Of a stretch of DNA of 39,683 nucleotides, positions 1 to 39,683 are shown one piece after another. A program made the position numbers and the translations under genes. How positions within the stretch are numbered: position 1 is the first letter of the stretch; every line of letters begins with the position of its first letter. A model generated the notes under the pieces. The model searched no databases, was not told where the DNA came from, and saw only the letters and a list, made by a program, of their open reading frames with translations. Source of the stretch: an uncultured Lachnospiraceae bacterium (lineage in GTDB: Bacteria; Bacillota; Clostridia; Lachnospirales; Lachnospiraceae); contig CAMNMC010000078.1 in assembly GCA_946544235.1 (NCBI GenBank), positions 1 to 39,683 on the forward strand, written 5' to 3'.

Positions 1-27
1 TTTCAGGTTTATTAGCTGCTGCATAAT

Positions 28-70
28 TCAAAAAAAGAAAAATCGGCTGCGGAACTATCGTTCCGCAACC
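28..70 (-). terminator. Rho-independent terminator of the polysaccharide operon
   Basis: On the minus strand an 11-bp stem (arms 60-70 and 45-55, one G-U pair, 4-nt loop) is followed directly by a U-rich tract (28-43). It lies about 35 bases beyond the stop of the polymerase gene, so it is the natural end of the polysaccharide operon. Confidence 0.85.
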
Positions 71-89
71 GTCTTTGTCTACACTCTGA

Positions 90-120
90 ATGCTTCATGA
101 CCGTCATGAAGCATTTTTAT
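90..120 (+). terminator. Hairpin with plus-strand U-tract overlapping the end of the polymerase gene
   Basis: A perfect 11-bp inverted repeat (90-100 / 104-114, loop CCG) is followed on the plus strand by TTTTTAT. It overlaps the last codons and stop of the minus-strand gene that ends at 104. The U-tract is only on the plus side, so it would stop plus-strand transcripts entering from the left. That role is inferred. Confidence 0.45.
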
Positions 121-1519
121 TATCTCTTAAAACATATATACTTTTTCTGAAAACATATTTTCTTGTGCGTATTATAACAGCCCTCTCATCACTTGCCGGA
201 AGCTTAAACCTTGTGATAAACCATACAAAAAGAAGTATGATCAGATTCTTTCTCCAGATGGCAAGATCAAATATCAGCTCGTAGAATTTATCAGAGAAGA
301 AGGAAAAAAGTATCGCATAAGATAGCTGAGCGTAAATGATCAGCGGAATATTTATAGTACTGTAATACTTTCTGAATCTCTCATTGATCACATACCTGAA
401 CGACAGACTCATCAGAAGAGCCATCAGCACTGTGTAAAATACCAGTGCGGCAAAGCCGCCGTCATACAGGAACATATAGAATATCGTATATACATTTCCT
501 GTGCTGAAGCCGTTAACATTGATAAACGGCAGCTCCAGCTTTGAATTCCATCCCGTAATACCGAAGCTCGGAAGTACTGTCCTTCTGAGGCTGACAAGTG
601 TCTGGGAATTGGATATATCAGTTCCGAATATACCTCTCCTGACAAATACATCAAGATTCTTTATCTCTCCCGAGAGATAGATGCACATATAATGGAAAAT
701 ATCCGTCTGCTTTCCTCTTCCCATCAGAAAGGCTGATATATAAAATACCGGCACGATCATCAGTGCAGCGAAGAATAAGAAAAGAATTATCTTCGCAGGA
801 ACCTTTTTCTTCCAGTTGTATTTGGCCTTGTAGATAAAATAAGCCATTAATATAAAGGCAAATATATATCCGATTATGACTGCTCTTCCTCCTGAGAAAA
901 TGGCATTTACACAGCTCAGAACTATATTCATATAAAGAGTCATCCTGTTCTGTTTATAGCCGTGTACAAGCTGATGAGCGAGCAGATAAATACAGATATA
1001 TAGAATTGCCGATGACGCCATCCTGAGTATCGATACAAGACCCGGAACATCTATTTCCGCATTCGTGAATTTCCTGATGTGGTCGAAATTAAATATTGCT
1101 TCTCGTAAACTGCTGTTCGGAGAAAGCGATTTGATGAATCTGAGAAAAAGCACTGCTGCCATACAATTGACAGCCAGAAAGATAAGCATTTTCCAGAAAT
1201 CCACATTTATTCTGCACGAAGCTTCAACAGAGTACCGATCACAGTCTCTTTCAACAATCTTTTTATCTCTCAGCTCGCCGAGCTTCTGTCCCACCACTGA
1301 TACGATAAAATATATAAAAATACCGAAAAACAGGACGAAGAAGGTCATGTCTGCAAGTTCAAGACGCATCTCCCTGATATAGAAGAAGGCGTATCCCACA
1401 GACAACGCAAAACCGCTGATAAAAAGAAACTGAGGATTAAGAATAGAACCCTTCGAAGTCAGTCCCGATATCAGTAACAGTATGATCAAAAATACAAATA
1501 ATATGATAAGCTTTAGCAT
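104..1519 (-). CDS. Wzy-like oligosaccharide repeat-unit polymerase
   Basis: This is a 471-aa integral membrane protein with about ten hydrophobic segments. An SGGRAVIIGY stretch near residues 215-225 and a larger extracytoplasmic loop after it are typical of the oligosaccharide repeat-unit polymerase family, which joins lipid-linked repeat units on the outer face of the membrane. The start ATG is preceded by GGGAG at 6 bases. It is the last gene of the operon, 90 bases after the Wzz-like gene, and ends at a terminator. Wzy proteins are very divergent, so the family is assigned from topology and the GGR motif, and substrate cannot be read from sequence. A second polymerase/ligase module lies in the fusion protein at 4795-7548, so the two enzymes probably perform different linkage steps. 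Confidence 0.75.
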   Translation of the reverse strand: MLKLIILFVFLIILLLISGLTSKGSILNPQFLFISGFALSVGYAFFYIREMRLELADMTFFVLFFGIFIYFIVSVVGQKLGELRDKKIVERDCDRYSVEASCRINVDFWKMLIFLAVNCMAAVLFLRFIKSLSPNSSLREAIFNFDHIRKFTNAEIDVPGLVSILRMASSAILYICIYLLAHQLVHGYKQNRMTLYMNIVLSCVNAIFSGGRAVIIGYIFAFILMAYFIYKAKYNWKKKVPAKIILFLFFAALMIVPVFYISAFLMGRGKQTDIFHYMCIYLSGEIKNLDVFVRRGIFGTDISNSQTLVSLRRTVLPSFGITGWNSKLELPFINVNGFSTGNVYTIFYMFLYDGGFAALVFYTVLMALLMSLSFRYVINERFRKYYSTINIPLIIYAQLSYAILFSFFSDKFYELIFDLAIWRKNLIILLFVWFITRFKLPASDERAVIIRTRKYVFRKSIYVLRDNKNAS

Positions 1520-1609
1520 ATATCACTCCCGGTACATTGAGTTGATCAGATTACAAACTGCCGATACATCAGTTTAACTATCGTCTCGATCATTTAACAA
1601 CCTGATGCA

Positions 1610-2776
1610 CTAAAGTATTATACCACCGAGGCACTGTGCATTGGTCCTCTCAAGACCGTTCTTAGCATCGATAAGGTCTCTCATTCGTGTCTTACCATAT
1701 TTTACCAGATATACTACAGCATCATTCTCAGCAATCTTGGCTAATGCATCTGCCTTATGGATAAAGTCATTTGCCGAATCGATGACAAGCTCTTTATTAA
1801 CTGACTTAAGCTCATCCTTAACAGCTTCCGCTACTATTTCAGCATCTATCCTGCTGTCAACAGAAACAAAAAGGACTTTCTTTTTCTCAGAAGCTTCATT
1901 GTTTATGCTGTACGCAATCCTCTTATAGTCAACATCCTTTCTGTTAACATTTACAAGCTGCATGATCTCTGCAAATGCAAGATCATTACCGGTTCTTGCA
2001 GAATCACAAATAATAAATACCACAAAGAGAACGGCCGCGATAAGGCATACTCCGAGAAGTCCGCCAACGATCGCATATTTTATGATAGTTGTCTTGCTGA
2101 TACCTGTCTGAACAGTATCAGTAGATGTAGAGAAGAGACCCTTATCTCCCGGAACATTTGGCTGACTGAGCACTGTAACACTCTCTACGCTTTCATAAGT
2201 CATAATATTTTTCTGGAATTTCTCGATCAGCATATCACCTATCAGCTTTGCTCTTTCAGGATCAACATCGGAAACAACAAGATTGATGATATGTGCGCCC
2301 TGGAAATTCTTATTTATCATCCATTTGAATCTTTCTGCGGTAAGATTACTGAATTCAGGGTATTTTCTCAGATCAAGTTCATCAATGATCTCCTCAAGAG
2401 TATCCAGATTTACCAGAACACTGAGGTAATCACTTCCAACCCTTGAAACATATGATGCAACATCGGAACTACCGTTCTGTCCAAGGTCGTCGAGATTATA
2501 CTCAACATAGATTGCAGCTATTGAATTGTATACGCCTTTTGGCGGCTCCGCATCGGTATATCTCACGTCCTTCACATAATAAGCCTGATGGTTCTGTGAC
2601 ATCACCTTATTAAGGATGTCCTTCTTACTGTTCTCAACCGTCTTCTCCTGCTCCTTGTAATTCATAGCAACAAGAAGAGCCATACAGATAAGAGTGAACG
2701 GTATGACAATATAGAGCTTCTCAAGAACATATTTAACATACTGCTTGAGATCGATAGTTCTGATTTTTTCCTTCAT
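1610..2776 (-). CDS. Wzz/YveK-like chain-length protein fused to a P-loop-less kinase-like domain
   Basis: This 388-aa protein has TM1 (residues 21-40), an extracytoplasmic region with Wzz-type helices (41-230), TM2 (231-257) and a cytoplasmic tail. Residues 299-388 follow the outline of a CpsD/bacterial tyrosine kinase: KKVLFVSV, where a kinase begins its Walker A strand, and VVYLVKYG...CLGGIIL, like the 'vvlVvr...vlGvVlN' end. However, there is no GxxxxGKS/T P-loop and no terminal tyrosine cluster. It probably sets chain length or scaffolds export without kinase activity. The start at 2776 has AAGAGG 9 bases upstream. The longer reading from 2845 would begin upstream of the promoter at 2811-2838 and is unlikely. 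It is followed by the polymerase gene. Confidence 0.72.
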   Translation of the reverse strand: MKEKIRTIDLKQYVKYVLEKLYIVIPFTLICMALLVAMNYKEQEKTVENSKKDILNKVMSQNHQAYYVKDVRYTDAEPPKGVYNSIAAIYVEYNLDDLGQNGSSDVASYVSRVGSDYLSVLVNLDTLEEIIDELDLRKYPEFSNLTAERFKWMINKNFQGAHIINLVVSDVDPERAKLIGDMLIEKFQKNIMTYESVESVTVLSQPNVPGDKGLFSTSTDTVQTGISKTTIIKYAIVGGLLGVCLIAAVLFVVFIICDSARTGNDLAFAEIMQLVNVNRKDVDYKRIAYSINNEASEKKKVLFVSVDSRIDAEIVAEAVKDELKSVNKELVIDSANDFIHKADALAKIAENDAVVYLVKYGKTRMRDLIDAKNGLERTNAQCLGGIIL

Positions 2777-2810
2777 AAAAATATAACCTCTTGCGATAAG
2801 CTTCCGTTTC

Positions 2811-2838
2811 ATTATATCAGATGTGCTGTTATTATCAA
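2811..2838 (-). promoter_or_regulatory. Internal sigma-A promoter for the Wzz/Wzy gene pair
   Basis: Reading the minus strand: TTGATA (2838-2833), a 16-base spacer, then TATAAT (2816-2811) preceded by TGA, an extended -10. The predicted start of transcription is about 28 bases before the ATG at 2776. It lies in the gap after the cytidylyltransferase gene, so the last two genes can be expressed separately. Confidence 0.65.
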
Positions 2839-2868
2839 TCAGCAAATCCCTTCGAAGCTGTCATCTTT

Positions 2869-3570
2869 CTATATATTTCGACAATATTCAACAACTCTCT
2901 CATAGTCCTTTATCGTATCGATCTCGGACCAGAAGATGCCCTCAACATCTATAGTGTGTATATCCTCGGTATCCACAAATGAATAAAGCACATTCTCCCA
3001 CCACAGATCATAATCACCTTCTTCGATCATATAACACAGTCTGTCACGGAAGCGTGCAACCCAGTCATTCTTCAGCACAGCGATACCGACATATTCGGCA
3101 TTTCTTTCCTCACGTTTAAGCTCCTTGCCGTATTTTTTTAACAGGCCGTTCTCTGTCATGAAGAAGTAGTCTCCACTCCCGGCTCTTGTTACATCAGACA
3201 GCAGGAAATTATCATATTTTGCCTCAAATACCTTATCCAGCAGCTCCTGGGTGTAGAAAACGTCGGCATTTGCAATAAATACCGCCTTCTCTCCAAACTC
3301 TTCACGCGCATACCAGAGGCTGCCCATACTGTTCGTCACCGCATAGAACGGATTATAATATACCTTTACATTATAGTCCTTCAGCGTTTCCTCAAGCAGA
3401 TGATGCTTGAATCCGGTAATTATGATAACCTCCATGTGATTCTTCTGAAGCAGCTCCACAGTATGTATTATCAGTGGCTTGCCGCCCACATCCATCATGC
3501 TCTTGGGTATATTCCCTATATTTTCCGCAATCCTGCTGCCAACTCCGGCAGCAAGCAGTATCGCCTTCAT
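2869..3570 (-). CDS. LicC/PntC-like CTP:phospho-amino-alcohol (or phosphonate) cytidylyltransferase
   Basis: This is a 233-aa nucleotidyltransferase. The N-terminal LAAGVGSR signature (residues 6-13), lysine 23 in PKSM, an N-P-F-Y...TNSMGSLW segment (residues 73-85) recalling the LicC choline-phosphate enzyme, and a metal-binding IANADV (D103) are visible. Family members activate phosphocholine or 2-aminoethylphosphonate as CMP conjugates. The start at 3570 has AAGGAG 6 bases upstream and is preferred over the ATG at 3594, which overlaps the upstream stop codon and lacks a site. It directly follows the aminotransferase gene, as in AEP-CMP pathways where the two activities can be fused. A LicD-like transferase lies in the same operon. 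Substrate is inferred from context, and choline phosphate or a hexose phosphate cannot be excluded. Confidence 0.75.
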   Translation of the reverse strand: MKAILLAAGVGSRIAENIGNIPKSMMDVGGKPLIIHTVELLQKNHMEVIIITGFKHHLLEETLKDYNVKVYYNPFYAVTNSMGSLWYAREEFGEKAVFIANADVFYTQELLDKVFEAKYDNFLLSDVTRAGSGDYFFMTENGLLKKYGKELKREERNAEYVGIAVLKNDWVARFRDRLCYMIEEGDYDLWWENVLYSFVDTEDIHTIDVEGIFWSEIDTIKDYERVVEYCRNI

Positions 3571-3593
3571 ACTTTTCTCCTTGTTATTTAACA

Positions 3594-4754
3594 TTAATTC
3601 TGCCGGTTCAGTGCCTCAGCAAGCTTTTCACCAAGTATATCATAGTCACCGAGAGAAAGATTTCCCAGATGTCCCACCCTCAGCTGTTTATCCTTCCAGG
3701 CTCCCCCGGACGGTGTAAGAATGATATCATATTTATCCTTAAGATATTCAAATACCTTTGTTGCATTGTTCTCCGGGAAGATTACCGTCGTAACGCAGTT
3801 CGACATCGGTATTTCCGGAAGCTCAAGTGGAAGATTTTTTATCAGACTTCTGAAATATTCAGCTCTTTCCTTATGCTTCCTGTTTTCTTCATCGATACCG
3901 CAGTCCATTATGCTGCTCATTCTCTCATGAAAAGCCAGCATAATACCTACCGCAGAGGTAAATGGCGGCTGACCTCTTCTCTGGTTAATGAGGTAATCCT
4001 TAAAATCAAAATATATCGGTATCTTCGGATCGGTTCCGGCAGCATTCCGGCCGGCAACTGTGCCGGTCTGATTCTCTGATCCGGTTCCGGAATTTTCTCT
4101 CTCATCCGCCTCGTCATTTTCCTTCATGACACGTTTAACAGCCCTGTCGGAAAGAGCAACATAAGCCGCTCCCGGCGAAAGCGAAAGCGCCTTCTGACTT
4201 GCAGTGAGAAGCACATCTATACAACAGGCCGTCATATCTATAGGATCCGCAAGATATGCACTGACAGCATCAACTATAAAGAACATATTATTTTTTCTGC
4301 AGAAATCCCCCAGAAAAGCCAGATCATAAAGCTGGCCCGTACTGGTCTCGCAGGCATTTACCAGAAGCGCCGTATAAGCTTTACCGGCAAATTCTGCTTC
4401 AAAATACGCCTTATCAAACGCCTCCATATAAGGTATATCATAGGTATCGGTATCTATGCCATACCTTCTGCATATTTGGGCAAATCTTGAACCGAAGCTT
4501 CCTCCGTTGATCACAAGAGCCTTATCCTTACTGCCGAGCATATTTACAACCGCTGCATCCATTGCCCCGGTTCCGCTGCAGGTAAGTCCGATAAAGCCGC
4601 TTCCTTCCTGAGCATTAAGAGACTCAAGGAACATTCTTTCACTTTCCTTCATCATCTCACCAAACTCCGCAGTTCTGAAATACGGCAGCTGCGTGCCTTC
4701 GATTTTCAACGTTTCCGGATACATCTCAACCGGTCCGACTGTGAATAATTTCAT
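3594..4754 (-). CDS. Class V PLP-dependent aminotransferase (AEP-transaminase / serine-glyoxylate type)
   Basis: This 386-aa protein shows the opening TVGPVEMYP typical of PhnW/alanine-glyoxylate aminotransferases, a CSGTGAMDAAV cofactor-phosphate loop (residues 59-70), aspartate 162 in VDAVSA and the PLP lysine K188 in SQKALSLSPG. The SQKAL form is nearer to serine/alanine-glyoxylate enzymes than to classical PhnW, so the amino acceptor is uncertain. Residues 212-243 are a charged Gly/Thr/Asn-rich insert before the IYFDF strand, absent from usual members, and look like a surface loop. A GAAGGAG site lies 7 bases before the ATG. The TAA stop overlaps the upstream ATG (TAATG) of the cytidylyltransferase reading frame, so the two genes are tightly coupled. 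Confidence 0.75.
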   Translation of the reverse strand: MKLFTVGPVEMYPETLKIEGTQLPYFRTAEFGEMMKESERMFLESLNAQEGSGFIGLTCSGTGAMDAAVVNMLGSKDKALVINGGSFGSRFAQICRRYGIDTDTYDIPYMEAFDKAYFEAEFAGKAYTALLVNACETSTGQLYDLAFLGDFCRKNNMFFIVDAVSAYLADPIDMTACCIDVLLTASQKALSLSPGAAYVALSDRAVKRVMKENDEADERENSGTGSENQTGTVAGRNAAGTDPKIPIYFDFKDYLINQRRGQPPFTSAVGIMLAFHERMSSIMDCGIDEENRKHKERAEYFRSLIKNLPLELPEIPMSNCVTTVIFPENNATKVFEYLKDKYDIILTPSGGAWKDKQLRVGHLGNLSLGDYDILGEKLAEALNRQN

Positions 4755-4794
4755 TTATTTTCTCCTTCAATACACTCTATATGAATCATGTATT

Positions 4795-7548
4795 TCATTC
4801 AACTTCTGCCTTTTTTGCCTTTCCTTTAAGCAGTCCCATAAAATATCCCAGACAGTCACTCTTTCTGAATACTATGAAGAGCAGCGCATTTGGAATGACA
4901 GCGCAGAAGATCAGATTCTTCACAACAAGTCCAAAGCCTTTATCAGGCGAGAACAGGTTCAGCCCTGTAACGATCGCAACCGTCGCTGCGCACACCATGA
5001 TAAATACGGCCAGATATCCCAGCGTTTCTCTTGCATAATCTCTTATGCTTCTTCCAAACAGTCTTGTGTAAACATATTTCGGATAACTGAAACACCAGAG
5101 AGCCATTGAGCTCGCTATGGTTCCCATGAATACTCCCGCAAGTCCGAACAGCTTCAGGAATAATATTGAAGCCGCAAGATTTATGATCGATTCAAATACA
5201 GGCACAAAGCGGTTTTCGTAGAATATACCTGCTGCATCCTGGAAAGAATTGTAGGATCCTCTCATCAGGAACTGAAAGAACTGCAGCGACAGTACTATTA
5301 TTACCGGATATGACAAGAGATATTTTTCTCCGAACCAGGCTCCGACAAAAGGCTGAAGCATAATAAGCAGCGAGGTTCCCGCAAAAGCCGCGATCCAGAA
5401 ATTCATGAATCTGATCTTTCTGAAAACCCTGTAAGACTCCTCCTTATTTCCAGAAACGAGAAGGTTTCCGACGCTCGGGGTAAGCGCAGTCAGCGCCGGA
5501 TTGAACAGCTTGGTTGCCGCATCTATGACTATAAAATAATTATTGTAGAGACCTGCTGTACTCAGACTGAAGAAAACCGAAATGAGTATGCTGTCTGTTC
5601 CATTAACTATAAAAGTACCGATCTTATGAAAGATAAGCGCGCCTGTCTTCTTCTTTATATCCTTATGTATCGACTCATCCAGAGGCACAGCATCTTCACC
5701 TCTGAGGAAAGGATACTCACGATTTGCGATCGCAGTGATGGCTATATTTTCAAGTACCCTGAAGATAAGCTTGGTCACAAGATAGATATAATAATCATGT
5801 GTGAAATACAGCATAGCCAGCTGTCCGGTATTCATTCCTATAAGATAAATCATATGAATGAAGCTTATCTTATAATTCTTCTGATCTGCATAGATTATCG
5901 CTCTCTTATATGAGAGGAAATACGACAGTACCGTATCCGCAAGATATATCAAATATATGTATCCCAGATTTATGTCTGTATTATCAGTCTTCGCGATATA
6001 CGGAAGAAAAGGGATCAGGCAGACGCCTATGACCGATATTGCCGCTGCGATAACATGGAAAGCGCGCCTGTAGAAAAGCATGAGTGATTTGACCGTTTCC
6101 CTGTCATTATCCCTGAGCGGTTTATAAAGATGAAATATAACAGCCTCGCCGATACCCAGATCGACTATCGCAAGTGCAGTTATAACATTTGTGAAAAGTC
6201 CGTTCAGACCGGCATATTCAAGTCCCAGAATATCAATAAAAAGCTTCTGAGCCATGAGACCGATCAGTATGGCAGTTATATTTGCGAAGATAGTAAATAC
6301 GAAATTGTGTGCAGCCTTACCTGTCCTGCCCTTAAACTCAGCTTCTCCTCCGCCAAGGGCTCTGTCGGCAGCCTGCTTCTCATGTATATTTTTAAGTTTT
6401 CCCGCATGGTAAGCAAAAATAATGATGTAGAAGAAATTTGCAAAAGCATGCTGTTCCATAACAAACATGAAGAAGAACAGCCCCATGAATACAGATATCC
6501 ATTGTGCCGCTGCAGTCTTGCGGCTCTTAAAAAGCTTTAAAGCTGCCAGTCCGATGATCATAAGAAAGAGCATCAGTCCTACAATACCTGTTTTATAAAG
6601 GATTTCAACGATCTCATTATGAGTTGTGATAATTATCTTATTGTATTTGAAGGTATCATATCCATGACCTATAACCGGATGCTGTTTTATCGCTTCAAAG
6701 GCCTTGTCCCATACAAATACTCTCTTTGTAAGATCCATACTTTTGTTCAGGACGCCCTCGATGAGCCATTTGAACATATCCTGTCTTCTCATAAGCACAA
6801 ACACGATATTCAAAAGTATACCTGCCAGCGAATAAGTCATTATATTAAATACAGGTGTCAGTTTCAGTATTCCAGGGATAAAAGCCAGTACCAGAAGCGG
6901 TGTCAGAACGACCATCGCTGTACTGTTTTTAACCAGATAACTTGATGATAATACCAGGATGACTCCGACTCTGAAGATATATATCTTCTTTATATCACAG
7001 ATTATGGCATACATCACTGCAAAGAAGAGAAATGCGATCTGATATGGGATATGCCCACTCTTAAAACCAAGCAGCCATGTCTCGGGATAATGATTCAGAT
7101 ATTTATACATCCCATCTCTGAAAATAATGATTGAAAAATGATTCAGGCAGGTAAGTGTTCCGAAGAATATCATCTCCGCCACAAGAAAGCTTCTGATATC
7201 CTTCAGGATGCCATATTCGATGACCAGGCATACTATAATGGTCGCAAAGGAATACTCCACCGCCCTCTTGGTCGTTCCGGTATTCAGCGCCGAAGCGGTG
7301 ATCATAACCATAAGCAGCGCTGCTATCAGTGCAAAATACTTCGGTATCTGCTTTATCAGTCTGTCTTTCAGAAGATAATACAGTACGCCTATTCCTGCAC
7401 CGATCTGTGCGAGAGTATATACCTTCGGTGTCCAGCCCATAGTATCAGTCAGATAGCCTACAGGGAAGAAAGGCAGTGTCAGCAGGAAAAATGTGATCAC
7501 ATTCTTCACGCTGCATTTATCAACTTTTTCCTTGCTGATCATTTCCAT
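4795..7548 (-). CDS. O-antigen ligase/polymerase module fused to a Wzx-type polysaccharide flippase
   Basis: One unbroken 917-aa reading frame holds two membrane modules (residues numbered from the TTG at 7560). Residues 1-390 are multi-spanning and end with a Wzy_C/WaaL-like signature: a long loop with HPVIGHGYDTF (294-304) and THNEIVEILYKTGIVG (313-328). Residues 391-418 are a charged Gly/Ala linker. Residues 419-921 form a second multi-spanning unit with the N-terminal pattern of Wzx/MATE-like flippases (LGLEYAGLNGLFTN, DLGIGEA). Ligases and flippases are normally separate genes, so this would couple export of the lipid-linked unit with polymerisation or ligation. ATG at 7548 has GGAAG 5 bases upstream and overlaps the preceding glycosyltransferase by 10 bases. 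An assembly artefact is unlikely but possible. Confidence 0.8.
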   Translation of the reverse strand: MEMISKEKVDKCSVKNVITFFLLTLPFFPVGYLTDTMGWTPKVYTLAQIGAGIGVLYYLLKDRLIKQIPKYFALIAALLMVMITASALNTGTTKRAVEYSFATIIVCLVIEYGILKDIRSFLVAEMIFFGTLTCLNHFSIIIFRDGMYKYLNHYPETWLLGFKSGHIPYQIAFLFFAVMYAIICDIKKIYIFRVGVILVLSSSYLVKNSTAMVVLTPLLVLAFIPGILKLTPVFNIMTYSLAGILLNIVFVLMRRQDMFKWLIEGVLNKSMDLTKRVFVWDKAFEAIKQHPVIGHGYDTFKYNKIIITTHNEIVEILYKTGIVGLMLFLMIIGLAALKLFKSRKTAAAQWISVFMGLFFFMFVMEQHAFANFFYIIIFAYHAGKLKNIHEKQAADRALGGGEAEFKGRTGKAAHNFVFTIFANITAILIGLMAQKLFIDILGLEYAGLNGLFTNVITALAIVDLGIGEAVIFHLYKPLRDNDRETVKSLMLFYRRAFHVIAAAISVIGVCLIPFLPYIAKTDNTDINLGYIYLIYLADTVLSYFLSYKRAIIYADQKNYKISFIHMIYLIGMNTGQLAMLYFTHDYYIYLVTKLIFRVLENIAITAIANREYPFLRGEDAVPLDESIHKDIKKKTGALIFHKIGTFIVNGTDSILISVFFSLSTAGLYNNYFIVIDAATKLFNPALTALTPSVGNLLVSGNKEESYRVFRKIRFMNFWIAAFAGTSLLIMLQPFVGAWFGEKYLLSYPVIIVLSLQFFQFLMRGSYNSFQDAAGIFYENRFVPVFESIINLAASILFLKLFGLAGVFMGTIASSMALWCFSYPKYVYTRLFGRSIRDYARETLGYLAVFIMVCAATVAIVTGLNLFSPDKGFGLVVKNLIFCAVIPNALLFIVFRKSDCLGYFMGLLKGKAKKAEVE

Positions 7549-8624
7549 GTTATCTTCCAATACAAAAACAGAAGATGCATTTTATATAGTAACGCCTTCT
7601 GTCTGTCTCTCTTCTCTGAATATTTTCTGAATCTTCTGCTGCCGATTTCTTTCCAGAGCGGTGCCTTGTAGAGATGTCTCCTGACACTGCGTCTTGCAGC
7701 AGTTCCTTTGTCCCATTTTGGATTACCATACATACAGATGTATATATATCTCAGTGAATCCATAACCAGACGTGTATATGCCGTATATTCCACGGTATCC
7801 GAAAGATCAAGGATACCTCTCATGATCTTAAGCGGACGTTCCATATCCCTGATCACATCCGGGTTGTATTTATTTGATGCCGAAGCAGCATTTTCAAAAT
7901 AGTAATACCATATGCGTTTCACATATGCCACTCTGAGAGAATTGAGCATCATGAGGTTCCAGATTGCATCCTCATACATCTTGATCCCTTTCGGGAAGAG
8001 GAATCTGTCATCCTCAAATACTTCTCTCCTGATGAACCTTGCCGCTATGCCTCTGTTGATATAACCACCGTTCTCGAATCTGTACGGCTCGCCAACATTC
8101 TCAGCTCTTGACCTGTGCAATCTGTTCTTAGAAATACGAATAACCGCCCTCTTCAGTTCATCACCTGAAAGAAGCCCTTCTGTATTTCTCAAACCATGAG
8201 TCTCGTCCGATGACACATCCGACAGAGCATAATCCTCGACGCTTACCGCTCCGTTCGCTGCCTCTATGTAAAGTGTTCCTCCAAAGAGTACATCAATATT
8301 CTTATCCTGCAGAACCTCAACGGCTTCCTTAAAAGCATATGGCGCTATAGTATCATCACCGTCAATAAAGGTTATAACATCCCCTTTTGCTTCTCTTATG
8401 GCTGTATTTCTCGCCACTGATACTCCCGACGGACGAATATGAAAGAGCCTGATCCTGTCATCCGAAGCTGAAAGTATGTCAAGCTCTTTAACAAATTCTT
8501 CTTCACTTCCATCATCGATGATCAGAAGCTCAAAATCTGTATATGATTGTTTTAATACGCTTGAAACAGCTCTGTTAAGCAGCTCTTTATCGCCGTTTCT
8601 TACAGGAAGTATGACACTTATCAT
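7539..8624 (-). CDS. Family 2 glycosyltransferase
   Basis: This 361-aa GT-A fold enzyme opens with ISVILPVRNGD. IIDDGS lies at residues 35-40, a GVSVARN segment at 67-73 and the metal-binding DXD (IDGDD) at 87-91. It transfers a nucleotide-activated sugar to the growing lipid-linked repeat unit at the inner face of the membrane. Donor and linkage cannot be read from sequence. The C-terminal third is basic (RRSVRRHLYKA), fitting peripheral membrane binding. AAGGG lies 8 bases before the ATG. A 191-base gap carrying tandem repeats separates it from the LicD gene upstream, and it overlaps the start of the fusion gene downstream. Confidence 0.85.
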   Translation of the reverse strand: MISVILPVRNGDKELLNRAVSSVLKQSYTDFELLIIDDGSEEEFVKELDILSASDDRIRLFHIRPSGVSVARNTAIREAKGDVITFIDGDDTIAPYAFKEAVEVLQDKNIDVLFGGTLYIEAANGAVSVEDYALSDVSSDETHGLRNTEGLLSGDELKRAVIRISKNRLHRSRAENVGEPYRFENGGYINRGIAARFIRREVFEDDRFLFPKGIKMYEDAIWNLMMLNSLRVAYVKRIWYYYFENAASASNKYNPDVIRDMERPLKIMRGILDLSDTVEYTAYTRLVMDSLRYIYICMYGNPKWDKGTAARRSVRRHLYKAPLWKEIGSRRFRKYSEKRDRQKALLYKMHLLFLYWKITWK

Positions 8625-8680
8625 TATCCAAACCCTTTGTCTATATAATGCCTATTGGCCGCTGTGGAAAACAAGTTGCC

Positions 8681-8815
8681 GCTTTCCGTTTCTGCAAAGA
8701 AAATATATTACTGCTTTCCGTCTCTGCTAAGAAAATATATTACCACTTTCCGTCTCTTCGAAGAAAAATATTACCGCTTTCTATCTCTCCGAAGGAAATA
8801 TATTACTGTCTTCCA
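8681..8815. repeat. Tandem array of four 31-32-bp imperfect repeats
   Basis: Units start at 8681, 8713, 8745 and 8776 (period 32, 32, 31, 32), and a weak fifth copy at 8808 runs into the end of the LicD gene. The plus-strand consensus is GCTTTCCGTCTCT followed by a short variable dyad and AAAATATATTAC. Within each unit the centre forms a small inverted repeat whose bases differ between copies (TTCT/AGAA, TCT/AGA, TCTTCGAAGA). There are no spacers, so this is not a CRISPR array. It fills most of the gap between two operon genes. Function is unknown; it could be a copy-number-variable leader or a protein-binding array. Confidence 0.8.
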
Positions 8816-9634
8816 TCATTCTTCGGCAATATACGCCTCGATATCATGAGTTATCCTGTCCTCTTCAGGCGGAAGAGTCATATAATCGCCGAATATTCCG
8901 GTCAGGTTTTCATCCCAAAGCGAGGTTACGGAAAAGCTTTTTCCTTCAAATTCCATCTCGATCATATTTTCAAACTCTTTCCTCGGCATTGCCTGTCCCG
9001 GTCCGTCATAAGCCCAGGTGACCATACCGCACTTAGGCGCATGGCTGTAGGAATACTTAAGGGCAAGCTTTCTCTGAAGCCCCGAAATCCTTTTTCTTCC
9101 GATAAGCTTTGCTGCAGGTTTAACAAATATATCCTTAACGATAGTGACTGCCTTACTGCTGCCATAACCGTTATTTACAACTGAAGCAACATTCAGCTTG
9201 CACAGATTCAAAGCATGTCTGTAATGCTTCTTTATCTTCTTCTCATCCTCAGGAAGCCCATCCATCGGAAATATATCTATCCAGAGATTCCTGACATCCT
9301 TCTGCCTGTAATTCTGTTCTTTAATACTGATCCTGCTGTCAAAAAGCTTTGCATACGGAGAATCAAGTGTACCATCCTCAAAGGAACCAAGATAATACCT
9401 CTCATCCCAGAGCTTTCTCTTTCTGTTCAGTCTGATAAGCTTTTCATAATCCGGCCGCGGCATCATGATATCAATATCATCATCCCACGGAATAAAACCC
9501 TTATGACGAACAGCTCCTATCAGAGTTCCCGCACAAAGGGTATATTTAAGCTTATATTTTCTGGCAGCTTTATCGAACTCTGTCATAATGTCAAGTTCGG
9601 CGTTCTGAATCTCTCTTAAAGTCAGTTTCTTCAA
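8816..9634 (-). CDS. LicD family phosphotransferase
   Basis: This 272-aa protein carries the LicD core near residues 35-65: CAGTLIGAVRHKGFIPW followed by DDDIDI, the nucleotidyltransferase-like metal site of the family. LicD proteins move phosphocholine or a related head group from its CMP conjugate to a sugar of a surface glycan. It is the likely partner of the cytidylyltransferase at 2869-3570. The start is a TTG, supported by AGGAG 9 bases upstream and by a 4-base TTGA overlap with the stop of the preceding glycosyltransferase, which implies coupled translation. Tandem repeats begin right after its stop. Confidence 0.85.
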   Translation of the reverse strand: MKKLTLREIQNAELDIMTEFDKAARKYKLKYTLCAGTLIGAVRHKGFIPWDDDIDIMMPRPDYEKLIRLNRKRKLWDERYYLGSFEDGTLDSPYAKLFDSRISIKEQNYRQKDVRNLWIDIFPMDGLPEDEKKIKKHYRHALNLCKLNVASVVNNGYGSSKAVTIVKDIFVKPAAKLIGRKRISGLQRKLALKYSYSHAPKCGMVTWAYDGPGQAMPRKEFENMIEMEFEGKSFSVTSLWDENLTGIFGDYMTLPPEEDRITHDIEAYIAEE

Positions 9635-10674
9635 TGTAATAGTCTCCTGTTTGTTATCTTGGCATTCTTCCCTCTCAGCCTTGTGAGTCTCACATATATA
9701 TTTCCTAAAAATGCAGCCGTATGGAAGAAATGACAGAGTACAAATATAAGTACCTTTCTCGACAGGACTATAGGAGACTTCATAAGTTCCTTCTCATTTG
9801 CCTTGAGAGCTCTCCGCAGCATTTCCCGCTGAGCCTTATAATCCTTCTTTATCTCTGCATTGCTGAGCTCCGTTATCATTCTGAGCAGCAGTGTAAAATC
9901 AACTCTGATCCTGTTGATTCGTGCGTATTCATGATCCGGTTCTCTGCCGACAGCCTCTGATAACACTCTGTCCCACACCTCAATCAGATCAAAATCCTTC
10001 TTCGAGAAATGCCCGGTTGCACTTGATGCATTATAATAATAAAAATATCCTACCTCGCCAAGCCTTACGATCTTTTCAGCATTTGAAACTGCTTTATAGG
10101 TTCCGAGAACATCCTCGCCAACACTTATTCCCACCGGGAAAAGATCAGCCACAAGATTTTCTCTCTTATATAGCTTAGCTACCGGAAAATGTACATATTT
10201 ATTGGAATCTATCTTAAAAAACAATCTAAGAAATGCGTCTCTTGTTGTGACGGTATAGTTCATGCTCTCTTCCTTCTCGAAAGGACACATCTCATCTACA
10301 CTCTTAAGTTCACAGGTGACAATATCCGCATCTTTCTTCAGCATAAGATAAAGCATGCGGCTGATGATGTCCGGCTTGATCCAGTCATCACTGTCAACAA
10401 ACATCAGATATTCACCGGTTGCAACCTTGAGTCCGCTGTTTCTTGCGGCAGAAACGCCGCCGTGAGGAACCGAAATATTTCTGATCCTGTCATCACTTTC
10501 CGCAAGCTTTTCTGCAAGCGAAAAAGAGCTGTCAAGAGATCCGTCATCGACAAGGATTATCTCCAGCTTATCATAGGTTTGGGAGGTTATACTGTTAACA
10601 CATCTTTCCAGAAACTTTTCAGTGTTGTAATATGGAACGATAACACTGACCAGGGGTTTTCTTTTTCCCGTCAT
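9631..10674 (-). CDS. Family 2 glycosyltransferase
   Basis: This GT-A enzyme is about 347 aa, with VSVIVPYYNTE at the N-terminus, ILVDDGS, a GVSAARN segment and a metal-binding FVDSDDW. A C-terminal basic/hydrophobic tail suggests membrane association. It is expected to add one sugar to the repeat unit. Starts at 10722, 10710 and 10674 are all in frame. 10674 is chosen because it places the family's first beta strand 8 residues in and has AAGGG at 5 bases, but 10710 (GGATGGG at 8 bases) remains possible. The 3' end overlaps the TTG start of the LicD gene. Confidence 0.82.
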   Translation of the reverse strand: MTGKRKPLVSVIVPYYNTEKFLERCVNSITSQTYDKLEIILVDDGSLDSSFSLAEKLAESDDRIRNISVPHGGVSAARNSGLKVATGEYLMFVDSDDWIKPDIISRMLYLMLKKDADIVTCELKSVDEMCPFEKEESMNYTVTTRDAFLRLFFKIDSNKYVHFPVAKLYKRENLVADLFPVGISVGEDVLGTYKAVSNAEKIVRLGEVGYFYYYNASSATGHFSKKDFDLIEVWDRVLSEAVGREPDHEYARINRIRVDFTLLLRMITELSNAEIKKDYKAQREMLRRALKANEKELMKSPIVLSRKVLIFVLCHFFHTAAFLGNIYVRLTRLRGKNAKITNRRLLH

Positions 10675-10764
10675 ATTATCCCTTATTCCTCTCCACTTTT
10701 TTTCATACATACTTAGACCCATCCTGCCCTATCAGTATGGTTCTGTAATTCTATTCATCCTCTA

Positions 10765-11817
10765 TCAGGCGCCGAGTATTTCTTTCAGGAACCGGACAGT
10801 ATGTTCCGCTCCTGTCTTCATATCAAATACAGCCTTCCATCCAAGCGCTTCCAGCTTTTCGGAATTCAGTGCCGAACAAGGCATTGCATTAAAGCTCTTT
10901 CTCTCGGCATCACTCGGAACGTCAAATACTATATCCACTCCGCCCGCTGCCGCAAACTCCTCTGCCATCTGTCGTATTGTAACAACAGCCTGCTTTGCAG
11001 AGATATTGTATGCGTTTTTATTTTCACCATTTATAAGAACGGCAAGTATAGCCGATGCACAGTCAAGCACATGGCAGTATGATCTCAGCTGCTCGCCGAG
11101 GCTCTTCATCACTATTGCTTCTCCCGAAGCAGCCTTTACGGAGAACTGTGCAGATGCACGACTGTCCGTAAGTTTTATCACAGGTCCGTAAATATGACCC
11201 GGTCTTACGATCAACACATCAACCTTATATTCCTCGGCATAAGCTATGCAGAGTGTCTCCGCAGCACGCTTAGAACTCGGATATGACGATCTCGGATTAA
11301 GTATATCCACGTAGCCCAGAGATTCCTCTCTATATGGCTCGAAGCTTTCATTCACGCCATATATCTCACTTGAGGAAATATATAACAGTCTCTGCAATCT
11401 GTCCTTATCCGCTGCCGCAAGGAGCCCGTTCAGTCCCATGATATTTGCAAGCATTGTTTCAACCGGTTCAGATGAAATACGTACCGGATCAGCATTACTC
11501 GCACCATGGATTATGAAATCAACCGAGATAAGCTCCGTAACAGTTCTGGTTGCATCGTATTTTATAAAATGATAGTCCCTGCCCTCTTCGTAATCAGAGA
11601 AGCGCTTTGTCACACCCTCCGGATTTCGTCCTGCAAGATAAAGCTTCATTGCATACCCACATTCCTTATTAAGTGTAAGAAGTATATCTGAAACTGCAGA
11701 ACCTATCAGTCCTGTAGCTCCTGTGATAAGGATATCCTTACCCTTAAGCTCCTCGATCCCGGGTATATTTTCTATTACTTTATTTATATCAAACAAATAC
11801 TCTTCTGTATATTTCAT
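10765..11817 (-). CDS. NAD-dependent epimerase/dehydratase (extended SDR)
   Basis: This 350-aa protein has a Rossmann glycine motif GATGLIGS (residues 33-40), a serine-rich ISSSEIYG strand (148-154) and the catalytic pair Y179/K183 in SSYPSSK. HIYGP follows the SDR core. It resembles UDP/GDP-sugar epimerases and dehydratases that supply activated sugars for glycan synthesis. The exact substrate is not predictable. The ATG at 11817 has AGGAG 8 bases upstream and is preferred to the in-frame start at 11838, which would place that site inside the gene. It lies between the DUF4422 gene and a GT2 gene in the operon. Confidence 0.8.
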   Translation of the reverse strand: MKYTEEYLFDINKVIENIPGIEELKGKDILITGATGLIGSAVSDILLTLNKECGYAMKLYLAGRNPEGVTKRFSDYEEGRDYHFIKYDATRTVTELISVDFIIHGASNADPVRISSEPVETMLANIMGLNGLLAAADKDRLQRLLYISSSEIYGVNESFEPYREESLGYVDILNPRSSYPSSKRAAETLCIAYAEEYKVDVLIVRPGHIYGPVIKLTDSRASAQFSVKAASGEAIVMKSLGEQLRSYCHVLDCASAILAVLINGENKNAYNISAKQAVVTIRQMAEEFAAAGGVDIVFDVPSDAERKSFNAMPCSALNSEKLEALGWKAVFDMKTGAEHTVRFLKEILGA

Positions 11818-11882
11818 TCCATGGTCTCCTGCCGGCATGCCTTCAGACTGTTTTTAAACCCATTTTATATATATAACTTCTA

Positions 11883-12716
11883 TCAGAAGCTCTGCTCATA
11901 TCCCTTATGCATGAATTTTGCTTTCAAAAAGGCTGTTCCCTTTTTAAACTTATTGACCTTCTCCATATAAATGAATGGCAGTTCGGCTATCTCTTCCTTC
12001 TTGATCACGCCGTCCTTCAGCTTCTTGTCCAGCCATACATTGAAGATGATCTCACTGATCCTTCCGGAATACCTCTTCTGGAAATCAGTCCATGTCGATG
12101 TATCTATTCTCTCGGCAAGTTCAAACAGTATTTTAAACAGCCACCTGCAATAATCATCCATCAGATCTCTCGGAAGTATCATCATGTTGAACATATATCC
12201 GCTCTTTCTTGCAACTACCTCATCGAATGAATCAAGATAGTCTGGATACATTTCGGAGATAACCTCTCTGGTCTTATCTATTTCTTCAGCCTTATATGTA
12301 TGAACATAATGGCTGTAAAGTGATTCTATATAATAATTTCTCTTTCTCGGAACGATAACCTTGTAGCCTTTTCCAAGAAGGAATCTGACCTCCTTCTCGC
12401 GAAGGACTTTATCAAAAGGATCCTTTCCCTTACCCTTTCCAACAAAGTGTCTTCTGTAATGAGCAAGTCCCAGATAATCCACATCAAGATTCTTCCATGC
12501 CCAGTAAAGTCCCGTAAGTTCACAGAATGCAGGATTTAGTATAGAGATATTATCTCCCTCATTGTCTTTCTGGTAGCCCAGATCAAGAGGCTTTCCCTCT
12601 TCATCAACCTTACCCTCTGCACCGACATGAAGCGGAAGGTAGAGTTTGTCCTCCGGCATACGATACTCTTTATGTGTAGCAACTATTACCTTGATACTGC
12701 ATTTTTCACTATTCAT
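11883..12716 (-). CDS. DUF4422 glycosyltransferase, first gene of the polysaccharide operon
   Basis: This 277-aa protein matches the DUF4422 pattern: an IKVIVATHKEY opening, a NISILNPAFCELTGLYWAWKN-type acceptor region, the conserved LGLAHYRRHF (about residues 82-91) and a late WTDFQKRYSGRISEI stretch. Such proteins occur in capsule and exopolysaccharide clusters and are treated as glycosyltransferases, though biochemical proof is sparse. A GGGG site lies about 10 bases before the ATG, which is weak. It is the first gene after a 530-base non-coding stretch and probably follows the promoter at 12893-12922. Confidence 0.78.
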   Translation of the reverse strand: MNSEKCSIKVIVATHKEYRMPEDKLYLPLHVGAEGKVDEEGKPLDLGYQKDNEGDNISILNPAFCELTGLYWAWKNLDVDYLGLAHYRRHFVGKGKGKDPFDKVLREKEVRFLLGKGYKVIVPRKRNYYIESLYSHYVHTYKAEEIDKTREVISEMYPDYLDSFDEVVARKSGYMFNMMILPRDLMDDYCRWLFKILFELAERIDTSTWTDFQKRYSGRISEIIFNVWLDKKLKDGVIKKEEIAELPFIYMEKVNKFKKGTAFLKAKFMHKGYEQSF

Positions 12717-12892
12717 TGTATTTACCCCAGCTTTATTTATGTATTATTTTCATACATTATCCGGAAGTTTTATATTCACTCATAAACAGATCCTATATCC
12801 CGGATTTCCTCTCAAACCATATCTAAGGTATTTTATCATCTAATACATAAAAAAACAACACATCTACACTATATATTAGGCCACATTCAATT

Positions 12893-12922
12893 ATTCTACA
12901 TAATTTAACACTGAATTTTCAA
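12893..12922 (-). promoter_or_regulatory. Candidate promoter of the polysaccharide operon
   Basis: Minus strand: TTGAAA (12922-12917), an 18-base spacer, TAGAAT (12898-12893). It would give a leader of about 170 bases before the ATG at 12716. It is the best sigma-A-like match in this gap; spacing is one base above optimum. Confidence 0.4.
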
Positions 12923-13065
12923 CTTAATCCCTTCTGAATACTTCCTGTTTTCAACCATTTATGCCCTTTTTATATATCCAAGCCCAAAATAGGCTGAACA
13001 AACTGTGTCGCATGCAATGCATCCCCCGAAGGGTTGTTGTATAACAGGAAACACCGTCTCTTACT
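12923..13065. other. Non-coding stretch upstream of the polysaccharide operon
   Basis: This forms part of the 533-base gap 12717-13249. Short open frames here have no ribosome site or recognisable product. A small CCC-CGAA-GGG hairpin lies near 13024-13033 and AGCC/GGCT repeats flank 12980-12995. I see no RNA family I can name. Confidence 0.5.
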
Positions 13066-13093
13066 ATACAAAAGAGCCGCCTCACGGCGGCTC
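13066..13093 (-). terminator. Probable terminator after the propeller/C39-like gene
   Basis: On the minus strand a perfect 8-bp GC-rich stem (13093-13086 / 13081-13074, 4-nt loop) is followed by TTTTGTAT. It lies about 155 bases past the stop codon at 13250. The U-tract is short, so strength is uncertain. Confidence 0.6.
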
Positions 13094-13249
13094 CATGTAT
13101 GAAAAAATGTGGGGGAAGGTATAGATTCCTTAATTGGAACAACTTTAGTGTAAGATAAATGTATGTTCAACTTAAGTATAATCTGTGACCAAAGTGTGAA
13201 AAGTCATTATGAAGTCCTTATAGAATTATTAAGAAATCTTCATCCCCTG

Positions 13250-15796
13250 TTACTTCAGATATCTGTACACGTAAATTTCCTGTCCGGCATCGCGTACATC
13301 CTCGGTAAAGCTGCTTCTCGAGGTTCTTACCTCCTGCCCGAGTACCGGATCATAATAACGTATATAGTTTGCATTATAGCTTACAACAAGAACATATTTT
13401 CCACCAGGCATCCTGACGGTAAATGGAATACCATCGCTGAGGAAGCTTATCGCAGCATCTACCGTTGCCCCGGAAATATTCATTCCTTCTATCTTATCCG
13501 TATGCTCAGCTATCGTCTGAACATAACCGGCCACAGCCGCATCAGCGGTACTGAAGCCTCCGGTATCTATGCCTGCGCTTCTCATACTCATGAAGATGCA
13601 TGCTGCCAAGCTGTCCTTCTCATTATCACTCTTAATATAGTCAAATGTGCCCGCAACGGTAAGATATGGTGCACTTTCCTTGATTCCGTAGATTATCTCT
13701 CCCTCTGTAGAAACAACTATTCCGCCATTCTGCTGAAGATAGGCAAAGGCTCTTCCGAGACTCGCAAAGCTCTCCTTCAGGCCTTCGTCCGAATAAACAA
13801 ATACCCTGTCCTTCTTTCCTTCAGTCTTCTGTTCCTCGGTAACAAACCCGGAAGCGGATTCGCGTACAATAGCCTCTGTAAGATAGCTTCTCTGATAAAG
13901 CAGCTGCGGAAGACTTATATCATCCTCAGGCTGAGGTGTCTTGTAGATCAGATGATCCTCCGGAGCAGCGTCATATTTTCCTGCTGAACCGGAAACTCTT
14001 GTCAGTTTCAGATCGTTTGAGGTAAGCTCAACATCACTGATGAGAAGCCCATCCTTCTTATATTCTCTGGCAATCTCGCCCTGCCTGTCGACGATATATA
14101 TTTCTGAAAACATGAATATGGTCTGTCCGTCGCTCCCCGTCCTTATATCCGAGGTTTTGGCGGCACCGTATACCAGTGCATCGTCCTTGAAGCCTATGAT
14201 ACGGAGTTTTCTTCCGCTGTGCGTAAGATGATATTCACCCATATCCTTCATGTTCATAATGATGATCTCATCTGCCCCTCCGGCATCGGCTGTATCAGGA
14301 AAAGCAACACATTCTCCGGTTTCCGATGCATATATCATGTCCTCCGGCATTTTATCCGAAAGTATCGTCGGATTGCCGGTAGTGGTATTATAAACCTGCA
14401 GCGCTCCGTCTAAAATAGTATAGAACTCCTTCTTCTCAGGATCATACCAGCTGAACCTGTCCGCTCCGAGTCTCAGCGATTCATAGGACTCCGGAGTTTC
14501 TATAAAGAAGAGAATATACAGCTCGGATTTCTTCAGATTGTAGCTGTATAGCGCAATGCCGTTACGCCCCTCCAGCCTTCCGTAATTCTGTCTTCCGACC
14601 ACCGTGAAATAAACAAGTCCGTCATTATCCACAGAAATGATCGTCGGATCACTCGGATTAAAATAACAATAATCCGATTCTCTGTTCCTGCTTCCGCTTC
14701 CGTAAAGTCTCGCGGCTGTACCTGCCTTACGATCATATATCCAGAGCTCACCTGCCTCGGTGAAAACACCCATTTCGTTATTCGGAGACCATTTATGACT
14801 GCTTCTTTCGACCTTAAATTCATGTTCCGCCTTTTCACCCAGCGGTATATTATCAGAGGTAAATATCTCATCTATGTATCTCACGCTTTTGGTAAGTGAA
14901 ACCGAATCGGTACTGTTATCATAGCTGAGATAGAGATAATCGGCGATTCCGTATTCGATGACATTTCCGGTATCATCAGACTCGACGATATACTTAAGCT
15001 CGATCAGTGAAGTCGTATCCGAAACCTCTCTGACTCTCGGAATGATCGTGGTCACAAGTATAGGATTGATACTGCCCCAAAGCTCGTTTTTGTCGGGATC
15101 ATCATCCTTATTCTCTTCGGTACCGTCATGCTTCTCATACTGCTGCTCTTCCTCTCCGCCATCCTTGCTGGTGGAAGGGAATACTTTTGTATTGTAATCG
15201 GCCGCAAAATCAAGCATATTCCCGAGGAAATCACGTTCAAGCACTACGACTCTCGTATAATATCTGACGGTCTCTCCATCAAGCGAAAGAAGCACGGCAA
15301 AGCTGTATTCGGTTCCCTGCTTCATATCCATTCTGAGATCGACACTGTAAATATCGTTGCCTTTTCCTTCACTGCCAGTATTTACTCCCGAAACCTTGAT
15401 AAAGCCGTTGATCTTCTCGGCATTTATCGCTCCAACACGTTCCATGGTACCGTTTTCGATCAGCTTCTCTCCGGTGATATCTCTGAGTTCATACTTGACG
15501 GTGCCTGTATAGGAGCTGTCAACCATGGCTGAAATATTCTTCCCCTCTTCCAGAGGAACGATACTTGTACGGTCAAGAGCGGTATTCATCCTCGTTCTGT
15601 AGCCGTCAAGTTTATTTATGATCATACCGTCCTTGTAAATACAGACCTCCGGAAGCCGTGGAACTCCGGTCTCCCGAGGAACACTGTCGGAATTGCGGTT
15701 ACTCAGACGATTGGTCACAAAAGCAGCCAGCAGAAAAAGTGCCGCAAAAAGCAGCACCCTGAATACTATTCCGAGTATTTTTTCCAACAGCTTCAA
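13250..15796 (-). CDS. Membrane-anchored propeller-like protein with degenerate C39-type peptidase domain
   Basis: This 848-aa protein has an uncleaved N-terminal anchor (residues 8-28: VFRVLLFAALFLLAAFV) and a large extracytoplasmic part. Residues about 270-620 hold repeated beta-strand blocks such as GELWIYD, DGLVYFTV and IALYSYN, suggesting a TolB-like propeller. Residues 692-848 resemble a C39 cysteine-peptidase fold: a Cys at 733 in AACIFMSM and a late YDPVLG (814-819), but the usual QCG before the Cys and the His before the DP strand are missing. It may bind a peptide or glycan rather than cut it. The TTG start is supported by GAGGTGG 4 bases upstream. It follows pfkA by 103 bases. Domain calls are pattern-based. 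Confidence 0.6.
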   Translation of the reverse strand: MKLLEKILGIVFRVLLFAALFLLAAFVTNRLSNRNSDSVPRETGVPRLPEVCIYKDGMIINKLDGYRTRMNTALDRTSIVPLEEGKNISAMVDSSYTGTVKYELRDITGEKLIENGTMERVGAINAEKINGFIKVSGVNTGSEGKGNDIYSVDLRMDMKQGTEYSFAVLLSLDGETVRYYTRVVVLERDFLGNMLDFAADYNTKVFPSTSKDGGEEEQQYEKHDGTEENKDDDPDKNELWGSINPILVTTIIPRVREVSDTTSLIELKYIVESDDTGNVIEYGIADYLYLSYDNSTDSVSLTKSVRYIDEIFTSDNIPLGEKAEHEFKVERSSHKWSPNNEMGVFTEAGELWIYDRKAGTAARLYGSGSRNRESDYCYFNPSDPTIISVDNDGLVYFTVVGRQNYGRLEGRNGIALYSYNLKKSELYILFFIETPESYESLRLGADRFSWYDPEKKEFYTILDGALQVYNTTTGNPTILSDKMPEDMIYASETGECVAFPDTADAGGADEIIIMNMKDMGEYHLTHSGRKLRIIGFKDDALVYGAAKTSDIRTGSDGQTIFMFSEIYIVDRQGEIAREYKKDGLLISDVELTSNDLKLTRVSGSAGKYDAAPEDHLIYKTPQPEDDISLPQLLYQRSYLTEAIVRESASGFVTEEQKTEGKKDRVFVYSDEGLKESFASLGRAFAYLQQNGGIVVSTEGEIIYGIKESAPYLTVAGTFDYIKSDNEKDSLAACIFMSMRSAGIDTGGFSTADAAVAGYVQTIAEHTDKIEGMNISGATVDAAISFLSDGIPFTVRMPGGKYVLVVSYNANYIRYYDPVLGQEVRTSRSSFTEDVRDAGQEIYVYRYLK

Positions 15797-15817
15797 TTAT
15801 CCACCTCAGATAACATG

Positions 15818-15854
15818 ACTCAGCCACCGGCCACACCTGCACCGATGGCTGAGT
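15818..15854. other. Inverted repeat between pfkA and the propeller gene
   Basis: A perfect 9-bp stem ACTCAGCCA/TGGCTGAGT (15818-15826 / 15846-15854) encloses a GC-rich 19-base loop with minor internal pairing. The only T-rich flank (ATTATTTTACT) is on the plus side, so it is a poor terminator for the minus-strand pfkA. It ends about 10 bases upstream of the next gene's ribosome site and might modulate it. Confidence 0.5.
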
Positions 15855-15899
15855 ATTATTTTACTACCAAATTATGATGATTCTCTATATAGTAGATCA

Positions 15900-16976
15900 T
15901 CAGTCTCCGAAACAGATTCCGAGATCCTTAGCGCTCTTAACAAGCTGATCCTCTGGATCTATAGTCTTAAGCTTTCCTGCTGATTCCTCAAGCGGAATAG
16001 CTTCAATACTGTTATTTCTTATAACGACAAGCTTTCCGAAATCCTTATCTCTGATAAGTTCGGCAGCCTTGACACCGAGTCTTGAAGAAAGCACCTTGTC
16101 AAATGCATCCGGCGAACCACCTCTCTGTGTATGTCCCGGAATGGCAACTCTGACGTCAGAATCGAATTTCTCACGGATCTTATCAGCGAGCTCGTATGCA
16201 ACCGATGGATAGGTTCTGCTTGCAAGAACAGCCTTTCTCTCCTTCTTCGGAAGCTTCGCAACATCCTTCGTGATAGCACCCTCTGCAACGGCGATCATTA
16301 TGGCCTTCTTGCCTTCCTTCTGGTTCTTCTCGATACACTTGTAAACCTTCTTGATGTCGTAAGGTATCTCCGGAAGAAGAATGGCATCAACACCGCCTGC
16401 GATACCTGCATAGAGTGTGATCCAGCCAACCTTGTGGCCCATAACCTCTATAACGAAGATACGGCTGTGCGACTCTGCTGTCGTGTAAATATTGTCAATA
16501 TAGCTTGTAGCAACATCGATGGCACTCTGGAAACCAAAGGTAACATCTGTTCCCCAGATATCGTTGTCGATGGTCTTCGGAAGTCCTACAACGTTCAGCC
16601 CCTCGCTTGCGAGTCTGTTGGCAGTCTTCTGCGAACCGTTTCCGCCGAGAACAACAAGAGCATCAAGCTTCAGCTTCTTATAATTCTCTTTCATTGCCTT
16701 AACCTTGTCGATTCCGTCAGCTGTCGGGATATCGATCTCCTTGAAAGGCATTCTGCTGGTTCCGAGGATTGTTCCGCCCTTATTAAGGATACCGGTAAAA
16801 TCATTGTATTTCATCTTCCTGTAATTACCGTAAACCATACCCTTATAGCCGTCGATAAAGCCATAAACCTCAAATTCATCTGTTATGAGAGTCTTGATTC
16901 CCCTTACTACACCTCTCATAGTCGCATTCAGCGCCTGACAGTCGCCGCCGCTGGTAAGCATTCCTATACGTAACAT
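15900..16976 (-). CDS. pfkA: 6-phosphofructokinase
   Basis: This 358-aa cytosolic enzyme phosphorylates fructose-6-phosphate in glycolysis. Visible motifs are LTSGGDCQALN (residues 7-17), GGTILGTSR (67-75), GGNGS (111-115), PKTIDND (133-139) with catalytic D137, MGHKVGW and the C-terminal PGHTQRGG. Glycine 114 argues for ATP as donor, while lysine 134 in PKTIDND is the residue seen in PPi-type and group III enzymes. The mixed pattern with Asn113 in place of Asp is common in Clostridia homologues annotated as ATP-dependent. A GGGAGG site lies 8 bases before the ATG. The gap of 185 bases to recR suggests separate transcription, but no convincing promoter was found. Confidence 0.95.
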   Translation of the reverse strand: MLRIGMLTSGGDCQALNATMRGVVRGIKTLITDEFEVYGFIDGYKGMVYGNYRKMKYNDFTGILNKGGTILGTSRMPFKEIDIPTADGIDKVKAMKENYKKLKLDALVVLGGNGSQKTANRLASEGLNVVGLPKTIDNDIWGTDVTFGFQSAIDVATSYIDNIYTTAESHSRIFVIEVMGHKVGWITLYAGIAGGVDAILLPEIPYDIKKVYKCIEKNQKEGKKAIMIAVAEGAITKDVAKLPKKERKAVLASRTYPSVAYELADKIREKFDSDVRVAIPGHTQRGGSPDAFDKVLSSRLGVKAAELIRDKDFGKLVVIRNNSIEAIPLEESAGKLKTIDPEDQLVKSAKDLGICFGD

Positions 16977-17161
16977 ATCACTACCTCCCTCTTGTAAATA
17001 TATTTTGCCTTATAAATACTGTTATTATTCTATGCCACTCTTATTCAACCATTATCACGTTAACATCTCATTACCGTGACCGATAAGTCGCATCAATAAT
17101 GACACATTCTATGCTTAGTATGATCTATCACGATCATCACTTATCATAAACTGATATATGA

Positions 17162-17758
17162 TCAGAGCTCCGTACGTCCGTCGAGTGCCCTCATAAGTGT
17201 AACCTCATCGATACACTCCAGGTCTCCGCCGACCGGAACTCCGCTGGCAATCCTCGTAACCTTGATGCCCGCAGGCTTGACCATCTTGGATATATACATG
17301 GCCGTTGCCTCACCCTCAACACTGGAGTTTGTTGCGATTATCAGCTCATCAACATCATCTCTGAGCCTGATCATCAGTTCCTTCAGTTTGATATCCTGAG
17401 GGCCGATTCCCGCACTAGGACTGATCACTCCATGGAGCACATGATATACGCCGTTGTATTTGCCTATCCTCTCATAAGCTGCAAGCTCGCGGGGTGTTTC
17501 AACCACCATGATAAGCTTATGATCCCTGGCAGGCGATGAGCAGATCGGACATTCCTCACGGTCCGTGATCGTATAACATGTCTTGCAGTATTTAATATTA
17601 TGCTTGGCATTGATAATAGCATCGGAAAGTGCTTTTGCGCGCTCCTCCGACATATTGATTATATAAAATGCAAGCCTCTGTGCAGTCTTGCTTCCGACTC
17701 CCGGAAGTCCCGAAAGCGCCTCGATGAGACTGCTGACCTCATTGCCATAGATGTCCAT
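17162..17758 (-). CDS. recR: Recombination mediator protein RecR
   Basis: This full-length (198 aa) RecR works with RecF/RecO to load RecA at gaps and breaks. An N-terminal helix-hairpin-helix (LSGLPGVGSKTAQRLA, residues 15-30), a four-cysteine zinc site (C58, C61, C70, C73) and a Toprim domain starting at VVETPREL are all visible. Its ATG directly follows the ybaB stop (TAAATG), with GGGAGG inside the end of ybaB as the only ribosome site. The order ybaB-recR is conserved across bacteria. Confidence 0.96.
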   Translation of the reverse strand: MDIYGNEVSSLIEALSGLPGVGSKTAQRLAFYIINMSEERAKALSDAIINAKHNIKYCKTCYTITDREECPICSSPARDHKLIMVVETPRELAAYERIGKYNGVYHVLHGVISPSAGIGPQDIKLKELMIRLRDDVDELIIATNSSVEGEATAMYISKMVKPAGIKVTRIASGVPVGGDLECIDEVTLMRALDGRTEL

Positions 17759-18106
17759 TTAGAAAGGAAAACCTCCCCCTAAGCCTCCTGTAACCTTGCC
17801 AAGCTGCTCTCTCTCATCATCAGCCTGCATACGGATAGCCTCATTAACAGCTGCCATAACAACCTCTTCAAGTGTCTCAATATCCTCCGGATCAACAACC
17901 TCCTGAGCAATCTTGATAGAGGTTACCTCCTTCTTACCGTTTATCTTAACCGTAACAACTCCGCCGCCGGCAGATGCCTCGTATTCCTTTTCCTCGAGTG
18001 CAGCCTGAGTCTCCTCCATCTGCTTCTGCATCTTCTGTGCCTGCTTCATAAGATTGTTCATATTTCCCGGCATCATTCCGCCGCCGAAACCGCCTCTCTT
18101 AGCCAT
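17759..18106 (-). CDS. ybaB: YbaB/EbfC nucleoid-associated protein
   Basis: This 115-aa protein has a Gly/Met-rich N-terminus ([20 protein letters not shown]), a long charged helix [20 protein letters not shown] and the [15 protein letters not shown] beta hairpin typical of the family, which binds DNA as a dimer. AGGAGG lies 10 bases before the ATG. It is tightly linked to recR. The 285-base distance to dnaX is unusual because the two genes normally almost touch; the gap holds the hairpin element at 18161-18355. Confidence 0.95.
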
Positions 18107-18160
18107 TTGTAATTTTCCTCCTGAGTAATAATTTATAACATTTCCGCATCCATATTCGAC

Positions 18161-18355
18161 AGATTCATATGCAGATATACCTCTTCACTGTGCCATAATT
18201 CTGCAAGCAGAATTATGCATACATCATTCCATGATGTATGTAGCATGCTTCGCATGCTGCATCATTCGCGTTGCTCATGATAGCAATATGCTGCGCATAT
18301 TACTACTTAGTTGTAGGTGAAATACGCCTTCAGAGGCATATCTGCACATGAATCT
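18161..18355. repeat. Nested-hairpin element with 24-bp terminal inverted repeats, between dnaX and ybaB
   Basis: Outer arms 18161-18184 and 18332-18355 pair over 24 bases. The two mispairs on the plus strand become G-U pairs on the minus (mRNA-sense) strand. Inside lie perfect hairpins: 11 bp at 18194-18217 (loop AA), 10 bp at 18218-18240 (loop TCC), 7 bp at 18242-18258 (loop TTC) and 7 bp at 18285-18301 (loop TGC). The first two abut with no base between. This looks like a MITE/REP-type palindromic element, or a structured RNA carried in the dnaX-ybaB-recR message. I do not recognise a named family. Confidence 0.75.
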
Positions 18356-18390
18356 ATTCAGTATTATGTTTGGAAATTTGATTCAATTCA

Positions 18391-20196
18391 TCAATTCCCC
18401 TCAATAGGAAAATTGACAGTAGCCTTGGTTTTGAAGCTCGGTGATGAACTGAAATAGCTCTCATCGACCGGTCTTCTTCTTACATAAAATATGATCTTAC
18501 AGCCATATTTATCTGAAAGTGAATTGGTTATCACCTGAAAATTCCTTACAAAGAAATTTACATTTACCGGACTGTCATCATATTCGGTCCAGTCATTATC
18601 TATACTTAGCCTTCCGGACGAAGCGTGTACCTTCAGCTTCCTTGCAAAAGGATAATACGCCTTCGGAAGATCCTGAGCCTCCTTCTGCCAATTCGCTGCG
18701 ATGCTGTCCAGGAGCTCCTGAGTCGGAACTGTATATGTTCTTCTGAGTGCCGCAAGCTCCTCTTCGGTCATCTCGGCAATCTTATCCTTTGACGGAACCT
18801 TTGCACCACCATAAAGTGATGAGCAGCCTTCTGATACGCCTGCATCACTTCCTGCCATTCTGCCGGCATTTCCGTATGCTCCGTCAGAACCATCCTGCCC
18901 TGCTGATGCCGAGCCGGTCGCACTACCCGCTGTTCCGGCTGCCATACTGACGCCCGCCGCTCCGGCTGCCACATTACCCACACCCATCTGAACCGGCATC
19001 TGTGCAGGCATTCTTGCCAGCTCCTTCTGAACCTCTTCGCCGACCTTATCCATTCTGGATTCAAGTCTCTCAAGACGCGAAACGAGAGCAGAATTATCAG
19101 TCTGCATTTCCGGCCTTACCATTCTTATCAGTCCCATCTCAAGTGTAACTCTCTTGATGGTTGAAAGCCTGATCTGTTGAAGCGTCTCGCCAAGTATTTC
19201 CAGATATCTCATAAGAGCATCCGTCGAAAAACCTTCACCCAGCTTCTTCAGTCTCTCTGCTGTTTCCTCCGTGATATCCAGTCCATCCTTAGTTCCCGGT
19301 GATATCTTCAGGAAAAGCATATTTCTGGTGAACCAGATATAGTCCGATACAAACTGCACGAGATCCCTGCCCTGCCAGACAACACTGTTTACGGTATCCA
19401 TCATACCATTTATATCATCTGCCGCCATCTGCTCTGTCAGTCTCACAAAAACATCCGTATCAACTGCTCCGATGGTCGAGAGCACCTTCTCGAAGGTAAG
19501 CTCCTCTCCGAGATTAAACGAAATACACTGATCAAGTATGCTGAGCGCATCTCTCATTGAACCATCCGCTGCTTTCGCAACATAGCGAAGTGCATCCTCG
19601 GTCGCCGAGATTCCTTCCCTGTCCATCAGCTCAGCCAGTCTTCCGGTGATAGTCTCTATGCTTATCCTCCGAAAATCATATCTCTGGCATCTCGACATGA
19701 TGGTTACGGGAACCTTCCTTGCCTCGGTTGTCGCAAGGATAAATATAACATATTCCGGCGGTTCCTCAAGTGTTTTCAGAAGTGCATTGAAAGCGCCTGC
19801 CGAAAGCATATGTACCTCGTCAATGATATATACGAGATATTTTCCCTGACTCGGTGCATACTGAACTGCCTCAGTTATCTGCCTGATGTTATCGACACCA
19901 TTATTGGAAGCAGCATCTATCTCTATGACATTGAACGAATTGCCCCTCGCTATTGCCTGGCAGCTTGCACACTCACCACACGGACTCCCGTCAACCGGAT
20001 GCTCACAGTTGACAGTTTTCGCAAAAAGCTTGGCTATCGTTGTCTTACCGGTTCCTCTGGTTCCGCAGAAGAGATATGCATGTCCTATTCTGTTGTGTGT
20101 CACTTCATTTCTGAGTGTCTGAACTATATGCTCCTGACCCTTAACCTCTTCGAAGCTGTCAGGACGCCATTTTCTATATAAAGCTGTATATGACAT
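18391..20196 (-). CDS. dnaX: DNA polymerase III subunit tau/gamma
   Basis: This 601-aa clamp-loader ATPase shows TALYRKWRP at the N-terminus, Walker A GTRGTGKT (residues 45-52), a zinc module (C64, C73, C76, C79), Walker B DEVH (126-129) and the sensor SRCQRYDF. Residues about 395-465 are an Ala/Gly/Ser-rich linker, followed by a small tau-type C-terminal domain. AAGGAC lies about 6 bases before the ATG. It heads the dnaX-ybaB-recR cluster. I saw no frameshift signal that would make a separate gamma form. Confidence 0.96.
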   Translation of the reverse strand: MSYTALYRKWRPDSFEEVKGQEHIVQTLRNEVTHNRIGHAYLFCGTRGTGKTTIAKLFAKTVNCEHPVDGSPCGECASCQAIARGNSFNVIEIDAASNNGVDNIRQITEAVQYAPSQGKYLVYIIDEVHMLSAGAFNALLKTLEEPPEYVIFILATTEARKVPVTIMSRCQRYDFRRISIETITGRLAELMDREGISATEDALRYVAKAADGSMRDALSILDQCISFNLGEELTFEKVLSTIGAVDTDVFVRLTEQMAADDINGMMDTVNSVVWQGRDLVQFVSDYIWFTRNMLFLKISPGTKDGLDITEETAERLKKLGEGFSTDALMRYLEILGETLQQIRLSTIKRVTLEMGLIRMVRPEMQTDNSALVSRLERLESRMDKVGEEVQKELARMPAQMPVQMGVGNVAAGAAGVSMAAGTAGSATGSASAGQDGSDGAYGNAGRMAGSDAGVSEGCSSLYGGAKVPSKDKIAEMTEEELAALRRTYTVPTQELLDSIAANWQKEAQDLPKAYYPFARKLKVHASSGRLSIDNDWTEYDDSPVNVNFFVRNFQVITNSLSDKYGCKIIFYVRRRPVDESYFSSSPSFKTKATVNFPIEGN

Positions 20197-20256
20197 ACAT
20201 CTGTCCTTCTTTTCCTGTCTGGTATATTTATTAAGAAATCGCTATACTCATATAGC

Positions 20257-20285
20257 TGTCGCAGAATAGAACAATTTATGCGACA
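20257..20285. repeat. Dyad in the divergent dnaX/GGDEF intergenic region
   Basis: A perfect 7-bp inverted repeat TGTCGCA/TGCGACA is separated by 15 bases. The same 359-base gap also has the 9-mer CATCAAACC twice (20313 and 20388) and a GGTTT/AAACC dyad around 20377-20396. These could be operator sites for either divergent gene; evidence is pattern only. Confidence 0.35.
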
Positions 20286-20338
20286 ATACCTGCAAGATTG
20301 TCCGGATTATGGCATCAAACCACAATCACCTAACGTAT

Positions 20339-20367
20339 ATGATACTATAAAAATGCCAAAAAATCAA
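20339..20367 (-). promoter_or_regulatory. Possible dnaX promoter
   Basis: Minus strand: TTGATT (20367-20362), a 17-base spacer, TATCAT (20344-20339), leaving a leader of about 140 bases before dnaX. It is a moderate match only. Confidence 0.3.
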
Positions 20368-20443
20368 ATAAATGTTGGTTTACATAACATCAAACCGTAC
20401 CAAAATATTGTACTTATTTTTTACTATTTACCAAAACAAACAA

Positions 20444-20473
20444 TTGTCAAAAAATACATATAAATGGTATAAT
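20444..20473 (+). promoter_or_regulatory. Sigma-A promoter of the sensor/GGDEF gene
   Basis: TTGTCA (20444-20449), an 18-base spacer and TATAAT (20468-20473) preceded by TGG, an extended -10. The predicted leader is about 75 bases to the ATG at 20556. Confidence 0.7.
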
Positions 20474-20555
20474 AGCATTTGGAGTATTTTGCAACACGAT
20501 CGGTGTTTTTTAATGATTCTGGCCGCTCGATCAGACACTATCAAATGGGGTTATT

Positions 20556-22460
20556 ATGACAGATAAGAAGCTTGTGGCTCTCTGCACCTCACGTGTATAT
20601 GATCCACAGATACATGGTTATATCGAAAGACTTAATGAGCATCTCAAAGCTGAGGGGTACTCTCTTCTTATTTTCGCCATTAATTCCGATATCTACTGGG
20701 ACGAGGACAGAGTTGCCACCGAGAAATACATCTTCGATCTTATTCCTTACAAGGATATGAGCGGCATCATCATAATGGATGAGAAGATCAAGAGCCACAA
20801 GATTGCCGAGAAGATCATCGGCTTTGCAAATATCTACAACGTTCCCGTGGCTGTTTCCGACGGTCATTATGAAAACGTTTCCTGCGTCAATTTCGATTAT
20901 GAAAAGGGCTTCGAGCAGGTTGTCCGTCATATGATCGAATTCCATAAGCCGAAGAGGCCTCACATGATGGCCGGCCAGCCTGACAATGATTTTTCCAACC
21001 ATCGTATAGAAATATTCAAGAAGGTTCTTGCCGATAACGGCATTGAATTTAACCGTTCCATGCTCAGCTATGGATACTTCTGGGCTGATCCATGTCGTGT
21101 CGCAACTGCTGCCCTTCTCAAACGTGACGTCCTTCCGGACGCCATAATCTGCGCAAATGACAATATGGCCATAACCGTTTCCGAGATGTTCACGGAGGCC
21201 GGCTACAAGGTACCGGGCGACGTCATCATCTCTGGTTTTGATGGTTATGATGAAATATATTTTACATCACCTAAGATCACAACCGCATCCTGCGATATAC
21301 TTATGATGGCAGATGCTACTGCCGAGATTTTCCTTGAGACTGTAAATGATGGTCAGGTTCATAACCGTATGATCACTCCAACCTTTATACCAAACGAATC
21401 CTGCGGCTGTCCGGAGCACACGGAACATCCCTACATCCTGCGTGACTGGTTCAGAGAAAGCTTTTCAAGGCATAATGATGACAATCGTGTTCTTCAACAG
21501 ATCACCTCTTCCATGCAGATAAGTCAGGATTCGGGCGAGCTCGTTTCCTACATTGAGTCCTATAAAACAGAATGTCTCCTTGTGGCCGTTGACCGCGAAT
21601 GCTTCTTCAGCGACGACAATTATTTCACGGGCGTCGAAGAATTCAGCAAGGGTAAACAGTTTGTACTGATATATGATTCAGACTATCCTGAACGATATAA
21701 GCCGGGCAGCTTTGAAATCCCGGATCGTATAGAAGACAGCACCGAGGATGTGCTTTCGGAACCATTCAGAAGCCGTATTCTCGAGCTTACGGAAAGTGGT
21801 TATCCGCTTATCTTCAACTCACTGGTCTTCATGAATAAGTCCTTCGGATTCGCCTGTTATTATTACAGAAATTATCTGATCACGAATTATTCAAATACAA
21901 TGAACGTCACGAACGCGATCTCTATCGGCTTCGGCGGCTATATAAATACACAGTACCAGCGTATGCTTCTGGACAAGGTTGACCGCATGTACCGTCACGA
22001 TTCGCTGACCGGCCTCTATAACAGAATCGGTTTCCAGAACCGCTTCAGGAAGATCATGAACAGCCCTTCCTTCAGGGGTCAGAAGGTTACTTTGTTCATG
22101 TCCGATCTGGATGGTCTGAAATCGATAAACGACCGATATGGCCACGGTGAGGGCGACAATGCGATTGCAGAAGTTGCAAGAGCCCTTGACGCCTCAACGC
22201 CTGAAAACAGTATTTCCGTACGTTTCGGCGGTGATGAGCTCTTCTCCGTAATCTTCGGCGAATGTAAACCTGAGGAAATAATAACGAGGATAGACGCATA
22301 CCTGGGCAGTTACAATGAAACCTCAGGAAAACCTTACAAGGTTTCTGCAAGCTGCGGATATATGACATCCATCCTCGATGATGATTTTAACATCACTCAG
22401 GTCCTGAAGCAGGCCGATGAGCAGATGTATATAATCAAGAGAAACAAGAAGAACAGTTAA
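20556..22460 (+). CDS. Cytosolic LacI-type ligand-binding domain fused to a GGDEF diguanylate cyclase
   Basis: This 634-aa protein has no signal peptide, membrane span or DNA-binding helix-turn-helix. Residues 1-290 follow a LacI/periplasmic-binding-protein-like fold (DAIICANDNMAITVSEMF, then VIISGFDGYDEI). Residues about 300-460 are an unassigned sensor-like stretch. Residues about 470-630 are a GGDEF domain with HDSLTGLYNR, SDLDGLKSINDRYGH and the active-site loop RFGGDEL (558-562). The metal-binding Asp and Glu are kept, so c-di-GMP synthesis is plausible. There is no RxxD inhibitory site 5 residues upstream. It probably senses a cytosolic sugar and adjusts c-di-GMP. GGGG lies 6 bases before the ATG, downstream of its own promoter. 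Two terminator hairpins follow. Confidence 0.85.
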   Translation: MTDKKLVALCTSRVYDPQIHGYIERLNEHLKAEGYSLLIFAINSDIYWDEDRVATEKYIFDLIPYKDMSGIIIMDEKIKSHKIAEKIIGFANIYNVPVAVSDGHYENVSCVNFDYEKGFEQVVRHMIEFHKPKRPHMMAGQPDNDFSNHRIEIFKKVLADNGIEFNRSMLSYGYFWADPCRVATAALLKRDVLPDAIICANDNMAITVSEMFTEAGYKVPGDVIISGFDGYDEIYFTSPKITTASCDILMMADATAEIFLETVNDGQVHNRMITPTFIPNESCGCPEHTEHPYILRDWFRESFSRHNDDNRVLQQITSSMQISQDSGELVSYIESYKTECLLVAVDRECFFSDDNYFTGVEEFSKGKQFVLIYDSDYPERYKPGSFEIPDRIEDSTEDVLSEPFRSRILELTESGYPLIFNSLVFMNKSFGFACYYYRNYLITNYSNTMNVTNAISIGFGGYINTQYQRMLLDKVDRMYRHDSLTGLYNRIGFQNRFRKIMNSPSFRGQKVTLFMSDLDGLKSINDRYGHGEGDNAIAEVARALDASTPENSISVRFGGDELFSVIFGECKPEEIITRIDAYLGSYNETSGKPYKVSASCGYMTSILDDDFNITQVLKQADEQMYIIKRNKKNS

Positions 22461-22476
22461 ATACACTAACATGATC

Positions 22477-22512
22477 CTAAAAATGCCGCAGCGACACAGG
22501 TCACTGCGGCAT
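22477..22512 (-). terminator. Terminator of the GH3 gene, possibly bidirectional
   Basis: A 9-bp perfect stem ATGCCGCAG/CTGCGGCAT (22483-22491 / 22504-22512) is followed on the minus strand by TTTTTAGG. On the plus strand it is followed by CTTCTTGT, so it may also help to end the GGDEF transcript. Confidence 0.65.
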
Positions 22513-22532
22513 CTTCTTGTATAGCAATAATC

Positions 22533-22571
22533 AATGCGGGGCGCACATGTGCCCCGCATTATTGTTATTTT
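22533..22571 (+). terminator. Terminator of the sensor/GGDEF gene
   Basis: A perfect 10-bp GC-rich stem (22533-22542 / 22551-22560) with an 8-base loop is followed on the plus strand by ATTGTTATTTT. It sits between the convergent genes ending at 22460 (+) and 22577 (-). Confidence 0.7.
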
Positions 22572-22576
22572 AAGAA

Positions 22577-25153
22577 CTATCTGAATTCGCAGAACACTTC
22601 CTCGCCTGGCTTAACATCATACATTCTCTCAAAAAAGACAAGCCTGCTAACGGTCGGAATTTCTCTTCCGCTAACATCTCTACAGTCTCGGTCATTATCA
22701 TAGAGGAAATACTCTCCATCAGGCGATTCATAAACTTGGACAACGTGGTCGGAGGTAAATGAGCCAGTGTTTATAACACGAACTTTGTTTTCGAGCAGTT
22801 TGCTCTCAAACGTAGTATACGACAGTCCGTAGCCAAAACGATAAAGCGGCTTTTCTGTCATGTAGAGGTAGGTCATTCCTGTCTTTCTGATATCATAATC
22901 CTCGATATCACCAAGCTGGCTGTCATCCCTGTACCAGGTCTGAGAGGTTCTTCCGGCAGGACTCACTCTGCCCGTGATTACGTCCGCAAGTCCGTTTCCA
23001 ATCTCCTCACAGCCAAATGCGCTCCAAAGTATGCTTCTGATCTCAGGCGCCTCGTCTTCCTCCGCTACAGCTATCGGCGCATTTCCGATAAGAACGAGTG
23101 CGATGTTCTTGAATGTCTGTCTCAGTTTTCGTAAAACTGCTCTCTGGAAAGGCGGAAGTTCGATTGATTCCCTATCTCTTTCCTCCTTCATATTTACGAT
23201 CGGATGAAGTCCGAAGCAGGCAAATATATCTGTATCGCTATTCAAATTGTTCTGCTCGATCGTCTCACTGAGTATGGTCTCAACATCCTTCACTGTTTCG
23301 AAACAAAGCGCCATTTTTCCGTCAGGATTCGTGATGCCTTTGATATTTCTGCTCCTCCGAATAATCGCAGAATCATTTTTACTATTCTCAACAATAACAG
23401 TATTTCCGGCATTCCTGTTATCAGAATTCTCTGTAACATTTTGTTCGTTTTCCCAGAAATGCAGTGCATCATCAGCTGTAAAACGGATCACTTCACCATT
23501 CTCATCATACAGCTGAAAAGCTTCATTTGTGAACCAGCTGAAGGCATCATCGGCATTTGCGTAAAGTTCAAATGTATCAGAAACCTCTTCTATATTCTTG
23601 ATCTTCTTATCAGGTGAAATAGTTGTCAGAAGCTTGCCCGTTGAAAGCGATCTGATAGTAATGCGTGACTCATCCCATAGCATGATCCTGAAGAGCTCTG
23701 CTTCCTCAAGAGAAACCGGAACCACTTTGCCGTCACGGATGCCAGCATACTTTCTCTCAACTGTTTTTCCGGTCTCTGTACTGCCATTTTCGATAATAAC
23801 ATCTGACCTATTCTGCTTCGTAGTATTGTTATCATCTTTATCCGAAGCACCATATAACACTAATTTCACAACCGGAAACAGCTCTTCACCCGGTATATTC
23901 ATCCCCTCCGTGAAGGTTACTATATGGCTCGAAAGTCCGCCATACCAGTCAATCGGACATCTGTTTACGAATGGTCCGAAAGCAAATTGCTTTCCTATAT
24001 TGTTTTCACCAACCAGCTGATTATCCTCAACCGCCTCTTCCTTTAAACCGCATGCAACCGGCAGCATTCCGTCATTTTTTAGAAGTACAACCGTCTTTGA
24101 AGCAGCCTCTCTTGCGAGAGCTCTGTTTTCAGCTGTATCAACCTTCGAAGAGTTATATTTATCCTTAGGAAAAGCCCTGGTACAGCCATCTTCACCTTGA
24201 TCCTCAGCCATAAGTCCGAGCATCGAAAATACAGTCATTCTGTTTACGATAGCCTCTGTCAGATGATCCTCAGTGATTATCCCCTTATTCAGAGCCTCCT
24301 CCATAAATGGTCTCTCGTAGCGGCCGTCCTCAAGAAACAGATCAACTCCGGCTTCAAAAGCCTTCTTCAATGCATCACAGCCATCCTCAGCCGAATGCTG
24401 CTGATCCACAGCCAGCCTCATGGTAAATGCATCCGACACAACAAAAGGAACGCCCCAGGCCTTCAGCTTCTGCCTGATCTCAGGATTAAAGGTTGCGGCA
24501 ACGCCATTTATAAAATTATAAGAAGACATAACAGAAAGCGGACCGGAGTATTCGATCATCTCCTTGAAAACTCTCAGATAATAATCCTCCTTCAGATCCT
24601 CAGGCATCCTGCTGTCGGACATAAAACGCTTGTTTTCAACATTATTTGCGTAGAAATGTTTTAATGTCGCGCCACAGCGAACGTAGTCCGGATCATCTCC
24701 GGCCATTCCGAGAACATACTCACCCGCAAGCCTCGAAGCAAGATGCGGATCCTCTCCGTAGGCCTCTTCATTTCTGCCCCAGCGAGGGTCTCTCTCCATA
24801 TCAATTGTCGGTGCAAAAGGGCACAGTCCGTTATGAAGCCCTTCGTTGGCAAGGCTCCTTGTCTCGGTTCCGACAACCTCCCCGATACGATGCATAAGTT
24901 TCTTATCGAAGGACGAAGCCATTCCGATTGGGCTCGGAAAAACCGTCGTACAGATCGGCTCCCCCAGATCAAAGCTCTGGTCGTGCCTTGCCTGAACCCC
25001 GTGCGCAGCCTCCGCCGCAAAGTCAAGCATTGAAAGTCCAAGTCTCTCCCAGTCCTCTGCCGTTCCGTAAAATATATTTATCTTATCCTGAAGGCTCAGC
25101 TTCTCCGTGAAAGCCTCCGCCCTCTTTCTGTGAAATTCAATATCTCTTTTCAT
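22577..25153 (-). CDS. Glycoside hydrolase family 3 enzyme (beta-glucosidase/xylosidase type)
   Basis: This 858-aa protein lacks a signal peptide and is probably cytosolic. The GH3 N-terminal barrel shows PTIDMERDPRWGRNEEAYGE (residues 115-134), KHF (165-167) and the nucleophile D241 in VVSDAFTM. The C-terminal alpha/beta-sandwich resumes at TVVLLKNDGMLPV and ends with FGYGLSYTTFE and a short FnIII-like strand set. A roughly 130-residue insert (about 455-590) splits the C-terminal domain and is rich in aromatic and charged residues, perhaps an accessory sugar-binding module. AAGGAAG lies 6 bases before the ATG. It likely releases sugars from imported oligosaccharides, and the divergently arranged sugar sensor may respond to the same material (inference). 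Confidence 0.88.
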   Translation of the reverse strand: MKRDIEFHRKRAEAFTEKLSLQDKINIFYGTAEDWERLGLSMLDFAAEAAHGVQARHDQSFDLGEPICTTVFPSPIGMASSFDKKLMHRIGEVVGTETRSLANEGLHNGLCPFAPTIDMERDPRWGRNEEAYGEDPHLASRLAGEYVLGMAGDDPDYVRCGATLKHFYANNVENKRFMSDSRMPEDLKEDYYLRVFKEMIEYSGPLSVMSSYNFINGVAATFNPEIRQKLKAWGVPFVVSDAFTMRLAVDQQHSAEDGCDALKKAFEAGVDLFLEDGRYERPFMEEALNKGIITEDHLTEAIVNRMTVFSMLGLMAEDQGEDGCTRAFPKDKYNSSKVDTAENRALAREAASKTVVLLKNDGMLPVACGLKEEAVEDNQLVGENNIGKQFAFGPFVNRCPIDWYGGLSSHIVTFTEGMNIPGEELFPVVKLVLYGASDKDDNNTTKQNRSDVIIENGSTETGKTVERKYAGIRDGKVVPVSLEEAELFRIMLWDESRITIRSLSTGKLLTTISPDKKIKNIEEVSDTFELYANADDAFSWFTNEAFQLYDENGEVIRFTADDALHFWENEQNVTENSDNRNAGNTVIVENSKNDSAIIRRSRNIKGITNPDGKMALCFETVKDVETILSETIEQNNLNSDTDIFACFGLHPIVNMKEERDRESIELPPFQRAVLRKLRQTFKNIALVLIGNAPIAVAEEDEAPEIRSILWSAFGCEEIGNGLADVITGRVSPAGRTSQTWYRDDSQLGDIEDYDIRKTGMTYLYMTEKPLYRFGYGLSYTTFESKLLENKVRVINTGSFTSDHVVQVYESPDGEYFLYDNDRDCRDVSGREIPTVSRLVFFERMYDVKPGEEVFCEFR

Positions 25154-25283
25154 GCAGTACTTCCTTAATCTTCTATATCATTTAGTCTCACAACCACCGA
25201 ACCCTATCGCTGATTCTTATGAGTTTTTCGCGAGTTTTCTCAACTACTCCGCTAGTTACTTCGCAATATATAATAATTATTTA

Positions 25284-26420
25284 CTATTTCGCCAGCAGCC
25301 TCTCAATATACTCCAGTGCTTCATCACGCATAAATTCACCTCTTATACTCTGAGCATTCATGGCCGGCGGGCAATCCGCTCCGATAAATTCTATATGGAC
25401 CACTTCAGTTTTCTCAACATCTATTATCAGCACAAGCGTTGTAACCGAGATGCGGTCAACACCGCCGTAGTAAAACTCTTCCTCAATCTTTGAATCGTAA
25501 CTAGTGTATACGATCAGGTACTTCCAATCCTTCGGTGAATCAGCGAATTTTGCAGAGTAGGCCGAAAACTTTATGTCCTGATCGTCATTTACAAAACGAT
25601 GATCAGCCAGGACAACTCCCGACAGAGAAGAATTCCATGCCCCGGTAAGCTCCGCGCCCTTTGCACTATCTGCAAATTCAGGTTCAAGTGTTACCTGATT
25701 AAAAACAAGATCACCATCAGAATCCGGAATGACGTTATCACTCTTCATCTTGGCAATACTATCCTTGTAAATAGACTGCGCCATCTTGCTGCCGATCCTG
25801 CTCATGCCATAATCACTCGAAACAAGAATATATTTCTTATCAATCTTCAGCTCACTGCCATAACCGTCAAACGAACAGCTGCTAACATCAACATCAAAAG
25901 TCTCCAGATTGTTCAGCTCCGTCTCCATCGAATCGAGCTTAAAATAGCTTTCAGAACCACTCACCGGATTATTAAATATCAGTTCCGTCGGCAGGTCATG
26001 TCCGTCAACAACCGTGTAAATAAATGTCAGCCTGACCGAATATCCTTCAAAGCCCGTCACCGGCTCAGCGACTACGATCCAGGACTTTATCTTACTGCTC
26101 TCGTTCTTCCCTCCGGAAGTCGTATCGAAATAAAAAGCCGGCATAGCGTTATCAAGCATAGGTATCGTATCATCCTCCAATAAGATGGAGAGTCCGACAC
26201 CATTTGAATCCGGGTACATCGAATCATTTCTTATATCAAAGTCCGAAACCCGAACCCACTTTTCCACCAGAAAATGATATCCGTTAACATCTATTTCCTG
26301 ACCGATCGGTTTCACCTTCGGTCCCTCAGTGGTCTTCTTGTCTGACCCTGAATCCCCCTTTGATCCGCAGCCCACGAGAAGCAGTGCCATAGCCAGCACA
26401 ATCACCAGTATTTTTCTCAT
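25284..26420 (-). CDS. Secreted lipoprotein of unknown function
   Basis: This 378-aa protein begins MRKILVIVLAMALLLVGCG, a lipoprotein signal with lipobox LVGC, followed by a Ser/Asp/Lys-rich spacer. The mature part (about 355 aa) is beta-rich with no motif I recognise. Repeated phrases such as YVVDGHDLPTELIF recall DUF4352-like or substrate-binding beta domains, but this is not firm. The ATG at 26420 has GGGGTGG about 5 bases upstream and is preferred over an in-frame TTG at 26441. The 55-bp block 42 bases upstream of the start is shared with the VanX-like gene, suggesting common control. Confidence 0.7.
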   Translation of the reverse strand: MRKILVIVLAMALLLVGCGSKGDSGSDKKTTEGPKVKPIGQEIDVNGYHFLVEKWVRVSDFDIRNDSMYPDSNGVGLSILLEDDTIPMLDNAMPAFYFDTTSGGKNESSKIKSWIVVAEPVTGFEGYSVRLTFIYTVVDGHDLPTELIFNNPVSGSESYFKLDSMETELNNLETFDVDVSSCSFDGYGSELKIDKKYILVSSDYGMSRIGSKMAQSIYKDSIAKMKSDNVIPDSDGDLVFNQVTLEPEFADSAKGAELTGAWNSSLSGVVLADHRFVNDDQDIKFSAYSAKFADSPKDWKYLIVYTSYDSKIEEEFYYGGVDRISVTTLVLIIDVEKTEVVHIEFIGADCPPAMNAQSIRGEFMRDEALEYIERLLAK

Positions 26421-26461
26421 TAAAACCACCCCACAACTCAATTATAACTCTGTTAGATCAA

Positions 26462-26518
26462 GTCATAATACCCCTAATAATACACACTTTAAATGTAATA
26501 TACATACATGCTGTTTAT
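26462..26518 (-). promoter_or_regulatory. Upstream block E1 of the lipoprotein gene (copy of E2)
   Basis: About 57 bases closely match 27214-27268, with a common core GTATATTACAwTTAAAGTGTGTATT on the minus strand, here split by position: GTATATTACA then TTAAAGTGTGTATT. E1 starts 42 bases before the ATG at 26420. A possible promoter inside is TTTAAA (26493-26488), 17 bases, TATTAT (26470-26465). The conserved block could be a promoter plus operator. Confidence 0.55.
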
Positions 26519-27174
26519 CTCCTCAGATACTCCGACGCAAGAGGAAATTCAAAATAAGTATCCGGATATGGCTCATTTTCAAGAGTAAAATGCCACCATT
26601 CACAATCAATTGGCTTAAATCCATTTCTGACCATAACCTTCTGAAGCATCATACGATTTTCAAACTGCTCCTCTGTGACATCCCTGCAGTCAGGATGCGA
26701 CAGCTCGCTGAAGAGATCGAACGGACTTCCCATATCAACCTCCTTGCCCGTTCTCATATCAAGCAGCGTCAGATCAACCGTACTGCCCCTGCTGTGGCTG
26801 GACATTTTCGCTATATAGCCCTTCTCGAAGAGCTCCTGCTTCTGCAGATCCGGGTAAAAATACGGTTTCATACGCACATCCTGATCCTCTATTCCCCACA
26901 ACACGAAATGCCTTACCGCACATGCCGGGCGGTAGGTATCAAAAATCTTCAGACGATATCCCTGCACAAACATCTCATTGCTGACTGCCTTCAGAGCCCT
27001 TGCCGCCTCTTTGGTGAGGATTGAGCACGGCTCCTCATAACCGTCAACTCTCTCCCCAAGAAAGTTGTATGTAGAAAAATATCTGATCTCCTGAATTATA
27101 TGTGGAATAACATCCGAAAGCAGCACAAATCCGGATGGATCCATGGTTATATCCTTTATATGATCTGTTCTCAT
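26515..27174 (-). CDS. VanX/DdpX-family D-alanyl-D-alanine dipeptidase
   Basis: This 219-aa zinc dipeptidase has no signal peptide and is probably cytosolic. Diagnostic features: R82 in DTYRPA, the zinc motif SSHSRGSTVDLTL with H127 and D134, and EWWHF with catalytic E192 and zinc ligand H195. Family members cleave D-Ala-D-Ala. With no vanH/vanA partners nearby, a role in peptidoglycan turnover or D-Ala recovery is more likely than glycopeptide resistance. AGGAGGGGG lies 7 bases before the ATG. It ends within the E1 block of the lipoprotein gene and carries its own copy (E2) 40 bases upstream. Confidence 0.88.
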   Translation of the reverse strand: MRTDHIKDITMDPSGFVLLSDVIPHIIQEIRYFSTYNFLGERVDGYEEPCSILTKEAARALKAVSNEMFVQGYRLKIFDTYRPACAVRHFVLWGIEDQDVRMKPYFYPDLQKQELFEKGYIAKMSSHSRGSTVDLTLLDMRTGKEVDMGSPFDLFSELSHPDCRDVTEEQFENRMMLQKVMVRNGFKPIDCEWWHFTLENEPYPDTYFEFPLASEYLRR

Positions 27175-27213
27175 TTGCCAGCCCCCTCCTATGTTTTACC
27201 TCTGTTATTTCGA

Positions 27214-27268
27214 GTCAAAACGCCCCAAAAATACACACTTTAATTGTAATATACGGACATACTATTTA
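27214..27268 (-). promoter_or_regulatory. Upstream block E2 of the VanX-like gene (copy of E1)
   Basis: This 55-base block matches E1 (26462-26518) in sequence and in distance to the start codon (40 versus 42 bases). The E2 version has GTTTTG where E1 has TATTAT, so the -10 position is uncertain. Shared regulation of the two genes is inferred. Confidence 0.5.
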
Positions 27269-27431
27269 CAACAAAAATCACTTTGTAATTTGCTTATTCA
27301 GGTATATATTACAATCATTGAAAGATTATCTGACATCCTTAATATCTACTAAATATATATAATCAATGATACGATCAGAATCTGTGATATATATATCAAT
27401 AACATGGTCAGAATATAATATATATATATAT
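27269..27431. other. AT-rich non-coding stretch left of the IS element
   Basis: No gene is visible. Long ATATAT runs occur at 27353-27362, 27389-27396 and 27416-27431, the last directly abutting the IS left end. Nothing else is supported. Confidence 0.5.
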
Positions 27432-27446
27432 CAGAGTGAAGACAAA
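27432..27446 (+). repeat. IS left terminal inverted repeat
   Basis: Fifteen bases are identical to the reverse complement of 29067-29081. Confidence 0.85.
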
Positions 27447-27474
27447 GGTCGTGTTCAACACGGCCTTTTCTTTA
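27447..27474 (+). terminator. Inward-facing terminator at the IS left end
   Basis: An 8-bp stem (27447-27454 / 27458-27465, loop TCA, one G-U) is followed by TTTTCTTT on the plus strand, immediately inside the left inverted repeat. It would stop outside transcripts from reaching the transposase. Confidence 0.75.
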
Positions 27475-27561
27475 TACTGAAATATCAAAAAGTCCTTATA
27501 TTACGGGCTTTTCACCCTTTTGTATGGTATACTTATAGTATCAAATAAGGCGGTGTAACCC

Positions 27562-28960
27562 ATGATTACAGAACATACAGAGCGCGTAAGAAAGCAACTT
27601 CAGATGGTATCTATCGATGATCTTGTTCCACAGGATCATCTTCTGCGAATTATCGACAAAGCAATTGACTGGTCATTCATTTATGACCTCGTTCGCGATA
27701 AGTATTCTCCAGACAACGGTCGTCCAAGCATTGACCCGGTTGTGCTTATTAAAATCCCATTTATTCAGTACTTGTACGGTATAAAGAGCATGCGCCAAAC
27801 GATCAAAGAGATTGACGTAAATATCGCATATCGTTGGTTCCTTGGTTTAGAGCTAGGCGAAAAGGTTCCACACTTTACAACATTTGGCAAGAACTATAAA
27901 CGCCGATTCGAAGGTACTGACCTGTTTGAACAGATATTTCAACATATCCTAGAAGAATGCTATAAGTTTAGGCTGGTAGATCCAACCGAGGTTTTTGTGG
28001 ATGCAACACATGTAAAGGCTCGGGCAAACAACAAGAAGATGCAGCGTCGAATTGCAAAAGAGGAAGCACTATTCTACGCAGAAATGCTCCGTAAGGACAT
28101 TGATGCTGATCGTGAAACCGTTAAAAGATAAAGACGATGATAACAAGCCAAGCGGTGGTTCCGGCGATAAGTTCGAAGACTATACTGATGATGTTCCATT
28201 AGATGGGAAAACTATTAAATGTAGCACAACGGATCCAGAAAGTGGTTGGTTCCGCAAGGGCGAGCATAAACATGTTTTTGCATACGGTATCGAAACGGCA
28301 TGCGATAAAAATGGCTGGATTCTTGGATTTAAAGTTAATCCCGGTAACGAACACGATAGCCGTACCTTCAAAGGTCTTTACGATAAATTGCAGGATATTG
28401 GAATGAAACGTTGTGTCGTTGATGCCGGATACAAGACACCTGCTATTGCAATACTTTTATTAGATGATGGTGTAGACCCTGTGTTACCATATAAACGTCC
28501 GATGACCAAAGATAGATTCTTTAAGAAATACGAGTATGTGTACGATGAGTACAATGATTGCTATATTTGCCCAAACAATCAGGTCTTAAATTATAGCACT
28601 ACAAATCGTGACGGATATCGTGAATATAAGAGCTGTGGAAAGGCTTGCGAATCATGTCCGTATCTTGAGCAGTGTACGGCAAGTAAAAATCATGTAAAGC
28701 TCGTTACACGGCATGTATGGGAAGATTACATGGAAATATGTGAGGACATACGCCAAACTATAGGCATGAAAGATGTATACTCACATCGAAAAGAAACAAT
28801 CGAGCGAATCTTTGGGACAGCAAAAGAAAACCATGGATTTAGATATACGCAGATGTATGGAAAGGCGCGAATGAAAATGAAGGTCGCGCTTACTTATGCT
28901 GCCATGAATTTGAAAAAACTGGCAATGATAAAAACAGAATGGGGATTACAGCCTGCATAA
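27562..28960 (+). pseudogene. IS1182-family transposase, frameshifted
   Basis: The N-terminal half (27562-28131, 189 aa) starts with VRKQLQMVSIDDLVPQDHLL and contains the DUF772-type region and FVDATHVKARANNKK. The rest continues in the +1 frame from about 28108 to 28960, starting at a KDKDDDNKPSGG linker and carrying the DDE core (VVDAGYKTPA, ETIERIFGTAKENHGF) and a cysteine cluster CGKACESCPYLEQC. The switch falls near GAAACCGTTAAAAGATAAA (28117-28135). The reading expected from relatives (DRE...HGKKPLKDKD) suggests a small deletion rather than programmed shifting. AAGGCGGTG precedes the ATG. The product is probably inactive. Confidence 0.85.
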
Positions 28961-29023
28961 GCGGGTAGAATCTTCATATATTTCATATTTTCTTGGTGTC
29001 CAAACAAGAAAAAAGAAAATAGA

Positions 29024-29069
29024 AATGAAAAAATGCCTTCTGTGACACATTGAATCACAGAAGGCATTT
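29024..29069 (-). terminator. Inward-facing terminator at the IS right end
   Basis: A perfect 15-bp stem (29031-29045 / 29055-29069) with a 9-base loop is followed on the minus strand by TTTTTTCATTTC. It overlaps the right inverted repeat by three bases and would block antisense read-through into the transposase. Confidence 0.8.
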
Positions 29070-29081
29070 GTCTTCACTCTG
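29067..29081 (-). repeat. IS right terminal inverted repeat
   Basis: Fifteen bases are the reverse complement of the left end at 27432-27446. Confidence 0.85.
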
Positions 29082-29082
29082 G

Positions 29083-29110
29083 ACCACCTGCATAGCAGGT
29101 GGTTTATTTG
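29083..29110 (+). terminator. Plus-strand terminator just outside the IS right end
   Basis: A perfect 9-bp stem ACCACCTGC/GCAGGTGGT with loop ATA is followed by TTATTTG. It may end transposase transcripts, or be a host hairpin next to which the element inserted. Confidence 0.6.
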
Positions 29111-29120
29111 TATCGCTAAT

Positions 29121-29163
29121 ACAAAAAAATCGGATAAAAGGACATAATTATCCTCTTATCCGA
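29121..29163 (-). terminator. R1 cassette terminator
   Basis: A 13-bp stem (29163-29151 / 29142-29130), with one position that pairs only as G-U on the minus strand, is followed by ATTTTTTTG. It occupies the same place as the R2 terminator but has a different stem sequence. Confidence 0.85.
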
Positions 29164-29166
29164 CGG

Positions 29167-29253
29167 TTATCCATCATTAACATATTCAATTTCAGACAAC
29201 GAAAAAAGGGCGCAGTTAGCTAATGCTTGCTTGAGCGTAGCGAATCTCGGCAT
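29167..29253 (-). CDS. R1 candidate small peptide (28 aa)
   Basis: This short frame starts ATG in TTGACAGGTATG and ends TAA just before the terminator stem. Its C-terminal half reads NCALFSLSEIEYVNDG, and the R2 copy reads SCAFFSIITEHNRNG in the same frame and position. No good ribosome site is visible, so coding is a hypothesis. The alternative is that the similarity is purely at RNA level. Confidence 0.25.
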   Translation of the reverse strand: MPRFATLKQALANCALFSLSEIEYVNDG

Positions 29254-29262
29254 ACCTGTCAA

Positions 29263-29357
29263 CTCATCAATATATCATATGAAAATTCGGTTAAATTATA
29301 GCAAACAAACATGTTTTTTACAATAATATGTTATGAAAAGGCAGCTATGAAATTGTT
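29263..29357 (-). repeat. R-element conserved block, copy R1
   Basis: About 95 bases are roughly 93% identical to 36510-36603 in the same orientation, covering the promoter and early transcript of the cassette. With R2 it forms direct repeats about 7.25 kb apart. Confidence 0.85.
29295..29323 (-). promoter_or_regulatory. R1 cassette promoter
   Basis: Minus strand: TTGTAA (29323-29318), exactly 17 bases, TATAAT (29300-29295). The same boxes and spacing occur in R2 although the spacer sequence differs at several positions. Confidence 0.75.
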
Positions 29358-29436
29358 TCATATGATCAAATCAAGGCCTCTCCCAACTTCGGCACGAGTT
29401 TGTTGCTTGCCAAGAATTGGACACAAACATCTACAA

Positions 29437-30840
29437 TCAGTTTGCCGAAACATATTTTTGATTACTACTATTAGGTTTATCTGGAATTGTCCGAACCAAC
29501 TTTCCATTCTCAAGTAATGGATCAAGAATTTCGGTTCTGAAATATCCTCTGTTTTTAATTCCTATTCTCTCTTGTATCTCAGCTCGACTCCTTGGAACCG
29601 AACAATATTCAAGTATCACTCGCTCTCTGTCTAATTCACTTACTACAGCTTCTTGGATGGCATCTTGGTTGGTGCCTTGGTTGGTACCATCCAAGTTTGG
29701 CAACCAAGTCTCTCGAAGATTTCTATAAAATGCAACAACAAAATCATCTTCCTCTGTCCGAAATTCAACCTTGCAGCCTGCTTCATCGCAAAGATCCTTT
29801 ATTCTCTTTAGGCCAGTTGCAAAAGTCTCCATATCCTTTGAGTAATATAATACTCCCGTAATTCTTCTGTTCCGACGAATTGGCTTCTTATTTCCATCCA
29901 GATACTCTTCCGGTGAGTGTCCCTTAGGGAATCCGCCTGTAGTATGTATTTCTATTCTATCCTTGAATACATCTATCTCGTTATTCTGTCCATTATTATA
30001 CACTCGGTGACCATATGAATTAATCACAGCTTCTCGGATAGCTTCAACCGGAATTTCTGGAGTTTCAACTCTTTCCAGCCCTATAATATCAGCCTTCCAG
30101 TCCATCGCATCAATGATATACTGTTCGCAAATCTTACTCAGACCAATAATGGACCCCTTATCTTCCCTGCGAATATCCGTAAATGTCGCTTTTACGTTAG
30201 TAGCAAATTTTGCCATCTGAACATCCGTATCACTTGTGTCACAGAAGAGCGCAGCCCCGGCATTTAATAAATGAATTCCATCGTCAGCCATGAGATCCAG
30301 TTTATTCATAACCACTTCTGGATCATCCGATTCAAAAATGATTCTGCCAACCTGTTTTGCTTTATTTAAATATGTCTTAAAATCGCGCATATTAATATCA
30401 GAAACCGTATATTTTGAAGGTTGATTCTCCCAGGAATGTTTACCGTCATCTCTAATGAGCATCATCTCAAAATACATATCCTGATTCATCACAATGTCCT
30501 CATCCGCTTCACGTATGCGTGGAACATTATATGCAGTATATGGCTGCTTATTGCCTTGAAAATCTACGAATACCACTGTCTTTCCATCTTCGTACGTTTT
30601 CTTATCAACCACCGGATATATAGCCGGATAAATATGATTTTGAATTGCTTGACTGACATTTCGAATCGTCTGATCACTTATTTCCTGCCCTATAACATCC
30701 CCATTATTCTTGACACCAAAATAAAGCGTACCAGATCCATGTTTATTAAGTATTGCAACAATAGATTGAATACCCTCCTTCAGTTCTCCGGTAGATTTCT
30801 TAAATTCAATCTGTTCAGTTTCTTCTCCAATATTGATCAA
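29437..30840 (-). CDS. AlbA_2 / HATPase_c_4 regulator (RecG-like transcriptional regulator family)
   Basis: This 467-aa protein has three parts. An AlbA_2 (Schlafen-like) nucleic-acid-binding domain at residues about 8-130 has EETEQIEFKKS and HGSGTLYFGVKNNGDVIG. An ATPase-like region lies at about 240-380 (IPVEAIREAVINSYGHRVY, then RIEIHTTGGFPKG). A C-terminal winged helix (SRAEIQERIGIKNRGYF) follows a Gln/Asn/Thr linker. Relatives are accessory regulators of unclear function, some linked to phage defence. The chosen start is TTG at 30840 because AGGAGG lies 7 bases before it; starting at GTG 30864 would put that site inside the gene. Its own promoter overlaps a hairpin after the giant-protein gene. 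Confidence 0.8.
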   Translation of the reverse strand: MINIGEETEQIEFKKSTGELKEGIQSIVAILNKHGSGTLYFGVKNNGDVIGQEISDQTIRNVSQAIQNHIYPAIYPVVDKKTYEDGKTVVFVDFQGNKQPYTAYNVPRIREADEDIVMNQDMYFEMMLIRDDGKHSWENQPSKYTVSDINMRDFKTYLNKAKQVGRIIFESDDPEVVMNKLDLMADDGIHLLNAGAALFCDTSDTDVQMAKFATNVKATFTDIRREDKGSIIGLSKICEQYIIDAMDWKADIIGLERVETPEIPVEAIREAVINSYGHRVYNNGQNNEIDVFKDRIEIHTTGGFPKGHSPEEYLDGNKKPIRRNRRITGVLYYSKDMETFATGLKRIKDLCDEAGCKVEFRTEEDDFVVAFYRNLRETWLPNLDGTNQGTNQDAIQEAVVSELDRERVILEYCSVPRSRAEIQERIGIKNRGYFRTEILDPLLENGKLVRTIPDKPNSSNQKYVSAN

Positions 30841-30874
30841 TATCTTTCCTCCTAGAATGATCACTCTCGTAAAA

Positions 30875-30903
30875 AGTATAACAGGGCGTTATTGAAAAAT
30901 CAA
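30875..30903 (-). promoter_or_regulatory. Promoter of the AlbA_2 regulator gene, embedded in a hairpin
   Basis: Minus strand: TTGATT (30903-30898), 17 bases, TATACT (30880-30875) with a TGT extended -10. The -35 lies at the edge of the loop and the -10 right after the stem of the hairpin at 30882-30913. The leader is about 28 bases. Confidence 0.55.
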
Positions 30904-30913
30904 CAACGCCCTG
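30882..30913 (-). terminator. Hairpin after the giant secreted-protein gene
   Basis: A perfect 9-bp GC-rich stem (30905-30913 / 30882-30890) with a 14-base loop is followed on the minus strand by TTATACTTTTTACG. It probably terminates the giant-protein gene, whose stop is 31 bases upstream. It overlaps the next gene's promoter. Confidence 0.6.
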
Positions 30914-30943
30914 CCGCTTATAACGCTACTAAAAAGTATATAT

Positions 30944-33900
30944 TTAGTTCACAACCTTGCCGCCTTTAATGGTATATTTCTTACCATTATAGTTTACGGT
31001 TCCGTTGTAATCGAACTGAACCTTACCACCCTTACAGTACCAAGATCCGTACTGGTTAGAACCGATACCGTTGAAGTTGAAATCAACCTTTCCGCCCTTG
31101 CAGTACCACCAGCCGTTAGAATTCTTTGCAACACCGGTAAAGTCAAAGTCTACCTTTCCGCCACTGCATTTCCACCAGCCGTATTCGTTCTTTTCCACTG
31201 TATTGCAGTTGAAGTCAACTTTGCCGTTAACAATACGCCACCAGCCATTCTCGTTCTTAGCAATTCCGGTGTAATCGAAGTTAACCTTTCCGTTCTGGAT
31301 AACCCACCAGCCGTTCTCGTTCTTCTCAACCGAGTTAACAAACTGAACCTTGCCTCCGCTGACGAACCACCAAGCAGTTTCTCCGTTGACGGTTCCCTTA
31401 AGGACATCCTTCTTGTTGAAATCAACCTTACCGCCCTTGCAGTACCACCAGCCATTCTCATTCTTGGCAAGTCCGGTGAAATCAAAGTTGACCTTACCCT
31501 TCTGGATAACCCACCAGCCGTTCTCGTTCTTCTCAACCGAGTTAACAAACTGAACCTTGCCTCCACTTATGAACCACCAGGCAGTTTCTCCATTGACAGT
31601 TCCTTTACGAACATCCTTCTTTGATGTATCTACCTTGCCATTAACAACGTAGTACCAATCGTTTCCGTACTTTGCAAAACCTGTAAATGATGTATCCTGA
31701 ACGCCATTCTTTGCATAATACAAAGCATTGTTATACTTCTGGATGCATGTCTTTGACTTATCAAATACATATATACTCTCAGACTTGCTATTAGTATATG
31801 TCTTACCATTTAGAGTGACTGTTGCCGTATATGTCCTGGTTCCTGCTGCAGTTACAGTTGCATTCTTTGTAACCTTATTCGTTATGGTAGCTGTAGCAAC
31901 ATTGGTATGCTTGCTGTCATTTTTGCAAGTAAACTTAGCAGTTGCCTTAGTATAACCTGTCCATGTCCATACAGGAGTTCCATAACTATGTCCGGTTGCT
32001 GCTATGCTCGCCGTTTTAGTATCCGTATAAGTCTTGCCACTAAATGTAACCGTTGCCGTAAATGTCCTTACACCTGTCGAAGTACATGTTGCTGCTTTTG
32101 TTTCTTTGCTGGTTATAGTCGCCTTAACAGTTGTTACATGATCTGAATCATTGGCACATGTGAACTTGGCTGTAGCACTGCCTGTTCCGTTCCATGTCCA
32201 GTTTGGTGTTCCGTAGCTGTGTCCTGTTGCCGCCTTGGTTGTGCCCTTCTTAACTGTTGTTCCGCAATCCAGACAAACAGTATCACCGGTATATCCTGCC
32301 TCTGTACAGGTCGGAGCTTTTGCATTTCTAACTTCAGTTCTTGTATGTGGACATGCTTTGATCTCAACAACTACACTGTCAACAGCTGAATTATTATGGT
32401 TTGCATCACCAATAACTTTAAACCATACAGAATAACTTCCTGTATCCTTAGCAGAAGGTATCGTCGTGTTGAACTGACTCTCATCCGTAGGAGCTGCTGC
32501 GCCCTTCTTGGTAACAGCATATTTCATAGTACCAACTGTTGACGATCCTGCGTTAATAAGCTTTTGTGACTTTCCATTATAGGTCAGTGTCTTTGCCGTA
32601 GGTTTCGTGATATCAGTTGCCCCTATATCAGCTTTATTTACTACTAATTTAACCTTGCATTCTGTGTTTTCATAATGATCTGAATCTGTCGGAGTAAATA
32701 CTACCGTATACTCAGTTTTGCCACTATCTGAAACAGAAGGCTTTGTTGTTCTGCTCTTCCAATCAAATGTACCTGCTATCTCTGTCTCTCCAACAACCGC
32801 TTTTCCACCTCTCAGTGTACTATTTGCAAGCGTCTGACCATAGGTGATTGCTGAAGCCTTAGGAAGCACTGATATACTTGATGCCGCCTTATTTACTGTA
32901 ATAGCAACCGTTCCATCAATTGAAGAATATTCTGAATTGCTTGGTGTAAACCTCCATGATGCAGATGTTGTACCCATATCCGGTACGCTATCAGGTTCAA
33001 CCCACGCCAAAGTACCATCTACAATCTTGGAATTCTCTTCATCTGATACAAATACAGCTGAATTGAACTGAAGAGTAGAGAGTTTCTGTCCGTAAGTTAA
33101 TGTACTATTTTTAAGTGTTACAGATGAACCATCTTTCAGTTTCACAGGAGTCTGATCCGCCAGCATAATATTTAACGTGATGGTTATATCTGTATAATTG
33201 TCTGTCTCAGCTGTCACGGTAATAGTACCGGTTGATCCTTTATCTCCCGGAGCAACAGTATAACTCAAGATACCGTCAGTTACGGAAGGAGCCTTTGAAT
33301 ATGATATATCCCCTGCGCTGCCAACACTGTAGCTGACATTACCACAATCTTCAGGAAGCAGTGATGAAATATTAATGCTGTCCTGGCCACCTTCCAAATA
33401 GAGATAAGTCTTGTTAATAGCGTCAACAGATGTCTCAGCCTTGCCAATATCTGCTGTAACACTTGCCGGCTGTCCGCTTAAACTATAATTTGAAGCAGCA
33501 CTTCCTGAAAGTGAGAATCCGCTGAAAGCTACTGTTATTCCTGTGCCAGCACCAGCCGTTTCAAATGCAGCAGTTCCACTGACGATACTCACATCATCGC
33601 CATCAACCTTGCCGTCGATGGTAGCTGTACCACTTACCTCCGCAGTTGTTGTTCCGTCATAGGTCTTATTTGAAGCTGTCAAGCCGGTTATCGTAACAGG
33701 CTTTGGTGTAATTGTAAATTCAACACTGGCAGTAGCTGCATCATTTCCACTTCCAAGAGTTATATTTGCTGTATATGTTCCGGCATTTTTAGGTGTGCTT
33801 GAACCAAGAGATGTATTTCCCTTCTTGTAAGTTATTGTTGGCGTTCCAAGAACAGAAGTGTCTCCGGTGATGGTAGCCGCCTTTGCCGATCCATTATATA

Positions 33901-36259
33901 CAAGACTACCTGTCGGAGCTGCGATAGTCAGTGTTGCCTTGTTATTCGTCAGAGAGCATCCATCATTGGCACATGTTGCTGTTATAACTGCACCATCATC
34001 AGACACAACATATGTAAACCTATGATAGTGTGCCGAAGAATCATACGGAATAATAGTTTTACCGCCAATAGTAGAATTGTCCGATATCACACTGGATGCA
34101 AAGGTTACTGTTGAATCTGCCTTGTCCACAAATGCTTTTTCCAGAGTCACAGTACCTTTGTAAGAAGATGAAGAAATCTCATCAGAGGAAACACTTGTCC
34201 AGCTAAGGGAAATCGTCCCTGTACTGGTGCTACTTCTCGAACTACCAATACCAACATCATTTGTACTGTATGCAATCGCGTTGACAACACCGCCGGAGAT
34301 TATGATTTCATTGCATTTTTTATTACGTCCACTGCCGATTGCTGCCGAATCAGAGGCACCATATGCGGTTACATTTCCACCGGTTATTACGATCCTGTTT
34401 GCTTCAGCATCCCTTCCTGAACCAATACCGGCACCCCATTCAGGTTTATATCCCTCACATATACTACCCTTCGCTAAAATTGTTCCACCTGCTATTGTGA
34501 TGATACCGCTTTCTCCGTCTAATCCACCGCCGATTCCGGCAGCACCATAGTTACCATATGCCTCTACATATCCGCCATTGATACGAATTATTCCTCCGTT
34601 TCCATGCCGGCCTCCGCCAATACCAGCTCCATACCAGTTACCGCCATAAGATTTTATAGTTCCAGCATTGATGGTAATTGTCCCTCCACTACCACCTTTA
34701 TATGCAGATACATCTCCGCCACCAATACCTGCGGAATTCTGGCCTCCATGTGCCTCGATATACCCTCCATATATATTGATTGTACCACAATTCATGGTCT
34801 CTTCACTATTAGCTCCACCTATAGCTGCATAATTCGGCTTTTGTGTTGCATCTGCACATAGTTTTCCTTTATTCTCTCCAGTAGATTGTGCGAAGATGTT
34901 TAGTGAATTATTGCCATAAACAGTTATTCCGCTTTGAGCATTCAGTGTTGCGCCATCAGCAAGAATAAGATTTACATTTCCATCTACAACGAGTCGATTG
35001 TTAATCGTTAAAGTACGATCAACCACATACCAACCGGTATTCCAAGTGGTATCGCTTTCACTGACATAAGAATTACTTGTACAGTTTGCATTGTTTCCGT
35101 TCGCATCCAAATACGGAATACTTACAACAGTATCTTCCTTAAATGTTATCGTGACCGTAACATCTTTATCGGGCATGCTAAAAGAATATGTACCATCCTG
35201 ATTAGCTGTAGGCTGAAGAGTACCGCTTTCTTCATAAGAATAGCTAATTGAATCCACCGCATATCCATTTGCAGGTTGAGGAGTTAGTACAATATTGGTA
35301 TTAGGCAAAGCTTTGGTCGGGGATACAACCAGAGATCCCTTTGATGGTTCAGAATTAGAAACAATCGTACTGTGGACACCCTCGATGTCTTTCCACTGCG
35401 CATATGCAATTACGGATTCTTTCCATCGATAGGTTGTTCCTTCCGGATAATAATCTGATCCTATTTTCCAGGTGTCAAACTCCATCCCATCAGGAGGCGT
35501 GAAAGAACATTCGGGCAAAACAAAGAACTTATCTGTTCTGCCACTCATTGTATCCATAGTCCCTGATCCACCGTTTGCATCAAACCTGACAGATCCCTTT
35601 ATAATAACAGGTATGCCATCCTGTGATGCACTTATATCGATAGAATATTCACTATCACCAACCGTAACTTTCAACACGGCAGTTGATTCAAAACTATCCC
35701 CACCATAGTATGTGGTCAACATCCATTTACTATTCTGCTGCGATGCAGAGATGCAACTTCCATTGACTTCTACGTTGTTGATTTCACCTGTCGTGGTCCC
35801 CAAAAGATCATTCAATACATCTGTCAATTCAAAAGTGCTGCTCTCTCCGCAGGGTGTTGTCTTGCTAAATGTCTTACCGGAATACTTGAAAAAAGTAGTA
35901 TATGTAGTCTTCTTCTTAAAGCTGACATTCACCGTCACATCTCCATCAGGCATCACAAAAGATGTTGTCGCCCAATAGAAAGGAACCGCATTTTCACCAC
36001 ATTTCACGGAAAGATCATATAATTCATATAGATCATCCGGGCTGATTGTCAAAGTAACAGTCTCCCCCTTGACTGCTGTTGTTTTATCTGCCGTTACCGT
36101 TCCATTAATGATTCCATCCGCAATCGTAATGGAGTAAGTCGTTTCAGATGCATAAGCCACATTCATAAGTCCATCAATTGGAACTAACCCAAGTACCATC
36201 GAAACTGTCAGAACGAATGACAGTATGCATTTAACTAAGTATTTCTGTTGTCGTTTCAA
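30944..36259 (-). CDS. Giant secreted multidomain protein with C-terminal cell-wall-binding repeats
   Basis: This 1771-aa protein begins with a signal peptide (residues 1-38, cleavage after VAYA). It then shows InlB/Flg_new-like beta repeats (about 40-115, 225-290, 300-375), a Gly-rich beta-helix-like region with repeated AGIGGG and AAIGSG phrases (440-690), and Ig-like MBG and YDG domains (770-1300, e.g. [13 protein letters not shown] at 865-877). Two copies of an ATGHSYGTP...WTW module follow (1344-1470). Residues 1505-1771 form a run of about ten 20-23-residue aromatic repeats (NGWWxxxGKVDF), a choline-binding-like wall anchor. It is likely a surface adhesin or matrix protein. The start is TTG with AAGGAG 8 bases upstream. 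No catalytic motif was found. Confidence 0.85.
31294..31357. repeat. 64-bp exact direct repeat in the wall-binding region, copy 1
   Basis: Identical to 31501-31564, 207 bases (69 codons) away and in frame. Recombination between the copies would remove or add about three wall-binding repeats without breaking the gene. Confidence 0.85.
31501..31564. repeat. 64-bp exact direct repeat in the wall-binding region, copy 2
   Basis: Identical to 31294-31357; see that entry. Confidence 0.85.
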
Positions 36260-36328
36260 TAGATCATCTCCTTTATCTTATTATTTTTATAAACTCAAAA
36301 TACATCTTTTTTAAATCGTAATTCTGTG

Positions 36329-36377
36329 TAACAAAAACAGCTGGACAAGGGTATAACATCCCCTTATCCAGCTGTTT
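36329..36377 (-). terminator. R2 cassette terminator
   Basis: A 17-bp stem (36377-36361 / 36351-36335), with a single position that pairs as G-U only on the minus strand, is followed by TTTTTGTTAC. It is one of the strongest terminators in the window. Confidence 0.9.
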
Positions 36378-36489
36378 ATCCATTTCTGTTATGTTCAGTT
36401 ATTATTGAAAAAAAGGCGCAACTATAGCTTATGCGATGCGATGCGATGCGATGCGATGCGATGCGATTAAGCATGTCCTTTTTCTGCAT
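36376..36489 (-). CDS. R2 candidate small peptide (37 aa) containing a pentanucleotide tract
   Basis: This frame opens MQKKDMLN, runs through RIASH repeats encoded by seven CGCAT units, and ends SCAFFSIITEHNRNG. The final part matches the R1 peptide in frame and position. AAAGGA lies about 10 bases before the ATG; an in-frame ATG at 36510 is also possible. Gain or loss of one 5-bp unit would shift the frame. Its coding status is a hypothesis. Confidence 0.3.
   Translation of the reverse strand: MQKKDMLNRIASHRIASHRISYSCAFFSIITEHNRNG
36431..36465. repeat. Seven perfect ATGCG pentanucleotide repeats
   Basis: Thirty-five bases of an uninterrupted 5-bp unit (CGCAT on the minus strand) lie inside the R2 cassette. 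The matching place in R1 has only degenerate remnants (CGCTACGCTC). Such tracts change length by slipped-strand replication. Confidence 0.95.
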
Positions 36490-36509
36490 ATTTGTCAAGT
36501 CCTTTCTCA

Positions 36510-36603
36510 TCAATATATCATATGAAAATTCGGTTAAATTATATCAAACGAGCATGTATTTTACAATAATATGTTATGAAAAGGCAGCTATGAAATTATT
36601 TTC
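36510..36603 (-). repeat. R-element conserved block, copy R2
   Basis: Matches 29263-29357 in the same orientation; see that entry. Confidence 0.85.
36538..36566 (-). promoter_or_regulatory. R2 cassette promoter
   Basis: Minus strand: TTGTAA (36566-36561), 17 bases, TATAAT (36543-36538), the same architecture as R1. Confidence 0.75.
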
Positions 36604-36618
36604 AAAATCATAACTGCC
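36579..36618 (-). terminator. Terminator upstream of the R2 cassette
   Basis: An 11-bp stem (36618-36608 / 36593-36583, one G-U on the minus strand) with a 14-base loop is followed by TTTTCATAAC. It would end transcripts coming from the IS256-like remnant. In R1 only one arm of this stem is kept. Confidence 0.6.
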
Positions 36619-36804
36619 TCTGACAATCAGAATTCAGTTTTATATAGCTACCCGGAAGTATATACAGTAAACTGCTTTTTATTCAGCCGTCATCTGATTA
36701 TCAACAATATCATTATGCTTTCCCTCTTTTACACCATGAGTTTATATTATTTCCTTTATAAAATCTATTCTTATTATATATTCATTTTGTTCTATATACT
36801 TTAC

Positions 36805-37008
36805 TTATTTATCATTCTGTCTTTCAGGAAATAACATGTCGCCCATTCCTAACGCTTTCATCTCCTCAATATTACTTTCAAGAACATCTTTAAGTGCATT
36901 CTCAAGATCATATATATTATTTATATCATAATCTTGAAACAACTGACGAGTCATTGGATTTTCACTACTGAACTTTATTTCACTTTTTTTGTCTTTTTTA
37001 TTTTCCAT
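36805..37008 (-). pseudogene. IS256/Mutator-family transposase N-terminal remnant
   Basis: This 67-aa frame contains DYDINNIYDLENALKDVL followed by ESNIEEM. That is the pattern of the N-terminus of many IS256-type transposases (a 'DLQ.ALKDLL...I.EML' helix pair), but it stops where the homologous region normally continues into HLGYE and the catalytic domain. The ATG at 37008 has GGAGG 5 bases upstream, so a short protein could still be made, perhaps as a domesticated fragment. The longer frame from 37092 has no support. No downstream transposase remains in the next 545 bases. Confidence 0.55.
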
Positions 37009-37186
37009 ATTTCCTCCAATTATAATCAAAAGTATTGTTAAACTGATTTTATCATAATCCTTGACGAAATCAATCGGATTATATATAGCCAAAACGAGCC
37101 AAACAACAGCATAAATGCCATTATCTGACTCGTCTATTATCTTAGGAAATCTTATTTACATAAAACTTTTCACACGCTCCTCAGTG

Positions 37187-38023
37187 CTAACGTTTAGCTA
37201 TTATATCAATTATCTCCTCAGCCATCTTTGTTCCGTCATCAGTCCTTTCAACAAATAACTGATACTGAATATTATTTGCAGTAAAATACACCACCTGCTT
37301 TGCAGAATGCTCTTCGTCTCCATCATATCCCGCTTCCTTGACAAAATAGGCTGTTTTATCATCGCCGTATTTGTAAGTCCTGTAGTACTGCCTCTTTGTG
37401 CCGTAACCCATTCCGTCTGTGTTATTATCAAATGTAAACTGACCATTAAGCGCAAATTCCATATCACCGTATTTCAACCAACCGGCGGAAATATGACCCG
37501 TCCCATAAGTAGAAAGAGCGATCATTATCGGTCCCATATCTGTTATCTCATCAGATGCCCAAAGCTTAATGCCCATTGTTTTCTCGGCTACATCAACACT
37601 TGTAAAATAATGGAAATATTCCTGACCTTCATTATCAGTTTCTTCCATGGCCTTAAAGCTCTCAAAATCAATCTCAAGCGGCTCCGTCTTCTCCACATCC
37701 ATCTCTTTATCTCCAGTCTTTAGGGTAAAGAATCCAGCATTTCTCGCCACAGTATATCCTGAAATTCCGACAACCAGGAACAGGCTCATTATTACAGCAG
37801 CTGCCTTAAGCCTGCCCATTACGAAAACTCTTTCAGTCCGGTTTCCGGTCCGGTTTCCGGTCCGGTTTCCGGTCTGCTTTCCGGTCTTATTTCTCGCCTT
37901 CACCCCTGTGTTCTGTAAGCCCAACTCCCCGGCACATACGCAGAGTACTTTTTCATTCAGAGTTTTCTTCGGTCGGTGCTCATCCTTTAATGATCCATAT
38001 AAGTATTCATCCAATCTATCCAT
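37187..38023 (-). CDS. Membrane-bound anti-sigma factor (DUF4367-like)
   Basis: This 278-aa single-pass protein has a cytosolic N-terminus (1-69) starting MDRLDEYLYGSLKDEHRP, a transmembrane helix (about 72-90, AAAVIMSLFLVVGISGYTV) and an extracytoplasmic domain (95-278). The C-terminal end (VVYFTANNIQYQLFVERTD...EEIIDII) is typical of DUF4367 proteins paired with ECF sigma factors. Residues about 45-63 contain TGNR repeats encoded by the 12-bp tandem at 37837-37884. The gene starts 6 bases after the sigma-factor stop with GAGAGG as ribosome site, so the two form an operon. The stimulus is unknown. Confidence 0.8.
   Translation of the reverse strand: MDRLDEYLYGSLKDEHRPKKTLNEKVLCVCAGELGLQNTGVKARNKTGKQTGNRTGNRTGNRTERVFVMGRLKAAAVIMSLFLVVGISGYTVARNAGFFTLKTGDKEMDVEKTEPLEIDFESFKAMEETDNEGQEYFHYFTSVDVAEKTMGIKLWASDEITDMGPIMIALSTYGTGHISAGWLKYGDMEFALNGQFTFDNNTDGMGYGTKRQYYRTYKYGDDKTAYFVKEAGYDGDEEHSAKQVVYFTANNIQYQLFVERTDDGTKMAEEIIDIIAKR
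37837..37884. repeat. Four 12-bp in-frame tandem repeats in the anti-sigma gene
   Basis: Unit TCCGGTTTCCGG occurs three times exactly and once with two changes. It encodes TGNR repeats in the cytosolic linker just before the membrane helix, so copy-number change alters linker length by four residues without a frameshift. Confidence 0.9.
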
Positions 38024-38028
38024 ATTCG

Positions 38029-38556
38029 CTACCTCTCTTCCATATATTCTTCCAGTTGTTTTCTCAGCAAACCTCTGGCATAACTCAGTCTGCTTTTAAC
38101 CGTTCCTTCAGGGATGCCCATCACCTCTGATATTTCACCCACAGACATTTCCTCCTTATAGAAAAGCAGTATCGGTATCCGGTATTTATCCTTAAGACTG
38201 CTGACAGCTTTATTTACATACGTTCTCTGCTCGTTATTGATGCATATCGAAAGGTTATCCTCTCCGAACTTTTCGCAATCTTCATCCTTTTCTTCAACTA
38301 TCTCTTCCTCCGGTGCGATTCTTTTTCGCCATGCGTATTTTCTTTTTTTATTCTTCCACAAATGTATCGCAACAGAGATAAGATAGCTTCTGACATTCTT
38401 ACCTTCATCCAGATTTTCCATCGTCTTCACAGCATAAAGCCACGTATCCTGATACAGATCATCAGCCGGATCACTGCCACCGGCCAGCTTGAGACAAAAG
38501 GAATATATGTCTTTCCCATAGGATTCAATTATCTCTTCAAGCTTTTCCTTTGTCAT
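38029..38556 (-). CDS. ECF-type RNA polymerase sigma factor
   Basis: This sigma-70 family protein of about 175 aa has region 2 with DPADDLYQDTWLYAVKTM, a charged linker (EEEIVEEKDEDCEKFGED) and region 4 ending GEISEVMGIPEGTVKSRLSY, the DNA-binding helix-turn-helix. The start at 38556 (MTKEKLEE) matches the usual family length; AAAGGG lies about 12 bases upstream, which is rather far. The longer frame from 38655 adds a non-homologous leader. It is co-transcribed with the anti-sigma gene and is expected to control envelope-stress or surface genes, possibly its own operon. Confidence 0.88.
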   Translation of the reverse strand: MTKEKLEEIIESYGKDIYSFCLKLAGGSDPADDLYQDTWLYAVKTMENLDEGKNVRSYLISVAIHLWKNKKRKYAWRKRIAPEEEIVEEKDEDCEKFGEDNLSICINNEQRTYVNKAVSSLKDKYRIPILLFYKEEMSVGEISEVMGIPEGTVKSRLSYARGLLRKQLEEYMEER

Positions 38557-38708
38557 AAGATTGTCATCCCTTTCAAATAACGGAGCTTTCCGCCCCTTCA
38601 CTAATATATGGTAATAAATACAAATATGGTTCGATGGATTTTTAAGAAAAGCCATGCTCTGTTCTTGACGCTCCGCGCATCAATAACCGTCGCCGTAGGC
38701 GCCGTATA

Positions 38709-38769
38709 GCCAAAAAAAGGCAACAGCACCGATGAATGCAAGCATTCCGGTGCTGTTGCCTTTTTTGGC
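38709..38769. terminator. Strong bidirectional terminator
   Basis: A perfect 13-bp stem (38719-38731 / 38748-38760) is flanked by A7 on the left and T6 on the right, then by GCC/GGC. It therefore gives a U-tract in both directions. It separates the DUF3800 gene from the sigma/anti-sigma operon. Confidence 0.9.
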
Positions 38770-38978
38770 TGCATGGCTTGTTACATATGCTTAATTACAG
38801 GAGTTCGATTGCCGCCATCGAATCGTCCATTAGACAGAATATAATTGTCATCCATTTTTCAGCTCTCGTTATCACATTTTGAAATGTATTTTTTGACGTC
38901 TGATTTTTTAGAGCCAAAATAGAGCCACGACCATAATATCATTTACTCTTATCATAAGCAACAATCAGAAATGTTTAA
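38770..38978. other. Non-coding stretch after the DUF3800 gene
   Basis: No gene is visible. It holds two small hairpins (TTCGAT/ATCGAA near 38813-38831 and ACATTT/AAATGT near 38874-38887). A direct repeat GGCTC-TATTTT-GGCTC lies on the minus strand near 38919-38934. None is assignable. Confidence 0.5.
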
Positions 38979-39653
38979 CTAAAAATCTTTCTCTCTAACT
39001 GGCTTTATATAGTTTTTCGTTAATATTCTTTCATTTGAGAAGAAATTTAATTCCTGTTTAGAAAGATTTTTATCTTTCATCTTTAATTCAAGATACCTGA
39101 CCGTGCATATTACATCCGCCACTTGGAATAATCTATAATCTGCAGGTATTACCTTTCTAAACTCTACATTATCAAGTAATGTATTAAATACAGATGATAT
39201 TATTTTACTCACCTGAACCTGGCCATTATCGTAATAAACCTTAATAACATCAAATGAATAAAAGAATTCCAGATTATCTCTTACAAAGCGCGACAGTTCT
39301 TTACTAAGCTTACCAACTGCCTCTACCTCATCTCCAATATGCTTTTTTTCAATATATACAGTATGAGCTTTAATATCTAAGTGTCTTATAAAAGCCATCA
39401 TCGTTTTCAATATTCTTTTACGATTTTCTATATCATTAAACTTATGCTCATTTTCCATTCTAATTATAGGACCTGCATGAACGCAAAAGTCCTCAAGTCC
39501 CATATATTTAAACCTTTCATCTAACCTGATCAAATCATTTGATATATCTTTTTCCTGATCATGAAAAACCATCGATATAAGATAGTATGGTGATCTATAA
39601 TCATACTCTCCAAAATCACCAGACTCATCTATAAATATACTCAACTCTTTCAT
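38979..39653 (-). CDS. DUF3800 domain protein
   Basis: This 224-aa protein opens with the DUF3800 signature ELSIFIDESGDFG (residues 3-15), whose acidic residues are thought to belong to an RNase H-like fold, and carries the late motif YRLFQVADVICTVRYLELK. It is often found in mobile or defence-associated regions; function is unproven. The ATG at 39653 has GAGG 9 bases upstream, and the in-frame TTG at 39674 is less likely. Its transcript ends at the bidirectional terminator 210 bases further on. Confidence 0.8.
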   Translation of the reverse strand: MKELSIFIDESGDFGEYDYRSPYYLISMVFHDQEKDISNDLIRLDERFKYMGLEDFCVHAGPIIRMENEHKFNDIENRKRILKTMMAFIRHLDIKAHTVYIEKKHIGDEVEAVGKLSKELSRFVRDNLEFFYSFDVIKVYYDNGQVQVSKIISSVFNTLLDNVEFRKVIPADYRLFQVADVICTVRYLELKMKDKNLSKQELNFFSNERILTKNYIKPVREKDF

Positions 39654-39683
39654 AGCCAAAACCTCTAAAAACAAAATGGCGGG

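Follow-up and report, generated by a model that had tools for sequence, protein, structure and literature searches.

Paired cassettes in a Lachnospiraceae genome as members of a family of putative phase-variable leader-peptide attenuators

The window, a 39,683-nt stretch of DNA from an uncultured Lachnospiraceae bacterium, carries two cassettes on its minus strand, R1 (29121–29357) and R2 (36329–36603), and both the placement and the promoter-to-terminator layout given in a preliminary description are borne out. The promoter scan finds the common box pair (P1), TTGTAA and TATAAT separated by 17 nt with a TG before the −10, at 29323–29295 in R1 and 36566–36538 in R2, and P1-like sites recur in relatives. 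The first segments, described as near-identical, share 95% identity over 96 nt, and just short weak matches are left beyond this block, in agreement with the diverged middle reported earlier. Each cassette ends in a strong terminator whose stem pairs fully on the minus strand, with 16 pairs in R1 (hairpin and T run at 29121–29164, by terminator scan and folding) and 17 pairs followed by a T run in R2 (36335–36377, by folding). The minus-strand hairpins reach −22.1 kcal/mol in R1 (z = −7.1 for the fold) and −29.6 kcal/mol in R2 (z = −9.1). On the plus strand the folds are weaker (−14.4 and −24.3 kcal/mol, respectively) and carry one interruption each, so the remark that the imperfect positions are G-U only on the minus strand holds.

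Each cassette also contains a micro-ORF, as had been supposed, which ends at the foot of the hairpin. The leader ORF of R2 (36376–36489, minus strand) has 37 codons plus TAA in frame B (defined below) as assembled, and its stop lies 4 nt before the G-C foot. It includes a tandem repeat of 7 CGCAT units (7.4 copies; 36431–36467) and the core TAGTTGCGCC (36415–36424), placed by leader alignment; a second promoter-like pair (P2), TTGACA-17-CATGCT, lies across its start codon at 36470–36498. The R1 leader ORF (29167–29253), of 28 codons plus TAA, is likewise in frame B and is accompanied on the minus strand by a remnant repeat of 2.5 copies of CAAG (29224–29233), the core TAACTGCGCC (29209–29218, leader alignment) and a P2 pair, TTGACA-17-TACGCT (29234–29262). 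No Shine-Dalgarno sequence is recognized before the R1 start codon, where the relative L008 has AAAGGGG. The end of each short ORF at its hairpin foot, the tandem repeat in R2 and the place of R2 directly before a gene had been missed by the preliminary description. Two further tandem arrays in the window, with 32-nt units at 8679–8806 and 12-nt units at 37836–37893, show no visible relation to R1 or R2.

A simple scan of 28800–37200 returns 25 promoter-like sites against 26.5 expected from shuffles and 8 terminator-like sites against 4.6 expected (sd 1.8), and the R2 hairpin is absent from the list of the latter. Since the promoter counts are no higher than in shuffles, the boxes alone are little proof; the case for R1 and R2 rests on the fold z-scores and on the homologues rather than on simple scans. 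Rfam gives 0 matches at gathering score in the window.

R2 directly precedes a gene (36259–30944, minus strand) that encodes a 1771-aa surface protein with a TTG start, a signal-peptide-like N-terminus, and choline-binding repeats, YDG, InlB-type and beta-helix domains. R1 retains its terminator, its cognate gene is absent, and an insertion sequence (IS) adjoins downstream. R1 is a decaying orphan leader: the gene is gone, the Shine-Dalgarno sequence is missing and the repeat is nearly lost. The IS extends over ~27432–29081, has similar inverted ends by eye and lies outside the homologous block; its transposase, with DUF772 and DDE_Tnp_1_6, is encoded by a pair of frames that overlap (27562–28131 and 28052–28960).

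The homologue search that had been proposed as a check was run with a covariance model on genomes of the genus and family, and it reveals many homologues beyond the R1/R2 locus. The model, built from 17 leaders that all belong to the window's own family, matches 23 of 61 genus genomes at E ≤ 0.01 and 19 of 61 at E ≤ 0.001; the weakest genus matches at E ≤ 0.01 (e.g. L053, L057) are unlike leaders. At E ≤ 0.001 it matches 12 of 397 family genomes (in 11 of 334 genera), 6 of 392 order genomes, 4 of 391 class genomes and 2 of 398 phylum genomes, where the counts include the window's own genome and the samples of the five ranks overlap. Just two matches fall outside the family, L070 (order search) and L122 (class search), and both are weak. 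The contig of L070 ends just before the core, with a hairpin and a secreted-looking ORF behind it; L122 shows, by eye, a start codon, core, stop and secreted-looking ORF and no clear repeat. Because the model was built on family members, absence outside the family means only that no close sequence relative is present there.

As DNA queries, R1 matches 6 of 61 related genomes and the post-repeat leader of L005 matches 16 of 61 genus genomes. The window's own genome, a 2.87-Mb draft that is 82% complete, has two copies only, R1 and R2. An exact 34-nt block has a single match in genome contigs, in the MAG Eubacterium sp. RGIG2622 from goat omasum, and no match in viral contigs, and R1 has no match in a plasmid collection. 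In viral contigs, the core 16-mer occurs in 18 stretches and six GCAGA units in 22, of which the model, itself blind to non-homologous leaders, confirms just L085, L090 and L097 (E ≤ 0.1). Ten of the 18 core-16-mer stretches were inspected by eye, and 7 of the 10 are without a leader. The cassettes may be travelling on mobile elements.

The leaders run, from 5´ to 3´, in this order: P1, start codon, repeat, core TAACTGCGCC with a T run, stop, terminator and gene. The start codon often follows a Shine-Dalgarno sequence, including in R2 and many relatives; R1 and L074 have no recognizable one. Several leaders have a short repeat or none; in the others it is built from varied units, namely AGAGC, AAGC, CGCAT, ACCGT, AGGTC, ACAGC, AACAG, ACACG, ACAGT and AAAG. 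Each of the ten units is 4 or 5 nt long, is no multiple of 3 and is stop-free; freedom from stops would also be expected of ~76–81% of random repeat units. The leader stop lies 33 to 75 nt 3´ of the core. Across 43 leaders, three recurrent stop sites are observed: frame A ends at the core or immediately ahead of it, frame B ends at the hairpin foot (mostly at −3), and frame C often ends within the hairpin, at +9 to +22. In R1, R2, L013, L014, L074, L080 and L085, two frames end early and one at the foot, and in L076 the reading passes the whole hairpin and ends on the next gene's start codon.

In 30 of 37 leaders a stop codon falls in the last 8 nt ahead of the hairpin foot, against 6.2 expected from shuffles; this test leaves out the rows L003, L010, L017, L018, L063 and L070, and here as in the counts of frames, promoters and gene context the leaders share kinship and are not independent events. 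The foot-stop scan of all 43 leaders finds none in nine (L010, L052, L054, L058, L068, L075, L076, L079 and L083), although in L010, where the contig starts at the core, a foot stop is present by eye. The distance from core to stop is divisible by three for 31 of the 34 foot-stop leaders (the exceptions being L018, L063 and L070) and takes 8 different lengths, and the foot stop itself varies between TAA, TGA and TAG.

The next ORF is secreted-looking, with a signal-peptide-like start as judged by eye, in 33 of 43 leaders. The other ten comprise R1, L004, L017, L073, L075 and L078, which have no recognized cognate gene, L076, whose next ORF has a membrane-type start, and L052, L056 and L058. 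L052 stands before what we take to be a kinase-like protein, not a secreted one, and the CGCAT leader in its region 7010–7105 is interrupted inside the repeat by consecutive N letters. L090 and L097, on contigs filed as viral, each stand before a Big_2 Ig-like-domain protein and beside serine recombinase genes; L085 and L090 share a contig. The anatomy, the kept geometry of stop and hairpin, the homologues and the gene context are all directly visible in the DNA.

When the 32 leaders with a usable start are classed by hand, 13 are in frame A, 7 in frame B and 12 in frame C or beyond, which is a near-equal occupancy. The genomes compared represent one per species, and no difference in repeat number inside a species or strain is seen among them. 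This census leaves out, from the 43, R1, L052, L058, L063 and L078, in which start or frame is unclear, and L003, L010, L018, L070, L075 and L085, in which no start is seen. The assembled R2 is in frame B, and R1 reads in frame B too. Codon positions show no third-position excess of changes, with 1211, 1286 and 999 changes at positions 1, 2 and 3 (273 pairs from 28 leaders, without the rows L003, L017, L018, L063, L070 and L071), and the coding status of the leader rests for this reason on the geometry of frame and stop. The constraint seems to act on frame and stop position and not on the amino acids, as a mechanism based on length predicts.

A related genome (G023) provides a view of how such cassettes change. 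Its contig C25 starts within an AAGC repeat; next come a leader half that is the same as R1 along 113 nt and a gene that shares 96.6% identity across 3595 nt with the window's R2 gene. Contig C16 ends in the same AAGC repeat and carries the upstream flank of R2 (93%, 218 nt) and its neighbors (96%, 1524 nt). The simplest reading would be that the repeat-core-terminator segment was exchanged at the orthologous locus and that flank and gene stayed. We infer the pairing of C16 with C25, because a third contig, C37, also ends in the same repeat. L073, L074 and L085 are mosaic-like too, by eye. All three G023 contigs (L123–L125) end inside the AAGC leader repeat; the cassettes are thus break points in assembly, and their copy number may be underestimated.

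At a probability of about 0.82, R1 and R2 are members of a single family of phase-variable leader-peptide attenuators, in which slippage would shift the reading frame and translation at the hairpin would block termination. By analogy with the pil1 leader discussed below, we infer slippage, translation, antitermination and surface-protein switching as the steps. Transcription would begin at P1, and a ribosome would initiate at the leader ATG and translate through the 4- or 5-nt tandem repeat, so that a unit gained or lost would change the frame of exit. In frame A, the stop at or near the core would be far from the hairpin; the terminator would form and the gene would be OFF. In frame B, the ribosome at the foot stop would cover the 5´ arm and the terminator would fail (ON), and in frame C the stop, often inside the hairpin, would likewise leave the 5´ arm covered and the gene ON. 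The assembled R2 is predicted to be ON. In a crude occlusion model, which assumes that the ribosome covers 12 nt past the first base of the stop codon, a ribosome at the foot stop changes the median hairpin energy from −33.2 to −14.0 (34 leaders), and one at a stop inside the hairpin changes it from −33.7 to −4.0 (24 stops). The mechanism predicts frame C to be the stronger ON state and frame B to be intermediate where hairpins are long. L015 has, in place of the usual 5´ part, the start of an unrelated ORF, which reaches the same foot stop in frame B; a repeat is almost absent, and this leader is possibly locked ON. If the mechanism is true, it amounts to a recurrent on/off switch of surface proteins in a gut and rumen bacterial group, and its state is readable from sequence, which makes surface variation in metagenomes predictable and testable.

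The family holds two candidate promoters. An exact TATAAT of P1 is present in 24 of 35 upstream regions against 6.0 expected; this count leaves out L003, L010, L015, L018, L063, L070, L075 and L078 by choice and L083 and L085 as having no P2 anchor. A P2-like pair (TTGACA-like, 16–18 nt, nAnnnT) lies across the start codon and ends 0–7 nt before the repeat in 26 of the 39 leaders scanned, which do not include L008 and L009; in repeat-less leaders the distance is taken from a point assumed to lie 10 nt ahead of the core. Of the 26 pairs, 22 have an exact TTGACA, and 22 are matched by no more than 6% of shuffles. No pair of this description is found in the remaining 13 (L015, L017, L018, L031, L052, L054, L056, L058, L063, L075, L078, L079 and L083), of which L017 has a pair with 13-nt spacing, L079 has one 13 nt away, and L031, L052 and L056 show one by eye outside the scanned stretch. 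This regular position at the repeat edge is the argument for taking P2 as the main promoter, with the repeat acting on initiation or on the RNA 5´ end and not via translation. However, a change in repeat length downstream leaves the spacing of P2 as it is, the geometry of stops and frames is left unexplained, P1 is well supported, and L017, with its 13-nt pair, and L015, with none, depart from the pattern; we regard this reading as improbable. Under the attenuator reading, RNAs from P2 lack the start codon and are therefore predicted to terminate. A more speculative and rather doubtful extension is that the family represents dispersed, exchangeable, hypermutable attenuators of surface proteins, in which P2, as part of the leader ORF's start region, might let RNA polymerase open the DNA at the repeat edge, raising slippage or giving a competing, always-terminated transcript. 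One ~150-nt cassette would then have two outputs, switching rate and expression state. The presence of P2 allows a test of whether the mutation rate of the repeat is set by transcription at its edge.

The preliminary description took the two units as an undescribed class of autonomous small RNA or micro-peptide, a claim that is not supported, because the units are 5´ leaders (33 of 43 before secreted-looking ORFs) and the mechanism class has been described, as the excerpted text of Danne 2014 (PMC3894217) indicates. An independent trans-acting small RNA, running from P1 or P2 to the terminator with the gene behind it incidental, would fit the complete promoter-to-terminator units, and P2 would start RNAs at the repeat edge without the leader start codon. 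The gene context and the lack of an Rfam match speak against it, and trans action would leave the in-frame repeats unexplained; in the consensus structure of the 17-leader alignment, moreover, the terminator is the sole predicted element, and we consider such an RNA very improbable. The same consensus fold, which has no antiterminator, speaks against a conventional attenuator, in which ribosome stalling on the leader peptide would sense an amino acid, a drug or the state of translation. N-C-A-L-F and EY-x-RDG stretches do recur in frame B, but the third-position excess is absent and the frames are near equally occupied, which makes stalling a very unlikely explanation. The missing excess also ruled against an amino-acid-type conserved leader peptide, which had been considered as a candidate. 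Transposon ends or a MITE-like repeat without regulatory function, brought to mind by the IS just downstream of R1 and by several orphaned leaders, have a close to negligible probability given two copies only in the 2.87-Mb draft genome and the conserved position and geometry before genes.

The phase-variable attenuator reading has a close counterpart in the pil1 (and pil3) leader of Streptococcus gallolyticus, which, in the excerpted text of Danne 2014 (PMC3894217), likewise combines a ribosome-binding site and leader ORF, 5-nt repeats, an intrinsic terminator and surface genes behind. There, 22 GCAGA units let the pil1 leader end 39–49 bp before the terminator, with low expression; 21 units place the stop 4 bp before the terminator and 23 units place it inside, both with high expression. 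The same excerpts report that chloramphenicol reduces the high pil1 variants, that pil1 without ribosome-binding site and ATG is low, and that deletion of the terminator locks it on. The three frame-dependent stops of pil1 coincide with the geometry observed here, and GCAGA is a rotation of AGAGC, the unit of several of our leaders. Unlike pil1, the present leaders come from another bacterial class, use several 4- and 5-nt units at one site and precede genes that are not pili where inspected. They have a conserved core, a foot stop and, in most, an interleaved P2, and are likened to pil1 by its description, not by its sequence.

The effect of a stop codon near a terminator is also known from translation-coupled repression: as excerpted from Li 2015 (PMC4824070), the E. 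coli terminator tR2 is almost silent a few bp behind a stop codon and works as the distance from the stop grows, but this system is not a switch. Simple-sequence-repeat contingency loci of Haemophilus, Neisseria and Helicobacter, in the excerpted accounts of them, likewise switch surface genes by repeat slippage; unlike in those loci, the repeat here belongs to a leader ORF of its own and its effect would be on termination, so that the surface protein would not itself be frame-shifted. Among the matches listed in the open-access literature, this combination is described just for S. gallolyticus. The mechanism class is thus one already described once, for pil1, of which the family would be a larger branch in a new lineage, the gut and rumen clostridia, and its apparent new traits are the varied repeat units at one site, the promoter-like pair interleaved with the start codon and the exchange of leader segments.
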